Shown here piece after piece: positions 1 to 64,000 of a stretch of DNA of 64,000 bases (position 1 is the stretch's first letter; the number at the start of each line of letters is the position of its first letter). The notes under the pieces are model-generated. The model was not told where the DNA came from. It saw only the letters and a list, made by a program, of their open reading frames with translations, and ran no database searches. Location of the stretch: positions 62,001 to 126,000 of the forward strand of contig NZ_JACJQO010000002.1 of the NCBI RefSeq assembly GCF_014696715.1. The letters run 5' to 3'. The translations under genes were made by a program, and so were the position numbers. Source of the DNA: Pseudanabaena sp. FACHB-2040 (GTDB lineage Bacteria > Cyanobacteriota > Cyanobacteriia > Phormidesmidales > Phormidesmidaceae).

Positions 1-2
1 TG

Positions 3-896
3 GGTGCTTTTTTCACAGAAGTGGCAACGCTATGGCACATGTTGCTGCACAGAAAATCTGTTTATCATGTTCTATATGGAGACTCAGATTTATGGCTTTT
101 GCCCTTCTTTAAAGGCTGGACTAGAACCAGAAACCTATTGATTGCTTCTTTTCACCAACCTTCGCCGCATCTTAAAGAGCTTGGTGCTATTGAAAGAATT
201 GCAAAAAATTTGGATGGGGTTGTTCTTGTTTCTGAGGCGCAGCGTCCGTATTTTGAGGAAATACTCGATAGACAGCGCGTTTTCGTTGTCCCTCATGGGA
301 TTGATACGGATTTTTTCTGCCCCTCTAATAACAAAGCTGACCAGCCAACCTGCATTACTGTAGGTTCTCATCTGCGTGACTTCAAAACATTAAAGGAAGC
401 TATGCAGCTGGTTTGGCAGGTTAATCCTCAGGTGCGATTTATTGCTGTTGGAACACGCAACAATAAAAAGTGTTTCTTTGATGGTTTAGAGGATGAGAGA
501 ATTCAATTCCTTGAAGGACTAAGCGATGAAGACCTAAAAGCAGCCTATCAAAAAGCCCACTTAGCTGTATTTTCCTTTCAGGAGGCCACCGCAAACAATG
601 CATTGCTGGAAGCAATGGCGTCAGGCTTGCCAGTTGTAGCTACAAACACTGGTGGTATTCCTGAATATGTAGATAGTGAGACTGGTGTTTTGTGCGAACA
701 GGGTAGCCCAGAAGCACTTGCAGAGGGAATGCTCAAGGTTCTAAGCAATCCGGACTATCAAGCTAAACTGTCTAAAGCAGCTCGTACAAAGGCTCTCAGA
801 TATAACTATGCTTCTACTGCAAAACAAATGTCTGAAGTTTATAGAAAGGTTGCCCAACTGCACAAGGTTGGTAGTGAAGTCTTACTTCAAGGTTAG
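3..896 (+). CDS. GT4-type glycosyltransferase, 5' end outside window
   Basis: Transfers a sugar from a nucleotide-sugar donor, probably during assembly of a surface polysaccharide at the inner face of the plasma membrane. The frame is open back to the window edge, so the start at 21 is probably internal and the N-terminal acceptor domain is cut. The visible part is the GT-B donor domain: VVPHGID, a strand/helix unit starting TVGSHLRDFKT, and the donor-sugar motif EAMASGLPVVAT followed by GGIPE, as in Glycos_transf_1. A Wzt-like ABC ATPase begins 75 bp downstream on the same strand, which supports a polysaccharide locus. The specific sugar cannot be told. Confidence 0.9.
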   Translation, partial: GAFFTEVATLWHMLLHRKSVYHVLYGDSDLWLLPFFKGWTRTRNLLIASFHQPSPHLKELGAIERIAKNLDGVVLVSEAQRPYFEEILDRQRVFVVPHGIDTDFFCPSNNKADQPTCITVGSHLRDFKTLKEAMQLVWQVNPQVRFIAVGTRNNKKCFFDGLEDERIQFLEGLSDEDLKAAYQKAHLAVFSFQEATANNALLEAMASGLPVVATNTGGIPEYVDSETGVLCEQGSPEALAEGMLKVLSNPDYQAKLSKAARTKALRYNYASTAKQMSEVYRKVAQLHKVGSEVLLQG

Positions 897-971
897 TCTA
901 AATGCAGGGGTCTAGCACTAGTTTCTTTTGTCCAATCTGCTTGAGATTTAGATGTGTGCGAGGTTACATGA

Positions 972-2246
972 ATGAATAACGAGATTGTTGTTCATAATCT
1001 TGGGAAGTACTTTAGCCAGTACCATACTCATAAACCTGCCACCATTATGGAAGCCGCTCTAGGTGGAGTGCGGCGGATGCATCCTGTTCGTCAGTTCTGG
1101 GCTTTGCGTCATATCAGCTTCACGGTTGGACCTGGTGAAATGTTGGGCGTTATTGGCCATAACGGAGCAGGCAAGTCCACGCTGCTGAGGCTTTTAGGTG
1201 GGGTAGGGCGACCCGACGAAGGACAGATCCGTATGAGAGGTCGGATTGGAGCCTTGTTAGAACTAGGTGCCGGTTTCCACGGAGATTTGTCGGGGCGGGA
1301 GAATGTTTTTGTAATGGCAGTTGTAGCTGGATTAACTCGCCGGGAAGTAGCAAAACGATTTGACTCAATTGTCGAGTTTTCTGAACTGCACGAATTTATT
1401 GATAATCCGGTGCGGACTTATAGCACTGGTATGCAGATGCGGCTAGCATTTTCAGTTGCTGTTCACACAGATCCAGGCACATTACTAGTTGATGAGTTTC
1501 TCTCCGTTGGTGACTTAGCCTTTCAATCTAAATGTTTAAATCAAATCGCTGAACTTAAGCGCCAGGGGTGTGCGATTGTTTTGATATCTCACGATACTGC
1601 CCAAGTTGAGCAAATGTGCGATCGCGTCTTGTGGTTGCGGCAGGGGCAGGCAGTTGCCTATGGAACGGTTCCTGTTGTGGTTGGTCAGTATGTGACTGAA
1701 ATGCGTACTGAAACGCTGCAGCGTACCCCTCAGCGGCCGCCTCAGCTTACCCGCTCCGGCCAGGAACTCAAGGTGAACGAAAATCGCTTTGGCTCTCAAG
1801 AAGTCGAGATCCTTGATGTGCAATTGTTACCTGGGGATCATATTGACGGAGGCGACCCACTTTGTGTTGAAATTACTTATAACGCTCCCAATAAAATGGA
1901 ATCCGTTATCTTCTCTATTTCAATTAATCGAGAAGATGATGTTGTGTGCTTGGATGAAAATACACAAAACATAGGGCCTCGGCTCCCTCTTGAGCAGGGG
2001 AAAGGGAAAATAAAGTTTTACTGTGAGCGGCTTGATCTATGCAGTGGCAAGTATTCTGTTAACGTTGGTATTTTTGAGCAAACTTGGCAGTATGCTTATG
2101 ACTACCATTGGCATGCTTACCCACTGTGGGTAAGGGCTCAGAGTATTAGTAAAGCTGTTTTGGCTCCTCCTATTCGGTGGGAAGTTGCCAATCTGGTGAG
2201 TACAACAGGTAGGCGGCTCGATGAAGGAGGCAGTTTCTTAGAATGA
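972..2246 (+). CDS. Polysaccharide-export ABC transporter ATP-binding protein (Wzt-like)
   Basis: ATPase subunit of an ABC exporter that moves lipid-linked polysaccharide (O-antigen or teichoic-acid type) across the plasma membrane. Walker A is GHNGAGKS at about residues 62-69, the signature is STGMQ at about 151-155, and Walker B is LLVDEF at about 171-176. After about residue 255 a beta-rich C-terminal extension of roughly 165 residues follows, the layout of Wzt proteins whose C-domain binds the glycan end. At 424 aa the length fits that class. The permease (Wzm) is not in the window and should lie upstream. The start ATG is preferred over TTG choices because it begins the conserved N-terminus. 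Confidence 0.92.
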   Translation: MNNEIVVHNLGKYFSQYHTHKPATIMEAALGGVRRMHPVRQFWALRHISFTVGPGEMLGVIGHNGAGKSTLLRLLGGVGRPDEGQIRMRGRIGALLELGAGFHGDLSGRENVFVMAVVAGLTRREVAKRFDSIVEFSELHEFIDNPVRTYSTGMQMRLAFSVAVHTDPGTLLVDEFLSVGDLAFQSKCLNQIAELKRQGCAIVLISHDTAQVEQMCDRVLWLRQGQAVAYGTVPVVVGQYVTEMRTETLQRTPQRPPQLTRSGQELKVNENRFGSQEVEILDVQLLPGDHIDGGDPLCVEITYNAPNKMESVIFSISINREDDVVCLDENTQNIGPRLPLEQGKGKIKFYCERLDLCSGKYSVNVGIFEQTWQYAYDYHWHAYPLWVRAQSISKAVLAPPIRWEVANLVSTTGRRLDEGGSFLE

Positions 2247-2319
2247 AACGCTTCACCTCAACGCTAAACTGTCTATACGCATTCAAATACACGCATTCGG
2301 AACATCCACAAAAGAAATT

Positions 2320-3789
2320 CTAAGGGTCTGAATGCTGCTCCAAGCCCTGCGTCCCTTTGCTCCCTGGCAGTTCTTCAATCATTCTGCTTTGGCACTGCTT
2401 CACAAACTCGTGCGCGATCGCAAAGCTCCCTCCCCAATGCATATGCACATAGGACGCATGAACCCGATGGATGTGCCAGCCTTCTTCAGTGGGGGAGCGA
2501 CTGCCATCGTAGGGGCATAGGCGGTAGAGCGGAACAGCTGTTAAGGTCGTTTGCCTGGAGCGGTGAAACTCGTGACCCTGTGCCTGAATGTTCTTGGGTA
2601 ATAGGGAACTGGCCTGTAGGGCTTCGACCTGCCGATACCCCAGCGTTAGCCGCTGGCCCATTTCAATGGCAGTTGGCAGTACCCCGACCATAGGCCAAAC
2701 ATTGCCTGCAAAATCGGCAATGCTCTGGCAGAGGTACATCAAACCGCCGCATTCGGCGTAGGTAGGGATGTTTGCTTGAACAGCTTGTTTGACCTGCTGC
2801 AGAACGGTTTTATTTGCAGAGAGCGCTTCGGCAAAAACTTCTGGAAAGCCGCCGCCAAAATAGAGGCCCTGGATGTTTTCGGGAAGGGATTTGTCCTTTA
2901 GAGGGCTCCAGTAAACCAGCTCGGCTCCGAGGGCAGCAAGGATTTCCAGATTGTCGGGGTAGTAGAAGCTGAAGGCCGAGTCGTGTGCGATCGCAATCCT
3001 AGGCTGGTGGATGGGTGGATGGGTGGATGGGTAGATGGGTGGGTGAGTAGATGGGGAAAGAAGGGAGGAGGCGTAGGGAGGCTCGATTGGGGTGTGAGGG
3101 GGGTGCTCTAGTTTTAGCAAGGGCTCTAACTGTTGCCAGTCGAAGCACTGCTCTCCTAAGTCAGCCAGCTGATCGGTGATTTGACGCAGTTCGGGCAGTT
3201 CGGCGGTGGGCACTAGGCCTAGGTGGCGGTCAGGAATGGTGATGCTTTCTTGGCGGCGAAGGACACCGAGGATGGGTAGGTTGAGGGGAGTCAGGGCGGC
3301 TTTGAGCAGGTCTAGGTGGCGATCGCTACCGACGCGATTGAGCACCACTCCAGCGAACTGTAGGCGCGGGTCAAACGTGCGGTAGCCGTGGACGATGGCA
3401 GCAGCGGAGCGAGAAAGGCGACTGCAGTCGATGACTAAAAGGATCGGCAGATCGAGCAGTCGGGCGATGTGGGCGGTGCTGGCAAAGTCATGCGCGCCTG
3501 AAGCCCCGTCAAACAGGCCCATAACTCCCTCCACTAAGGCATATTCTGCATCCCGGCTGTAGTAGGCGTAGGATTTGGGAATGTAAGCTTCGGAGGTGAG
3601 AACCGGATCGAGGTTATAGGCGGGCCGCCTGGTGACGTAGCGGTGAAACATAGGGTCAATGTAGTCTGGCCCCACCTTAAATGACTGCACCCGCTGGGAG
3701 CGGCGACCCAAAGCGGCTAGCAACGCCAGGGTAACCGTCGTTTTGCCTGCACCGCTGCGCTCCCCTGCAATAATTAAGCCGCCCATCAC
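2320..3789 (-). CDS. cobB: Cobyrinic acid a,c-diamide synthase
   Basis: Glutamine-dependent amidation of the a- and c-carboxylates of cobyrinate in cobalamin synthesis (CbiA/CobB family). The N-terminal P-loop domain starts GERSGAGKTT (about residues 9-18). The C-terminal class I glutaminase-like domain begins near residue 264 and carries the nucleophile Cys in YAECGG (about Cys347). The 489 aa length is slightly above usual, because the linker (about residues 245-262) is low-complexity Ser/Thr/His/Pro sequence encoded by an 8-bp tandem repeat (3001-3060). Its start lies 46 bp from the end of the hydrolase gene on the same strand. The anaerobic name cbiA is equally possible. Confidence 0.93.
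   Translation of the reverse strand: MMGGLIIAGERSGAGKTTVTLALLAALGRRSQRVQSFKVGPDYIDPMFHRYVTRRPAYNLDPVLTSEAYIPKSYAYYSRDAEYALVEGVMGLFDGASGAHDFASTAHIARLLDLPILLVIDCSRLSRSAAAIVHGYRTFDPRLQFAGVVLNRVGSDRHLDLLKAALTPLNLPILGVLRRQESITIPDRHLGLVPTAELPELRQITDQLADLGEQCFDWQQLEPLLKLEHPPHTPIEPPYASSLLSPSTHPPIYPSTHPPIHQPRIAIAHDSAFSFYYPDNLEILAALGAELVYWSPLKDKSLPENIQGLYFGGGFPEVFAEALSANKTVLQQVKQAVQANIPTYAECGGLMYLCQSIADFAGNVWPMVGVLPTAIEMGQRLTLGYRQVEALQASSLLPKNIQAQGHEFHRSRQTTLTAVPLYRLCPYDGSRSPTEEGWHIHRVHASYVHMHWGGSFAIAHEFVKQCQSRMIEELPGSKGTQGLEQHSDP
3001..3060. repeat. 8-bp tandem repeat inside cobB linker
   Basis: Six or so copies of GGATGGGT and close variants run in tandem on the + strand and are translated from the minus strand as Pro/Thr/His-rich linker between the two CobB domains. 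The unit is not a multiple of three, so gain or loss of one copy would shift the reading frame. Related GGATGGGT and TGGGAGAG runs occur in non-coding DNA near 6550-6625 and 16940-16960. Confidence 0.85.
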
Positions 3790-3835
3790 TTCGTAGGGTA
3801 GGCACTGCCCACCCGGAAAACGTCAAAGCCCAATT

Positions 3836-5716
3836 TTAAGGGGTGGCGGCAGGGTCTTTGCTGATGGCCTCCAGCATTTCGTGCTTCGTTTCCTGCAGAT
3901 TGTGCTTCTGAATGTCGACTCGGTAGCGAATAGGCGAAAGCAGGCCCTGCACCCCCTTATCGCGGCACTGCATATGCAGCTTGCTGAGCGCAGCATGGGG
4001 GTCGTAGGCCAGCTTGCTGTCGCTATCAAGAGTCTTGAGATAGCCAGTAAAGCCTAAGAAGGCAATTCGGTAGAGCATCTGCTGGCTAAACTCGCCTTGG
4101 AAATAGCCGCCATGCACATCCCGTTTACCAAAGGCGTAGTCAAGGGTGAGCTGCAGATAATCAAGCCACCGCAGCGGTCCTTTGGCTTTGGCCCGAGTCA
4201 AGATTCCTTGCGGAGTTTTAGAGCGTTGCTGGTCGCGCACTGAGAAGGTGACATCTTTATAGTCGGTGCAGTCAAAGAAGGTGAAGAAGTCAGAGACCGT
4301 TACTCGGTCTTTGTTCAGCCGAGTCTGATCTTTAAACAAATCAGCTAGCGTCAGGCAGCGAGTCTTAGCCGAGCGCTGATGGGTGAGAAACAGCCAATCA
4401 AGCACTTTTTCAGGGGACTGTGCGATCGCATCCTCCATAGAAATGCCGGGAGAAAAGTATTGATCGAGCACATTCAGGTTGACAATGCCATAGTCCTGCC
4501 GAGACTGATACGTTGAGCGAACTGCCACGTTGCCCAGCCGGTAGCCGCGCGCCTGGGTGCGACTGGGAAAAGCGATGTAGTTAGCAGTAGTCGAAGCAAT
4601 GCGCAGAGCAATATCGCCCTCACTGCTAAATAGGTAAGACTCAGCAAACCGCCGCAGCGAAGAGTCTAAAAAGTTGGCCCGGCTGCTGATAATCGTCAGC
4701 ACCGGAATGTCAGGTGAGGCCAACACTAACCGCCCCAGGCAAAACACGTAGCCGATTTCAGCCGTTGGATCTTTTTGGATAGACCGGCTGTCAAACACGT
4801 CAGATAAAATCCGCACTACGTTGGTCACCACAAAGGCTCCCATGCTGTGGCCGACAAAGGAAAGCTTGATCTTGCCCTCAGGGGCCTCTTCCCAATAGTT
4901 TAAAGCGGCGGCAGAGGCATCGGGATGGTCAGGGTTTTCTGCCGCAATATCTTTGGCCCTGCGCTCGACCAGCTTCTGATCCAGCAGCCTGATCATTTCC
5001 ACCAGATCTAGCACACCAAAATTGTTGGCCCGGTAGTTGTCGCGGAAGTAGACAATCAGCCGCATGATCACCAGCGCCAGTATTAGCGCACCCAGCAAGA
5101 TCAAGCCAGAAAGCCCCAGCGCCAGCACAAACCCGAGCCAAGTGCGCGCCACGGGAAACAGCTGAAGGATCAGCAATGCGATCGCACCAACAACACCGCC
5201 AATCAACAGATCCCGAGGCAGCGGCGGCAGCGCCGAAAAAGCTTCTTTCAAGCGCCCCGGCTCAACATTTTCAGAAGGCCAGCGATAGCCAATAAACACC
5301 TTATTGGCGTAGCTAGAAATGGCCCCATCGTAGCTATTGATGTACTGAAAAATGTCCTTGTACCAGTTCCTCACCGACCCGCGACTGGTGTTGTAGCCAT
5401 GCACAGCAATAACCAGTTCTGGGGCTGTCGCGCTCTGCTGATGGATGCGGTAAAGGTGGTCAGCAATTTCCTCAAGGCCCTGCTCTGCATTCTCCATATC
5501 CTGTGGGTCAGACTCATACGCATCCTCGATATTAGGAGGGGCGTTGCTCATGACAAAATAGCCAGGAATGGTCGCCTTACTGGGAGAGCTGCTCAGCACC
5601 TCGACTAGCTGCACCGCATTATTTTCGCCAGCTTTATCTGGCTCAAAAGACAGGTGCTGAACGGTTGGATCATCTCTAAAGACCAATCTTTCAATGGTAA
5701 AAGGCAGTGGTTTCAT
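3836..5716 (-). CDS. Membrane-anchored alpha/beta hydrolase-like protein
   Basis: Predicted serine hydrolase of unknown substrate, held in a membrane. The oxyanion-side strand reads VIAVHGYNTSRG (about 102-113) and the nucleophile elbow is GHSMG (about 289-293, Ser291), a pattern seen in DUF900-type alpha/beta hydrolases. Two hydrophobic spans at about 170-188 and 195-224 lie between these motifs, so a transmembrane hairpin interrupts the hydrolase core. The C-terminal third (about 330-626) has no motif I recognise. Same strand as cobB but no functional link is evident. A lipase/esterase role is only inference. Confidence 0.75.
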   Translation of the reverse strand: MKPLPFTIERLVFRDDPTVQHLSFEPDKAGENNAVQLVEVLSSSPSKATIPGYFVMSNAPPNIEDAYESDPQDMENAEQGLEEIADHLYRIHQQSATAPELVIAVHGYNTSRGSVRNWYKDIFQYINSYDGAISSYANKVFIGYRWPSENVEPGRLKEAFSALPPLPRDLLIGGVVGAIALLILQLFPVARTWLGFVLALGLSGLILLGALILALVIMRLIVYFRDNYRANNFGVLDLVEMIRLLDQKLVERRAKDIAAENPDHPDASAAALNYWEEAPEGKIKLSFVGHSMGAFVVTNVVRILSDVFDSRSIQKDPTAEIGYVFCLGRLVLASPDIPVLTIISSRANFLDSSLRRFAESYLFSSEGDIALRIASTTANYIAFPSRTQARGYRLGNVAVRSTYQSRQDYGIVNLNVLDQYFSPGISMEDAIAQSPEKVLDWLFLTHQRSAKTRCLTLADLFKDQTRLNKDRVTVSDFFTFFDCTDYKDVTFSVRDQQRSKTPQGILTRAKAKGPLRWLDYLQLTLDYAFGKRDVHGGYFQGEFSQQMLYRIAFLGFTGYLKTLDSDSKLAYDPHAALSKLHMQCRDKGVQGLLSPIRYRVDIQKHNLQETKHEMLEAISKDPAATP

Positions 5717-5842
5717 AACATGTAGCCCCTGATTTGAGCGAAAAGGTACACCCTATTGCTTGGAATCAACGTTAACCGACAGATTCCGGGCAGCCATGCT
5801 AGGTTCATGAAATGTAGACTCTACCAGCATCCTTAAACCCCT

Positions 5843-6535
5843 ATGGCTGAGGTTGAAATTTTCAGTGCTGCCGTCTGCCCCTTCGCTCAGCGTAGCCGCC
5901 TGGTGCTGCTGGCCAAAGGCGTAGAGTTTGAAGTTACCGAGATCGATCTGCAAAACAAACCTGCTAATTTTTTAGATATTTCTCCCTATGGCAAAGTGCC
6001 GGTCCTGATTCACGGGTCAAACCGGGTTTGGGAATCGGCGATCGTCAACGAATACCTAGAAGAGGTCTTTCCCCAACCGGCACTGCTGCCCTCAGAGCCG
6101 GGTCAGCGTGCGATCGCACGTATTTGGATCGACTTTGCCAATACCAAGCTCATTCCCGCCTTCTACAAACTGCTGCTGAGCCAGGAACCCGAAAAACAGC
6201 AAGAGTGGGCCGAAGAGATTCGCAAACACCTCATATTTATTGAGCAGGAAGGGCTATGCAAGCTCTCAGTAGGCCCCTTCTGGCTAGGCGATACGGTCAG
6301 CCTCGTAGACTTTTCCTACTACCCGTGGTTCGAGCGCTGGTCAGCCCTAGAGCACTACCGAGGCGTGACAGTACCCGCAGAGTGTACCCGGCTACAACAG
6401 TGGTGGCAGACCATGAAGGATCTAGAGCCAGTCAAAGCAACCGCCTATCCAGGCGACTACCACATTGAGCAATACTCCAAATACGCAGCAGGCACCGCGA
6501 TGGGAACCACGGCTAAGGAGATTCGGCGCTATTGA
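5843..6535 (+). CDS. Glutathione S-transferase family protein
   Basis: Soluble thiol transferase of the thioredoxin-fold GST superfamily. The N-terminal domain has CPFAQRSR (Cys12, about residues 12-19), the cysteine active site of omega-like classes rather than the Ser/Tyr of classical GSTs. KVPVL and ESAIVNEYL are the glutathione-binding cis-Pro and ES motifs. The helical C-domain (about 85-215) is complete; 230 aa is normal length. The gene is divergent from the hydrolase gene (127 bp between starts), so regulation may be shared. The substrate is unknown. Confidence 0.9.
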   Translation: MAEVEIFSAAVCPFAQRSRLVLLAKGVEFEVTEIDLQNKPANFLDISPYGKVPVLIHGSNRVWESAIVNEYLEEVFPQPALLPSEPGQRAIARIWIDFANTKLIPAFYKLLLSQEPEKQQEWAEEIRKHLIFIEQEGLCKLSVGPFWLGDTVSLVDFSYYPWFERWSALEHYRGVTVPAECTRLQQWWQTMKDLEPVKATAYPGDYHIEQYSKYAAGTAMGTTAKEIRRY

Positions 6536-6547
6536 GGAGGCGGTGGG

Positions 6548-6625
6548 AGGGGTGGGAGAGTGATGAGTGGGAGAGTGGGAGAGTGGGAGAGTAAGTATAT
6601 CCCATCTACCCATCCACCCCCTTCC
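6548..6625. repeat. Short tandem GAGTGGGA / CCATCCA-type repeats
   Basis: Three tandem copies of GAGTGGGA (about 6564-6592) are followed by CCCATCTACCCATCCACCC, the reverse complement of the 8-bp repeat found inside cobB. It lies just after the GST stop codon. No coding role seen. Confidence 0.7.
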
Positions 6626-6631
6626 CTTTCC

Positions 6632-6838
6632 CTAGCTCTGCCTGCGTGTTATCACGCTAATGTGCTCCCCGCCTCTGCCAGTAGGGATGGGGTCGAGCCA
6701 GGAGATGCGATCGCAATAATGCAGCACCGCCATGCGGTTGATCGCCTCAACAACAGCGGCATAGTCGCCCAGCAAAATGTGGCAGAGTTTTTCGGGCTGG
6801 TAAGAAGATAGTTGGAAAGATGAGGCGTCGTCTCCAGC
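6632..6838 (-). pseudogene. Decayed copy of a small conserved protein gene
   Basis: Read on the minus strand, this frame encodes about 68 residues containing LCHILLGDY, INRMAVLHYCDR and a C-terminal GEHISVITRR. It closely matches the intact 78-aa gene at 33248-33484. It has no usable start codon, and an in-frame TAA sits at 6839-6841 where the intact copy has about 95 further bases including the ATG. An internal deletion probably removed the start. Conserved flanking DNA, including a hairpin, continues to about 6958. Confidence 0.7.
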
Positions 6839-6865
6839 TTACCTACGCCAAGTTGGGATGATTTG

Positions 6866-6899
6866 GGGGATTTGAGAAGGTGCAACTTCTCTCTTCCCC
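6866..6899. other. Conserved hairpin upstream of small-gene copy 1
   Basis: GAGAAG (6874-6879), loop GTGCAA, CTTCTC (6886-6891), extended outward by GGGG/CCCC pairing across a short internal loop. The same hairpin with a changed loop sits at 33616-33649 in front of the intact paralogue. It could be a leader structure, a terminator of something lost, or part of a mobile unit. Confidence 0.6.
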
Positions 6900-6996
6900 G
6901 ACCAGAATCATTCTCCGCAAAAAGAGCATACAAGATGCACCAGGGGAGTTCAACCGTATTGTCATATTCCTTGGCGATCACTCTTCTCAATCGCAA

Positions 6997-7040
6997 GTAC
7001 CGTAGGATGGGCACGCTTTGCTTTGCCCATCCTACGGTAC
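6997..7040. repeat. Palindromic dispersed repeat, copy A
   Basis: Two perfect 17-bp arms, GTACCGTAGGATGGGCA (6997-7013) and its reverse complement (7024-7040), flank a 10-nt loop. This is the short form of the GTAGGATGGGC family also present at 20606, 21847, 23397 and 26166. It ends 11 bp from the stop codon of the ATPase gene and could fold as its terminator. Confidence 0.85.
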
Positions 7041-7050
7041 CTCGTCAAAC

Positions 7051-8610
7051 TTAATTGAGGGAGTTTGGGAAGTAGCAATTCAAATCCTTGTACTCGTCGT
7101 GGTCAGGAAAAGGATAGACGCGCAGCTTGCGATTGACTTTAATGTTGAGCTTCCGATAAAACATTGGGTGAATCACACAGGTATCGGTCACCATCAACGG
7201 CAATCTTCCCTCCATGCTGTATTCAAAATCAGCCTCAGCATAGCCTGCCTTTTCATCTAGATGCCGAACTCGTCCGACGATACCCAACTCAGCAACTAGT
7301 TGACGAAACGACAAAGGAGAATATTCACCGGGAGGCCATTCAGATGCAGTAAGGGGCGCACGTTTATCGAGTTCGTTACCCGTGAAGATCATGGGTAGCC
7401 CAGAGAGAGCTTCTACAATACGCCCAACTTTGGGGTAGACCGAGCTGTAAGAATTGATAACCTCTTCAGCCAAGTCGCATTGACCTTGATAAATCGCATC
7501 TACGATGTCGTTAGGACGAAAGTGAGGAAATGACTTTTCGGCCAGTGCCTGCTTTGCGATCGCATTTGACAACACTATCAGCTGGCGAGGACGCATCTGG
7601 GTATGCCTCAGCAGGTAAGGAAATGTTAGCTCAGGCACGCCCTGACGATTTCTCAAGCTTGTGCCAAAGTACGGATACCAAAGCTTCTCCAGCACATCCT
7701 CGTGGCTGTCCCAATCAATGGCTTTAGAAGCCGGATCGAGCTTGCCAATTGCCTGGAGATAAGTGTAAAACCGCCAGCTGATCAACCGCATCAGATCTTT
7801 GGGTCGCCAATGGAGATAAACCACATTGCGAACAAACTTGAGCGGGTTAAGCACCATCTCCTCTTTGAGGTAAGGAAACACTTCATCCATCAGAAACAGC
7901 TTGAGGTGAAGGCCCCGTATCCCATAATCTCGGTTAAAGTCAGAGCCAAACTGGATGAGGGCAGCAATCGCCCGCATCATGGCAACATCATTAACAGCGT
8001 AATTTTCCAGAGTGTCAATGGAGAGAATCACAGGTTTTTTGCGCGCTAGCTCAAGCACTGCTTTCTGCCCAGCCTGTATGCGATCGTCTGAGAGAATGTC
8101 CTCCAGCTCGTCCCAGAGGTCATTTTCAGTTTTTAGTAAGCGATTGAGCAAAGATTTAAGGGCATGACGGATAAAGGTAGAGAGCCTGCCACTTTTGTCT
8201 CCAAAAATACAGGCTGCCCGGATACGTACATCCTGATCCTTTAGCTCCCGGAAGATGATTGACCAGATGACAAAGCTCCAAACTTTAGCAATGCGAGGAA
8301 TTGCGATCTCGCGGCTTTGGGTTGCAGTTGAGGCAATGTCTTGCAGCACCTGCTCAAAGGCAACAGGTTCATCGACATCAATCGCTGTGGCTCGGCGGAA
8401 CCGCTTTTGAAAGGAAAAGAATTGAGATAAAGCAGTTTTCCCAGAGCCTCTTCGCCCAACAATGAGGAAAACTTTAGGGTCGAGGGCAACCTCGTTAAAC
8501 CAAGTGTGGTAGAAGAAATACTTGCTGTACTCACCTTGGAGAAGCTTGAGTTCCGACTCGCAATCTGCTTCACCGAAAGGGCTAAAGTGCTCCGCGACTT
8601 CCCGATCCAT
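7051..8610 (-). CDS. P-loop ATPase, Sll1717-like
   Basis: Predicted cytosolic NTPase of unknown role, resembling the cyanobacterial Sll1717-type P-loop ATPases. Walker A is GRRGSGKT at about residues 52-59; a Walker B-like strand VILSIDTLE follows near residue 210. The rest is mostly helical, with FVRNVVYLHWRPKDL and MRPRQLIVLSNAIA segments like the lid region of STAND or KAP-type ATPases. No effector domain is visible inside the protein and no partner gene is adjacent; it stands alone between a repeat and a long gene-free stretch. A role in defence or stress signalling is possible but only inferred from family architecture. Confidence 0.75.
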   Translation of the reverse strand: MDREVAEHFSPFGEADCESELKLLQGEYSKYFFYHTWFNEVALDPKVFLIVGRRGSGKTALSQFFSFQKRFRRATAIDVDEPVAFEQVLQDIASTATQSREIAIPRIAKVWSFVIWSIIFRELKDQDVRIRAACIFGDKSGRLSTFIRHALKSLLNRLLKTENDLWDELEDILSDDRIQAGQKAVLELARKKPVILSIDTLENYAVNDVAMMRAIAALIQFGSDFNRDYGIRGLHLKLFLMDEVFPYLKEEMVLNPLKFVRNVVYLHWRPKDLMRLISWRFYTYLQAIGKLDPASKAIDWDSHEDVLEKLWYPYFGTSLRNRQGVPELTFPYLLRHTQMRPRQLIVLSNAIAKQALAEKSFPHFRPNDIVDAIYQGQCDLAEEVINSYSSVYPKVGRIVEALSGLPMIFTGNELDKRAPLTASEWPPGEYSPLSFRQLVAELGIVGRVRHLDEKAGYAEADFEYSMEGRLPLMVTDTCVIHPMFYRKLNIKVNRKLRVYPFPDHDEYKDLNCYFPNSLN

Positions 8611-9075
8611 GTTGGGGGTTCCTCATAGGTGAAGGCCAAGGAATCTATCTGCTTCTTCGCCCAGCAGCCTACCCAAAGTTTGAGTCAGCTCAAGCCTCTC
8701 TAGAGCCAACAGATGTACTCAGCTAAGAGGAGCGACCACGGGTCTGACCCTATCGAAAAAAGCAGAGATCCTTGGATATAACCATAGCCAGCTTGCCAAT
8801 GGACCAGTCAAGATTTGTGCCAGATGTGCGATTGGCCAGCTTCGCGATCGCTTGAGGATAACTTACATTCTGTACAATTTTGATACTAATAGAGCATCAG
8901 ATTTGGCGAGTTGAGACGCCAAGTTGAGGGCACTTAGTACCCTTCTCTTGGCTGTTTCAGCAACAAGTTGGCTAGCCCAGCAAGACAAGGTGATTTCTGC
9001 ATTGCAGCGGTAGCTTTAGCTTCAGTAGTTAACTATAGTAGACAAATTCAAAGCCCCTTCCTAGGAATAACCTCA
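8611..9075. other. Gene-free stretch
   Basis: Holds the divergent upstream regions of the ATPase gene and the small gene at 9076, plus a HIP1 octamer near 8846. I see no RNA gene, repeat or convincing short coding frame. Confidence 0.5.
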
Positions 9076-9279
9076 ATGCAGCCCGACTCCCCTGTACCGT
9101 CCGCTGAGCTGGTTAAGCTAGTCAACCAGCTGATCGCTTCCCGGCAAATCACGCTGGCTCAATACCAACAGATTTCCGCAACAGTATTAGCAGACGGCAC
9201 AGTAGATGAGCAAGAGCGGCGGCAAATTAACCGCCTGTTCGACGCCATTCAAGCAGGCACCGTGAAGTTCATGGGCTAA
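9076..9279 (+). CDS. Small conserved hypothetical protein
   Basis: A 67-aa soluble, helical protein of unknown function. The frame is open further upstream, but the ATG at 9076 is chosen because the stretch before it is not protein-like and the region from SAELVKLVNQLI to the end forms one compact three-helix pattern (SRQITLAQYQQI, then DEQERRQINRLFDAI). Such small proteins are common in cyanobacteria. It converges on the aldolase gene with only 5 bp between stop codons. Confidence 0.65.
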   Translation: MQPDSPVPSAELVKLVNQLIASRQITLAQYQQISATVLADGTVDEQERRQINRLFDAIQAGTVKFMG

Positions 9280-9284
9280 TCCAA

Positions 9285-10367
9285 TCAGGCCACCGTGATT
9301 TCATCAGATAGGTACACATCTTGAATCTGATGAAATAGCTTCACCCCTTCCTTAAAGTCGCGCTGAAAGGTCTTGCGGCCCGAAATTAGGCCACAGCCAC
9401 CCGCACGTTTGTTAATCACAGCTGTGCGAACGGCCTCGGCAAAGTCATTTTTGCTAGAGGCACCGCCTGAGTTAATCAGGCCTGCCCGTCCGGCATAGCA
9501 GTTGAGTACCTGATAACGGGCCAGGTCAATCGGGTGGTCAGTGATCAGGTCGCTGTACATGCGATCGTGGGTTTTGCCGTAGGACTTGCCTTCCTTTTGG
9601 GCGACAGCCTGGTAGCCCCCGTTCAGCATAGGCAGCTTTTGCTTGATCAGGTCGGCCTGAATGGTGACACCTAGGTGGTTGGCCTGCCCGGTCAGGTCTG
9701 CTGCTAGGTGGTAATCTTTATCTTGCTTAAAGGCTTCGTTGCGCAGATAGCACCAGAGAATCGTCGCCATACCCAGCTGGTGCGCCCGCTCAAAGGCCTC
9801 TCGCACCTCTTGAATTTGGCGGACAGATTCGGGTGAGCCAAAGTAAATCGTGGCCCCGACTGCAACTGCACCTAAGTTCCAGGCCTGCTCGACTGAGGCA
9901 AACATGATCTGGTCAAACTGGTTAGGGTAGGTCAGCAGCTCATTGTGATTGAGCTTGGCAATGAAGGGAATTTTGTGAGCGTATTTACGAGACACGCTGC
10001 CTAAAACGCCGAGGGTTGTAGCCACGGCATTGCAGCCTCCGGCAATAGCCAGCTCGATGATGTTGCTAGGGTCAAAATAGATGGGGTTGGGCGCAAAGGA
10101 GGCCCCAGCAGAGTGCTCAACGCCCTGATCTACCGGCAGGATGGAAAGGTAGCCAGTGTTGGCTAGCCGTCCACTGCTATAGAGCTGCTGCAGGCTGCGG
10201 AGCACTTGGGGGTTGCGATCGCTATGGGCAAAAATGCGATCGACCCAGTCCGGCCCCGGCAGATGCAGGGTAGACCGAGAGACTTTGGCCTGGTACGTGA
10301 GGAGGGAGTCGGCTTCCTCTCCTAGCCAATCGACAATAGATCGATTCGAGGATGGAGCAGCAACCAT
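9285..10367 (-). CDS. Class I fructose-bisphosphate aldolase (DhnA/FbaB type)
   Basis: Reversible cleavage of fructose-1,6-bisphosphate to DHAP and glyceraldehyde-3-phosphate through a Schiff-base lysine, in glycolysis and the Calvin cycle. DhnA-type features are [10 protein letters not shown] near residue 75, [22 protein letters not shown] and a closing [20 protein letters not shown] phosphate-binding region. At 360 aa it is complete and of usual length. Upstream is a 266-bp spacer shared with the divergent BON-domain gene. The start ATG at 10365-10367 gives the first in-frame methionine ahead of the conserved domain. Confidence 0.92.
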
Positions 10368-10633
10368 AGAACGTCCTTAATGCAACCTTGCGTTTGGGCA
10401 ATTACCTAGCTTAAAAGCAGCATCCCTGAGCGATACCCGCTTAAAGAAAGACTTATGTATTAAGCAATATTTCTTCAAATTTCCGCTAATTTCGCTCAAT
10501 TATCTCTACCTTTGGGCTAAGAGATTTCTTTCGACCGGCAGACGCAACAATACTTGTATTTTTTCTAACCTGCTAAAGGTTGGAGCAGCGCTTCTCAACC
10601 TGCTTCTCAATCAGTCGAATTCAAAGAAAAAAT

Positions 10634-11122
10634 ATGCTTAACCCTTTTGATGTTCTTGTTTTAATGCTGTTTGCTGCAGCTGCTGCGTATTTGGCTAACA
10701 TTTCGGCTCGGCGTGCGAGAGTAGAACTGGCTGCAGTTGCTCTAAGTGTCATCATGATGCTCAGTGCAAGCCTACCTGCTCAGGCAGCTGCCGCTGCCAA
10801 AGACAGCGCTATCAGCTCTGACCAACGAGCGCTGAACGGTGCCCTTCAGGAAACTCCTAACGGCAATCAGTTTCACGGCATTGAGTATCCAGAAGTAGAC
10901 GGCACTCCTCTCAGCGATACAGAGATTGAGCGGCGGATCCGTGCCAATGTTTCTGACGAGATTGCCACCAGCGTTTCAAATGGGGCTGTTCGCATCTCTG
11001 GGGAAGTGAAAAACCGTCGAGTTGCTCAGCGCATCGTGGATGAAATCAAGGATATTCCTGGCGTTCACGAACTCACCTTTGATTTGGGCTTGACCGAGAT
11101 TAACACTGCGCGTCAGCCTTAA
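10634..11122 (+). CDS. BON-domain protein with N-terminal membrane segment
   Basis: Predicted envelope-associated protein. From the chosen ATG (10634, preferred over an upstream TTG at 10580) there are two hydrophobic stretches (about residues 3-17 and 32-53, ending in LPAQA, a possible signal-peptidase site). The C-terminal 60 residues, from DTEIERRIRANV to VHELTFDLGL, match the BON fold (bacterial OsmY and nodulation), usually linked to phospholipid or envelope stress functions. Transaldolase starts 84 bp downstream on the same strand. The specific role is unknown. Confidence 0.72.
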   Translation: MLNPFDVLVLMLFAAAAAYLANISARRARVELAAVALSVIMMLSASLPAQAAAAAKDSAISSDQRALNGALQETPNGNQFHGIEYPEVDGTPLSDTEIERRIRANVSDEIATSVSNGAVRISGEVKNRRVAQRIVDEIKDIPGVHELTFDLGLTEINTARQP

Positions 11123-11206
11123 TCTGGCTTAAATTAGCCTATCGGCGGGGGGTGATCTTGCACCTCCGGCCGATTTTATTTCTTTGTAGAAAAACGAGGA
11201 TATGCC

Positions 11207-12358
11207 ATGACTAATAACCAACTCCAAAGACTCCGAGACTGCGGCCAAAGCCTCTGGATGGACTATCTCAGCCGCGATCTCATCCAATCTGGCGAACTCA
11301 AGCAGAAGGTAGACGAGGGCTGGTTGCGAGGCATCACCTCTAACCCCAGCATCTTTGAGAAAGCGATCAAGGGCAATCAAACCTACCAGCCTGATATCGA
11401 AGAGGGCATTCGCAATAAGTGGTCTGCTCAGCAGATTTTTGAATCTCTGGCAATTGAAGACATTCGCAACGCCTGCGATATCTTGCATCCCGTCTTTGAG
11501 GAAACCGATGGCCTAGATGGCTATGTCAGCATCGAGGTTTCTCCTCTGCTAGCCAAGAATGCTCAGGGCACCTTGGAAGAAGCCCGACGGCTTTACAAGG
11601 CGATTGAACGGCCCAATGTGATGATCAAAATTCCTGGCACTTCCGAGGGTATGGAAGCGATCGAGCAGGTAATCTACGAAGGCATCAACGTCAACGTGAC
11701 GCTGCTGTTTTCAGTGGATATGTATGCCCGAGCAGCCGAAGCCTACATTCGGGGGCTGGAGCGGCGAGCAGAGGAAGGCCAGCCCATCAACAAACTTTCT
11801 TCTGTAGCCAGCTTCTTCATCAGCCGGATCGATTCAAAAATTGATGAGCAGCTTGATAGTCGGCTGAAGCGGGAAGGCACCGAAAGCCTGAATATGGAAA
11901 AGCGACTGGAGGCATTTAAAGGCAAGGTTGCGATCGCAAATGCCAAAATGGCTTACCAGAAGTATCTAGAGCTGTTCAACGGCGATCGTTGGCAGGCGCT
12001 AAAAGACAAAGGAGCCAACCCCCAACGGCTACTCTGGGCCAGCACCAGCACCAAGAACCCCAACTTCAGCGATGTGCTGTACGTCAATGAGCTAGTGGGG
12101 CGCGACACGGTCAACACCATGCCGGTCGAAACCATTGAAGCCTGTGCGGATCACTGCGAAGTGGGTTGCGATCGCATTGAAGCCGATCTAGACGAAGCGC
12201 ACAACATAATCAACAGCCTCTCTGATTCAGACATCGAAATCGATCTGAACAGCGTCATGGAGGAGCTTCTAGAAGAAGGCATTGAGAAATTCAATCAGCC
12301 CTACAATTCCTTGCTGGAATCAATTGAAGAAAAGGTAAAGCAGCTAGCCACGGCTTAA
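11207..12358 (+). CDS. tal: Transaldolase
   Basis: Moves a three-carbon ketol unit between sedoheptulose-7-phosphate and glyceraldehyde-3-phosphate in the pentose phosphate pathway. Family signatures are GITSNPSIFEKAI near residue 45 and VMIKIPGT with the Schiff-base lysine near residue 145, followed by INVNVTLLFS and SVASFFISRID. The length of 383 aa and the acidic C-terminal extension fit the longer transaldolase subtype found in cyanobacteria and actinobacteria. A strong rho-independent terminator follows 30 bp after the stop codon. Confidence 0.95.
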   Translation: MTNNQLQRLRDCGQSLWMDYLSRDLIQSGELKQKVDEGWLRGITSNPSIFEKAIKGNQTYQPDIEEGIRNKWSAQQIFESLAIEDIRNACDILHPVFEETDGLDGYVSIEVSPLLAKNAQGTLEEARRLYKAIERPNVMIKIPGTSEGMEAIEQVIYEGINVNVTLLFSVDMYARAAEAYIRGLERRAEEGQPINKLSSVASFFISRIDSKIDEQLDSRLKREGTESLNMEKRLEAFKGKVAIANAKMAYQKYLELFNGDRWQALKDKGANPQRLLWASTSTKNPNFSDVLYVNELVGRDTVNTMPVETIEACADHCEVGCDRIEADLDEAHNIINSLSDSDIEIDLNSVMEELLEEGIEKFNQPYNSLLESIEEKVKQLATA

Positions 12359-12388
12359 GCCGAGTAAGAGATTTCCAGCTACCTTAAA

Positions 12389-12409
12389 GGAGCCTCTGGC
12401 TCCTTTTTT
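12389..12409 (+). terminator. Rho-independent terminator of tal
   Basis: GGAGCC (12389-12394), loop TCT, GGCTCC (12398-12403), then six T residues. It lies 30 bp beyond the transaldolase stop codon. Confidence 0.9.
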
Positions 12410-12775
12410 CATGCCAACTCGGAGTAACCGCTTAAGGGTTGCTTGAAGTGGGCTTAAGCACCCTTAGGCAGTAAAGCCCTATAATCCTTGTTTTCAAAGA
12501 GGACTTTACGGCCCCCTAAGGAAGTAGGAAGAGGCAGATAAGCTCAACAATGCTCAAACGGCTCGTTAAATAGATTTTCTAATAGCGTCACAGAGGCCTA
12601 CACAAATGGAGAAGCCAGAGCCTTTCTAGGAAGTTTATTAATACCATTTGAGTTATTTCGTTAGAGATAAAATTTGACGACAGGAATGAGCAGACTTGTT
12701 CCCTGTGTGAGATGCCGAAACCAGCTCAATTGAGTTCAATGAAAGGGTAAGATTCCAACTGAAAAGGAGTTCGAG
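12410..12775. other. Gene-free stretch before the BON protein gene
   Basis: About 365 bp without a convincing gene. It contains the promoter region and the ribosome-binding site AAAGGAG of the gene at 12776. Several TTAAG/CTTAAG motifs occur near 12432-12470, but no clear element could be defined. Confidence 0.5.
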
Positions 12776-13183
12776 ATGGGCTGGTTAAAGCGAATTTTTG
12801 GACAAGGCGTTCTTCCCAACAATCAGAATAAAGGCAATCAAGGAACCCAAGCAAGAAGTAATCAAGGGGTTCAACAAAATACCCAAGCTGCTGCTCAAGC
12901 GGCTCCTAATGCAACAGTTAGTCAACAGCAGTCAATCCCCCCTGAGCGAGTTGGCCTAAACGGAGAGTATGACCAGAGTGGTCTGGCCAAGCGGGTCGCC
13001 CAAGCATTTGATGAAGATCCTAACCTCGATGATATTGAGACCGTGTGGGTTGCTCAAACTGGCAGCACCGTCGTTCTCAAAGGTAAAGTGCCTCAGCAAC
13101 AGCTACTCGATAAGATGGTGAGCGTTGCTCGGCAGGTGCGAGGCGCAACCTCGGTAGATATTAACCAGGTGCAAATCGGCTAA
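12776..13183 (+). CDS. BON-like domain protein with Gln/Asn-rich linker
   Basis: A 135-aa protein preceded by a good Shine-Dalgarno (AAAGGAG) that fixes the start. Residues 12-60 are low-complexity Gln/Asn/Ala. The C-terminal half (RVAQAFDEDPNLDD to VRGATSVDINQVQ) has the alpha-beta pattern of a BON or OsmY-type domain with a VVLKGKVP strand. No signal peptide is visible, so it is probably cytoplasmic. This is the second BON-type gene in 3 kb. The role is unknown. A hairpin terminator follows. Confidence 0.7.
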   Translation: MGWLKRIFGQGVLPNNQNKGNQGTQARSNQGVQQNTQAAAQAAPNATVSQQQSIPPERVGLNGEYDQSGLAKRVAQAFDEDPNLDDIETVWVAQTGSTVVLKGKVPQQQLLDKMVSVARQVRGATSVDINQVQIG

Positions 13184-13209
13184 ATAGAAGCTGCCGTTAG
13201 GGTTAAGTT

Positions 13210-13255
13210 AAAGCGGTAGATACTGAGTTCTTTGGCTCGCATCTACCGCTTTTTA
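13210..13255 (+). terminator. Rho-independent terminator
   Basis: AAAGCGGTAGAT (13210-13221) pairs with ATCTACCGCTTT (13241-13252), followed by further T residues. It lies 26 bp beyond the BON-like gene. Confidence 0.85.
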
Positions 13256-13372
13256 GCCCTCTTATTCCAATCTGCCTAAGCTCAAGTTTTTGGCAACTTT
13301 GTTGTCAAAAGTCTGGGCTATATCTTGTTCCTGATATAAGGCAGCCTTCGTATAGTTCGCTACGATTAAATT

Positions 13373-13801
13373 ATGGATACAGTCGCCGGCCTCAAAACTC
13401 TAAATCGCATTCGCCGTATCAGCCGTCTTATGGATACGGCAATCGGTCTTCCTGGCACCAAGTTTCGCATTGGCTTAGATCCCCTACTGGGTTTAATTCC
13501 TGGTGGAGGAGACTTGATCACTGCTGGAATTTCTGCTTATATCGTGTTTCTCGCTGCCCGCTTCAAGCTGCCGGCCCCTGTGCTGCGAAAGATGGCGCTA
13601 AACGTTGCCCTAGAATCGGTAGTAGGAACTGTGCCCTTGGTGGGCGACCTGTTTGATGCCACTTTTAAGGCCAATCTACGTAACCTGTCGCTGCTAGAGA
13701 AGCACTTGCAGGCAGATTCTCCCGATTTAGAAGAAGCAGATCCTCTGAACTTGGAAAGTGCCGTCCCAGGCAATATCCGGCAGACTGTACAAACGAGCTG
13801 A
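13373..13801 (+). CDS. DUF4112 domain protein
   Basis: Predicted small membrane protein of unknown function. The DUF4112 pattern is clear: an amphipathic N-terminus, then GTKFRIGLDPLLGLIPGGGD, a hydrophobic span (about residues 50-65) and a second conserved GTVPLVGDLFDATFKANLRN segment. The C-terminal 25 residues are acidic and probably disordered. At 142 aa it has normal length. It ends at a strong bidirectional terminator shared with the convergent reductase gene. Confidence 0.88.
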   Translation: MDTVAGLKTLNRIRRISRLMDTAIGLPGTKFRIGLDPLLGLIPGGGDLITAGISAYIVFLAARFKLPAPVLRKMALNVALESVVGTVPLVGDLFDATFKANLRNLSLLEKHLQADSPDLEEADPLNLESAVPGNIRQTVQTS

Positions 13802-13862
13802 GGCCCTAGCTTTAGGTCGGCTATGCATTGACCCTAACCAATTGATAACCAACAAAAATAAC

Positions 13863-13891
13863 AAAAGGGGTGAGCACCGCTCACCCCTTTT
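13863..13891. terminator. Bidirectional terminator
   Basis: AAAAGGGGTGAG (13863-13874), loop CACCG, CTCACCCCTTTT (13880-13891): a perfect 12-bp stem with A and T tracts on both sides. It lies between two convergent genes and can serve both. Confidence 0.9.
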
Positions 13892-13920
13892 GGTTAGACC
13901 TATTTCAACCGCTTTTGGGC

Positions 13921-15021
13921 TTAAACAATAGATTCATGAATGGGAAGCTGGCGGTGCTCCATAACCTCTTCAAACAGGGGGGTCGGTAGCGCTCGCTCAA
14001 CCGGGTGAACGCCGGGCTGCCGCAGTTTGCCGTTTAGGAGCAGTTCAGCAATACTGCCGGTGCCCAAACCTGTGGCAACAGCTGCGCTTTCATGGGCAAA
14101 GCTGCTGCAGTAATGAACCGGTTTACCATCTTGATAGCCTTTAACGTCACAGCGCATGGCAACGCCCGTACCGGAGAAGCGGTCGGTGACATCGGTCATG
14201 AAGTGGCTAACTCGGGCTAGAAATTCCACGGTAGCAGGGCTTTTTAGTACCGACGAGGGCAGCCAGTGGGCCATTGACCAAGTGGCATGGTTGTAAAAGT
14301 CGGGCACCACTCCAAATTTGGTAATCACGTTCTGCACCGGAAAGGTCTGCTGCAGGGTGAGTGACTCAGGCATGTCGTACCAGTAAACATGCGCCCGTCC
14401 GTAGGGCTTGGGAAAGTCTAGGGCTTCGCGGGCAGTGTAGGGCTTGACCGACTGCCAGCGACCATCTAGCCAAGCTTCAAAGGGGCGCTGCAGGCCCAAA
14501 AAGGTAGTGCGCATAACTGTGACGCCTGCGCCTCCAGAGCCAGCCACAACGTAGCTTAGCTGAACAGATTCAGCCTTTTCCATCATCTCTACGCCTTTGC
14601 GAACCATGCTGTTGGAGATGCCGGGGAAAACGCCAGTGTTAATAATGGCGGTGACGCCTGCGGCTTCGGCGGCTTCGCTAAGAGCCAATGCCCGCTTGGT
14701 AAAGCCGCGCTCATCACTGACGTCTGTGTAGTTGACGCCCTGCTCAATGCAGGCTTCTATAACGTGGGTGTCGCGGTAGTGAAAGGGACCTGCGGAATGG
14801 ATGACCAGGTCGGCCTTTGCGATCGCATCTCGAACCTGATCTGGCTCACACAGATCCAGCACCTGAAACTGCACCGTAGATCCCAGACGCTCCAGGGTTG
14901 CCATGCCCATTTGAGGGTTGCGTCCGGTGATGGTGACTTCAGCATCAGTGTGGGCAAGGATATCTTTAGCAATGCTGTTGCCGATGCGGCCACAGCCGCC
15001 AATAATCAGAACTCGATCCAT
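13921..15021 (-). CDS. Saccharopine dehydrogenase-like NAD(P)-binding protein
   Basis: Predicted NAD(P)H-dependent oxidoreductase with an N-terminal Rossmann fold: VLIIGGCGRIGNSIA at residues 4-18, then the second strand VTITGRNP, and VIHSAGPF near residue 75, the usual Sacchrp_dh_NADP pattern. The remainder is a catalytic/dimerisation domain with GVFPGISNSM and a Gly-rich AGSGGAGVTVMRT. At 366 aa it is shorter than true saccharopine reductases. The substrate is unknown; lysine metabolism should not be assumed. It is a single gene with its own divergent upstream region. Confidence 0.85.
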   Translation of the reverse strand: MDRVLIIGGCGRIGNSIAKDILAHTDAEVTITGRNPQMGMATLERLGSTVQFQVLDLCEPDQVRDAIAKADLVIHSAGPFHYRDTHVIEACIEQGVNYTDVSDERGFTKRALALSEAAEAAGVTAIINTGVFPGISNSMVRKGVEMMEKAESVQLSYVVAGSGGAGVTVMRTTFLGLQRPFEAWLDGRWQSVKPYTAREALDFPKPYGRAHVYWYDMPESLTLQQTFPVQNVITKFGVVPDFYNHATWSMAHWLPSSVLKSPATVEFLARVSHFMTDVTDRFSGTGVAMRCDVKGYQDGKPVHYCSSFAHESAAVATGLGTGSIAELLLNGKLRQPGVHPVERALPTPLFEEVMEHRQLPIHESIV

Positions 15022-15356
15022 AAGTCATTAGGGTGTTATCTGCAAGGGTTAGTGTTAAAGCGAGCTGTCAAAGTTTTCCCAGCATCCACCGCCAAACCCC
15101 ATCAACGGCTGTTTAGACCCTAGTAGAGCGACCTGGAGAATGGCATCAATCGTTCGGGAGGGTTTGTCGAGGTTCTTTGGTAATCAGCTAGGTGCCTGAT
15201 AGAAGGCTGTGCCAATAGACTTTGCTGCTGAGCGTAGTCAGCTATCTAAATCCCACCTGCGGCACAGCAGTAATCTATCCGAGGACTCTCAGCATTTTTA
15301 GGTCAATTATTTAGTCTTAAAAAACACCAATTTAAGAACTAAAAAAGGAAACTCCT
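15022..15356. other. Gene-free stretch
   Basis: Upstream regions of two divergent genes. The ribosome-binding site AAAGGAAA ahead of 15357 is visible, and an AT-rich run TTTAGTCTTAAAAAAC near 15310 may include promoter elements. Nothing else is recognisable. Confidence 0.45.
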
Positions 15357-15662
15357 ATGGTTCAAGCAACCTCTGACTCCTCCAATTTTGATGCTGATCG
15401 TCTGTCAGAAGAGATCAAAGAAGGAGAAGCTAAAAAGACTGAGGTTTCCGAAGGCAACTTCGATGATGACTATCAGCTTGCCCAGGAATATTCAACCCCT
15501 GAATCAAACGCGACGGGAACTGGCAGCAACCATACCTCCGATGCTGGCAGCGAATCTTCAGCTTTTACCAGCGGTAGCAGCCAACCCGGTAGCCCTGCAG
15601 CCTTTCGCAACATGGCCCACGAGGTTCAGCCTAAAGACGAAGAAACTGAACAAGCCGAGTAG
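15357..15662 (+). CDS. Small acidic, disordered protein
   Basis: A 101-aa protein dominated by Glu, Asp, Ser, Thr and Gly with no hydrophobic core, so almost certainly intrinsically disordered. An RBS (AAAGGAAA) precedes the ATG at a normal distance. No family was recognised. It precedes the topoisomerase IB gene by 146 bp on the same strand and could be co-transcribed. Similar Ser/Glu-rich small proteins in cyanobacteria are often stress-related, but nothing in the sequence proves this. Confidence 0.6.
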   Translation: MVQATSDSSNFDADRLSEEIKEGEAKKTEVSEGNFDDDYQLAQEYSTPESNATGTGSNHTSDAGSESSAFTSGSSQPGSPAAFRNMAHEVQPKDEETEQAE

Positions 15663-15808
15663 TCTTAGACCTGTCTAGCTGTGAGCAGATAGTCTGCTTT
15701 GACCAAAAGACATTGCAGGGGTTAAGCATTCACAAAAGAGCTCAGGTCGCTGCCGCGCCTTTTGCTGGAATGTTTAGCCCTTTTTCGTCTCTTAACCTTC
15801 TGCTATCA

Positions 15809-16909
15809 ATGCCATCCTCTGCCCCATCAACCCTCAATTACACCGCTTCGGTAGAGCTTCTTGTCCAGGTGGCTGACCCCAAGCAGTTTGCCCAAGCCGC
15901 CGGGTTGCGTCATGTCTCAGACGAAGGGCCTGGAATTAGCCGCAAGCGCAGTGGTAAAGGCTTTAGCTACTACGACACCAAAGGCGCTCGCATTCAAAAT
16001 GCCCGAGAACGGCAGCGCATCGAAGCCCTAAGAATTCCCCCAGCCTGGCAGGATGTGTGGATTTGTCCTCGGCTAAATGGACATTTGCTGGCGACAGGCC
16101 GCGACGCTAAGGGCCGCAAGCAGTACCTCTACCACCCCGACTGGAACAAAATTCGCAACGAAGCCAAGTTCAGCCGCATGCTGGCCTTTGGTTTGGCTCT
16201 GCCCAAGATTCGGGAGCGAGTTGATCAAGACCTGCGTAAGCAGAAGCTGTCTCGGGAAAAAGTGCTGGCCGTTGTAGTGCGGCTATTGGAAGAAACCTTT
16301 ATTCGCATCGGCAATGACGAGTATGCTCAGAAAAATCGCTCCTTCGGCCTGACGACCCTGCGCGATCGCCATGTGGAGATTACAGGCAGCACACTCAAGT
16401 TTCAGTTTCGAGGCAAACACGGCATCGAGCACGAGATTGAGCTGTGCGATCGCAAACTGGCCAAGCTGGTCAAGCGCTGCCGCGACATTCCCGGCTATGA
16501 ACTGTTTCAGTATTACGATGAAGACGGCCAGCGTCAGTGCATTGGCTCAGAAGACGTCAACAGCTACCTGCGCGAGATTACCGAAGACACCTTCAGCGCC
16601 AAAGACTTCCGAACCTGGGCAGGCACCGTGGAGACAGCCCTAGCGCTCAAAGAAATTGGCCCCTTCACCTCCAAAACCCAAGCCAATCGCAACATTGTCC
16701 AGGCGATTAAAGACGTTGCTAAGCAGTTGGGCAATCGTCCCAGCACTTGCCGCAAATACTATGTGCATCCGGCTATTGTAGAAGCCTACGAAAACGGAAC
16801 GCTGCTGCCCGCGCTGGACCCAGACAATGCACCAGCCTTCCCTGACAATGGCCTGAACTTTGAGGAAAATGCGGTGCTGCTGCTGTTGGAGCAGGCTTGC
16901 AGCGAGTAA
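15809..16909 (+). CDS. DNA topoisomerase IB
   Basis: Relaxes supercoiled DNA by single-strand nicking through a 3'-phosphotyrosine. The first ATG that begins a plausible N-terminus is at 15809 (366 aa); the frame is open upstream to a TTG at 15713. Motifs of the bacterial/poxviral TopIB family are GKGFSYYDTKG, PPAWQDVWICP, KYLYHP-like QYLYHPDW, RIGNDEYAQKNRSFGLTTL, and the catalytic tyrosine in CRKYYVHP near the C-terminus. The family is patchily distributed in bacteria and has been spread by transfer; base use here is like the neighbours. Confidence 0.93.
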   Translation: MPSSAPSTLNYTASVELLVQVADPKQFAQAAGLRHVSDEGPGISRKRSGKGFSYYDTKGARIQNARERQRIEALRIPPAWQDVWICPRLNGHLLATGRDAKGRKQYLYHPDWNKIRNEAKFSRMLAFGLALPKIRERVDQDLRKQKLSREKVLAVVVRLLEETFIRIGNDEYAQKNRSFGLTTLRDRHVEITGSTLKFQFRGKHGIEHEIELCDRKLAKLVKRCRDIPGYELFQYYDEDGQRQCIGSEDVNSYLREITEDTFSAKDFRTWAGTVETALALKEIGPFTSKTQANRNIVQAIKDVAKQLGNRPSTCRKYYVHPAIVEAYENGTLLPALDPDNAPAFPDNGLNFEENAVLLLLEQACSE

Positions 16910-16934
16910 TACCCATTCCAGAAAAAAGGGCTGC

Positions 16935-16960
16935 GGATAGGGAGTGGATGGGTGGATGGG
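16935..16960. repeat. GGATGGGT-type short repeat
   Basis: GGATAGGGAGTGGATGGGTG, then GATGGGG, lies between topoisomerase IB and the convergent regulator gene. It is the same motif family as the repeat inside cobB. Confidence 0.6.
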
Positions 16961-16994
16961 GCACGGCTGTTTAGAGGATTGGTATACCAAGCTT

Positions 16995-17663
16995 TCACAG
17001 CAAAATCAGCCCCAGCCTTGCCCCTACAATCACAGCCTCGGTGCGGCTAGAGACGTTTAGCTTGGCGAAGATTGTGCTGATATGGAATTTAACGGTGTGC
17101 TCAGAGAGGGTAAGACGGCGCGCAATGGTCTTATTGCCTACCCCTTCTGCCAGTAGGGTCAGCACCTCAACTTCGCGGTTGGTGAGAGGCTGAGTTGGAG
17201 CTTCGCCAGCCATGCGTGACAGGCTAGGGGCCGTTGCTAATAGCTCCTCAACCAGATTTGGGTGCAGCACTACTAGACCTGCCGCCGCTGCTTCGAGGGC
17301 CGCGACGATCGCACCTGCCGTAGCCTCGCTCAAAAGCAGTCCCTGCACCCCAGATCGCAGGATCTCTGCCCAGTTGGGCTCGGGCCATTGCTCTACTAGT
17401 ACGACTACCGCCGCCGGACAGTCCTCCAAAATGCCGAGGAGATCGGCAGTAACCTGGCTGCCCGAGTGGCTCAAATCGATCAGCACCACATCGGGCATTT
17501 CCGTCGGAGGGCGCTGCAGCCAGCTTGAGAGGTCGGCCACGCTAGAAACCTGCCACTGGTCTGTCTGTTCTGTGATCAGGGCAGTCAGACCGGCCCGTGC
17601 GATCGCAGATTCAGCCACCACTAAAACCTGCCTCACGCACTCTCTCCTCGCTGCCGTTAGCAA
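16995..17663 (-). CDS. LuxR-type regulator with degenerate receiver domain
   Basis: Predicted DNA-binding transcription regulator. The C-terminal 65 residues (LTNREVEVLTLLAEG, then KTIARRLTLSEHTVKFHIS) are a classic NarL/LuxR helix-turn-helix. The N-terminal 120 residues look like a receiver: Asp63 lies in DVVLIDLS, but the acidic pair near residue 18 is replaced by AES and the switch lysine position near 112 is Ser. It is therefore probably a non-phosphorylated pseudo-receiver. The first codons overlap by 7 bp the end of the upstream HtrA-like gene, so the two are translationally coupled. Confidence 0.88.
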   Translation of the reverse strand: MLTAARRECVRQVLVVAESAIARAGLTALITEQTDQWQVSSVADLSSWLQRPPTEMPDVVLIDLSHSGSQVTADLLGILEDCPAAVVVLVEQWPEPNWAEILRSGVQGLLLSEATAGAIVAALEAAAAGLVVLHPNLVEELLATAPSLSRMAGEAPTQPLTNREVEVLTLLAEGVGNKTIARRLTLSEHTVKFHISTIFAKLNVSSRTEAVIVGARLGLILL

Positions 17664-18586
17664 CGCCCCCGCTGGGGCCGCTCCCCGACTACCAATGTCG
17701 CCTCAATTAGCTGCCCGCCGCGCACAATCTGCGCTTGGAGCGATTGCCCCACCGTATCAGCATCTAGCGCTGCCTGCACATCCTGCAGGTTGGCAACCGG
17801 CTGATCCCCCAGCGACAGCAAAATATCGCCAATGAAAATCCCCGCCTGATCGGCCGGGCTATCCGGTTCTAGGCTGACCACCAGCACGCCCACCTCATCC
17901 GTCAGGTTCAGCGATTCTTGCAGCCCCGGCGGCAGCACCACCGGCTGCAGACCAATGCCCAAGTAGCCGCGAGGAATCTGTCCGCTCTGCAGCAGCGTGC
18001 CCACCACCCGATCTAGAGTCTCAGCGGGAATGGTAATCGGCCAGTTGCGCGGCCCGCTCAGGTTGATGCCGATAATGTGGCCCTGGGTATCGACCAACGC
18101 CCCGCCTAGCAAAGAGGGATAGAGCGTGACATCGGGCCGAATAAAGCGATCAATCGCGCGACCCTGCATCGTTCGCCACGCCCCGCCCAGATTACTGAGA
18201 ATGCCTAGGCTAGCGCTAAGGCCTGTTTCGAGGGAGCGACCGGCTGCGATCGCAAGTTGCCCTACCCGCAGCTGAGTCGGATCACTGCGCTGCGGCACCG
18301 GCAAATCTACCCCCTCCACCCGCAGCACCACCAAATCAAGCGCCGGATCGCGGCCTACCAGCTCAGCGCTCACCGCTTCTCCACTTGGCAAAACTACCGT
18401 CAGAGCCGACTCCCGCTTCAGCACATAGTCAGCCGTCACAATCACCCCCGGCTGCCAGTAAACGCCGCTGCAGGCAAAGCGTCGCCGCCCCTGGACTGCC
18501 ACAATACTGTTGCTGACTTGGTCAAGGGCATCGGCTAGCCCTTCAGAAAACCCCTGCAGGGGATTCGCATTCTCTGCAAAAGACAT
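17657..18586 (-). CDS. HtrA-like pseudoprotease with PDZ domain
   Basis: Has the trypsin-like plus PDZ layout of DegP/HtrA (S1C) proteins but appears catalytically dead. The usual TAAHV reads TADYV (His to Tyr54), the Asp is kept in ALDLVVLRV (Asp84), and the usual GNSGGPL reads SLLGGAL (Ser to Leu160). The PDZ domain starts near residue 207 (YLGIGLQPV) and includes DSPADQAGIFIGDILLSL. There is no signal peptide, so it is probably cytoplasmic. It is the first gene of an overlapping pair with a LuxR-type regulator; a peptide-sensing or scaffolding role is inference. Confidence 0.85.
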   Translation of the reverse strand: MSFAENANPLQGFSEGLADALDQVSNSIVAVQGRRRFACSGVYWQPGVIVTADYVLKRESALTVVLPSGEAVSAELVGRDPALDLVVLRVEGVDLPVPQRSDPTQLRVGQLAIAAGRSLETGLSASLGILSNLGGAWRTMQGRAIDRFIRPDVTLYPSLLGGALVDTQGHIIGINLSGPRNWPITIPAETLDRVVGTLLQSGQIPRGYLGIGLQPVVLPPGLQESLNLTDEVGVLVVSLEPDSPADQAGIFIGDILLSLGDQPVANLQDVQAALDADTVGQSLQAQIVRGGQLIEATLVVGERPQRGRC

Positions 18587-20553
<1,967 letters not shown>

Positions 20554-20985
20554 AGAGTGCTCGCTGTCTGAAGGACACACGACTCCGCTCAGCCAGCGGA
20601 GGTTTGTAGGATGGGCGAAGCAAAGCGTGCCCATCACAGCACTTCCCTTTAGCGATGGGCACGGGCTATCGCCCTTTGCCCATCCTACGGATGTGTCTGT
20701 TTCAAAGTTAACGACGGTAGTGCCCTTGCGTAAAAATCAGAGAAAAAAGCAAAATTTTGAAAGTCCATCTGGCAAGACTTCTAAAAATGACTGTTTCTCT
20801 TTAGCCTTTAAGAAATAGGACTACCTAAATTACTACTCTTATGTGGAACCAGTTCATCTTTTAACTGTCCTTAATTGAAAGTGCATCTCGTCAAGAAGTT
20901 ATTACCAATCCGGTTCAACTAGATAGTACTGCTTCATCTCATGATCAGACTGCATTTCTAAGTTCATAGAAGGAGAACTTGCTCA
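20554..20985. other. Intergenic region with palindromic repeat
   Basis: Contains repeat copy B (20606-20688), then about 300 bp of AT-rich DNA including the RBS GAAGGAGAA of the gene at 20986. No further feature is supported. Confidence 0.5.
20606..20688. repeat. Palindromic dispersed repeat, copy B
   Basis: Terminal arms GTAGGATGGGC (20606-20616) and GCCCATCCTAC (20678-20688), with an inner GCGATGGGCACGGGCTATCGC-like stem. This is the full-length form (about 83 bp) of the family. Confidence 0.85.
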
Positions 20986-21789
20986 ATGCTCGTCAAATCA
21001 AAGCTTTTATGTCTGATTGGAGCTTGTGTCCTCACCTCAGTCGGAGTTATCTCTGTTCAAAGCACAACTAAGCCATCACAAGCAGTATCTACTCCAGTCC
21101 AAGCCGAAACACCAGCTACGCAAGTCAACAACCTGTCTCAGAGCATTGGAGAGATTGAAGTCGAGCATGCGATCGCTCTGAGTCGCTTTCCGGCAGATAC
21201 TCAGGTCATCGAAGACCTCAACCGACGCCGGACAGCACTGGTTTCACAGCTACAGCAGATTGAACCGCAGCGTTATCAGGCGTTAGTAAGGTCAGCCTCA
21301 CAAAGTGCCCTGTCCAGCAAGTTTGGAGCTATTGACGTTGAGCGGACGATCGCGCTTTCTCGTGGTCAAGCAGATACTCCGGCTATTCAAGATCTCGATC
21401 GACAATCTATATTACTCACAGCGCGGCTAAAAGAGCTTCAGCCGCAGCGTTATCAGGCGTTAGTAAGGTCAGCCTCACAAAGTGCCCTGTCCAGCAAGTT
21501 TGGAGCCATTGACGTTGAGCGGACGATCGCACTTTCTCGTGGTCAAGCAGATACTCCGATTATTCAAGATCTCAATCGGCAATCTATATTACTCACAGCA
21601 CGGCTAAAAGACCTTCAGCCGCAACGCTACCTAACATTGGCAACGTCAGCAACACGAAGCGCACTTCAACTCAAAATTACTGAATTGGAAGCCGAGTATC
21701 AACGCCAAGCTGATGCTTCCAGCCGACAAACTTTGAGAGTGACCATCAACAGCCTGAGACAGCGACTTACGCAATTGGATGCGTCTTAG
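20986..21789 (+). CDS. Secreted helical repeat protein with 59-residue repeats
   Basis: A 267-aa protein with a signal peptide (MLVKSKLLCLIGACVLTSVG, then a polar region ending near residue 40). The mature part has three repeats of about 59 residues, each with an ALSR-x-x-ADT core and a helical (L/I)LTARLK(E/D)LQPQRY segment. The second and third repeats are almost identical at DNA level (177-bp period, 21266-21619), showing recent tandem duplication. The first is more diverged. Heptad-like spacing suggests helical hairpins or coiled coil. No family is recognised; it is probably periplasmic or extracellular. Confidence 0.72.
   Translation: MLVKSKLLCLIGACVLTSVGVISVQSTTKPSQAVSTPVQAETPATQVNNLSQSIGEIEVEHAIALSRFPADTQVIEDLNRRRTALVSQLQQIEPQRYQALVRSASQSALSSKFGAIDVERTIALSRGQADTPAIQDLDRQSILLTARLKELQPQRYQALVRSASQSALSSKFGAIDVERTIALSRGQADTPIIQDLNRQSILLTARLKDLQPQRYLTLATSATRSALQLKITELEAEYQRQADASSRQTLRVTINSLRQRLTQLDAS
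21266..21619. repeat. 177-bp in-frame tandem duplication
   Basis: Two adjacent 177-bp units, 21266-21442 and 21443-21619, differ at only a handful of positions. The unit length is 59 codons, so the frame is preserved. Confidence 0.9.
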
Positions 21790-21846
21790 AGATTACTGAA
21801 AAAACAAGCTGGTGTCTTTGAACGGTGTATTCCAGGATGCCAGCTC

Positions 21847-21910
21847 GTAGGATGGGCAAAGCAAAGCGTGCCCATCTCAGCATTGCCCTTTAGCGATGGG
21901 CACGGGTATC
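21847..21910. repeat. Palindromic dispersed repeat, copy C, truncated
   Basis: Begins GTAGGATGGGCAAAGCAAAG like the full-length copies but stops after GATGGGCACGGGTATC. The right arm is missing, and the end abuts the stop codon of the convergent APH-like gene at 21911. Confidence 0.75.
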
Positions 21911-22843
21911 TTATTCGTTTCCTTTTTGCCGCTGCCGGAACCAGTTCAGGCGGTACTCAATGCGCTCCTGGTGCTGGGGGCTAGGCTGCTGCTGGTGCTG
22001 AATGGCTGACCACACCAGCGCCACAAAGGTGCGGATCTCAATGCACAGCGCGAGAACTTGGGGGTCGTAAGTGCCATAGCCCCAAAGAGCGGCTTCGGCT
22101 TTGTCTTGGTCAACCCCGAAGACATAAGGGTTTGCCACCAGGGAGGCCAAGTCCCACTCGATAGGGCCGATAAAGGCGTCTTCCCAGTCAGCCCACAGCA
22201 CACCGATGGAAGTGTGGAGCACGTTGCCAGAGTGGGAGTCGCCGTGGAGGGGCTGCATGGGCAGACCGTGCAGTCGCTCCTCATAGGGAGCACTGACCTG
22301 CGCTAACAGTGCGGCATCAGCGGGGGCAAATGTACCTTGGGTGGTGAGCTGGCTCAAGAGCCGCTTGGCTTCGGTGATCAGGGCCAACACGGGCAGCTCT
22401 TGGGTAAAGCTGTTAAGTGCCCAGTGGCAAACCCGCAGCGCTCGCCCCGCCAACACCGGATCAAAAGGCTCTGGCAGAATTTGCACATAGTCCCAAAAGC
22501 TTAGGGTGAAACCGTTGTGCTGGTGGGGGCCGGGGTCGATCTGGCGGCTGGGTGGAATAATGGGAGCGCTGGCGGCGACCAAGTGCTTTGCCACTGCCAG
22601 CTCACGGATAAACCAAGCATCGCCAGCGCGGATGGTGCTGGGAACAGCGGCGATGCGGGCAACGACTCCAGTAGGTTGCAAATGCACTATGACATTGCTG
22701 GTGCTTTGCAGCGCTACAGGATGCTCAAAGACAAGACCATAGCTACGGGCAACTTCGCTGGCGGCCTGCACTGCTAGCTGAAAACGGTCATCGTCAGGGG
22801 GCTGTGGGGATTGCATTTGCTGAGGTGGTTGGGCTGGCGGCAT
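21911..22843 (-). CDS. Aminoglycoside phosphotransferase-family kinase-like protein
   Basis: A small-molecule kinase of the APH/choline-kinase fold. The catalytic loop is LHGDSHSGNVL and the metal-binding DFG-equivalent is ADWEDAFIGPIEWDLASL. The Gly-rich and Lys region near residue 50-85 is poorly conserved. At 310 aa it is of usual length. The first 20 residues are Pro/Gln-rich, and Met10 is an alternative start. The family phosphorylates many substrates, so antibiotic resistance should not be assumed. No partner genes. The stop codon touches a truncated repeat. Confidence 0.82.
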   Translation of the reverse strand: MPPAQPPQQMQSPQPPDDDRFQLAVQAASEVARSYGLVFEHPVALQSTSNVIVHLQPTGVVARIAAVPSTIRAGDAWFIRELAVAKHLVAASAPIIPPSRQIDPGPHQHNGFTLSFWDYVQILPEPFDPVLAGRALRVCHWALNSFTQELPVLALITEAKRLLSQLTTQGTFAPADAALLAQVSAPYEERLHGLPMQPLHGDSHSGNVLHTSIGVLWADWEDAFIGPIEWDLASLVANPYVFGVDQDKAEAALWGYGTYDPQVLALCIEIRTFVALVWSAIQHQQQPSPQHQERIEYRLNWFRQRQKGNE

Positions 22844-22892
22844 TGAATTAGGTGCGCTGCTGGGTGACGCTTCCTGTAATTATGGGTGAGTT

Positions 22893-23270
22893 GCTTTTGC
22901 TTGAGTCGTTGTCGCAAATGAATAAGCGTTAGTCGCTTCTGCTTAAGCATTTACAGCTTTTGCTTATATGTTTAAGGCTTTTATATAAGCATTAAGGGCT
23001 CTTGCTTAAACACTTGGGGCTTTTGCTTATATGTTTAGAGCTTTTGTATAAGCGTTAGTCGCTTTTGCTTAAGCATTAGCAGCTTTTGCTTATATGTTTA
23101 GGGCTTTTGTATAAGCATTTGCAGCTCTTGCTTAAGCATTTACAGCTTTTGCTTATATGTTTAGGGCTTTTATATAAGCATTAAGGGCTCTTGCTTAAAC
23201 ATTAAGGGCTTTTGCTTAAACACTTAGGGCTTTTGCTTAAGCGTTTGCAGCTTTTGCTTATGCATGATCT
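22893..23270. repeat. 21-bp satellite array with 63-bp higher-order period
   Basis: Eighteen tandem units of exactly 21 bp with no indels, most starting GCTTTTGCTT or GCTTTTRTAT. Three subtypes alternate: A (GCTTTTGCTTAAGCATTTAC), B (GCTTTTGCTTATATGTTTAG) and C (GCTTTTATATAAGCATTAAG), usually in order A-B-C, giving a 63-bp higher-order repeat. All six frames are broken by stops, so it is not coding. Flanking units decay at the left end and the last unit is partial. Confidence 0.92.
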
Positions 23271-23396
23271 GTTTTTACGTCAGCATTTGCCAGGATGGTT
23301 GGCAGCGAAACGCTTGTGTTTGTCACTGCGACCAGTGCTATTCAGCGTAGTGGTATGTCTACGCTTAGGGAGCGGGTTTAGGCTTTTGTAGCTTTT

Positions 23397-23482
23397 GTAG
23401 GATAGGCAAAGGGCGATAGCCCATGCGCATCTTTTAGCGACCTAGGCTGTGATAGGCACGCTTTGCTTTGCTTATCCTACGG
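23397..23482. repeat. Palindromic dispersed repeat, copy D
   Basis: Left end GTAGGATAGGCAAAGGGCGA, right end GCACGCTTTGCTTTGCTTAT then CCTAC. It is in the opposite orientation to copies B and E in its inner part and has several mismatches. Confidence 0.75.
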
Positions 23483-24281
23483 GATCTACTGGCAGACCCT
23501 ACTCAATCAGCAGGTGCTTTATGTGTACGACCATTCACTGGTAATCTTTGCCGCTGAGTCTGGGGTCGCTCCAGTGATCCGCGTCTGTGTACTGGAGGGT
23601 GTGCAGGTACTTGGCATGCGATCGAGGGCTTCTAGGCTGCCATACAGTACGTTGGCGACTTTCTGGCGGTTGGGTTTTGCTTTAAGTGATTAGGCAGGCG
23701 GTATCGGTGGCTCACCCATTCTGGCCCTCTACTTCACTCTAGCTGCTTACCTGCTGCTATGCCGTCGCCAAAGTAGTCCCCAACCTCTCCCCTAGGAAAA
23801 TACTCCTTATCACAAGTCAAGAGCGCTGCTGATTTTAGTGATGTGGGTATTAAGAGAGCTTGAAACTTAGAAGCTACGTTGTTTCCTTGGTGATTGCCTC
23901 CATATCTACTCAGCCAATGGCACAAGCTTTATGCAAATTAATTTTGGCAGAACCGCAATTGTAAAACTATGTAAAGAGATGCATATTTAGCGCTTTTCTG
24001 TTGTGAGTAGCAGGTAGGAACTTCAGTAGGTCTGAAGCAATTTTGAGGTTACTGCAGATGCTTGAGGATACTTACGCTTTAGCTTAAGGGGTAATCACCG
24101 CAGTGGCAGAACGGGCCGAAACCGCAGGCTACAAAGTCTAGCGTTTCAATTTCCAAATTGGATGCTTCATTCGCTCTCCCATCTATTCCATCTAGCAGAA
24201 CAACGGTTATTTAAGGCCATCTACTTAGTTGTTCGATCACTGAACTGTTTGTTAAAGCATAATGGAAACCTGTCTATTGAT

Positions 24282-24665
24282 ATGAAAAGTCAATCTAGGA
24301 TTAAATTAACGTTCAACTTCAACGATCCGAACCTAACCCCAGATGAGCGGGATGAGCAAGCTCTACGGCTCATTGCAGAACTCAAAGACGTGGATGAAGT
24401 AGAAACAGTCAATCGCGTGCTTGACCCTAACCCACCTGAAGGCAATAAGGCATTAGGCGGAATTTTAGTAGGGCTGCTAACGGCAGAGGCAAATGCCGAA
24501 AATGCAAAGCGGTTATTTGGTTTCTTAGGCGATCGTCTGGGAGGAAAATCGATCGAACTGGAGGTAGAAGCAAATGGCAAAAAGCTCAAAGTCAAAGTGC
24601 AGAGCCGCGAGGAGCTAGAGGTCGCTATCAAATCAGCTCAGGACTTCGTAGCTGAGTCTGCATGA
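24282..24665 (+). CDS. EACC1-like small protein beside caspase gene
   Basis: A 127-aa protein resembling effector-associated constant component EACC1. A beta-alpha unit (KSQSRIKLTFNFND, then DEQALRLIAELKDVDEVETV) is followed by a Gly-rich helix (LGGILVGLLTAEANAENAKRLFGFL) and paired strands IELEVEANGKKLKVKV. The ATG at 24282 is chosen because the 40 residues before it are not protein-like. The caspase-like gene begins 31 bp after its stop. EACC1 proteins are known next to caspase, trypsin and other effectors in predicted prokaryotic conflict systems. Confidence 0.75.
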   Translation: MKSQSRIKLTFNFNDPNLTPDERDEQALRLIAELKDVDEVETVNRVLDPNPPEGNKALGGILVGLLTAEANAENAKRLFGFLGDRLGGKSIELEVEANGKKLKVKVQSREELEVAIKSAQDFVAESA

Positions 24666-24696
24666 TTTCTGACTACACCCAGAATAGGAGATTACA

Positions 24697-26151
24697 GTGG
24701 CTAAGGTTGCCTTATTAATTGGGGTGGGTGAGTATGGGGCGGGCTTGAATGCGCTTCCTGGCGCAATCAAGGATGTTGAAGCGATGCAGCGAGTATTGCA
24801 GCATTCGGAGATGGGCCAATTCGATCAGGTCAAAACGTTAGCTAATCCTGATCCTCTTGTAATGCAGGGAGAAATTGAAAATCTATGTGCAGATCGCTCT
24901 AAGGATGACCTAATCCTTCTATTTTTCTCAGGTCATGGTGTCAAGGATGATAGTAACAGGCTATATCTAGCAACTACCATCACTCGGAAAACAGCCCAAG
25001 GTGAACTGGTTAAATCGACTGCTGTTCCTGCTCACTTTGTAAATGATGTAATGCTAAATAGCCGTTCCAAGCGCCAGGTCGTGCTGCTGGATTGTTGTTT
25101 TAGTGGAGCATTTGCCGAAGATATGAGGGCAAAAGATGATGGTTCAATCGATGTTCAAACCCAGTTAGGGGGCGAAGGGCGTGCAGTTCTGACTTCTTCA
25201 AGTTCTACCCAATATTCTTTTGAACAGCAGGGGTCAGATCTTTCAATCTACACACGCTTTCTTGTAGAAGGATTGGAAACTGGTGCAGCTGACTTAAACG
25301 GTGATGGAATAATTTCCATTGATGAGCTACATGAATACGCGAGTCGAAAGGTTCAAGAATCTGCACCAGCAATGAAGCCCAAAATCTATGCTGTGGAGGA
25401 AGGGTTCAAGATTCGTCTAGCTAAAGCGCCTGTCGGTGATCCAAAGCTGAGATATCGCCAAGAAGTAGAAAGTTTTGCCAGTCGAGGCGAAATCTCTGAT
25501 ATTGCACGCTATACACTGAATACTCGACAGAACCAGTTGGGTCTTTCAACCGCAGAAGCACAAGAAATTGAGGCTCAGGTATTAAAGCCTTACCAAGAGT
25601 ACAAGCAGAAATTGCAGCAGTATGAGGAAGCGTTGGTAAAGGAATTGGAACGCGAGAATCCTTTACCTGATTACAAGCGTCAAGAGCTAAAGCGGTTTCA
25701 GGAGGTTTTGGGTTTAGAGAGTATGGATATAGAATCAATTAGAGCAAAATTGCGCTTACCCAACGAAGAAGTTCAATCTAGAATCTTTCATTCGAGAGCA
25801 GTTCGACGAAGTGTGCTACTCGGAAGTACAGCTTTATCAGTTTTGATAGGGGTGACTATGATGCTACCTAGACTATTAGAATTACCTACCTCGCAACAGA
25901 CACCTCAAATACCTTCTGAGATAACTGCCTCATCTGTATTTAAAGTGAGCGGTGAAACTTGCCCGCCTGGCTCTACTCTTGTTACATACGAAGAGGCTAT
26001 AGGTTACAAAAACTCATTGATTCAGAAATTGGGTGAATGGGATATTGCTCGACTTGCAGGTGGTGGCTCTATGACTGGTTCAGGGTATTCCTATGAAATT
26101 CGCAGGAATAATGATAGCCCGTTGGGTCATGCCCTGTGCAAGGAATTGTGA
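24697..26151 (+). CDS. Caspase-like (C14) peptidase with TM anchor
   Basis: Predicted metacaspase-type cysteine protease. The p20-like domain occupies about residues 1-240: ALLIGVGEY, catalytic His80 in FFSGHG and catalytic Cys134 in LLDCCFSGAF. An acidic EF-like DLNGDGIISIDEL follows near 205. Residues 250-355 form a helical domain typical of cyanobacterial regulators, then a single membrane span (about 372-390) and a short outer domain with two cysteines. The GTG start is fixed by AGGAG nine bases upstream. It forms an operon with the EACC1-like gene, suggesting an abortive-infection or stress-death module. Confidence 0.88.
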   Translation: MAKVALLIGVGEYGAGLNALPGAIKDVEAMQRVLQHSEMGQFDQVKTLANPDPLVMQGEIENLCADRSKDDLILLFFSGHGVKDDSNRLYLATTITRKTAQGELVKSTAVPAHFVNDVMLNSRSKRQVVLLDCCFSGAFAEDMRAKDDGSIDVQTQLGGEGRAVLTSSSSTQYSFEQQGSDLSIYTRFLVEGLETGAADLNGDGIISIDELHEYASRKVQESAPAMKPKIYAVEEGFKIRLAKAPVGDPKLRYRQEVESFASRGEISDIARYTLNTRQNQLGLSTAEAQEIEAQVLKPYQEYKQKLQQYEEALVKELERENPLPDYKRQELKRFQEVLGLESMDIESIRAKLRLPNEEVQSRIFHSRAVRRSVLLGSTALSVLIGVTMMLPRLLELPTSQQTPQIPSEITASSVFKVSGETCPPGSTLVTYEEAIGYKNSLIQKLGEWDIARLAGGGSMTGSGYSYEIRRNNDSPLGHALCKEL

Positions 26152-26165
26152 AGTTCAGCAGTTTT

Positions 26166-26248
26166 GTAGGATGGGCAAAGCAAAGCGTGCCCATCACAGC
26201 ATTTCCCTTGAGCGATAGGCACAGCTATCGCCCTTTGCCCATCCTGCG
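26166..26248. repeat. Palindromic dispersed repeat, copy E
   Basis: GTAGGATGGGCAAAGCAAAG at the left end and GCCCATCCTGC at the right; about 83 bp, very similar to copy B. It sits 15 bp after the caspase stop codon and immediately before the remains of an acetyltransferase gene. Confidence 0.85.
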
Positions 26249-26255
26249 GGTGTGT

Positions 26256-26460
26256 CTGCTTCTAACAGTTGATCCAGACTTTCAAGGTCGCGGCATTGGC
26301 AGCGCACTCACAGAATTTACTCTGAGCTGAATAAGAGGCTGGGATGTCTATTGCTATGGTCGAGACGGGAGGCGATCCTGGCCATGCTGCAGTGCGATAC
26401 ATCTATGAGAAAGCGGGCTTTGATCTATGGCCAATTGCCCGATACTTCAAGAAACTCTGA
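26256..26460 (+). pseudogene. GNAT acetyltransferase remnant
   Basis: Two pieces in different frames encode the C-terminal half of a GNAT protein. The first reads LTVDPDFQGRGIGSALTEF, with the acetyl-CoA-binding QGRGIG pyrophosphate loop, and stops at about 26330. The second, from 26344 in another frame, reads ETGGDPGHAAVRYIYEKAGF, then a short tail and TGA. The N-terminal half is missing and repeat copy E takes its place. A frameshift plus a truncation make this non-functional. Confidence 0.8.
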
Positions 26461-26499
26461 AATAGAAATATTAGCCTTAGAGTTTATCTTTCGCTATGG

Positions 26500-26997
26500 T
26501 CAGAGAAGTGGGTAGCGGTGGAGAACACCCTCAGCAAGATCCTGAAGATAACTAAGGTTATGCTGAATCTCAAAGGCGTTGTTATCACCTTTGAGGTTAT
26601 TGCACTTCCAGCACATAATTTGGAGGTTGCTACAGTCAAACATGCGCTCCGGGCAGCGAGCCTTGTTTAGCTTGTGGTCGAGAGTGACGTAGTGAGGATG
26701 AAAGTAAGTCTTGCCAGCTTTATTGATAGTTTTTTTGTCATTCCCGTCCAAGTATTGATAGCCGCGAGCAATTGCTTCCTGCTTGTCATTGGTACTATGA
26801 GCGGACTTTCCATGAACCATTTTCTGGCCGCAAAAAGGGCACGGCTTTTGATGGTATTTGGCGCGATACTGATTCGGGCTAATCTTGCCGAAGTTGGGAT
26901 GATCGATGACTGGACAGTTTTGGGCTGCTTGCCACAATTCGTTAATGTCAGCACTTGAATATAGAGTGGCTAGTTCCTGCGGATTGAAGTCAGTCAT
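26500..26997 (-). CDS. HNH endonuclease-like protein
   Basis: Predicted metal-dependent nuclease, third gene of a coupled three-gene operon. Zinc ligands come in two knuckles, CPFC (about Cys53/Cys56) and CWKC (about Cys129/Cys132). Between them is the HNH core: TLDHKL (His108), CSNLQIMC with the central Asn, and CNNLKGD at the end. At 165 aa it is a small HNH unit with no recognisable DNA-specificity domain; the first 45 residues are helical. Its ATG directly follows the TAA of the preceding gene. Together with its two unknown partners it is a candidate defence or mobile-element function. Confidence 0.82.
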   Translation of the reverse strand: MTDFNPQELATLYSSADINELWQAAQNCPVIDHPNFGKISPNQYRAKYHQKPCPFCGQKMVHGKSAHSTNDKQEAIARGYQYLDGNDKKTINKAGKTYFHPHYVTLDHKLNKARCPERMFDCSNLQIMCWKCNNLKGDNNAFEIQHNLSYLQDLAEGVLHRYPLL

Positions 26998-27342
26998 TTA
27001 TAGCAGCTGGTATTTGTCTAACACTTCGTCAGCACGCTTTTGAATCTGGTTGCGCTTGCGCTTCAAGTTTGACTTTGCTTGCTTGGCCAAATCTTGAACT
27101 TGCTCAGCTCCCAGAATAGATTGATCAATTGCGCCAGGGAGGTCTCCCTTCTTCAGCTTGGCGTCAAACAAACTTGGAGGCTTGAGCTGCTGCAAAATTT
27201 TCCAAGACTGCTGGACTTTCTGCCAGCTAACGTTGCGGTATCCTTGCTGACGCACGGATTGCTGCTGAGCTTTCGTTAATATCTGAAAAGTGTCAGAATT
27301 ACGCTTCTGCCACTCGCGATAACTCATGCCATCAATATTCAT
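26998..27342 (-). CDS. Unknown protein, middle gene of HNH operon
   Basis: A 114-aa basic, all-helical protein without a recognised family. The N-terminal 50 residues contain several aromatic residues (SYREWQKRN, YRNVSWQKVQQSW), and the C-terminal 35 are Lys/Arg-rich (AKSNLKRKRNQIQKRADEVL), a likely nucleic-acid-contacting helix. Met6 is an alternative start. It begins 9 bp after the 186-aa gene and its stop codon TAA is followed at once by the ATG of the HNH gene, so the three are certainly co-translated. Confidence 0.7.
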   Translation of the reverse strand: MNIDGMSYREWQKRNSDTFQILTKAQQQSVRQQGYRNVSWQKVQQSWKILQQLKPPSLFDAKLKKGDLPGAIDQSILGAEQVQDLAKQAKSNLKRKRNQIQKRADEVLDKYQLL

Positions 27343-27351
27343 GGTTATCCT

Positions 27352-27912
27352 CTAGTCAAGATTGAAAGTTTTCTTAAGCACCTGCCACTCTTTTTTGCCG
27401 TAATTGAAGGCAATGTATTCCTGAATTTTAGATAGCTGTCCTTTAAGGGTATCAATACGCTTCTCTAATTCAGAAATTTTGGTCTCTGCTTCCGTAGTTG
27501 TCTCTTCACTGATCCCGGTTATGTCTGTGACAGCATTTCGCAGTTCTTGAACAGTTTCGTTGTAGTCCTGCTTATGCACCAGGTCTTTCTCCAAAAGGAC
27601 TTGCTTGCGATCGCTTCCTGATTTAGAAAGCACATTGAGCAACCATTTGCCAGCGTTCAAAATTTCTGAGTGCTGGGGATTTAGGAAAGCTTTTAGTTTT
27701 TCGTTGGCCTCTTGGGTCTTGAGGCCCTGCTTGTAACGGTTGAAGTTATTAGCATCTTTGACCAATGCTAAAATCTCTAGATGCTGTGCGGCTTTAACGA
27801 TCTGCTCATCCTTCATTTTTTCCTTCAATGCATACTGGGCTACCCCCGATGCACTACTAATATCCTTGATGAGCCGATCACGCTCTTTTTTGGTAAGCTC
27901 CACAGTTTTCAT
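27352..27912 (-). CDS. Unknown coiled-coil protein, first gene of HNH operon
   Basis: A 186-aa Lys/Glu-rich helical protein. Residues 1-90 form several helices with no recognised motif; residues about 118-165 have heptad spacing (ETKISELEKRIDTLKGQLSK) and should form a coiled coil, followed by a short aromatic tail. It is the promoter-proximal gene of the operon with the 114-aa protein and the HNH nuclease. The region looks AT-richer than the housekeeping genes around it, consistent with acquisition. The function is unknown. Confidence 0.7.
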   Translation of the reverse strand: MKTVELTKKERDRLIKDISSASGVAQYALKEKMKDEQIVKAAQHLEILALVKDANNFNRYKQGLKTQEANEKLKAFLNPQHSEILNAGKWLLNVLSKSGSDRKQVLLEKDLVHKQDYNETVQELRNAVTDITGISEETTTEAETKISELEKRIDTLKGQLSKIQEYIAFNYGKKEWQVLKKTFNLD

Positions 27913-28219
27913 TTGGAATCCTGAGCAGTTGCTTCTTTGCTAGCCAGTATTTCTAATATACTGATTCTCTCAGTGACACTCCGCCGAATTCATAAGCTGG
28001 CTACTTCGTGGGGTCAAATCTTCATAATTAGGAAGCAGTTGCTTATAGACTTCATCTGAATCTATAGACACTCCTATAGTGACAAATGGTCTAGGTTGGT
28101 CATTGGACCGTCGAAATTCTCTTTACTCAAGCCTTTCAGCCACTCTTTGGCTGATTCTACAACCACTGCTTTCGCGCTCAGACTGAAGGGTGGGAACACA
28201 GAATATGAGGAACAAACCG
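27913..28219. other. Intergenic region between HNH operon and arr
   Basis: Holds the upstream region of two divergent units. On the minus strand a 40-codon open run ending at about 28074 (with VVVESAKEWLKGLSKENFDG) may be the tail of a lost gene, but nothing confirms it. The RBS GAGGAAC of arr lies at the right edge. Confidence 0.45.
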
Positions 28220-28636
28220 ATGCAAGCCACCAACGACCTGAATTTGCAACAGTTTTACCATGGTACGAAAGCCGACCTGAAACCAGGGGACCTGATCGTG
28301 CCAGGCTATAACTCTAACTACGGCAAGAGGAAAAAGGCAGCCTACGTCTATCTGACTGCCACCTTGGATGCGGCCACTTGGGGGGCCGAGCTGGCCCTTG
28401 GGGAAGGATCCGGCAGAATCTACATCGTGGAGCCGACCGGCCCAATTGCAGATGATCCCAATCTGACGGATAAGAAATACCCGGGTAATCCGACGAAGTC
28501 ATATCGCTCTCAGGATCCGCTGCGGGTTGTGGGTGAGGTGATGGATTGGCAGGGGCACTCGCCCCAAGAGATCAAAACCATGAAGGACAACCTTGAGCGA
28601 CTTAGGCAACTTGGTATTGAGGCCATCGAGGACTAA
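28220..28636 (+). CDS. arr: NAD+-rifampin ADP-ribosyltransferase
   Basis: Transfers ADP-ribose from NAD+ to rifamycins, inactivating them. The Arr family is very recognisable: FYHGTKADLKPGDLI at the N-terminus, the YGKRKKAAYVYLTATLDAAT strand region, RIYIVEPTGPI, DDPNLTDKKYPGNPTKSYRS, and a final RVVGEVMDW. ATG 28220 is preferred (GAGGA eight bases upstream); ATG 28205 and GTG 28190 are alternatives. At 138 aa it is full length. Arr genes are often mobile and may act on host targets too, so the biological role here may not be antibiotic resistance. Confidence 0.93.
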   Translation: MQATNDLNLQQFYHGTKADLKPGDLIVPGYNSNYGKRKKAAYVYLTATLDAATWGAELALGEGSGRIYIVEPTGPIADDPNLTDKKYPGNPTKSYRSQDPLRVVGEVMDWQGHSPQEIKTMKDNLERLRQLGIEAIED

Positions 28637-28915
28637 GCCCGACTCTCATTCACCAACGCCCCTGCACCTGACCGCATTAAAGTTGTCTATTAGAATCGAG
28701 ACATTAACAGTGGGTGATGAGCATCATTAGCCAATAGAGGCATTACTGTGGGGCAGTCATGTGCGTACCCACCATTCCCACCAATGATCCAGGAGTACCT
28801 ACACGGGTACTACAGCACCTGAAATCTGCTTTAGACACTGAAAATACCGTCAGCTAGTCCGTAAAATTTCATGACTGAGGAGTAGTTTAAAGCGACGCTC
28901 AGGAAGGAGATACCT

Positions 28916-29443
28916 GTGAAAAAAGTTGCTGTATTTGGCAATGCTGGAGGCGGGAAATCCACGCTCAGCAAGCGTCTGGCAAAAATGACAGGTTTGCCTA
29001 TGGTCGCTTTAGACCTCTTGAAGTACAAACCTGGTGGCGGAGAAGTTCCGTACGAAGACTATAAAGCTGCTCACGATCAACTCCTTCAGCAGGACCAGTG
29101 GATCATCGATGGATATGGATCATTAGACACAGTATGGGAACGGCTGGAGGTTGCAGACACCTTGATCTATGTTGACATGCCAGTTCTCAGGCACTATTGG
29201 TGGGTAACAAAGCGATTCTTGAAAGGCTTTGTAGTTCCACCAGCAAATTGGCCCGAGAACAGTCCGCTCTTAAAGGGTACGCTCAACAGTTATTACACAG
29301 TTTGGCTTTGCCACAAGAAGCTCACGCCAAAGTACCGAGAGTATGTGCATAAAGCTAAGGAGAGAAAGCAGGTTTATTATCTTCAGTCGCCTAAGGATGT
29401 GAAAGAGTTCTACCGAGCTGTCGAACTAGAACTCACAAAATAA
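28916..29443 (+). CDS. Adenylate kinase-like P-loop NTPase
   Basis: Small nucleoside/nucleotide kinase-like protein. Walker A is GNAGGGKST at about residues 8-16; the following pattern DxxxYKPGG and the substrate-lid region QWIIDGYGSLDTVWERLEVAD resemble the topology-modulation (FlaR-type) group of the adenylate kinase family. 175 aa is the usual length. The GTG start is set by a strong AGGAAGGAG nine bases upstream. It stands alone in the accessory island; the substrate is unknown. Confidence 0.82.
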   Translation: MKKVAVFGNAGGGKSTLSKRLAKMTGLPMVALDLLKYKPGGGEVPYEDYKAAHDQLLQQDQWIIDGYGSLDTVWERLEVADTLIYVDMPVLRHYWWVTKRFLKGFVVPPANWPENSPLLKGTLNSYYTVWLCHKKLTPKYREYVHKAKERKQVYYLQSPKDVKEFYRAVELELTK

Positions 29444-29525
29444 GGCAGACTATGAGTAGCCCTACTCGCAGTGAAGTTTGGCTTGCAGAGCTGGGCTATG
29501 CTGCAAAAGTTAGACCCTAGTGAGG

Positions 29526-30557
29526 TTAAGCCATTTGCCACGTCATCTCCTGGCCTGCCCGTAAAGGCACAAGCCCAGATTCCGTAAATGGCACTTCATC
29601 AGGAACACGCCAGGTCGTCTTGGTCAAAGTAATCTGTTCAGTATTACGCGGAAGCTGATAGAAATCTGGCCCATAGAAACTGGCAAAAGCTTCAAGTTTA
29701 TCCAACGCATCAACGCTCTCAAACGCTTCTGCATACAGCTCCAGAGCGTGCAGAGCCGAATAGCAACCCGCGCAGCCACAAGAACTTTCCTTACCATCGC
29801 GGGGATGGGGGGCGCTATCGGTGCCCAGAAAAAACTTAGGATTACCAGAAGTTGCCGCTTGCAAAAGTGCGTGGCGATGCTCCTCCCGTTTCAAGATGGG
29901 CAGACAATAAAAATGCGGGCGAATGCCACCCTGAAACAGGACATTGCGGTTAAACAACAAATGCTGTGGCGTGATCGTTGCAGCGATATTGTTGGCAGAC
30001 AAGACATACTGCACAGCATCTGAAGTCGTAACGTGCTCAAGCACCACACGCAGATTAGGAAATCGCTGCTTGAGGGGGATCAAATGTCGCTCGACAAACA
30101 CCTTCTCGCGATCGAACATATCAACATCTTGATCGGTCACCTCCCCATGCAGCAGTAAAGGCAGGTCTACCTGCTGCATCGCTTCAAAGATGCGATCGCA
30201 CTTCCCAATATCCGTCACCCCCAAGTCTGAATTGGTCGTTGCACCGGCTGGGTAGTACTTTACCGCCTTGATAAACCCGGATGCTTTAGCCGCAATAATT
30301 TCTTCGGGGCTCGTGTTATCAGTGAGATAGAGCGTCATTAGCGGCTCAAACTGTTCGCCAGCCGGAATAGCTGCGAAGATGCGATCGCGATAGGCCGCAG
30401 CATCCGCAACAGTGCGTACCGGAGGCTTCAAATTCGGCATGATAATCGCGCGGGCAAACTGACGCACCGTATGGGGCAGAACCGCTTTCAGCGCCGCACC
30501 GTCGCGCAGATGTAAGTGCCAGTCGTCGGGTCGAGTAATCGTAAGCTTTTGCATCAC
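29526..30557 (-). CDS. pyrC: Dihydroorotase
   Basis: Cyclises N-carbamoyl-aspartate to dihydroorotate in pyrimidine synthesis. Type II dihydroorotase signatures: [10 protein letters not shown] with the first two metal-binding His residues, the carboxylated lysine in KAVKYYPAG near residue 102, LLHGEV and LEHVTT with the other His ligands, and [13 protein letters not shown] with the catalytic Asp. The CGCAGCYS loop is typical. 343 aa is the expected length. Single gene; E1 element lies just upstream of its start. Confidence 0.96.
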
Positions 30558-30850
30558 TCAATTATAAAACCGCCAGTACTTACCGGATCCGCCGGATAAT
30601 ACCGGGCATAAAGGAGCTTATCTAGCAGATCCGATACTTAATTTGTAGTTAGCCGTCCAGTTACACCTGTAAGTGTTCTCCAGAGCTTGTGTGTGCGCAT
30701 CCGAGAGTGAAGAGTTTCGTTGGCGATGAGCAATTGCCCAAGTTCTTGAGCAAAGTACTTGGGAACCAGTGTAGAGATAGCCAGTCACGGTAGCTATAAG
30801 TCACTGTAGATAGCCAATGAACATTGGCTTCACCAAATGGACTCTGCAAA
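30558..30850. other. Intergenic region with E1 element
   Basis: Divergent spacer between pyrC and the gene at 30851; contains the dispersed element E1 (30576-30653). Nothing else is recognised. Confidence 0.5.
30576..30653. repeat. Dispersed palindromic element E1
   Basis: About 80 bp. A left imperfect palindrome ends GGATAATACC, then GGAGCTTATCTAGCAGATCC, then ACTTAATTTGTAGTTAG. It matches E2 (31538-31620) and E3 (34170-34252) over the whole length. Confidence 0.75.
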
Positions 30851-31435
30851 ATGTTAAGAGTATTAAAAAGAAGCAGCCAGGTAGTAATACTGCTAACTTC
30901 TCTCAGCATAATTCCGGGAATCTGGTATTTTTGGCACATGGATGGTTGGGCACTCACGCCAGAACGAGCCGCTAGACGAGATAGTTATTGTCAAGATGCC
31001 CCCGTTGTAAAAGCGCAACGAACGACACCAACTACCGCAATTGTGGTTTGCCAGGGCTTGCCAGCATCTCTAGATAGAGGACAAGTTCGCGTTGTGCGTT
31101 GGCCTTGGAGAGTCTGGCGAGCATCCCAAGATGGGTCAAACTTCAGCTCTCAATCTCCTCATATCATTTCAACCGAGTTCGTGGAGTATTCACACGCAGG
31201 ACCCACTCAAAGTGTTCATACTTCACTTATCCTTCTTGGTCAAAGCCACTCCACAGAAGTGGCTGCGGTAGAAGCAGTATTGAGTGATGGTAGAACCTTG
31301 AGAAATGAGGTAACCAATGGCTTATTCGTCTTTGATGCGCCGATCCAAGCTGTCGGTGTCAAAGTGGATGAGTTAAAGGTAATCGGGCGAGATAATCAAA
31401 TTCTTCAGCTTATCGAGGTAAAGCCAAATTATTAA
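30851..31435 (+). CDS. Unknown membrane-anchored protein, cassette-like
   Basis: A 194-aa protein with one N-terminal membrane span (about residues 10-28, VILLTSLSIIPGIWYF) and a beta-rich outer domain with two cysteines. No family is recognised. ATG 30851 is chosen over an upstream TTG. Sixteen bp after its stop lies the left half of an attC-like site (31452), and element E1 lies upstream, so it has the layout of an integron cassette gene. Function is unknown. Confidence 0.65.
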   Translation: MLRVLKRSSQVVILLTSLSIIPGIWYFWHMDGWALTPERAARRDSYCQDAPVVKAQRTTPTTAIVVCQGLPASLDRGQVRVVRWPWRVWRASQDGSNFSSQSPHIISTEFVEYSHAGPTQSVHTSLILLGQSHSTEVAAVEAVLSDGRTLRNEVTNGLFVFDAPIQAVGVKVDELKVIGRDNQILQLIEVKPNY

Positions 31436-31451
31436 GCGTAAAAGAGCAATA

Positions 31452-31530
31452 GGCTAACACGGCGCAGCAGCAGACGGTTTAAAGATCCTGAAATGAGATG
31501 CCAAGTTATCTGCCGCCATTTAACTTCCTA
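31452..31530 (+). other. Decayed attC-like site (attC3)
   Basis: Starts GGCTAACAC and contains GCAGCAGACGG and GATGCCAAGTTATCTGCCGCC, closely matching attC4 at 39615. The right-hand GTT core is lost, and element E2 begins 8 bp beyond. Confidence 0.6.
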
Positions 31531-31537
31531 AAGTTTG

Positions 31538-31620
31538 GGTATTATCTATCAGATCTGCTAGATAATATCGAGCGTGGAGGAGCTTAATTAGCAGATCTAA
31601 TAACTAATTTATAGTTAGAG
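31538..31620. repeat. Dispersed palindromic element E2
   Basis: Left palindrome has perfect 9-bp arms TATTATCTA (31540-31548) and TAGATAATA (31559-31567). Then GGAGGAGCTTAATTAGCAGA and a tail ending TAGTTAG. It lies between the decayed attC3 and the high-GC gene at 31651. Confidence 0.75.
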
Positions 31621-31650
31621 CCCACTACACTTGTCAGCTTGGAAACAGTG

Positions 31651-32118
31651 ATGCACATCGACCACTATCTCGGTACATGGGAGCTCGTGCCCGAACTGTC
31701 GTTGTATGAGACTGGCACGCCGCCAGCGTGTGGTCGGTATACGATTGCCGAGTCAGCGCCTGGTGTGCTCACGCTGCACGTGCGCTGGCAGACCGAACCC
31801 GATGGCCCGGTGCACGAGGTCGCCTTTGGCGGACAGGCGGACGGAACACCCCACGTGCTCCCCGCATTGCCGGATGCTCCCGCCCACGGGCCCGACGCGC
31901 ACACGCTGACGCGGGTCGATGCGCACACACTCGACAGCGCCGCGCTAGCGCATGGTGTAGTGATCGCGTCGGCGCGCCGGGTCGCCTCCAAGGACGGGGC
32001 GTTGCTGGCGGTTGTGCAGGAGCAAACGGACGTCACCGGACGCCGGACGCGTAACTTTCAGGTCTATCGCCGCATAGCGTCCGGATCCGCCGCAGCAATC
32101 AGTGGGCAGATGCTATAA
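31651..32118 (+). CDS. Lipocalin-like protein, GC-rich, probably acquired
   Basis: A 155-aa protein that starts HYLGTWELVPELSLYETG and continues with PPACGRYTI, the opening strand pair of lipocalin-like beta-barrel proteins. Base use is strikingly GC-rich (third positions nearly all G or C) compared with both neighbours, pointing to transfer from a high-GC organism. ATG 31651 is preferred to TTG 31639. It lies between element E2 and an aldo/keto reductase on the same strand. The ligand is unknown. Confidence 0.65.
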   Translation: MHIDHYLGTWELVPELSLYETGTPPACGRYTIAESAPGVLTLHVRWQTEPDGPVHEVAFGGQADGTPHVLPALPDAPAHGPDAHTLTRVDAHTLDSAALAHGVVIASARRVASKDGALLAVVQEQTDVTGRRTRNFQVYRRIASGSAAAISGQML

Positions 32119-32177
32119 CCGCCAGTAGGATGGGGACGGATTGACCTGTTCATCGCTCCCCCTAGCTCTAAACGCTG

Positions 32178-33152
32178 ATGCACACCTACACGCTGCCGGG
32201 CACTGATTTGAGCGTTTCGCGAGTTGCCTATGGCTGCATGAATATTGGCGGAACTTGGGATGATACACCGCCTTCTACAAACGTACAGGAAAGAGCATCT
32301 CGGGCCATTAAGGCAGCTCTGGAAACAGGCATCACCCTGTTTGACCATGCAGATATCTACACACGGGGCAAGTCAGAGCAGGTGTTTGGTAACGTGCTCA
32401 AAGCCTCGCCAGGTTTGCGTGAGCAAATTGTGCTTCAGTCAAAGTGCGGTATTCGTTTTGCGGGAGATCCTCAGACTAGCGACCCCCAGCGCTACGACTT
32501 TAGCTATGAGCACATCGTTGCGTCGGTAGAGGGCAGTTTGCAAAGACTGCAAACCGACTACCTCGATATTCTGCTGCTGCATCGCCCTGATCCCTTAGTA
32601 GAACCCGAGGAAGTCGCGCGAGCATTTGATGCGTTGCAGACAGCAGGCAAGGTGCGCCACTTCGGCGTCAGTAATCATACAGCGGGGCAGATTGAGCTAT
32701 TGCAAAAGAGTGTGGAGCAGCCGCTACTGATCAATCAGGTAGAGCTAAGCCTGCTGCACTCGTATTTGATTGATGAGGGCATTGTTGCAAACGTGTCTGG
32801 CGTTAGCTCGGCCTTGGCAACTGGAACGCTCGACTACTGCCGCAACCACAATATCTTGATCCAGGCTTGGGCACCGCTGGCAGGTGGCAAGCTTTTCGAG
32901 CCCGACGCAGAGGCAGATCCGGCATTAGGTAAAACGGCTCAGCTAGTGGGTCAATTGGCTGAGGCAAAGCAGACAAGTCGTGAGGCTATTGTTCTCGCTT
33001 GGCTGTTGCGCCATCCTGCGGGCATTCAACCTGTCGTGGGGACAACTCAACCAGAACGGATTGCAGCGTGTGCTTTAGCCGATGAAATCGCTTTGACACG
33101 GGAAGAATGGTACTCATTGTTTACAGCCGCTAGGGGTAGGCGGGTTCCTTAA
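32178..33152 (+). CDS. Aldo/keto reductase
   Basis: NADPH-dependent carbonyl reductase with a TIM-barrel fold, similar to the YdhF group. The catalytic tetrad is visible: Asp and Tyr in LFDHADIYTRG, Lys in LQSKCGI, His in LLLHRPD. NQVELSLLH and the C-terminal cofactor region IQPVVGTTQPERI are normal. 324 aa is full length. The upstream lipocalin-like gene ends 59 bp before and may be co-transcribed, though base use differs sharply. The substrate is unknown. Confidence 0.92.
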   Translation: MHTYTLPGTDLSVSRVAYGCMNIGGTWDDTPPSTNVQERASRAIKAALETGITLFDHADIYTRGKSEQVFGNVLKASPGLREQIVLQSKCGIRFAGDPQTSDPQRYDFSYEHIVASVEGSLQRLQTDYLDILLLHRPDPLVEPEEVARAFDALQTAGKVRHFGVSNHTAGQIELLQKSVEQPLLINQVELSLLHSYLIDEGIVANVSGVSSALATGTLDYCRNHNILIQAWAPLAGGKLFEPDAEADPALGKTAQLVGQLAEAKQTSREAIVLAWLLRHPAGIQPVVGTTQPERIAACALADEIALTREEWYSLFTAARGRRVP

Positions 33153-33247
33153 ATGAGGGAGGAGAGAGAAGGGAGGTGCGATCGCTCCATAAAAGGCGGG
33201 CGCGATGACCCCAAGGCAAGCCTTTGACCATCGCACCCGTTACCCTC

Positions 33248-33484
33248 CTAGGTGTCAGGCCTTCCGAGCCTGCGGCTCATGACGCTGATGTACTCGCCGC
33301 TTCGACCTGTCGCAATGGGTTTGATCCAGGCGGTTCTGTCGCAGTAGCCCAGCACCTCCATCCGGTTGATTGCCCCCACGACAGCAGAATAGTCGCCCAG
33401 CAAGATATGGCAGAGCTGATCGGGCCGATACGAGGGTAAACGAAACTGCGAGGAGCTGTGCTCCCCTTCGGGTGATTGAAACAT
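33248..33484 (-). CDS. Small conserved protein, intact paralogue
   Basis: A 78-aa protein of unknown function: MFQSPEGEHSSSQF leader, then YRPDQLCHILLGDYSAVVGA, INRMEVLGYCDR and TGRSGEYISVMSRR. The frame is open upstream, but ATG at 33482-33484 gives a start that matches the conserved block. A decayed copy exists at 6632-6838, with shared upstream DNA including a hairpin. Single hydrophobic helix and two cysteines are the only other features. No partner gene. Confidence 0.65.
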   Translation of the reverse strand: MFQSPEGEHSSSQFRLPSYRPDQLCHILLGDYSAVVGAINRMEVLGYCDRTAWIKPIATGRSGEYISVMSRRLGRPDT

Positions 33485-33615
33485 ACGGGTCTCTCCGCTT
33501 TCTAAAGAAAACGGGGAACTATCTAGCGCTCCCAAGTGAAGGTAAAACAGAGTGCTAGAACCTAGAATGATTCCAGGTCTTCGCCAGCTTACCCAGTCTA
33601 AGTTGGGATGACTCA

Positions 33616-33649
33616 GGGGATTTGAGAAGCGCCAACTTCTCTCTTCCCC
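33616..33649. other. Conserved hairpin upstream of small-gene copy 2
   Basis: GAGAAG (33624-33629), loop CGCCAA, CTTCTC (33636-33641), with outer GGGG/CCCC pairing. Sequence and spacing match the hairpin at 6866-6899. Confidence 0.6.
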
Positions 33650-34169
33650 GCCCAGAATCATTCCCCGCACCACTGACAATACTAAATGCAGCCCAAGAGT
33701 TCAACCGTACAGGGTTAACTCTTGTCGGGTTTCCTGCCCCACGCTCACCTCGATTGAGCACATGTGTAAAACAGAAGCATCGCATTGAACGCTGCGGTCT
33801 GCGTTGAAGGCGCTATGTTGCGTTGAATCGCCAATGGGAGAAGATACGCTCTGATTTCATCAGTACCCGTCTCCTTAAGTGATGCTTTTCATAAAACAGA
33901 ATGTAATCTCAAATGCAGCGAACATAAGATTTTTCCGTCTTATGACTGCAATGATTCAGACGAATAACTGCTCTTACTTAATCAAACAAGCATAGTAGCT
34001 GAGATGGTGACATCAATAGATGCTAGATAACTCCTCAATTAGAGGGATTATCCGTCACTTCTGCTGGATAATCCCCCCAATTCTTAGGATTAACTATTAA
34101 ATCTGCTGGATAACATCCTAGATCCGCGGCATTATCCATCAGTTATTCTGTTTAATTTCTTAAGATCTG

Positions 34170-34252
34170 GGTATTATCCCGTAGACCCGACAGATAATAC
34201 CTTGGATAGGGGGCTTAGCAAGCGGATTTGACACTTAATATCTAGTTAGACC
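34170..34252. repeat. Dispersed palindromic element E3
   Basis: Perfect arms GGTATTATC (34170-34178) and GATAATACC (34193-34201), then GGGGGCTTAGCAAGCGGATT, then ACTTAATATCTAGTTAGACC. It ends about 170 bp before the serine hydrolase gene. Its last bases GTTAGAC match the integron R' consensus GTTRRRY, perhaps by chance. Confidence 0.7.
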
Positions 34253-34421
34253 TCTGACTTGTCGGTGAGGCGGTCGTTTGAAGATATTCTGTTTGTATTC
34301 AAGATCAAAGTATTTTTAAAATTATCTGTGGAGCGATCGCAGTCCTATGAAGTTAACTATTTCGAGCAAATGCATTAGGTTCTTCAACACTTTTATGGAA
34401 AGACAGGGAGAAGAATAAGCC

Positions 34422-35735
34422 ATGTCAACTGCAAGCAAGATGGCAGAATATCTTCAAGCCTATCTGGAAACAGGTTTCTTTATGGGGTCTGCCTTGGTTG
34501 CTTGTGCAGGCGAAGTGATATTTCATCAAAGTTACGGTATGGCAAACCTTGAGCATGGGGTCTTAAACACTTCTCAAACTAAGTTCCGTATCGCTTCGCT
34601 CACAAAGCCGTTTACAGCAGCGGCAGTTCTAAAACTTCAGGAACAAGGGTTGCTCGATGTGCGGCACTCCATTTCAGCCTATGTACCTAATTATCCAAAC
34701 GGTGAGCAAATTACTATTCATCACCTGTTGACTAACACCGCAGGCATTCCCAACTTTACGAGCTTTCCTGATGCCGAAAAGAAGCAACCTCTTAAGGTTA
34801 CACTCGACGAATTGATCTCTTGGTTCAGCGATAAACCTTTACATTTTGTGCCCGGAGAGCGCTACCGACCGACCAATTCTGGTTACGTGCTTCTAGCAAA
34901 AATTATCGAGGTTGCTTCTGGTCAATCCTATGCAGATTACTTACGACAACACATTCTTGAGCCTGCAAATATGCTGAATTCAGGCTATGACCAGCAAGAA
35001 TTGGTTTTGCCACACCGAGCATCAGGCTACCTCCTAACTGAAGCAGGATATCGAAATCCGCCTTTTTGGGATATGTCACAGCCCTCTGGAGCCGGAGGAA
35101 TGTACTCAACTACTGAAGATCTTTATAAGTGGGATCAAGCTCTCTATACCGATGCGGTGCTGAATGAACACTCTAGAAATATTATGTTTTCCCCACTCGT
35201 TCGCGTAGGTTCAAGTGAACCGAAAGAATACTGCGGCTATGGCTGGAGCATTGATACTCACTATGGACGCGATCGCCAGATGTGGTATGGAGCCATTCAT
35301 GGTTTTCGTGCAATCTTGTCCCGCTACCCCAGCGAAAAAGCAGTTGTAATTGCATTGAGCAATGTTGGCGATGTTTCGATCGAGAGGATCGAGAATGATT
35401 TAGCTGCGATTTTGTTCAACGAACCGTACAGAATGCCAACTCCACCACAAGCAATCAACCTTGATTCTGCTGTCTATGAAGCTTATGTGGGAGAGTATAG
35501 TGGAGCTTACGAATTTGCTCCAAAGTACAACTTAATCATCACGACCGAATCTAAGCGTATCTTTATGAACTTTACTGGAGAAGACCGCATGGAGATTTTT
35601 CCAGCGTCCTCGACTCAGTTTTTTCTCAAAGTGTTAGATCTCCAACTCACTTTTAAGGTGGATGAAACAGGCAAGGCATCAAATGTAATAATTCATCAGA
35701 ATGGGCGAGATTCTGTGGCAACTAGAATGAATTAG
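34422..35735 (+). CDS. Serine hydrolase of the beta-lactamase/PBP family
   Basis: Predicted active-site-serine hydrolase (class C beta-lactamase or D-aminopeptidase-like fold). The SxxK motif is SLTK in RIASLTKPFTAAAV; the second motif region is YRPTNSGYVLL; the third is IHGFRAIL. About 100 C-terminal residues form an extra beta domain, as in many esterase-like members. No signal peptide is obvious. The RBS is GGGAGAAG. An attC-like site starts 19 bp after the stop codon, so the gene is probably a cassette. The substrate is unknown; beta-lactam resistance should not be assumed. Confidence 0.88.
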   Translation: MSTASKMAEYLQAYLETGFFMGSALVACAGEVIFHQSYGMANLEHGVLNTSQTKFRIASLTKPFTAAAVLKLQEQGLLDVRHSISAYVPNYPNGEQITIHHLLTNTAGIPNFTSFPDAEKKQPLKVTLDELISWFSDKPLHFVPGERYRPTNSGYVLLAKIIEVASGQSYADYLRQHILEPANMLNSGYDQQELVLPHRASGYLLTEAGYRNPPFWDMSQPSGAGGMYSTTEDLYKWDQALYTDAVLNEHSRNIMFSPLVRVGSSEPKEYCGYGWSIDTHYGRDRQMWYGAIHGFRAILSRYPSEKAVVIALSNVGDVSIERIENDLAAILFNEPYRMPTPPQAINLDSAVYEAYVGEYSGAYEFAPKYNLIITTESKRIFMNFTGEDRMEIFPASSTQFFLKVLDLQLTFKVDETGKASNVIIHQNGRDSVATRMN

Positions 35736-35754
35736 AAACTCATCTAGCGGCGAG

Positions 35755-35840
35755 GTCTAACAATCGCGTTGCAGCGGACAGTTGAACATTCCTTTCTATC
35801 GTTCAGGTCGATCTGCTGCCGCTGAAAACGGTCGTTAGGC
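35755..35840 (+). other. attC-like recombination site (attC1)
   Basis: R'' is GTCTAAC (35755-35761), a full match to RYYYAAC; R' is GTTAGGC (35834-35840), a full match to GTTRRRY; the two are complementary except for one pair. Inner arms GTTGCAGCGGAC and CTGCCGCTGAAAAC pair with an unpaired G, and a further TTGAAC/GTTCAG stem lies in the centre. 86 bp, a usual attC length. Confidence 0.82.
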
Positions 35841-35877
35841 AGAAAGTTTCTCTCTAATTACGAGTTAGCCCAATACT

Positions 35878-36615
35878 ATGCGTCGCATGATCTTCATATT
35901 GTTGCTCTTATCTCTTCTACTATATGAAGCTGGCAACCTCACAGGATTCTCGTGGAAGAGATTAGAGTACGTGGAGCAGCGAGAAATCATTGATGAAGCA
36001 ATTCGATTCAGCTACCCAAACATTTATTCTAACCTGAAAGAGTTACAGGTTGACTACTCCAACTTTAAGCCCGAAGTAAGGTATTGGGGCAGTTGGTCTT
36101 GGCAGGTAAAGAACGGCTTTCTCGAGAAACTGTTTGGGTTAACACGGTACCAGGTTCGGATGCCTGAAGAAATCGTAATGGTGAGCGTTGATGGTAAAGC
36201 ACAATTCTCGCGCAGCGACACTGATTGCATCGGAGACAGCGGTTGCCCATTTACACCACCAGATAATCCAGAGCAAGGGGTCGTTGGAACAGTTCAATAC
36301 GGTGGACCAAATTATGAAGTGGTCAACGATTTTTCGGTTGAATGGAGGGGGCGAGATAGAGGCAGCGTGTTCAAGTCTGGGCATTGTTTCTCCGCTTACA
36401 TTAACTCGCCCAAGAACAAGGCATTGGTAGTTAGTCCAAAAGGTGCTGATGCAACTACCATTCGCAAAGGCTACGGCTTCTATTTAGTTGCAATAACAAG
36501 TGATTCCTATGCGCGTATGAGGATTCCCAAGGCCACGTTTGAACAGTCCCAGTTATGCAACATTGAGGCAAGAAAGTCATGGCCCAATGTCGGAGGGTGG
36601 GCATGGAAGAGATAA
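35878..36615 (+). CDS. Unknown exported protein in an integron-like cassette
   Basis: A 245-aa protein with a short hydrophobic N-terminus (MRRMIFILLLLSLLLYEAGN) that acts as signal or anchor. The rest is mixed alpha/beta with four cysteines, including CIGDSGC, and many aromatics. No family is recognised. It lies exactly between two attC-like sites: 37 bp after attC1 and 2 bp before attC2, the standard layout of a one-gene cassette. Function is unknown. Confidence 0.72.
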   Translation: MRRMIFILLLLSLLLYEAGNLTGFSWKRLEYVEQREIIDEAIRFSYPNIYSNLKELQVDYSNFKPEVRYWGSWSWQVKNGFLEKLFGLTRYQVRMPEEIVMVSVDGKAQFSRSDTDCIGDSGCPFTPPDNPEQGVVGTVQYGGPNYEVVNDFSVEWRGRDRGSVFKSGHCFSAYINSPKNKALVVSPKGADATTIRKGYGFYLVAITSDSYARMRIPKATFEQSQLCNIEARKSWPNVGGWAWKR

Positions 36616-36617
36616 CT

Positions 36618-36708
36618 AGCTAACCAATCGTTGCAGCGGAGCACAGAACTGCCGACTTTTTCTTCTCTGGCGTTACAGCGCCGCGTCCGCTGAACTTAAA
36701 CGTTAACA
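36618..36708 (+). other. attC-like recombination site (attC2)
   Basis: Outer cores AGCTAAC (36618-36624) and GTTAACA (36702-36708); inner arms GTTGCAGCGGAGC (about 36631-36643) and GCGTCCGCTGAAC (36683-36695) pair with an extrahelical G as in known attC sites. It shares GTTGCAGCGGA with attC1. 91 bp. Confidence 0.75.
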
Positions 36709-36732
36709 GTTTTGGTATCTGGGCTTAAAGCT

Positions 36733-36769
36733 GAGAGCGGGGTTCAACTTAACTTGCAACCCCGCTCTC
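36733..36769. terminator. Hairpin downstream of katG remnant
   Basis: GAGAGCGGGGTT (36733-36744) and AACCCCGCTCTC (36758-36769). The homologous hairpin behind intact katG (39890-39927) has compensating base changes. Confidence 0.7.
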
Positions 36770-36832
36770 AGTTTGTTGTTAGCTTCTACCTACGTTCGAG
36801 ATGGCCGCAGGTTAGCGTAGCTAACACTCGGC

Positions 36833-37549
<717 letters not shown>

Positions 37550-38788
37550 CTATCGCCCTGACAGCATCAGGGGTGCATTGACGGTCAAGCTCAGATCGCG
37601 GGCGGGGTTAATGGCAATTACATCAACCTGGTTGCGCCCAAAGATTCGACCCAGCGTGGCCCCGGTGGCAGTTCCGGCCAAGACCTCTAGAGCATCAGCC
37701 CTTTGGTCGCCAGTAGTGCGGGCGATCGCGGCAGCCGCGCCGGACCCCAGCACCGCACCCGCCAGCGTCTCACCAAAGGTGCCACCCTGGCGGATTGTTT
37801 CTCTAGTGGTGACGGTTTGCGAGGTAGCGTTAATCGCCATCCGCTGCCCCCCTGGCAGGACCAGTTCCTGGGCCACAAACTGAGAGCCATTGGCGCTGGG
37901 GCGCAGTTCTCCCACCACCTGACTACCCACCGGAATTAGCACTCGTCCGGTACTATCGGTGACGGCTTGAGTCACGTTGAGGGTTAGAGCAGCAGTCTCG
38001 TCGGGGAGCACAACCACTTTGTCGCTCTGTTCGTAGTTTGTGGTTATCACAGTACCGGCAGGCACAGTGGACTGAGTCGCCGCCTGCTGTTGCCCGACAA
38101 TGTAGGGAGAGTTGACAGTCGCCACCTGATTTTGGCTAGCCAGAGCCTGGTAGATGAAGGCCGCCACATCGGCCCGGGTCGCTGTTTGGTTGGGCCTCAA
38201 CGCCTGCACATCAGGATAGTTAACCACCATGCGCCGTTCTGTCGCCGCCGCTAAACTAGCCACCGCATACTGAGGAATTTGGGCAGCGTCGCGGTAAACT
38301 TGAACACTGTTTTGGTTGCTGGCGGTGTAGTTCAGCCCGTTAGATAGAGAAACTAGCACCTGCGCCCGAGGAATGTTTTCATTGGGGCGGAATACATTAC
38401 CGGGGTAGCCCGACAAAAATCCCATCATGTTAGCCTCACTAATGGCAGCGGCGGCCCAGTAATTAGCCGGTACATCCACAAAGGATGTCGCCCCGCGCAC
38501 TGCAGACTGGTTAAAGGCCTGACGAACCATAGCGGCAAACTGGGCGCGGGTTACCGGCTCGTCGGGCCGAAAGGTACCGTCTGGAAAACCGGCAATGATG
38601 TTTCGCTCCGCCAAACTGGTGATAAATTGACGTGCCCAGTACCCTGAAGACACATCGGTAAACTGAGTTTGAGTTTGGGTTTGGGCAACTACCGGTGCGG
38701 CTGTAATCATCGGAGTAAAGGCACCGAAACCCAACCCTAAGGCCAGTACGAGAGCCGTTCCAGACTTTAGACGAAAAGCATTAGACAT
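37550..38788 (-). CDS. S-layer-homology (SLH) domain protein
   Basis: Predicted envelope protein. A signal peptide ends at VVAQ near residue 35. Three SLH modules follow (about 42-95, 105-155, 165-220), with repeated FTDVSSGYWA, IAGFPDGTFRPDEPVTRAQF and FLSGYPGNVFRPNENIPRAQ patterns that bind peptidoglycan-linked polymer. The C-terminal 170 residues form a beta-rich domain with PVGSQVVGEL and a Gly/Ala-rich FGETLAGAVLGSGAAAA helix. 412 aa, complete. It is not followed by an OprB porin domain. Single gene. Confidence 0.9.
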   Translation of the reverse strand: MSNAFRLKSGTALVLALGLGFGAFTPMITAAPVVAQTQTQTQFTDVSSGYWARQFITSLAERNIIAGFPDGTFRPDEPVTRAQFAAMVRQAFNQSAVRGATSFVDVPANYWAAAAISEANMMGFLSGYPGNVFRPNENIPRAQVLVSLSNGLNYTASNQNSVQVYRDAAQIPQYAVASLAAATERRMVVNYPDVQALRPNQTATRADVAAFIYQALASQNQVATVNSPYIVGQQQAATQSTVPAGTVITTNYEQSDKVVVLPDETAALTLNVTQAVTDSTGRVLIPVGSQVVGELRPSANGSQFVAQELVLPGGQRMAINATSQTVTTRETIRQGGTFGETLAGAVLGSGAAAAIARTTGDQRADALEVLAGTATGATLGRIFGRNQVDVIAINPARDLSLTVNAPLMLSGR

Positions 38789-39487
38789 GATGAAAACTCC
38801 AAAGATGGGAAAAGAAGTAGATGCATTTTTAGTAGATTTTGGTCACGACTGCGATCGCGACTCTCTACTCTAATAGGCTGTTTCAGCCGATATTTCCTGA
38901 TCTAGTTCTTGTTGAATCAGTTTGGGGGGACTGCCAATGCTATTAGTTTCCGCAAGGTCCAAAAAAATTGCTTAAGAGCGCTTTGTTTAGCTAATGAAGG
39001 CAAATGAGCAGCTTTAATCATCCCTCGCCTAAATACACGTGGAAATTGTGTGCTGCTACTTCCAATAAAGTAATGTCTCTTTCTGTCACCGTTGCCGATC
39101 AACTTTCCGCTATTTCAACTGTCACACCGTGAATTGTTGCCCCCTTGTTCGATGACTACCTATACAGCAAGATCGAATAGACTGGTTTAGCCCCAAAAAG
39201 TTTCAGCTCTATTTTGAAATGAGGTCGACCTGGCTTTTTCTATAATGCTTAAAGCCTTTTTCCGTAGTTTGGCCTTTGGTCAAGTCATCACCGTGTGGCG
39301 CATCCTAAGCCTCTGCCTTGTATATAAGCATTAGCCCCTAGCGAGAAGGGTGTTAGGAGCAGGGTAGAACTATTGAAGCTCCTGCAAAGCTAGGATAAAA
39401 ATTCTGTTTTCAGGGTTAATACAGGTGGCAGAAGCCAAAGAGATGGCATAGAATAGCCCACAATTATTGATAATACATGGGCAAACT
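38789..39487. other. 700-bp gene-free stretch
   Basis: Upstream DNA of the SLH gene and AT-rich spacer. A lone CTTGTATATAAGCATTAGCC near 39318 resembles one unit of the 21-bp array at 22.9 kb. No gene or RNA is supported. Confidence 0.45.
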
Positions 39488-39607
39488 ATGGTGAAAAAAT
39501 ATGACTTTGAACAAAGAAGATTTCAGAGCCCAAACCAAATAAATATTCAACCTGCAAAGTGTCAAAAAATACTTGCAGAGCTTGATTTCATGCCCAATCA
39601 TTTATAG
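39488..39607 (+). CDS. Small ORF in front of attC4
   Basis: A possible 39-aa protein (starts MVKKYDFEQRRF, ends AELDFMPNHL) whose stop codon lies 7 bp before the attC-like site at 39615. It may be a complete tiny cassette gene or the C-terminus of a decayed one. No Shine-Dalgarno is obvious and no family is recognised; the cassette-like position is the main support. Confidence 0.4.
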   Translation: MVKKYDFEQRRFQSPNQINIQPAKCQKILAELDFMPNHL

Positions 39608-39614
39608 TTGCGCA

Positions 39615-39699
39615 GGCTAACACTTCACGGCAGCAGACGGACGAAAGCCGCTTGTGGGGATGCCAAGCTATCTGCCGCCGCTGCGTTTTGCCGTTATGC
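39615..39699 (+). other. attC-like recombination site (attC4)
   Basis: Outer cores GGCTAAC (39615-39621) and GTTATGC (39693-39699), the latter as in Vibrio-type attC sites. Inner CGGCAGCAGACGG and CTGCCGCCGCTGCG can pair in part. 85 bp; same family as the decayed attC3. Confidence 0.65.
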
Positions 39700-39991
39700 T
39701 TTGGAACAAGCAGCGACGTACAAAGATGTTAGATTTACTCTGCATGCAGCTTCACACAATGTTGTGGGCAGCTATTTTATATATTCGATTTTCTGTGTGC
39801 TTTGAGTTATGTTAACGGTTTCACAGATGGCCACCACTAGGAACTCAATTGCAGCTCTCTAAATAGCTTTGACATCAGGGTCTAAAGCCGAGAGCGGCGT
39901 TTCAAGATAAGTTGAAACGCCGCTCTCGATTTTTCTCTCTAACTTTTACCTACGTTCAAGATTGCCGCAGGTTAACGTAGCTGACACTAGC
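39700..39991. other. Spacer between attC4 and katG
   Basis: Contains the katG hairpin (39890-39927) and, from about 39875, DNA homologous to the stretch following attC2. A second GTTAACG near 39809 resembles the attC2 right core. No gene seen. Confidence 0.5.
39890..39927. terminator. Hairpin downstream of katG
   Basis: Perfect 16-bp stem GAGAGCGGCGTTTCAA (39890-39905), loop GATAAG, and the reverse complement (39912-39927), with T-rich DNA on the + side. It covaries with the hairpin at 36733. Confidence 0.8.
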
Positions 39992-42837
<2,846 letters not shown>

Positions 42838-43082
42838 TTGCCCAGCCCCTTACTTGCGAAAGATGACTCGTTAGCTACTAACTTGGGCATGGCTCAAGAT
42901 TCTCCGGCCAAGCCTATTCGAGTCGTCTTGGCAAAGCCAGGGATTTACAAAGCATTAACTAGGCTCAGAGGCTCAAATTTTGCATTAAATCATACTCACT
43001 ACGAGTTCGCATGTCGCAAGCGTATCAATCAAACTTGCTTCTGTGTGCCAAAAATAAAGTTGTTTTCAACACTTAATATCTC

Positions 43083-43271
43083 TACAAAAACAAATCTATT
43101 CGAATCGGGCCAGTTGTTCGCAATCCCATGCGAGTTCTACCCAACGGCAATGGGAGTGAGTTCGTATTCAGCTTATTTGGCCAGCCGGGGATGTCTGACG
43201 AGCAGTTTGTGGCAGACAAGCTTGCGGTCGAGAAAGATTTGCAGCACCTGAAGGACGTACTGGAATGGTAG
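43083..43271 (+). pseudogene. SRPBCC-family gene remnant
   Basis: The + frame ending at TAG 43269-43271 reads GPVVRNPMRVLPNGNGSEFV, then FSLFGQPGMSDEQF and a helical tail KDLQHLKDVLEW, the last third of an SRPBCC (polyketide-cyclase-like) protein. An in-frame stop lies just upstream, and the N-terminal two thirds are missing. Confidence 0.65.
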
Positions 43272-43340
43272 TGCACACAGCGAGCGCCCCCTTTACGCTC
43301 CTGCTACCCTGTCAACAGTATCCAGTCAACAAACAACTTT

Positions 43341-43979
43341 ATGGTTCTCTCTCTCTACTTCCTCCGCCATGGAGAAACCGAAGCCAGCCAAACTGGGGGC
43401 TTCTGCGGCCGCATCGACCCCGAACTCACCCCAGAAGGGCTAGAAATGGCTGAGGCCTTTGCGGAAAAATACCAGCATTTCTCCTGGCAGGCCGTTTACG
43501 TCAGCCCGATGAAGCGCACCATCGCCACTGCTAAGCCCCTCTGCCAAGCGGCTGGCCTGGAGATGCAGCTCCGCGACGGCCTTAAAGAAATTGACTACGG
43601 GCAGTGGGAGGGACAGACCCCTGAATACGTTAAGCAGCACTTTAATGATGAACATGTGCGCTGGCTCACCGAACCTGCCTGGAACCCACCAACTGACGGT
43701 GAAACCTCTGTGCAAATTGCTAGCCGCGCCTCCCTGGTGATTGCCGAGATCGAGGCCAAGCATAGCGAGGGCAACGTCTTGGTCGTGTCTCACAAAGCCA
43801 CCATCCGCATTTTGCTGTGCAGTCTGCTGGGCATTGACCTAGGGCGGTATCGCTATCGCATTGCCCTTCCTGTCGCCTCCGTCTCCGTTGTCGATTTCGG
43901 GTCTCATGGCCCGCTCCTGGTCAAGCATGGCGACCGTTCTCACTTGCCAGAGGAGCTAGATGCTAGACCGGGCACATAG
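43341..43979 (+). CDS. Histidine phosphatase family protein
   Basis: Phosphatase of the phosphoglycerate-mutase-like superfamily. The catalytic RHGE lies in LYFLRHGETEA at the N-terminus (His about residue 10), followed by LTPEGLEMAEAFA, VYVSPMKRTIATA with the second Arg, the acid in LKEIDYGQWEGQ, and the second His in LVVSHKATIRILL. 212 aa is usual. Members act on phosphoglycerates, sugars or cofactors, so a true glycolytic mutase role is not proven. The acetate-kinase operon follows on the same strand. Confidence 0.9.
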   Translation: MVLSLYFLRHGETEASQTGGFCGRIDPELTPEGLEMAEAFAEKYQHFSWQAVYVSPMKRTIATAKPLCQAAGLEMQLRDGLKEIDYGQWEGQTPEYVKQHFNDEHVRWLTEPAWNPPTDGETSVQIASRASLVIAEIEAKHSEGNVLVVSHKATIRILLCSLLGIDLGRYRYRIALPVASVSVVDFGSHGPLLVKHGDRSHLPEELDARPGT

Positions 43980-44063
43980 GCAAATTTCCTGTAAAGGCAC
44001 TCTAAACCCCCAGTTTTTCCCAAAAGTTCATAGAATCTCACTACTTAACATTGCCAGCCTCTC

Positions 44064-44354
44064 ATGGAAAATCAAAAGCCTATTTTCGGCCTGAAAGACC
44101 AAAGTCCTATTGGCGTTGTAAGCGAGCTGCACTCCTTTTTCCGAGATATGCAGTCCTTTTACAAAATTGCTCAAGGACAGATCCTGGGACAGATTGAAGC
44201 TGCCGACACAGCTGAAGCAGCCCGCCTCCGGACAGAACTGGAAGCAATCAACCAAAAAATTGAGTACTTTCACGTTCTCAACAGCGCTGCTTCAATTGCC
44301 GACACGGTTATGCATACCCCGGCCATGATTGCCGAGTTCCGCTCAGAGGCATGA
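44064..44354 (+). CDS. Unknown small helical protein coupled to ackA
   Basis: A 96-aa soluble helical protein with a helix rich in Ala/Glu (AADTAEAARLRTELEAINQK). No family is recognised. Its TGA overlaps the ATG of acetate kinase (4-bp ATGA overlap at 44351-44354), so the two are translationally coupled. It could modulate acetate kinase or an unrelated process. Confidence 0.65.
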   Translation: MENQKPIFGLKDQSPIGVVSELHSFFRDMQSFYKIAQGQILGQIEAADTAEAARLRTELEAINQKIEYFHVLNSAASIADTVMHTPAMIAEFRSEA

Positions 44355-45583
44355 AAATCCTTGTCCTCAATGCCGGATCGAGCAGTCATAAAAGCAGCTT
44401 GTTTGACCTAACTTCGAGGACAGACGGTGCTGGCTCCGCACCGACTCCGATCTGGCGGGGCCAACTCGATTGGAGCCATCAGGCGGGCCAGGTTGAGCTG
44501 TCTGCCCACACGGCAGCAGGGGAATCTATCCAGGAAGTGATCACCACCGACTCTCGTCAGGAGGGCCTTGAGTGCCTACTGAAGACATTGCACCAAGGGT
44601 CTACTCAAGTGATCGGCTCCCTCTCAGAGATCGATGCGGTGGGCCATCGGGTAGTTCATGGCGGGCAGAACTACAGCGACAGCGTTCGCCTTACTGAGGC
44701 GGTCAAAACCACCATCCACGATCTGATTCCCCTGGCTCCATCGCACAATCCAGCCAACCTGGAGGGCATTGAGGTGCTGGAGCAGTTACTGGGAGATGTG
44801 CCTCAGATTGCCGCCTTTGACACTGCCTTTCACGCTTCGCTGCCCGCTGCCGCCGCAACCTATCCTGGCCCTTACGAATGGTGGGAAAAGGGCATTCGTC
44901 GCTATGGGTTCCACGGCATTAGCCATAAATACGTGGCGCGGCGGGCTGCTGAACTGCTAAATCGAGATCTAGCTGAGCTAAAGCTGATTACTTGCCATCT
45001 AGGCAACGGTTGTTCTCTGGCAGCGATAAAGGAGGGCCAGAGCATTGATACCACAATGGGCTTTACCCCCCTAGATGGGCTAATGATGGGCAGCCGCTCA
45101 GGCAGCGTTGATCCGGGGATTTTGATTCACTTGATGCGGAGCGAAGACTACAGCGCCGATCAGCTCGACCACCTGCTGAATAAAGAGTCGGGGCTGCTGG
45201 GAGTCTCGGGCGTGTCTAACGATTTGCGGGGGGTGGTGGATGCGATCGCATCCCAAAATCCCCGCGCCCAGCTAGCTCTCGATCTGTTCATTCACCGTCT
45301 GCGGCGAGAAATAGGTGCGATGCTGGCTAGCCTGGGGGGGGTAGATGCCCTAGTATTTACAGCTGGAATGGGTGAAAACAGTCCTCTGGTGTGGGAAAAG
45401 GCCTGTGCTGCCTTCCAGTTTTTAGGACTGAGATTAGATCCAGCTAAACTTGAGCGATCCCCAGACGATCAAGACATTGCTGCTGCCGATTCTGCTGTGC
45501 GGGTGCTGGTGATTCACACCCAAGAGGAATGGGCCATTGCCCAAGACTGTGCGGCCCTTTGCCAACCGCAATCAGGCCAATAG
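44351..45583 (+). CDS. ackA: Acetate kinase
   Basis: Reversibly phosphorylates acetate with ATP in fermentative acetyl-phosphate metabolism. The ASKHA fold is clear: N-terminal VLNAGSSSHKSSLFD, GHRVVHGG, FDTAFHASLP, YGFHGISHKYV, CHLGNGCSLAAI with the phosphate loop, GFTPLDGLMMGSRSG, and FTAGMGENS. 410 aa is usual. Overlaps the upstream small gene by 4 bp. The partner phosphotransacetylase (pta) is not in the window. Confidence 0.95.
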   Translation: MKILVLNAGSSSHKSSLFDLTSRTDGAGSAPTPIWRGQLDWSHQAGQVELSAHTAAGESIQEVITTDSRQEGLECLLKTLHQGSTQVIGSLSEIDAVGHRVVHGGQNYSDSVRLTEAVKTTIHDLIPLAPSHNPANLEGIEVLEQLLGDVPQIAAFDTAFHASLPAAAATYPGPYEWWEKGIRRYGFHGISHKYVARRAAELLNRDLAELKLITCHLGNGCSLAAIKEGQSIDTTMGFTPLDGLMMGSRSGSVDPGILIHLMRSEDYSADQLDHLLNKESGLLGVSGVSNDLRGVVDAIASQNPRAQLALDLFIHRLRREIGAMLASLGGVDALVFTAGMGENSPLVWEKACAAFQFLGLRLDPAKLERSPDDQDIAAADSAVRVLVIHTQEEWAIAQDCAALCQPQSGQ

Positions 45584-45592
45584 TTGCTGAAA

Positions 45593-45620
45593 GGGCTGGG
45601 CTAAGGATTGCGACCAGCCC
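45593..45620. terminator. Hairpin between ackA and the GDT1-family gene
   Basis: GGGCTGG (45593-45599) pairs with CCAGCCC (45614-45620) in the 46-bp spacer between convergent genes. No T tract, so only a possible terminator. Confidence 0.45.
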
Positions 45621-45629
45621 GCGCAGACT

Positions 45630-46247
45630 TTAGGCAATATTGAAAGCTGCCACCAGGCCAAACACGATAAATAGCCCGCCTCCCAGCAGCATGAGCGTCT
45701 TCTCAGAAAGCCGTCCGGCAACTAGCTTGCCAAAAAGCACTGCTATAGCAGCACAGATGGCGTGGCCCAAAGTGGCTCCAATGGCAACGCCAAAGGGATT
45801 GTTGCCTGCAGCTAAGGTAATGGTGGCAATTTGAGTGCGATCGCCCCATTCAGCTAAAAAAGTCAGGGTAAAAGCTTTAGAAATGATCGACCAGGGCGCA
45901 ACAGCCGGGGGCAATCTGCCTGATTCTTCCAAAAGTTCTGCCGCTTCTTTGCATTCGTCTTCCAAAGTTTCCTGGCCAGACATCTGCAGGGCATCGTATA
46001 GCATCTTTAGGCCAAACCCTAAAAACAGAACGACCTCTGCCACTTTGACATAGTGTCTGGGCAACAGCCCGGCTACTTGCCCGGTTAAAACTGAAATAAT
46101 TGTCATTGCTGCCAGCGCTGCGATCGCACCCACAAAGACCCAGCGGCGTGGGTGGCGAGTGGCCAGAATCGCGGCAATAAAAAAGGTTTTATCGCCCAAT
46201 TCTGCAATCGTAATTAGGAGAAGGCCGGCAGTAAAAGCTGATAACAT
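45630..46247 (-). CDS. TMEM165/GDT1-family cation exporter (Mnx-like)
   Basis: Integral membrane protein with six to seven spans that exchanges Mn2+ or Ca2+; the Synechocystis homologue is the Mn exporter Mnx. Two repeats each have the signature ExGD(K/R)(T/S): ELGDKTFFIAA near residue 18 and EWGDRTQIATI near 135, separated by an acidic cytoplasmic loop (EDECKEAAELLEES). 205 aa is the family length. No yybP-ykoY-type manganese riboswitch could be recognised in the 400 bp upstream. Confidence 0.92.
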   Translation of the reverse strand: MLSAFTAGLLLITIAELGDKTFFIAAILATRHPRRWVFVGAIAALAAMTIISVLTGQVAGLLPRHYVKVAEVVLFLGFGLKMLYDALQMSGQETLEDECKEAAELLEESGRLPPAVAPWSIISKAFTLTFLAEWGDRTQIATITLAAGNNPFGVAIGATLGHAICAAIAVLFGKLVAGRLSEKTLMLLGGGLFIVFGLVAAFNIA

Positions 46248-46653
46248 TGGGTATTTTGCAGGATTAGCACAGAGAAACTGAGGTTAGTCGTGCCCAGTAT
46301 CTCTTTACAAACCTACAGCAAACACCCTCAGCAAAGCTACTGTTTTACTTCAAAGAATAGTCACAAAGCTATTTCATTATTGATTCATTTTTTGAGCAAA
46401 TTCTCTTACTCATTACGAGCACGATTGCTTCTAAAGCAGCAGTCTGTTCCTTGAGATTTTGGACTACCTATAGTTATATGGCGAACAGTTTTTGTCAGCA
46501 TCTTATCTGCTGCTTTAGAAAGCAAGTGATGATGCCAGACATCCTGCACGTTACCGAATGCTCAAATATCAGCGGAGTTACCGCAATGGATGCGTGGGGT
46601 AGCTTTAGAATGAACAGTGTCGCTACCGTGTCGTTTATCTGACGTTCACACTG
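46248..46653. other. Divergent intergenic region
   Basis: 400 bp between the exporter gene and leuA. A short + frame just before leuA (about 46530-46641) lacks a run of Leu codons, so a leucine attenuator is not supported. No other feature seen. Confidence 0.5.
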
Positions 46654-48273
46654 ATGAGCACTCAATCTAACCCAGACCGTATTTTGATCTTTGACACCAC
46701 GCTTCGAGATGGGGAGCAATCGCCTGGCGCAACCCTAAACGTGGAAGAAAAGTTAACTATTGCGCGGCAGCTGGCCCGGCTGGGGGTTGACATCATCGAA
46801 GCCGGGTTTCCCTTTGCTAGCCCTGGTGACTTTGAAGCAGTGCAAAAAATTGCTCAAAACGTCGGTACGCCCGATGGCCCCATCATCTGCGGACTAGCGA
46901 GAGCGACCCAGCAGGACATTGAAATAGCTGCCAGAGCGCTTCAGCCGGCAGCCAAGTGGCGCATTCATACCTTCATTGCCACGTCCGACATTCACCTGCA
47001 GTACAAGCTGCGCAAGACCCGCCCCGAAGTGTTGGCCATTGCTAAAGATATGGTGGCCTACGCCAAAACTTTCACTGACGATGTGGAGTTTTCCCCCGAA
47101 GATGCAGGTCGCTCAGATCCCGAGTTTTTGTACGAAATGCTAGAGGTTGCGATCGCAGCCGGAGCCACCACCGTCAATATTCCAGATACCGTGGGCTATC
47201 TCACCCCGACTGAGTTTGGCGGGCTGATCAAAGGCATCAAAGAAAACGTGCCCAACATTGATCAGGCGGTGATTTCCGTCCACGGCCACAACGATTTGGG
47301 CCTAGCTGTCGCCAACTTCCTCGAAGCAGTGAAAAACGGAGCCCGCCAGCTTGAATGCACCATCAACGGCATCGGTGAACGGGCCGGAAATGCTGCCTTA
47401 GAAGAACTGGTTATGGGTCTGCACGTGCGCCGCCAGTACTACAACCCCTTCCTAGGTCGACCTGTCGATTCTGAAGCCCCGCTCACCAACATCGACACCC
47501 GCCAGATCTACAAGACCTCCCGCCTAGTGTCGAACCTGACCGGCATGTTTGTGCAGCCCAACAAGGCCATCGTCGGAGCCAACGCCTTTGCCCACGAGTC
47601 AGGCATCCACCAAGATGGTGTGCTCAAGCACAAGCTCACCTACGAAATCATGGATGCCCAGTCCATCGGCCTCAACGACAACCAGATCGTGTTGGGTAAG
47701 CACTCTGGCCGCAACGCCTTCCGCACCCGGCTCAAAGAATTAGGCCATGAGCTGCCCGATCAAGAACTCAACCGCGCCTTCCTGCGCTTTAAAGATCTAG
47801 CCGATAAGAAAAAAGAAATTACCGACTGGGACATCGAAGCCATCGCCAATGACGAAACTCAGCAAACGCTGGAGCACTTCTATCTGGATCTGGTACAGGT
47901 TTCTTGCGGCGATAAGTCTCGTCCCACAGCAACGGTCACGGTTCGCACTCCCGATGGCCAAGAGCTAATGGATGCCGCCATTGGCACCGGCCCAGTAGAT
48001 GCGGTCTATAGAGCGATTAACCGGGTGGTCGATATTCCTAACCAGCTCATCGAATACACCGTGCAGTCGGTCACCGCCGGGATCGATGCCATTGGCGAGG
48101 TCACTATCCGCATTCGCCACGAAGACAGGGTCTACTCTGGCCATGCCGCCAATACCGATATCGTGGTTGCTTCTGCCCACGCTTACGTGAATGCGTTGAA
48201 CCGTCTCTATACGGCTCTACAGCAGGGCACCAGCCTCCATCCTCAGCGCGACGCTGAGCCTATAACCGCGTAA
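46654..48273 (+). CDS. leuA: 2-isopropylmalate synthase
   Basis: Condenses acetyl-CoA with 2-oxoisovalerate, the first committed step to leucine. The TIM barrel has [16 protein letters not shown] (residues about 11-26) with the metal Asp, and [10 protein letters not shown] and [15 protein letters not shown] with the His ligands. A linker and the C-terminal LeuA dimer/allosteric domain (about 400-520, [15 protein letters not shown]-like) are present, so leucine feedback is expected. 539 aa is normal. A HIP1-centred palindrome follows. Confidence 0.96.
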
Positions 48274-48302
48274 CAGGCTGATTTTGCAGGAGCGAGATTT
48301 GG

Positions 48303-48330
48303 TAGGGAGGATGCGATCGCATCCTCCCTA
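48303..48330. terminator. 28-bp perfect palindrome centred on HIP1
   Basis: TAGGGAGGAT on the left, GCGATCGC in the centre (48313-48320), and ATCCTCCCTA on the right; perfect dyad. It lies 30 bp after leuA and 21 bp from the stop of the convergent permease gene. It lacks a T tract but could act as a bidirectional terminator. Confidence 0.7.
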
Positions 48331-48350
48331 TCGCTCAATCAAGCGCTCAA

Positions 48351-49427
48351 TCAAGAGCTTTCTCCTTCTATGGTCAGCTCATCGAAGGGAAGTAGGTCAT
48401 TAAAAATTCGCTTGATTGACCCTGCCAACGGCACCGCAATCACCAAACCCAAGACCCCGCCAAACTGGGCTCCTACCAGCAGAGACAAAATTACCCATAC
48501 AGGATTAACCCCAACTAAATTGCCCAAAATTCTAGGAGCCACGCCATTGTCAATGAGCTGGTCAATCACGAGCGTAACTACAAAAACTTCCAGGCCTAAC
48601 CAAAGGCTCTGAAAACTCAACAGCAGACTCGCCACCAAAACGGCAACCGTGTCACCAAAGGGAATCAGCACCAGCCCCCCAATGCTTAATCCCAGAACTA
48701 GCCAAAAAGGAATTTTGAGCAGGAAAAAAACCGTCGTCAGTGTAGCCGCCATCAGCCCCGCCACCGTTGCCTGACCCACAAAGTAGTTTTTGAACTGCTC
48801 TTTCAGAGCCACCCGCACCTCCAGCCCCCAATTCCCCGGCAGCCAACGAATCAGCCCGTACCAAAATTCGCGCCCGTGCAGCAGCATATACAGGGTCAGC
48901 ACCACCGTTACCAGTATCCCAATAACGCTATCCGCTGCCCCCGTGACTAATTCCAGTACTTGGTCTGGCAACTGGCCTAGTTCCTCCGGCAAAGCATCCG
49001 CCAGTCCAGCCACTAGAGCAGAGGTATCTAGCGGAATTTGGTGTGCCATCAGCCATTGGTCTAGGGCCTGAAACTGTTCCCCGCCAGAGTCTAGCCAAAC
49101 AGGTAATTTGTTGGCTAGTTCCGTCAGCTGAGTGACCAAAATTGGCACCAGTAGTGCGCCCAGTAAGGCAATGCCCCCAAGCGTTAGCAGAAAGATTATC
49201 AGAACACTGAAGCCCCGCTTTAATCCTTGCTTCATCAGCAGCTCAATCGGATAGTTGAGCAAAAACGATAGCAGCGTTGCGGTCACCAACAGCGCAATCG
49301 GCGCTTGAAATGTTTGAAATAACTTGTAGAACAACCAGCCATTCAATATGGTCAGGGGGATAGCTATCTCCCAAATTAGCCAGCGCGGCAGCTTTTCTAG
49401 AGGCCGAATCATGCCGGTTATACTCAT
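48351..49427 (-). CDS. AI-2E family (PerM-type) transporter
   Basis: Integral membrane protein with about eight hydrophobic spans and a large soluble region between spans 3 and 4 (about residues 95-150). Typical AI-2E family features are FLLNYPIELLMKQGLKRGFS, LYMLLHGREFWYGLIRWLPG, and the conserved end VNPVWVILSLLVGAQFGGVL with LPFDEL. 358 aa is the usual length. Members move various solutes or Na+/H+, so quorum-sensing function should not be assumed. Confidence 0.9.
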   Translation of the reverse strand: MSITGMIRPLEKLPRWLIWEIAIPLTILNGWLFYKLFQTFQAPIALLVTATLLSFLLNYPIELLMKQGLKRGFSVLIIFLLTLGGIALLGALLVPILVTQLTELANKLPVWLDSGGEQFQALDQWLMAHQIPLDTSALVAGLADALPEELGQLPDQVLELVTGAADSVIGILVTVVLTLYMLLHGREFWYGLIRWLPGNWGLEVRVALKEQFKNYFVGQATVAGLMAATLTTVFFLLKIPFWLVLGLSIGGLVLIPFGDTVAVLVASLLLSFQSLWLGLEVFVVTLVIDQLIDNGVAPRILGNLVGVNPVWVILSLLVGAQFGGVLGLVIAVPLAGSIKRIFNDLLPFDELTIEGESS

Positions 49428-49562
49428 GTCATAAAGTTTGCAGCTCTACAGCAGCATAATGAATTCGAGGTGGGTGTTGCCCACCTCCCTAGGGTCAACA
49501 AACTTTATGTTTAATCGGCTAGAGCTAGAGAAGTTGCCTACCTACTTTTAGCAGCCCTAGTT

Positions 49563-49910
49563 TCAAACTCCGGGATCAAACAAGTGCTCAAATTCAGAGC
49601 GCAGGGATTTTAAGTTGGCAACCCGCGCAATCAGAAGGCTGTCGCCGCCCGAATTTTGTAGCTCGCTTTTCCAATGACGGATGCTCTCCTCCTGATTCAG
49701 CCAAAAATCGACCATAGAATTAACGACTTCATCCCAGTTCCAGTCGGGCTTCTGGTGAACAATGTCTGTGGCCTCAATAAAGGCATCCAAAGTGCAGCAG
49801 TAACTGCCTAGGTAAGCCTTACTGCGCCTAGGCGTTTGCTCTACTTTCTGCTGATAGTTAAAAAATTGGAGCGTCGGCGAAACACCAACAATGTCAAAGC
49901 TGTAGTTCAT
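49563..49910 (-). CDS. Conserved hypothetical protein
   Basis: A 115-aa soluble protein with a mixed N-terminal half (SFDIVGVSPTLQFFNYQQK) and a helical C-terminal half rich in Trp (DWNWDEVVNSMVDFWLNQEE). No known domain was recognised. The ribosome-binding site is weak. It is a single gene between the permease and a 450-bp spacer. Function is unknown. Confidence 0.6.
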   Translation of the reverse strand: MNYSFDIVGVSPTLQFFNYQQKVEQTPRRSKAYLGSYCCTLDAFIEATDIVHQKPDWNWDEVVNSMVDFWLNQEESIRHWKSELQNSGGDSLLIARVANLKSLRSEFEHLFDPGV

Positions 49911-50357
49911 ATCAACAACTCGAACTGAAAAAGGTTTTGGGAAAGAGATTGAATAACAAAAGGGTATAAAAAAAGGGCACAGGATGACCTGCCCCTAACG
50001 GAGTAATGTTGCCTTGATGAAATGCAAAGCAATGAATTGAAATGGACCTCCATTTTTCTTTCAAAGCCAGGAGAACAAGCGATAACGCTTCTGTTCTCGC
50101 AAGGAAAACAGAAGAATTTAATTTGATTGAATTTTAACCGCTCTCTTAAAAGATGGTTGTTCCTAAGAAACGTTTTTTATAAAACCTGCTTGGGTGACTC
50201 TAAGTTCTCGACGCTCAGCCCTAGAGGATGTTTCCTGCACACTCACTTGGCAAGGATTCCCCTACCTCTTAAGAATGGGGTGAAGAGTTCCCTCCTCAAG
50301 GAAGACTAGGGGAATTTAGGTAAGCCCTGCTACTTTTCAAACGGCCGCTTAAATAGC
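49911..50357. other. 450-bp gene-free stretch
   Basis: Contains a hairpin CTTCTGTT/AACAGAAG (50088-50114) and AT-rich runs. Short frames here lack family likeness. Could hold a non-coding RNA but nothing specific is visible. Confidence 0.45.
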
Positions 50358-51293
50358 TCAAGCCTGTTGGCTCTCACCGTAGGCGGCGTAAACACCCTGA
50401 ACGTTGTACCAGTTGAGGAAAACACGGGCTACCTCCAGCGCTAGCTGGGGCTTACCCTGATTGATTAGCCACTGCAATAGAGGAGCCATTGTCTTCTCGT
50501 TGAGCAGCCCGCCCAAAGACAGTCCACCCCAAAGAATGCGGTGCAGCCAGGTCATTTGAATCATCATGCGAACTTCTAGCGTGGGGTGTTTTTGGTAAAA
50601 CAGCACCCCCATACGGCCCCGCTGAATTTCTTTGTCAATTAGGTTGGGCACTTGGTCAAGGGCAAAAGGTGGGTGCCAATGATAGCCCACCGCCTCAGGT
50701 ACTTTGACTAGGCTCAGCCCTAAATTCTTCAGGCGCACTCCCAGTTCGAGATCTTCCCAGCCGTAGAGGGTAAAGCGGGTGTCGAACAGGCCCGCTTTTT
50801 CGAGCCAGTGCTTTGCGATCGCAACATTGCCCGTTGCAAAAAAAGCTTGAGAGTAGTCCGTTACTTTAAAGGGTTCAGAGGTTGGGTTCTCAAAGTTGCA
50901 GGTGTTGACTACCCGCCCATAGGTAAACACCCTGTCGTTTCCTAGCCGCTGCTGGGCAGCTACCAGCGCATCTGCATGGTGCTGTAAAAAGCCCTCCAGC
51001 ACCACCAAATCACTATCAATAAAAATAACAGTGTCCCCTGCCGCTTTTTCAACCCCTAGGTTGCGGGCCGCTGCTGGCCCTAAATGGTTTTGCTCAAACA
51101 GCCGGACGTGGGGAAAAGCGGTGCTGCTTTGCAGCCAATCAACCGTGCCGTCGGTAGATCCATCATCTACCACCACGATTTCGTAGCCCTCCACCAATCC
51201 ACCCGGAGTTAGCGATTGCTGCTCCATCGCCCGCAGGCACTTCTCCAAAATCGCCTTGCGGTTGTACGTGGGAATCACAACACTAAAAAACAC
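50358..51293 (-). CDS. Family 2 glycosyltransferase
   Basis: GT-A fold inverting glycosyltransferase. N-terminal FSVVIPTYNRKAILEKCL, then VVVDDGSTDGT, NLGVEKAAGDTVIFIDSD with the metal-binding DSD (DxD equivalent) near residue 93, and GWEDLELGVRL (the ED acceptor-side motif). The last 60 residues are helical without membrane spans. 311 aa is usual. No other polysaccharide genes adjoin it, so the glycan made is unknown. Confidence 0.9.
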   Translation of the reverse strand: MFFSVVIPTYNRKAILEKCLRAMEQQSLTPGGLVEGYEIVVVDDGSTDGTVDWLQSSTAFPHVRLFEQNHLGPAAARNLGVEKAAGDTVIFIDSDLVVLEGFLQHHADALVAAQQRLGNDRVFTYGRVVNTCNFENPTSEPFKVTDYSQAFFATGNVAIAKHWLEKAGLFDTRFTLYGWEDLELGVRLKNLGLSLVKVPEAVGYHWHPPFALDQVPNLIDKEIQRGRMGVLFYQKHPTLEVRMMIQMTWLHRILWGGLSLGGLLNEKTMAPLLQWLINQGKPQLALEVARVFLNWYNVQGVYAAYGESQQA

Positions 51294-51405
51294 GGCACGC
51301 CTCCTCGCAGCAAGTTTATCCTAGCCTGTTCGCTTGGCTGTTTGACGCGGTAAAGCCATAGCCAGCCCAAAAACTAGCCCAAAGCAAGGGGCTCTCAATT
51401 CAAAG

Positions 51406-51425
51406 GGGGCAGTCTCCTGCCCCCT
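51406..51425 (-). terminator. Terminator of the OCP N-domain-like gene
   Basis: GGGGGCAG (51406-51413), loop TCTC, CTGCCCCC (51418-51425). On the minus strand it is followed by TTTGAA; it lies 40 bp past the stop at 51466. Confidence 0.75.
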
Positions 51426-51465
51426 CCTCAATCTACGCGCACTCTCCAGAGCCATCGAACAGCTT

Positions 51466-51927
51466 TTAGCAGGCAGCCCCTGGGCTAAGAACTTGGCGAA
51501 GAAAATGCATTTGCTGGTTGAGATCCATTTCATCAATCAGCTCAATGATTTCCTGGGCTGTGCTGGAGTTTTTTCGACAGTTTTTAGCCGCATCTACCAA
51601 AGCCGGATCCATATCTTGGGACAGGCGATACCAAAACGCTAACCGCATATTAATATTTAGCGTGGAATATTCCCGGCCAAAGCGAGTTTCCGCTCCAACG
51701 AGAATTTCCTTGAGGGTCTCTGGTCGGTCTTCCCGCCGCACCTGCTGAAACTGACGGATCAGGTGATTGACGACCTGAGAGAACAAAGCAGCTGGGGCCG
51801 GAGATGCGATCGCATGTCTCAGATTGCAGTAAGCATGCTCTAGAACGGCCAGCTTACAGTCAGCATTTGCCTGTTTGAAGGAGGTTATGGCTTGATTAAA
51901 ACCAGTTTTTAGTTCTACGGCAGTCAT
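51466..51927 (-). CDS. Divergent OCP N-terminal-domain-like protein
   Basis: A 153-aa all-helical protein similar in pattern to the carotenoid-binding N-terminal domain of orange carotenoid protein and helical carotenoid proteins: an opening AITSFKQANADCKLAVLEHA, then YSTLNINMRLAFWYRLSQDM (matching the SPNIKLGFWYRLG region), and a final DLNQQMHFLRQVL (as in SGQQITVLRN). Several residues known to contact carotenoid in OCP are changed, for instance in the IWFAYLEMG region, so pigment binding is uncertain. No OCP C-domain gene is adjacent. Confidence 0.65.
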   Translation of the reverse strand: MTAVELKTGFNQAITSFKQANADCKLAVLEHAYCNLRHAIASPAPAALFSQVVNHLIRQFQQVRREDRPETLKEILVGAETRFGREYSTLNINMRLAFWYRLSQDMDPALVDAAKNCRKNSSTAQEIIELIDEMDLNQQMHFLRQVLSPGAAC

Positions 51928-52718
51928 GATGAATTCCTCTCTGTTTGCTTAATTCCGAAGGTAGGTTTCTATCCAACGGAAGGTATTTTTCAATACATTT
52001 GTTAAAAAAATGCTTTTCTCATTAGAAAAGCGATTCAAAGCCCTTTTCTATTGATCCCCGGTATTTTGGAAACATGTGAAAAACTAAGGTTTTTCTTCGC
52101 TTTCCTCAAGGAATATTCATGAAGAACTTCCCTAAATCTGGGGATCATATATAGCATAGGCGTTTGAACCTGATCAGGTGCTCTCTCGAATGGCTCAAGT
52201 TTGGAGCCCCATCCCCAATCAAAGGATTCTTACTTTTAGTCGATCCATTTTGAGGAAAAAATGCTAAATGGATAGCCCAAATTAAATATGCCCGTTACTG
52301 GGATAAAAGCGAGCAGCCTCAGAGATCGCTATAGCCCTCCAAGCATGGCTTCACTTTTCTTGAATGCTCCTTAGCTATACACTTGCCCACAGTGACTATT
52401 TCTAGCTACCTACTTACCTAGTCACAATGACATAATGCGTTGGCAGGGCTGCAGCAGCGACCCATCCGCCGAGACGCACTCCAGCGGCTCCCCCGTCACA
52501 GGACAAAGCACCGAGAACTGTAGTCCAAAAAGTAAGGGATGCTACAACAGGCGGAGTTAAGCGATTTTCTTATGCGGCAATAATAAAGAAATGCCAACTC
52601 CTAGAGCGATATCCTCTATGCTTTGGGTGGTGCATTCCCCAGTGGTTGGACACATCTCCTGCTCCCACAAAAGTTCCTGATAGGCAGCATTCACCATCTA
52701 TTGCACTTCACGACCTCC
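51928..52718. other. 790-bp gene-free stretch
   Basis: Divergent spacer upstream of the OCP-like gene and the bactofilin gene. It contains a loose inverted pair TGATCCCC (near 52051) and GGGGATCA (near 52140). No gene, RNA or repeat family is recognised. Confidence 0.45.
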
Positions 52719-53114
52719 ATGTTTAAACGGAAACCGGCACCTCTACTGACCTACCTCAGCAACAAAACCGAATTTGAAGGAACCCTTCATGCCGAAGGCA
52801 TGCTTCGGGTAGACGGCATTATTCACGGCACTGTGGAAGTACAGGGAGACCTAGAAATTTCCGCAACCGGGTTGATCGAAGGGCCAGAAGTTAGAGCCAA
52901 AAACATCATGGTTCAGGGTGTGTTAAAGGCACGGGTCCATGCCGAAGGTAAGCTCACCCTAAGCAGCACCTCACGATTGGAGGGAGATGTTGTGGCAGGC
53001 TCTCTAGAAATTGAGCCAGGAGCCTTTTATACGGGATATATCGAAACCCGAGATTCTAGAACCTTGCCGCCATCTCGAGACATGCCAGAGCTTTATGGGA
53101 CTACGGAGCCATAG
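52719..53114 (+). CDS. Bactofilin (polymer-forming cytoskeletal protein)
   Basis: Forms filaments that scaffold envelope or shape functions on the inner membrane. The right-handed beta-helix is plain from its short repeating strands: FEGTLHAEGMLRVDGIIHGT, VEVQGDLEISATGLIEG, then VRAKNIMVQGVLKARVHAEG and LEGDVVAGSLEIEPGA. The start at 52719 (MFKRKPAP) gives a compact 131-aa protein; the open frame upstream is not protein-like. The HPt gene converges on it with 2 bp between stop codons. Confidence 0.9.
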   Translation: MFKRKPAPLLTYLSNKTEFEGTLHAEGMLRVDGIIHGTVEVQGDLEISATGLIEGPEVRAKNIMVQGVLKARVHAEGKLTLSSTSRLEGDVVAGSLEIEPGAFYTGYIETRDSRTLPPSRDMPELYGTTEP

Positions 53115-53116
53115 GG

Positions 53117-53473
53117 TCATCCATTGCCCAGGCTGTGTTGCAGTCTTTCGAGGCTTTGACTGAGGCTTGCTAAAGCTTGGGGGATCGCCTCAGGCTGTTG
53201 ATTCCGGGCCGCTACTTCGATTTGAGCCGCCAAGGTAGAAAGGGTCACTGCCCCTACATTGGCACTGGCTCCCTTAATGTGGTGTGCAATTTGGCGGACT
53301 TCAGCAAGGTCGTGGCTGGACCAAGCAGATTCCAAGTAAGTTATCTGTCCCTGAGAATCTTTCAGAAAAATTTGTAGCAGCTCCTGTTCAAACTCTGGAT
53401 CGTTCCCAGAAAGTTCGTGCAGCTGTTCCCAGTCAATATCGTTGTGTACCTGAGCCACTCTACTCCCCTTCAC
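53117..53473 (-). CDS. HPt (histidine phosphotransfer) domain protein
   Basis: Single-domain phosphorelay protein. The four-helix HPt fold has the phospho-accepting His in IAHHIKGASANVGA (first His of the pair), preceded by ELLQIFLKDSQGQITYL and followed by LSTLAAQIEVAARN. 118 aa is the normal size. No histidine kinase or response regulator is adjacent, so it must work with distant partners, probably a hybrid kinase. Convergent with bactofilin. Confidence 0.9.
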   Translation of the reverse strand: MKGSRVAQVHNDIDWEQLHELSGNDPEFEQELLQIFLKDSQGQITYLESAWSSHDLAEVRQIAHHIKGASANVGAVTLSTLAAQIEVAARNQQPEAIPQALASLSQSLERLQHSLGNG

Positions 53474-53616
53474 AGCAGTTCATTCTTGTCCATATTAAAA
53501 ACAGAAAAAGCCAACAGCCCTCGTAAAATTACTGAGGTGATAGGGCAACTTTCGAATTAAGCAAGCGCTGTCCTCAGAACGCGTCAGCCCTAATGAGAGT
53601 TAACTGGTTAGCCTTA

Positions 53617-53808
53617 TTATTCGTCGCCGCTGAGCCAGGTCAACACAGCAATTAGACCAAACCAGAGCAGCCACTTAGGCGGAAGCAGCACGGAGCTAAT
53701 CAGGTCAGGGCTCCAGTCAATTAGATCCGACAGGAGCTTGCTGGAAATAACTATCAATAGAAGCAGCAGCAGGGGTAGAGCCATTGTTTTTGTAAACTTG
53801 TAAGCCAC
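53617..53808 (-). CDS. Small two-span membrane protein
   Basis: A possible 63-aa protein with two hydrophobic helices (MALPLLLLLLIVISSKLL and WLLWFGLIAVLTWL). Met9 is an alternative start. No strong ribosome-binding site. The composition fits a real membrane protein better than a random frame, and no other gene occupies the space. Function is unknown. Confidence 0.5.
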   Translation of the reverse strand: MAYKFTKTMALPLLLLLLIVISSKLLSDLIDWSPDLISSVLLPPKWLLWFGLIAVLTWLSGDE

Positions 53809-54015
53809 CCGGTTTTCGACGGGTCAAAAAACAATCCTATCGTTTGAAAGCAGCCCTACTCTTGTAAAGACATTCTTAAGAACATGCACTCATACAGCCA
53901 TCTACACAACACGGATGCTGAGATGTATCGAGGGACACTTTCAGATTCTGTCTACTGTAGTCATGAATAAAACTAAATCTAAAGCAAGCTAAGAAGTAGA
54001 ACTCAATAAACTGAT

Positions 54016-54501
54016 ATGAAAGCTCGTTTCTCATCTCCCTGGTCCAAACTGGTTATGCTGGGTGGCTTACTGGGTCTGTTGGGAACTGCACCCGCCCTAG
54101 CCCAAAACGCTAACTTTGAGGCAATCACCCTGGGAAGCGGGAGCCTAACAGGCAGCGCTCAGGGCCATACCTCCGGCTTCTTTACCCTTTCAACTATTGC
54201 GGGTCGCGATCGCAGCGGCAACATCTGTGCTGGATTTGCAGCGTCTACCCCCGACCACATTTTGACGCTGCAGCAAGATTTTTCTAGCCTCACTGTGCAA
54301 GTCAACAGCGGCGGCAACGACACCACCCTGCTAATTCAAGGCCCCAACGATAACGAAATTCGCTGCGGTGATGACACCGACCGCCGCAACCTAGATGCCT
54401 CAGTACAAGATAACGACTTTAGGGCAGGCACCTACCGGATTTGGGTTGGCACTCACGACCAGGGACAGCGGCACAACTACACCCTGACGGTTGGGCAGTA
54501 A
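54016..54501 (+). CDS. Secreted beta-rich protein (PPC-like)
   Basis: Exported protein with a classic signal peptide cleaved after APALA (about residue 29). The mature 130 residues are beta-rich with a single disulfide-capable Cys pair (NICAGFA and IRCGDDTD) and the pattern LTLQQDFSSLTVQVNSGGND, TTLLIQGPNDN, then GTYRIWVGTHDQG, as in bacterial PPC domains of periplasmic or secreted proteins. Function is unknown. CysE follows 45 bp downstream on the same strand but is probably unrelated. Confidence 0.75.
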   Translation: MKARFSSPWSKLVMLGGLLGLLGTAPALAQNANFEAITLGSGSLTGSAQGHTSGFFTLSTIAGRDRSGNICAGFAASTPDHILTLQQDFSSLTVQVNSGGNDTTLLIQGPNDNEIRCGDDTDRRNLDASVQDNDFRAGTYRIWVGTHDQGQRHNYTLTVGQ

Positions 54502-54546
54502 TCCGCCCAGCTATAGCGCCCGGAAGACACGCTAATATAAACGTTG

Positions 54547-55329
54547 ATGCGCCTATTCCAAGAGGCTATGGCTGTGTTTAAAACCCTGGTAAAAGACTTT
54601 CGCATCGTCTTTGAGCGTGACCCCGCCGCGCGCAGTTGGTTAGAGGTACTAACCTGTTACCCAGGTTTTCATGCGCTGGTTTTTCACCGGGTTAGCCACT
54701 GGCTCTGGGCTCTGGGCCTACCCTTTGTGCCCCGCCTGATCTCCCATTTGGCCCGCTTCCTAACGGGCATTGAGATCCACCCAGGGGCCACCATTGGCAG
54801 CGGGGTGTTTATTGACCACGGCATGGGCGTGGTAATTGGTGAAACAGCCATCGTTGGAGACTACGCTCTGATCTACCAGGGCGTAACTTTGGGCGGTACA
54901 GGTAAAGAAAGCGGCAAGCGCCACCCCACCCTGGGAGACAATGTCGTCGTCGGAGCGGGTGCCAAAGTCCTTGGCAACATTCAAATTGGTCACAACGTTC
55001 GCATTGGGGCTGGGTCAGTTGTGCTGCGAGAGGTGCCCTCTGACTGCACAGTAGTAGGGGTGCCGGGTCGCATCGTCTTTCGCTCAGGAGAGCGAGTGGA
55101 TGCGCTGGAGCACGGTCGTCTGCCCGACTCAGAAGCCCAGGTAATTCGCGCTTTGGTTGACCGCATTGAGGCTCTAGAGCAACAGGTTGGAGATTTGCAG
55201 CCCCCAGCAGAGCAGCCCATCTTCGTAATCGCCAGCGCTTCCACAGAACTGCGCGAAGCCCTTACACCAGCTAGCTGCCGGATCAAAGACCGCGTTATCG
55301 AAGAGTTTCTCGACGGCTCTGGCATTTAG
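54547..55329 (+). CDS. cysE: Serine O-acetyltransferase
   Basis: Acetylates L-serine with acetyl-CoA, the first step of cysteine synthesis. A helical N-domain ([22 protein letters not shown]) precedes the left-handed beta-helix of hexapeptide repeats: [62 protein letters not shown] 54547 is taken; ATG 54568 is also possible. 260 aa with a C-terminal tail of about 70 residues containing a coiled-coil stretch ([13 protein letters not shown]) is longer than the plant-type core and usual in cyanobacteria. Confidence 0.94.
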
Positions 55330-55424
55330 CCTCCGCCACAGCCACCTCTCTACCTTGTTTTTTCCTTACAGCGCCGAAGTGCTGCCCTTTCCCTTCGGCC
55401 CTCTACCCCTCTGTCTTCCACCTT

Positions 55425-56006
55425 TCACGGATTAATCGACTCAACCACCCACTGCTCCGGCTCCACAAAACGGTAGTGCGTTCTAGTTTGAGGATCTCCT
55501 CTAAGCTCCAGATGATCGACCTCTACTGGCAGCAGCAGCAGCAGACAAAATGACTCCAGCGGGATAGAAGGATGCGGCGCAGGGGCTTCAAAAGCACTTT
55601 GCGAGTCGCGGGTCTGGCCAGAGGCAGGCCAAGTAAACTGGGCACGGGCCGCTTCTGACAAACTCTCCCAGGTCTGCTGCCGGGCTGTTTGCAGAACTGC
55701 ATCTGGGTAGGAGGCATTGATCAACAGCAGCGTGCCGGTAAGGCGATACTGTTCACGGGTTTCGGTAAAGTACCAGCAGGCCTCGGCCCAGGGTTGGTGG
55801 GCTATGTGGCCCACCTTCTCGCTACGGGCGTCGGTGATTAAAGTGAGGGTATTGCTGTCCTGCATGAACCCTCTAAACACCACAGTGCGGTTAGCGGGCC
55901 TGCCGTTGGACCGAAGAGTAGCTAGCTGCAGATAGCGGCTGTAAGGCCGACTGCGGTTGCGATGTAGGGCACGGGCCAGAGAAGAACGCCAGGGAGCCAG
56001 GGTCAT
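55425..56006 (-). CDS. PPOX-type flavin-dependent oxidoreductase (Npun_F5749-like)
   Basis: Pyridoxamine-5'-phosphate oxidase-like split-barrel protein that should bind FMN. ATLRSNGRPANRTVVFRGF and TLITDARSEKVGHIAHQPWA are the FMN-binding strands, followed by WYFTETREQYRLTGTLLLI. The C-terminal part has the SFCLLLLLPVEVDHLEL segment seen in the Npun_F5749-type group. 193 aa. The substrate is unknown and a role in vitamin B6 synthesis is not implied. Confidence 0.88.
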   Translation of the reverse strand: MTLAPWRSSLARALHRNRSRPYSRYLQLATLRSNGRPANRTVVFRGFMQDSNTLTLITDARSEKVGHIAHQPWAEACWYFTETREQYRLTGTLLLINASYPDAVLQTARQQTWESLSEAARAQFTWPASGQTRDSQSAFEAPAPHPSIPLESFCLLLLLPVEVDHLELRGDPQTRTHYRFVEPEQWVVESINP

Positions 56007-56078
56007 GAATAATGGAATAACGACTTTGCCAATATCGGCCAGACAGTATCAGGGCCAATCCCTCAATTCTCTTTGATC

Positions 56079-56750
56079 ATGGGACAGACGCAGGGGTACA
56101 TGCAGGAAATTGTGGTGGACCAGCTGCGGCTGCAGCTCCTGCCGGAGAAGGCTGTGTATGTAGAGGAGATGCGATCGCTTCTCGTCTCCGACCTCCACCT
56201 GGGCAAGTCTGAGACCTTTCAAAGCTACGGCCTACCCGTTTCTAATCAAGTTAATCAGGCGACGCTGCAGCGCTTAGAGCAAGCCTGCAACCAGGTCAAG
56301 CCTGATTACCTCTGGATCCTAGGCGATCTATTTCATGCTCAAGAAGGGCTAGTAGATGAGGTGATTGACGGTTGGCTCAAGTTCCTGCACCGCACCCAGG
56401 TGACTGCGCATCTAGTCCTGGGTAACCACGACCGCCCCCTACCCGACCTCTTTAACCAGCTCACGCTAGTTTGTTTTACCGAAGCGGTTATAACCAACGG
56501 CCTGATTCTCAGCCACGAACCCTACCCGAGCGCTAGCCAACTCAACATCTGCGGCCATATCCACCCCTGCGTACGGCTGAAGTCGAGGTTAGATACCCTA
56601 CGGCTGCCCTGCTTCTACTGGGAGCCCCACCGCAAACGGCTAACGCTGCCCTCCTTTGGCGACTTCACTGGCGGCTATGAGGTGCCCTTCTCTCGTCAAG
56701 CCATAGCCTATGTGATAGCCGAAGATCAAGTACTGCCGCTACTTCCCTAA
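56079..56750 (+). CDS. pdeM: PdeM-type metallophosphoesterase
   Basis: Calcineurin-like metallophosphoesterase of the ligase-associated DNA-damage-response type. Metal-binding motifs in order: DLHLGKSETF, GDLFHA, GNHDRPL, LSHEP and CGHIHPCV, the full set for a dinuclear site. 223 aa is the usual length. The partner ligase or helicase (lhr-like) genes usually linked to PdeM in other bacteria are absent here. ATG 56079 is chosen over TTG 56073. Confidence 0.85.
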   Translation: MGQTQGYMQEIVVDQLRLQLLPEKAVYVEEMRSLLVSDLHLGKSETFQSYGLPVSNQVNQATLQRLEQACNQVKPDYLWILGDLFHAQEGLVDEVIDGWLKFLHRTQVTAHLVLGNHDRPLPDLFNQLTLVCFTEAVITNGLILSHEPYPSASQLNICGHIHPCVRLKSRLDTLRLPCFYWEPHRKRLTLPSFGDFTGGYEVPFSRQAIAYVIAEDQVLPLLP

Positions 56751-56833
56751 AACCCGCCTATTCCCTGGAAGGGACGCGCCGCGCTAACATTTAAGACTGC
56801 ACCCTGCCCGCCATAGCTGACGATTACCTACCC

Positions 56834-58222
56834 ATGACTGCCTCTCGCCGCTACCACATCACCACCTTCGGCTGTCAGATGAACAAGGCCGACTCAGAAC
56901 GGATGGCCGGAATCTTAGATGCAATGGGCATGGAGTGGGCCGAAGACCCTAACCAGGCCGACGTCATTCTCTACAACACCTGCACCATTCGCGATAATGC
57001 TGAGCAAAAGGTTTATTCCTATCTGGGGCGGCAGGCCAAGCGCAAGCAGGAAGAGCCGGCGCTAACGCTAATTGTGGCAGGCTGTGTGGCTCAGCAAGAA
57101 GGTGAGTCGCTGCTACGGCGGGTGCCCGAACTAGATCTAGTCATGGGGCCACAGCACGCCAACCGCCTGCAAGATCTGCTAGAGCAAGTGTTCGAGGGCG
57201 GCCAAGTGGTTGCGACCGATGCCGTTGATATTCTCGAAGACATCACCAAGCCCCGCCGCGATAGCGCCATTACAGCCTGGGTAAACGTGATCTACGGCTG
57301 CAACGAGCGCTGCACCTACTGTGTAGTACCTAGCGTGCGCGGTGTTGAGCAATCGCGCACGCCAGAGGCCATTCGAGCCGAGATGGAAGACCTGAGCTGT
57401 CAGGGCTTTAAAGAAGTGACGCTGCTAGGCCAAAATATCGATGCCTACGGTCGAGACTTGCCCGGCGCTACGGCTGAGGGACGGCATCAGCACACCTTCA
57501 CCGATCTGCTCTACTTCGTCCACGAGGTGCCCGGCATCGATCGCATCCGCTTTGCCACCAGCCATCCCCGCTATTTTACCGAGCGGTTAATCCGCGCCTG
57601 TGCCGAACTGCCAAAAGTGTGTGAGCACTTCCACATTCCCTTCCAGTCGGGCGACAATGACCTGCTCAAAGCTATGGCGCGGGGCTACACCCACGAAAAG
57701 TACCGCCGCATTATCCACACCATTCGGGAGTACATGCCGGACGCTTCGATTAGCGCCGATGCAATCGTCGGCTTCCCCGGCGAAACCGAGCAGCAGTTTC
57801 AAAACACGCTGAAGCTAGTAGAGGATATCGGCTTCGACTTGCTCAATACGGCAGCCTACTCACCCCGCCCCGGCACGCCCGCAGCCCTATGGGACAACCA
57901 GCTCGACGAAACGACCAAGGCCGATCGGCTACAGCAGCTCAACCACCTGGTTTCAATCAAAGCCGCAGAACGCTCCCAGCGCTACGCCGGACGCATTGAA
58001 GAAGTGCTGGTAGAAGATGCCAACCCCAAAGACCCCACTCAGGTGATGGGCCGTACACGAGGCAATCGTTTGACGTTCTTTAAGGGCGACTCGACTGAGC
58101 TAAAGGGCCGATTTGCTAAAGTCAGAATCACTGAGGTGCGCCCTTTCAGCCTAACGGGTGAACTGTTGAGCGCAGCAGATCAGTCTGAGATCTCCAACCC
58201 AGCAGTGCTGGCTGAAGTGTGA
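56834..58222 (+). CDS. miaB: tRNA-2-methylthio-N6-dimethylallyladenosine synthase
   Basis: Radical-SAM methylthiotransferase that modifies A37 of tRNAs reading UNN codons. The N-terminal UPF0004 domain has [14 protein letters not shown] and [11 protein letters not shown] cysteines for one cluster; the radical-SAM CxxxCxxC is GCNERCTYC near residue 157; [19 protein letters not shown] and the C-terminal TRAM domain (about 375-445) complete it. 462 aa, normal. It follows pdeM by 83 bp. Confidence 0.96.
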
Positions 58223-58275
58223 TAAGGCCAAGGGACAGCAAGAACCCTTCAGGTCTGACACGCGTTGAATAGTAC

Positions 58276-58376
58276 TGTAGGGTGCGTCATCGTAATGGGT
58301 AACGCATCAGATCGTGCAGAAAGCACTTTCTTTAGGAAAATCGGTGGGTTGCATCAAGGTGACAACGTACCCTACA
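58276..58376. repeat. GTAGGGTGCG-type inverted repeat
   Basis: TGTAGGGTGCG (58276-58286) and CGTACCCTACA (58366-58376) bound a 100-bp element between miaB and the DUF3303 gene. It belongs to a different palindrome family from copies A-E; the internal sequence includes GGGTAACGCATCAG and GTGGGTTGCATC, also opposed. Confidence 0.7.
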
Positions 58377-58404
58377 CTCTGGCTTAGAATTTGAGGACTA
58401 ACAA

Positions 58405-58689
58405 ATGCTGTTCATGGTCATTGAGCGATTCAAGGACAATGACATGCTGCCAATCTATCAGCAAATTCGTGATGAAGGAAGACTGTTTCCCGAAGGCTTG
58501 AAATACATTGACAGTTGGGTAGAACCAAACTTCAGCAGATGTTTTCAGCTCATGGAATGTGACGACCTTAGCTTATTTCAGGAATGGATTTTGAAGTGGT
58601 GTGGTTCGGGAGCAACTTTTGAAATTGTTCCAGTCATGACCAGCAAAGCAACTCAAGAAGTTGTTGCCCCATTACTCGATAGCCTATAG
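58405..58689 (+). CDS. DUF3303 protein
   Basis: A 94-aa ferredoxin-like small protein, complete. MLFMVIERFKDNDMLPIYQQ, then GLKYIDSWVEPNFSRCFQLM and LFQEWILKWCG are the DUF3303 pattern. The family has no known function. No partner gene; repeat element just upstream. Confidence 0.85.
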   Translation: MLFMVIERFKDNDMLPIYQQIRDEGRLFPEGLKYIDSWVEPNFSRCFQLMECDDLSLFQEWILKWCGSGATFEIVPVMTSKATQEVVAPLLDSL

Positions 58690-58740
58690 CTGAAAGGCAG
58701 TTACACGATGAATAGTCATCGAACAATCTGAAGTGAGTTA

Positions 58741-58962
58741 TTAATCCTCGACCAACTCGATCAGGTCTTCGATCGCAATGTCAAAAGCCTTAGCAATTTT
58801 GTACAGCGCTGATAAATCAGCAGTGTTCACTGTAGGAAGCCGTGCATAGCTCTTGACGGTATTGTAATTAACGCCAGCACGATCAGCGATTTCCTTGATC
58901 GTAATCCCTCGCTCTTCTGCAAGTTCTCGAATTTTCAGCCTAACTCTTCCTGATCGTCCCAT
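58741..58962 (-). CDS. XRE-type helix-turn-helix regulator
   Basis: A 73-aa DNA-binding protein consisting of a single HTH_XRE (Cro/CI) domain: KIRELAEERGITIKEIADRA, then GVNYNTVKSYARL as recognition helix, and LYKIAKAFDIAIEDLIEL. The start at 58962 is preferred over an upstream ATG because the extra residues are not conserved-looking. The GGTGG/CCACC dyads at 58987-59021 just upstream are likely its own operator. No toxin gene is adjacent. Confidence 0.85.
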   Translation of the reverse strand: MGRSGRVRLKIRELAEERGITIKEIADRAGVNYNTVKSYARLPTVNTADLSALYKIAKAFDIAIEDLIELVED

Positions 58963-58986
58963 GCATCTATTGACACAGGTGAAAAA

Positions 58987-59021
58987 CCACCCTTTAATGA
59001 TATTAAGGTGGAAAACCACCT
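58987..59021. promoter_or_regulatory. Putative operator of the XRE gene
   Basis: AGGTGG (59006-59011), AAAA, CCACCT (59016-59021) is a perfect dyad. Another CCACC lies at about 58987, giving an imperfect dyad with GGTGG across CTTTAATGATATTAA. It overlaps the region 25-60 bp before the start codon. Confidence 0.55.
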
Positions 59022-59115
59022 AACTCGTTTTTGTCTAGTCAAAAAGCAGTCGCTCCGGGAGCCTGGAAAACTTCGGAGCGACTACGTCCTATATCCCTAA
59101 ACGGGAGGTGCATTC

Positions 59116-59253
59116 ATGATACCAGCCCAACAGCCACCCTCGGCGGCTGAACCTTTGACCTGTCCAAAACCAGTTCTCAACGCCCTAGCCAGTAGCTTCA
59201 CACCCTACCGCGATGCTCTCTCACCCTGGTGTATTGTGCGGTTGCTGCCCTAA
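59116..59253 (+). CDS. Small conserved protein, upstream half
   Basis: A 45-aa frame preceded by a good Shine-Dalgarno (GGGAGGTG). It reads PLTCPKPVLNALASSF, TPYRDALSPWCIVRLLP, then TAA. Directly next to it, in the same frame and without any gap, a second 52-aa frame starts at ATG 59254. The two together look like one ~98-residue cyanobacterial protein interrupted by a single nonsense codon, or two coupled proteins. Confidence 0.5.
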   Translation: MIPAQQPPSAAEPLTCPKPVLNALASSFTPYRDALSPWCIVRLLP

Positions 59254-59412
59254 ATGCAGCGCATTACCGTCGCCCGGTTTCGGCGGCGCAATGATGCCGA
59301 TGCCCACGTGCAAGTGCTGCGACGGCTGATCCCCCAAGGCACCTACGTGATCTTGTTTGATAGCGTTGTAGCCCCTTCGACTCAGGTAGAGCTTAAGGAG
59401 AAAGGCTCTTAA
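59254..59412 (+). CDS. Small conserved protein, downstream half
   Basis: A 52-aa frame starting MQRITVARFRRRNDADAHVQ, then LRRLIPQGTYVILFDSV, a beta-alpha-beta pattern. It begins on the base after the TAA of the 45-aa frame and is in phase with it. If the upstream stop is a real nonsense mutation this half may be translated by re-initiation only. A terminator follows. Confidence 0.5.
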   Translation: MQRITVARFRRRNDADAHVQVLRRLIPQGTYVILFDSVVAPSTQVELKEKGS

Positions 59413-59419
59413 ACACCTG

Positions 59420-59456
59420 ACCGCCCAGGCCAAATGAATGGTCTGGGCGGTTGTTT
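59420..59456 (+). terminator. Rho-independent terminator
   Basis: ACCGCCCAGGCC (59420-59431) and GGTCTGGGCGGT (59440-59451), then TGTTTTAT. It lies 7 bp after the small ORF at 59254. Confidence 0.8.
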
Positions 59457-59505
59457 TATCGTCAACGAGGCTACTCGTCAACGACAAGCCTGTAGGTGAA
59501 GCGCT

Positions 59506-59703
59506 CTAGCTCAGGGCAGACCCGCTGCGATCATAAGAGCGGCTAGCGTCGGCGCTGGGCTTACCTTGAATGTGGCTCCAGTGCTCAAGATCTCCGGGCA
59601 TACCGATTTCGACGTTAGAACGAGTCAGCATCGACTGCTGACGGTTCTTGACCATTTGGTGGTGACGCATCATCAGGGCGCGTGCTTGGTCGTTAACAGA
59701 CAT
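59506..59703 (-). CDS. Small conserved hypothetical protein
   Basis: A 65-aa polar protein with a helical N-terminus (NDQARALMMRHHQMVKNRQQ) and a short tail. The start is fixed by the strong RBS GGAGGA nine bases upstream. Similar small proteins are found in other cyanobacteria. Function is unknown; no partner. Confidence 0.65.
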   Translation of the reverse strand: MSVNDQARALMMRHHQMVKNRQQSMLTRSNVEIGMPGDLEHWSHIQGKPSADASRSYDRSGSALS

Positions 59704-59869
59704 ATCGGTTCCTCCGGCGTTTTGGATGTCTCTGTTCCCTTACCCTTTTACAATAGCAAGCCAAACTGTATCAAAGGCTACAGAATTGCGAGCCTGAAAC
59801 AATAGTTCTGACTTCGTTACATTCTCTGACTGCCCTTGACTCTTAGTAATGTTGCACTCAGGTTTTGAC

Positions 59870-61384
59870 TTAAGGCAGCCAAAAAGCGGGTAGGCTCTGG
59901 TGGAGGAGCGATCGCAACCCCCGATTCACACCACGGGCTAGCTGAATGTGAGGCTCATCAGGAATAATGGGCAAGATGGAGGCCGGTTGCCCCTGCCCCA
60001 GCGTTGCGATTACCTGGTTAGCCGCCTCTAGACCCGTAACATAGGCTTTTTCCTGCGACCAAGAGCCGTGACGGGTGTCGATCCAGTCGCCGCTCATAAA
60101 GGCGTTCTTAAAAGGCGTGATCCCCGGCAACAGGTAGCGGTAGCTGCCCGGCGCAAAATGGCTCACGGCCTGAGGCAGTCGCACCACACCAGCATCTACC
60201 ACCTGAGCCTGACGAAAGCCCGGAATACAGCCAGCTAAATCCCGCTGCACCAAGGGGATCAATTCCTCATCATCTAGATTAAGCAGCTGATTGGCGTGGT
60301 AAAAGTCCACCTCAATCACCGAACCGGGCTCATCTCGGTACTCATCGTGAAGGGCATTGAGATCAAAGAAAGTCCAGCCAGTAGTGGGATGAAAGCCAAA
60401 GCAGGCATTGGAAGGATGGGTAATGTGAACTTTGCGGTCAAACCAAAGACGGGTCGCCAGCACATCCACCGCGCCCAGGTTACTGAGATTCCGGAACTCT
60501 GAGCGGCGGCGCAGGGCTGGACTGCTAGCGGCAATCTTCTTCATGCCGGTAATGCCTACGGCAAAGATCACGGCATCGGCCTCAAACGTCTCGTCGCCGC
60601 AGACCACTGCTGTAATCTGGTTTTCTAAACCCTCGATCACGTCGGTAACGCGGTGGTTAGCCAGAATGCGGCCCCCGGCCTGCTCGATCTGCTGCACCCA
60701 GGGGCGAAAAATCTGCTCACCCACCGTACCCCGGCACCAGCGCACGTCAAAGTCAGGCTGGTGGGCCAAGATAAAGTAGTAGAGCATGCCCAAAGCGGCA
60801 GCGGCAGAGCACTGCTCCCCTGGGGCAAACAGGCCCACTAGCAGCATCGGCTCAAAAGATTCTTTGTAGAGCCGAGCTGATACCCCATATTGCTTAAACA
60901 GTTCGCGGGCCGTAATCGCGTCGTAGCGCTGCCAAGCTTCGCGGGAGTTGTCGAAGTCCACGACAGCATAGAGCAGGGGCAGGGCTGAGAGCCGATCTAC
61001 CAGAGGCAGCCGCTGAAAGCGGGTATAGAGAAACGTTCCTAATGGGCTAGGCAGATAGGGCATAGCCTGGAACAGCGGCGACTCAACCTCTAGGCCGTGA
61101 GGCGAATATTGAGAAGACTGAGTCCAGGGCGTAAAGGGCTGAATCTTCAGTTCGTCGGTCAGCGAAAAAATGTTGCGGTAGGGGTACCAAAATCCGTGGA
61201 TGCCCGCTTCTACAGAACGGCCTCCGGCAGTTTGCCACCCCGCCACTAGCCCGCCCGGATAGGGACCTGCTTCTAGCAGCGTCACGTCGTAGCCCTGTTT
61301 GGCTAAGTGGTAAGTAGAGCCCAAGCCGGCCCAACCCGCCCCCACAACCACCACTTTGCGCTTTTCTTCCCCGATTGCAGCCAT
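59870..61384 (-). CDS. FAD-dependent oxidoreductase, carotenoid-desaturase-like
   Basis: A 504-aa amine-oxidase-fold flavoprotein. N-terminal Rossmann VVVVGAGWAGLGSTYHLA (about residues 12-29), then LEAGPYPGG, and EAGIHGFWYPYRNIF, as in phytoene or zeta-carotene desaturases and related hydroxysqualene dehydroxylases. The C-terminal FAD-contact NAFMSGDWIDTRHGSWSQEK is present. It is longer and more diverged than the main CrtP/CrtQ, so a role in carotenoid or terpenoid metabolism is likely but unproven. No carotenoid gene is adjacent. Confidence 0.8.
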   Translation of the reverse strand: MAAIGEEKRKVVVVGAGWAGLGSTYHLAKQGYDVTLLEAGPYPGGLVAGWQTAGGRSVEAGIHGFWYPYRNIFSLTDELKIQPFTPWTQSSQYSPHGLEVESPLFQAMPYLPSPLGTFLYTRFQRLPLVDRLSALPLLYAVVDFDNSREAWQRYDAITARELFKQYGVSARLYKESFEPMLLVGLFAPGEQCSAAAALGMLYYFILAHQPDFDVRWCRGTVGEQIFRPWVQQIEQAGGRILANHRVTDVIEGLENQITAVVCGDETFEADAVIFAVGITGMKKIAASSPALRRRSEFRNLSNLGAVDVLATRLWFDRKVHITHPSNACFGFHPTTGWTFFDLNALHDEYRDEPGSVIEVDFYHANQLLNLDDEELIPLVQRDLAGCIPGFRQAQVVDAGVVRLPQAVSHFAPGSYRYLLPGITPFKNAFMSGDWIDTRHGSWSQEKAYVTGLEAANQVIATLGQGQPASILPIIPDEPHIQLARGVNRGLRSLLHQSLPAFWLP

Positions 61385-61475
61385 ACACTCTCCTACAAGC
61401 TGCTTTCAGGATGCCATAGGAGATGGGTTTGCAGGGGGTAGAGATTGTGCGGGAGGGCCTGTGTGAGCGAATTTG

Positions 61476-62426
61476 CTAGCCGCGAATGCGCCAGCGACGG
61501 GGTTTGTCGGGATCGATTGGCTGAGGCGGCTGCTCTGGCAAGAGCCCTTCAGGGCGAGCCAGCAGAATAATTTGCAGCAGCACACCGATTAGCAGCAGCC
61601 GTAGGGCGCTGGCCCGGGTAATCCAGTCAGGGGGCAACACATTAGAGGTAAGTATTTCGGTGCCCGACCAAATGCCCCAGATAGCGAAGGCTCCTAAAAT
61701 GGCTCCTCGGGTGTTGCCGCTGCCGCCTGCAATCAGCATGACCCAGACAATAAAGGTGGCAAATTCGGGCTGAAAGGCTTCGGGACTAATAAAGCCGACG
61801 AAGTGAGCATAGAGGGCACCGGCCAGGCCCATCACCATCGATCCCAAGACAAAGGCCTGTAGCCGGAAGCTCAAGACGTTTTTACCGGCTGCCATAGTGG
61901 CCGGTTCGTCTTCTCGAATGGCCCGCAGCACCCGGCCCCAGGGAGCCCGATAGGCGCGATCGCTAATCCAAAAGACAAGGGCCAGCACCAGCACCAGCAG
62001 AATCAAAAACGTCAGTGGCGTACCGGCCAGCCAGGGATCGGGGATGCCTGCAATACCGCGAACACCATTGGTCAGCCAGGCTTCATTCTTGAGCACTAAT
62101 CGGACGATTTCGGAGATGCCGATAGTTGCGATCGCAAGATAGTCCGATCTCAGCGTCACCGTGACCAGGCCAATTAAAAAGGCCAGCAGCCCAGCAATCG
62201 CCATCGCCACGATAGCCCCCACAATAAAAGGGGCATCAAAGCCACCCAGGTAGTTGGTGCTGTCAGGCGTAGTTACAATCGCGCTAGAGTAGGCACCTAT
62301 GGCAAAAAATGCGCCAATGCCGATATTGAGAATGCCAGCATAGCCCCACTGAATATTTAGGCCCAAAGAGAGCACGGCGTAGATGCTAGATAGAGTCAGA
62401 AAGAAAATTAGATAGTTAATCATCAC
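61476..62426 (-). CDS. Branched-chain amino-acid ABC permease, LivM type
   Basis: Inner-membrane permease with about eight spans and the LivM signature AIREDEPATMAAGKNVLSFR (EAA loop near residue 165) followed by VFLGS-like VLGSMVMGLAGALYA. GGSGNTRGAILGAF and LTSNVLPPDW close the protein. 316 aa is usual. Its start overlaps the upstream LivH-type gene by 4 bp (ATGA), so the two permeases are coupled. In cyanobacteria this pair is NatC/NatD-like (neutral amino-acid uptake); the ATPases and binding protein are outside the window. Confidence 0.9.
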   Translation of the reverse strand: MMINYLIFFLTLSSIYAVLSLGLNIQWGYAGILNIGIGAFFAIGAYSSAIVTTPDSTNYLGGFDAPFIVGAIVAMAIAGLLAFLIGLVTVTLRSDYLAIATIGISEIVRLVLKNEAWLTNGVRGIAGIPDPWLAGTPLTFLILLVLVLALVFWISDRAYRAPWGRVLRAIREDEPATMAAGKNVLSFRLQAFVLGSMVMGLAGALYAHFVGFISPEAFQPEFATFIVWVMLIAGGSGNTRGAILGAFAIWGIWSGTEILTSNVLPPDWITRASALRLLLIGVLLQIILLARPEGLLPEQPPQPIDPDKPRRWRIRG

Positions 62427-63280
62427 CGTCCCCCGAAGAGACCTGTGGGCCTCACAATTAGCATAGCGACCAGAATGGCAAAGGCAACGGCAGCCTTATA
62501 CTCTGGGGAGATAAATAGAGTCGAGAGTTCAGAGGCCAAGCCCAGCACCAACCCACCTGCGATCGCACCATAGGGGCTGCCGATGCCGCCCAGAATCGTG
62601 GCCGAAAAGATTGGGAGCAGCACCCGCCAGCCCATCACTGGGTTAATCTGCGTGTCTAGTCCTAAAAACACCCCTGCAGCACAGGCCATAATCGCGCCCA
62701 AAACCCAAGTCCAGGTGACGACTCGCTCCGTATCAATGCCCGTCACCTTAGCCAGATCAACATTATCGGCCATCGCCCGCATCGCTTTGCCGGTTCTGGT
62801 GTACTGCAGAAACAGGTGCAGCCCCAGCATTAGCCCAACCGCTCCCAGCACGATAGTGATCTGATCGGGGCGGAGGTTCAGCCCGGCCAAAGCCACGGGG
62901 CGCTGAATGCCCTGCCGGTAAACCAGCTGGTTAGAACCCCAGACCAACTGAATCAGGCTGCGGAAAATTAGCGCAATGCCAAAGGACGAAATCAGCAGAA
63001 TCACCGGCGGCCGACGGCGCAGCTTGCGAAACACCAGCTTGTCTGTCACGACCGCCGTCAGGGCTGTTGCCCCGCAGGCCACCAGGAAGCCCAGCCAGAA
63101 GGGCAAGCCTAGCGTCACCCCTAGGGTGAAAGCAAAATAGGCCCCAATGGTCATCAGGTCGCCGTGGGCAAAGTTGGCAAATCGCAAAATTCCAAAGGTC
63201 AGCGAAACGCCGATAGCCCCCAGCGCCAAAATACTCCCTGACACAATGCCATAAAAGATGAGCTGAAAAAAGTCGGTCAC
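62423..63280 (-). CDS. Branched-chain amino-acid ABC permease, LivH type
   Basis: Inner-membrane permease with about eight spans. LTFGILRFANFAHGDLMTIG is the LivH opening; AMRAMADNVDLAKVTGIDTE is the ATPase-coupling EAA loop; ILGGIGSPYGAIAGGLVLG and a final VRPTGLFGGR complete the family pattern. 285 aa is standard. It is the first gene of the pair with the LivM-type gene (4-bp overlap). The neutral amino-acid role is by family; urea permeases UrtB/UrtC are an alternative but usually longer. Confidence 0.9.
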   Translation of the reverse strand: MTDFFQLIFYGIVSGSILALGAIGVSLTFGILRFANFAHGDLMTIGAYFAFTLGVTLGLPFWLGFLVACGATALTAVVTDKLVFRKLRRRPPVILLISSFGIALIFRSLIQLVWGSNQLVYRQGIQRPVALAGLNLRPDQITIVLGAVGLMLGLHLFLQYTRTGKAMRAMADNVDLAKVTGIDTERVVTWTWVLGAIMACAAGVFLGLDTQINPVMGWRVLLPIFSATILGGIGSPYGAIAGGLVLGLASELSTLFISPEYKAAVAFAILVAMLIVRPTGLFGGR

Positions 63281-63441
63281 GGTCTTTGCACACAGCTGAA
63301 AGCATTAAAGCATCGTAGACAATTTTTTACTTCATAACTCCCAGCAAGCAGAGGCGAATGTCCCTTTTCTAGGACAATCTACTGAAATGTGTCTGCCGGA
63401 AGACGTAATTAGATGACTATCTGGCATTCTTATAGATAGAA

Positions 63442-63924
63442 GTGAAAGTTTCAGGCAAACCCGTGAGTCACTCTGATCGTCCGTCCGATCGCGATCGCGC
63501 CTATTCGTCAGACCAGCCTCCTGCCTACAACTACGAGATAGCTCAGCAGCGAATGCGCCAGGAATCTCAGGAGCGCGAGTACCAGCGGCTGCGGTTTGAA
63601 GAAGATCAGTTTGCTAGAGCCCGTCGCCGAGCTATTGTTCATAGAATCATTTGGGGCATTACCTATCTGGTAGGAGCCCTGCAAATTCTGCTGGGGTTGC
63701 GCTTTTTACTGCGCTTGACCGCCGCCAACCCCGACAACACCTTTGCAGGCTTTATTTACAGTCTGTCGCAGCCCTTCGTAGCGCCCTTCTCCACCCTATT
63801 TATCAGCCCAACCTTCGACGGCAACACTCACATCTTCGATGTGAATATTTTGGTGGCGATGATCGCTTACTTGGTGCTGGCCCTGCTCGCGATCTGGCTA
63901 GTGCGCATACTGAGCAACCGATAG
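63442..63924 (+). CDS. YggT family membrane protein
   Basis: Small integral membrane protein of the YggT family. The first 70 residues are polar and charged, a cyanobacterial extension; then two hydrophobic spans (about 72-95 and 130-155) with the family linker LTAANPDNTFAGFIYSLSQP and PFSTLFISPTF. Start GTG 63442 (63463 is an alternative). 160 aa. Family members are implicated in chloroplast nucleoid and cell-division organisation (YlmG). Divergent from the permease genes. Confidence 0.88.
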   Translation: MKVSGKPVSHSDRPSDRDRAYSSDQPPAYNYEIAQQRMRQESQEREYQRLRFEEDQFARARRRAIVHRIIWGITYLVGALQILLGLRFLLRLTAANPDNTFAGFIYSLSQPFVAPFSTLFISPTFDGNTHIFDVNILVAMIAYLVLALLAIWLVRILSNR

Positions 63925-63974
63925 CCGATCAAACCTAGTCTCAGTGGAGCCGTTTCCCGATCGTTTCTCGCCCT

Positions 63975-64000
63975 ATGGCTCCGATTTACCAGTACGAGTT
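63975..64000 (+). other. Possible start of a following gene
   Basis: ATG at 63975 begins MAPIYQYE in an open frame that runs off the window. Too short to judge. Confidence 0.25.

Follow-up and report, generated by a model that had tools for sequence, protein, structure and literature searches.

Evidence for a chromosomal pseudo-integron with a decayed integrase gene and two cassettes in the cyanobacterium Pseudanabaena sp. FACHB-2040

Integrons are listed for Cyanobacteria in several publications (PMC2426708, PMC8618304, PMC9668308), and a model of cyanobacterial attC sites is available from Ghaly et al. 2021 (PMC8352920), with whose sites those described here share the phylum and the integron-type attC. 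Inactivation of the integrase gene (intI) with retention of the arrays is documented in Xanthomonas (PMC12444791), and in an early survey pseudogenes made up nearly one third of the intI genes (PMC2426708). Integrons and attC sites in cyanobacteria, as well as intI decay with cassette retention, are therefore known already; the contribution here is the corrected anatomy of one locus and the description of the multi-copy, mostly integrase-dead platforms of its family. Judging from the literature found, cyanobacterial integrons seem to have received little experimental work so far.

The locus lies in a window of 64,000 nucleotides, the whole stretch of DNA analysed, and is very probably a chromosomal pseudo-integron whose own integrase gene has decayed. 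Its layout is the textbook arrangement, in which an intI pseudogene (Psi-intI) is followed by attI, a serine-hydrolase cassette with attC1 and an orphan-ORF cassette with attC2. Like the pseudo-integrons already described (PMC12444791, PMC2426708), for which genomes with multiple integrase copies have also been reported, it combines a large deletion, stops and a frameshift in intI with a short, stable array left behind. It differs from them in its Leptolyngbya/Nodosilinea-kind cyanobacterial host, in having only two cassettes, and in the presence, elsewhere in the genome, of an intact IntI whose attI is of another type. With the clusters of attC sites lacking an integrase, or CALIN, of IntegronFinder 2.0 (PMC9024848), it shares two tandem attC sites and the lack of an intact integrase gene in the surrounding few kb, and software of this type probably reports the locus as a CALIN. 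This holds by operational definition, as an intI remnant and no intact IntI gene is found near the array, but not by origin, since attI and the intI remnant mark a former complete integron. An earlier note on this DNA had proposed the layout of an integron or of a CALIN; the integron cassettes stand, while an integrase-free origin does not. What appeared to be an integrase-free cassette thus becomes a readable fossil, in which single-base positions can be given for the attI crossover, both cassettes and the right flank.

The array contains attC1 (35755-35840, plus strand, 86 bp) and, as its last site, attC2 (36618-36708, plus strand, 91 bp), which enclose ORF 35878-36615 exactly as the earlier note had described. 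They were searched for with R1, a covariance model built for this analysis and distinct from the published attc_4.cm, whose 12 training sequences are attC sites from the neighbourhood of integron integrase genes in genomes of the same class; the window sites and the source genome were excluded. These sequences were chosen by a relaxed hand-made attC motif scan, used only for selecting sites beside IntI; a first, too strict scan gave zero matches in the window. A covariance-model search had been named as the means of checking the two sites, and with R1 both are significant, attC1 at 59.2 bits (E 2.3e-11) and attC2 at 38.6 bits (E 1.4e-6), each over positions 1-86 of the 86 of the model, the E-values being rough because the calibration was short. 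The 64-kb window holds exactly three full-length sites on the plus strand, all within 4 kb, of which the highest-scoring is attC3 (39615-39699, plus strand, 65.0 bits, E 1e-12), solitary and downstream of katG; on the minus strand there is a weak R1 reading of attC1. A search of the window with Rfam returned nothing at gathering thresholds and nothing up to E 1.

Both attC1 and attC2 present the R''-L''-loop-L'-R' palindrome, the extrahelical bases and the full match to R1 that characterise attC sites, and they share the arm GTTGCAGCGGA, which had been pointed out before, together with the R'' and R' boxes of attC1 (GTCTAAC and GTTAGGC). In attC1 both R boxes and the extrahelical bases are kept, and as free DNA it folds better than shuffled sequences (z about -2.1). 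The boxes of attC2 are off consensus (R'' AGCTAAC, R' GTTAACA) and its free-DNA fold is no better than that of shuffles (z -0.5 to -0.2), both of which count against the pseudo-integron reading. In the last attC of an array, the final TTRRRY is not the site's own and an off-consensus box is unsurprising. The fold of attC2 would also suit chance hairpins or an unrelated dispersed repeat, an explanation whose probability is nevertheless negligible, as it is refuted by the R1 E-values and opposed by the orientation of the sites, their position directly after ORFs, their covariation and their distribution. Within the training set, 35 double-change cells are counted against 12.9 in shuffles and both sides change in 13 of 21 pairs, and pairing falls from 87% to 30-36% when the partners are slid by one base; across 24 sites of the source genome the count is 85 against 27.2, in an alignment fitted to the model. 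No R1 match at E<=0.001 occurs in five relatives of about 18.7 Mb in total (G001, G021, G036, G045 and G048), which include the only same-genus genome compared (G001, incomplete, 78%). On the level of sequence, attC1 and attC2 are thus confirmed as real integron-type attC sites.

The earlier view that no integrase is in view has to be given up: at 1.5-2 kb to the left of attC1 the window contains an attI region and, beside it, a truncated intI. Psi-intI (33722-34013, minus strand), recognised by tblastn with cyanobacterial IntI proteins and by identity to the locus of the intact IntI on contig C8, consists of the N-terminal ~90 codons, with two stops and a frameshift, fused to the last ~14 codons, and the roughly 200 codons deleted between them comprise the catalytic core with the R, H-x-x-R and GH motifs. 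With 22 cyanobacterial IntI as queries, N-terminal pieces are found at 34106-33879 and 33873-33766 (minus strand) in two frames, with a best E of 1e-20 (L012); the two in-frame stops fall within the integrase part, and translation onward reaches THVLNRGERG, the IntI C-terminus. The N-terminal part is 55% identical to L012 and 56-59% to L014, but only 38% to the C8 IntI, whereas positions 33262-33768 are 82% identical to the last codons and 3' flank of the intact C8 intI. As the N-terminus is nearer to IntI of other genomes and the 3' end and flank nearer to C8, the remnant may combine two integrons, and Psi-intI may be a recombinant rather than the product of a simple deletion.

The attI region (attI1, 34020-34248, plus strand), with its crossover point at G34245|TTAGAC, is defined by homology to the intI-attI regions of intact integrons. 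Matching intI-attI regions exist in three other genomes. In L056 (E 4e-21) and L054 (E 3e-20), the DNA upstream of intI shows about 65% identity to positions 34000-34250, and in both the similarity runs up to the crossover. It ends with ...ATCTAGTTA in the window and with ...ATATAGTTA in L056 and L054 (AGTTA), at the expected G|TTA crossover. Compared with a complete integron, the locus has an attI heading the array, with homology up to G|TTA, and two attC-ended cassettes in one orientation; the intI that should adjoin attI intact is truncated and interrupted. A recognisable broken intI beside attI and cassettes, which defines a pseudo-integron, is what is found. This bears on a different history, in which the C8 IntI would have acted in trans on a chance (attG-type) site and produced a CALIN at a locus that never had its own integrase. 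The 15 solitary attC sites of the source genome mean that off-target insertion may well occur there, and integration at attG sites is reported for E. coli in work cited in PMC12444791, yet the intI remnant and the homologous attI region lie exactly at the positions that a platform requires. Off-target insertion is largely refuted by them for attC1 and attC2, making it highly improbable as an account of the array, and is possible for attC3.

Because the attI homology ends at G|TTA, cassette 1 spans 34246-35834, from the attI crossover to the attC1 R' crossover, and cassette 2 spans 35835-36702, from the attC1 to the attC2 crossover. Both lie on the plus strand, facing away from intI, and each attC directly follows its ORF; the hydrolase stops 19 bp before attC1 and ORF 35878-36615 stops 2 bp before attC2, spacings that agree with those given earlier, and the upstream serine hydrolase (34422-35735) is itself a cassette gene. 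Its product is a beta-lactamase/PBP-like serine hydrolase (Pfam PF00144, E 1.8e-56, plus DUF3471), and as its score of 48.9 falls well short of the 415 set as cut-off for class C beta-lactamases, no resistance is claimed. Relatives of the hydrolase are patchily distributed (38 of 380 cyanobacterial genomes at E<=1e-40), the closest, at 60-61% identity, belonging to two other families, and in L174 a homologue with 38% identity also has an attC right behind it. The ORF of cassette 2 (ORF245) encodes 245 aa with a hydrophobic N-terminal stretch; searches of 390 cyanobacterial genomes, of genome_contigs and of plasmids gave no homologue, Pfam, NCBIfam and PHROG gave no match, and its single-sequence fold is uninformative (pLDDT 34.5). 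A conserved gene order free of cassette variation, which the earlier note held would speak against a cassette, is therefore not seen for ORF245. Orphan genes are the usual content of cassettes.

To the right of attC2, recognisable non-cassette sequence begins at the attC2 crossover, in the form of a duplicate of the 3' end of katG and its terminator (36705-37054) that is 84% identical to 39862-40212 and presumably derives from katG (39992-42301, minus strand); the homology starts 3 bp past the crossover G36702. The katG duplication was also considered as proof of the insertion point, and this was dropped, since the other katG copy shows no matching left side; the copy is for this reason used only as the right-hand flank. 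An attC lies to the left of each copy of the duplicated segment, and in the relative G020 an attC also occurs just downstream of katG (L117:1244-1331).

The order of events that we infer starts from an ancestor with the standard layout, in which intI would have lain on the minus strand, with attI at its 5' side and cassettes reading away from it. IntI would have put the two cassettes in at G34245|TT, that is, the serine-hydrolase segment 34246-35834 and the orphan-ORF segment 35835-36702. Later, intI would have acquired stops and a frameshift, and the roughly 200 codons of its catalytic core would have been deleted. Both cassettes would now be fixed, barring action in trans by an intact integrase.

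Such an integrase had been suggested as something to look for elsewhere in the genome, and one intact IntI is indeed present, a protein of 336 aa on contig C8 that scores 476 bits with NCBIfam TIGR02249 (cut-off 265). It aligns nearly full length to the solved integron integrase of Vibrio cholerae (2a3v, E 1e-94), the alignment covering the R, H-x-x-R, GH and Y motifs and the IntI-specific insert. Upstream of the C8 intI there are an attI-like region, a MarR-like gene (L001:2755-3330), an ORF of 150 aa and an attC at C8:185947-186033. Judged by its sequence, this IntI could act in trans on the sites of the window, so that the array, compatibly with its being a pseudo-integron, might still exchange cassettes at attC1, attC2 and attI1. 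In favour of continuing exchange, the C8 IntI looks intact, attC1 retains its R boxes, its extrahelical bases and 59 bits, and mobilisation of CALIN cassettes in trans is possible according to PMC9668308. Against it, the attI-like region of C8 contains repeats of CCACCTAATCACC and is of a type unlike attI1, and neither a circular product nor a variant array has been seen. IntI proteins usually favour their own attI. Exchange in trans is on balance somewhat unlikely.

Across the source genome, R1 gives 28 matches at E<0.05, of which, as counted here, 13 fall in six clusters of 2-3 (neighbours within 4 kb) while the other 15 stand alone. Scattered solitary or paired attC sites (loci L073-L092) are seen on contigs C1, C5, C7, C8, C11, C13, C16, C17, C20, C23, C26, C30, C33 and C38 of this genome (G000), several of them, solitary ones included, standing cassette-like right behind ORFs, among them those of a Rieske protein, an alpha/beta hydrolase and a Schlafen/AlbA-type protein. 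With the source genome counted, 54 of 59 genomes have attC at E<=0.001 and 26 have an IntI above the cut-off, which, together with published descriptions (PMC8352920, PMC2426708, PMC8618304, PMC9668308), contradicts the statement that few such sites are described in cyanobacteria. The attI1-type core pattern has 17 matches in 11 genomes, from one family throughout, against a single match in the reversed control. At five of these 17 platforms a long intI reading is retained (split in one case), and at the other 12 there is a fragment or nothing recognisable, so that loss of intI with attI kept is recurrent here. Integron platforms in this cyanobacterial family therefore appear to be multi-copy and mostly integrase-dead, with attC scattered over the chromosome, and whether one integrase serves many platforms becomes testable. 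A distributed integron, in which one shared integrase would fill, in trans and genome-wide, many attI platforms without intI as well as solitary attC cassettes, is a doubtful proposal; if true, the gene-capture system of the family would be spread over the genome and not confined to one array.

Directly downstream of intI lies geneX (33248-33484, minus strand), an ORF of 78 aa without assigned function, of which an 84% identical copy is the downstream neighbour of the intact C8 intI. The two copies differ with a dN/dS of about 0.15, indicating strong purifying selection. The product has a predicted beta-alpha-beta core (pLDDT 81); its 143-aa reading has no Pfam or NCBIfam match, and the fold search gave no PDB match, nothing lying below E 0.6. 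Copies occur in L060, L177-L205 and L206-L271, the gene being multi-copy in Leptolyngbya/Nodosilinea-type genomes, and it is found directly downstream of intI in L060, L063 and L064 and to the left of six of the 17 attI platforms. An integron-specific role was at first suggested by the copies adjoining intI and by G009, a genome lacking an IntI above the cut-off, where an attC is near five of eight geneX copies. It was rejected, as only seven of 66 further loci have an attC nearby; geneX is present in many copies, whose place beside integrons is frequent but not constant. Six copies in G009 (L194, L195, L197, L198, L200 and L201) have in common one junction, at which geneX meets a short 5' remnant of an otherwise deleted intI, and three of the six have an exact attI core. 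Two of these copies have diverged to a dS of 0.88 with a dN of 0.03 and are therefore old.

Left of the pseudo-integron, the stretch 30586-31618 looks, from its sequence, like tandem or nested integron debris. After ORF 30824-31435 comes a degenerate site, attC0 (31452-31539, plus strand), with a partial R1 match (31473-31516, 19.9 bits) and 75% identity to attC3 over 67 bp. It runs into attI-like remnant 2 (31535-31618, plus strand; ...AATTTATAG|TTAG), which is 68% identical to attI1 over 117 bp (E 2e-9) and ends with TTTATAG|TTAG at 31614. Remnant 3 (30586-30652, plus strand; ...AATTTGTAG|TTAG), 74% identical to remnant 2 (E 4e-11), ends with TTTGTAG|TTAG at 30648. A degenerate attC0 and two attI-like stretches suggest the remnants of more than one platform in tandem. 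The attI fragment behind a cassette, formed by attC0 and remnant 2, resembles the Delta-attI arrangements of mobile integrons (PMC12901181), although the fragments in the window are decayed, chromosomal and unproven; in L069, an attC likewise adjoins an attI core. A further, broken copy of geneX with its flank is present at 6632-6958 of the window.
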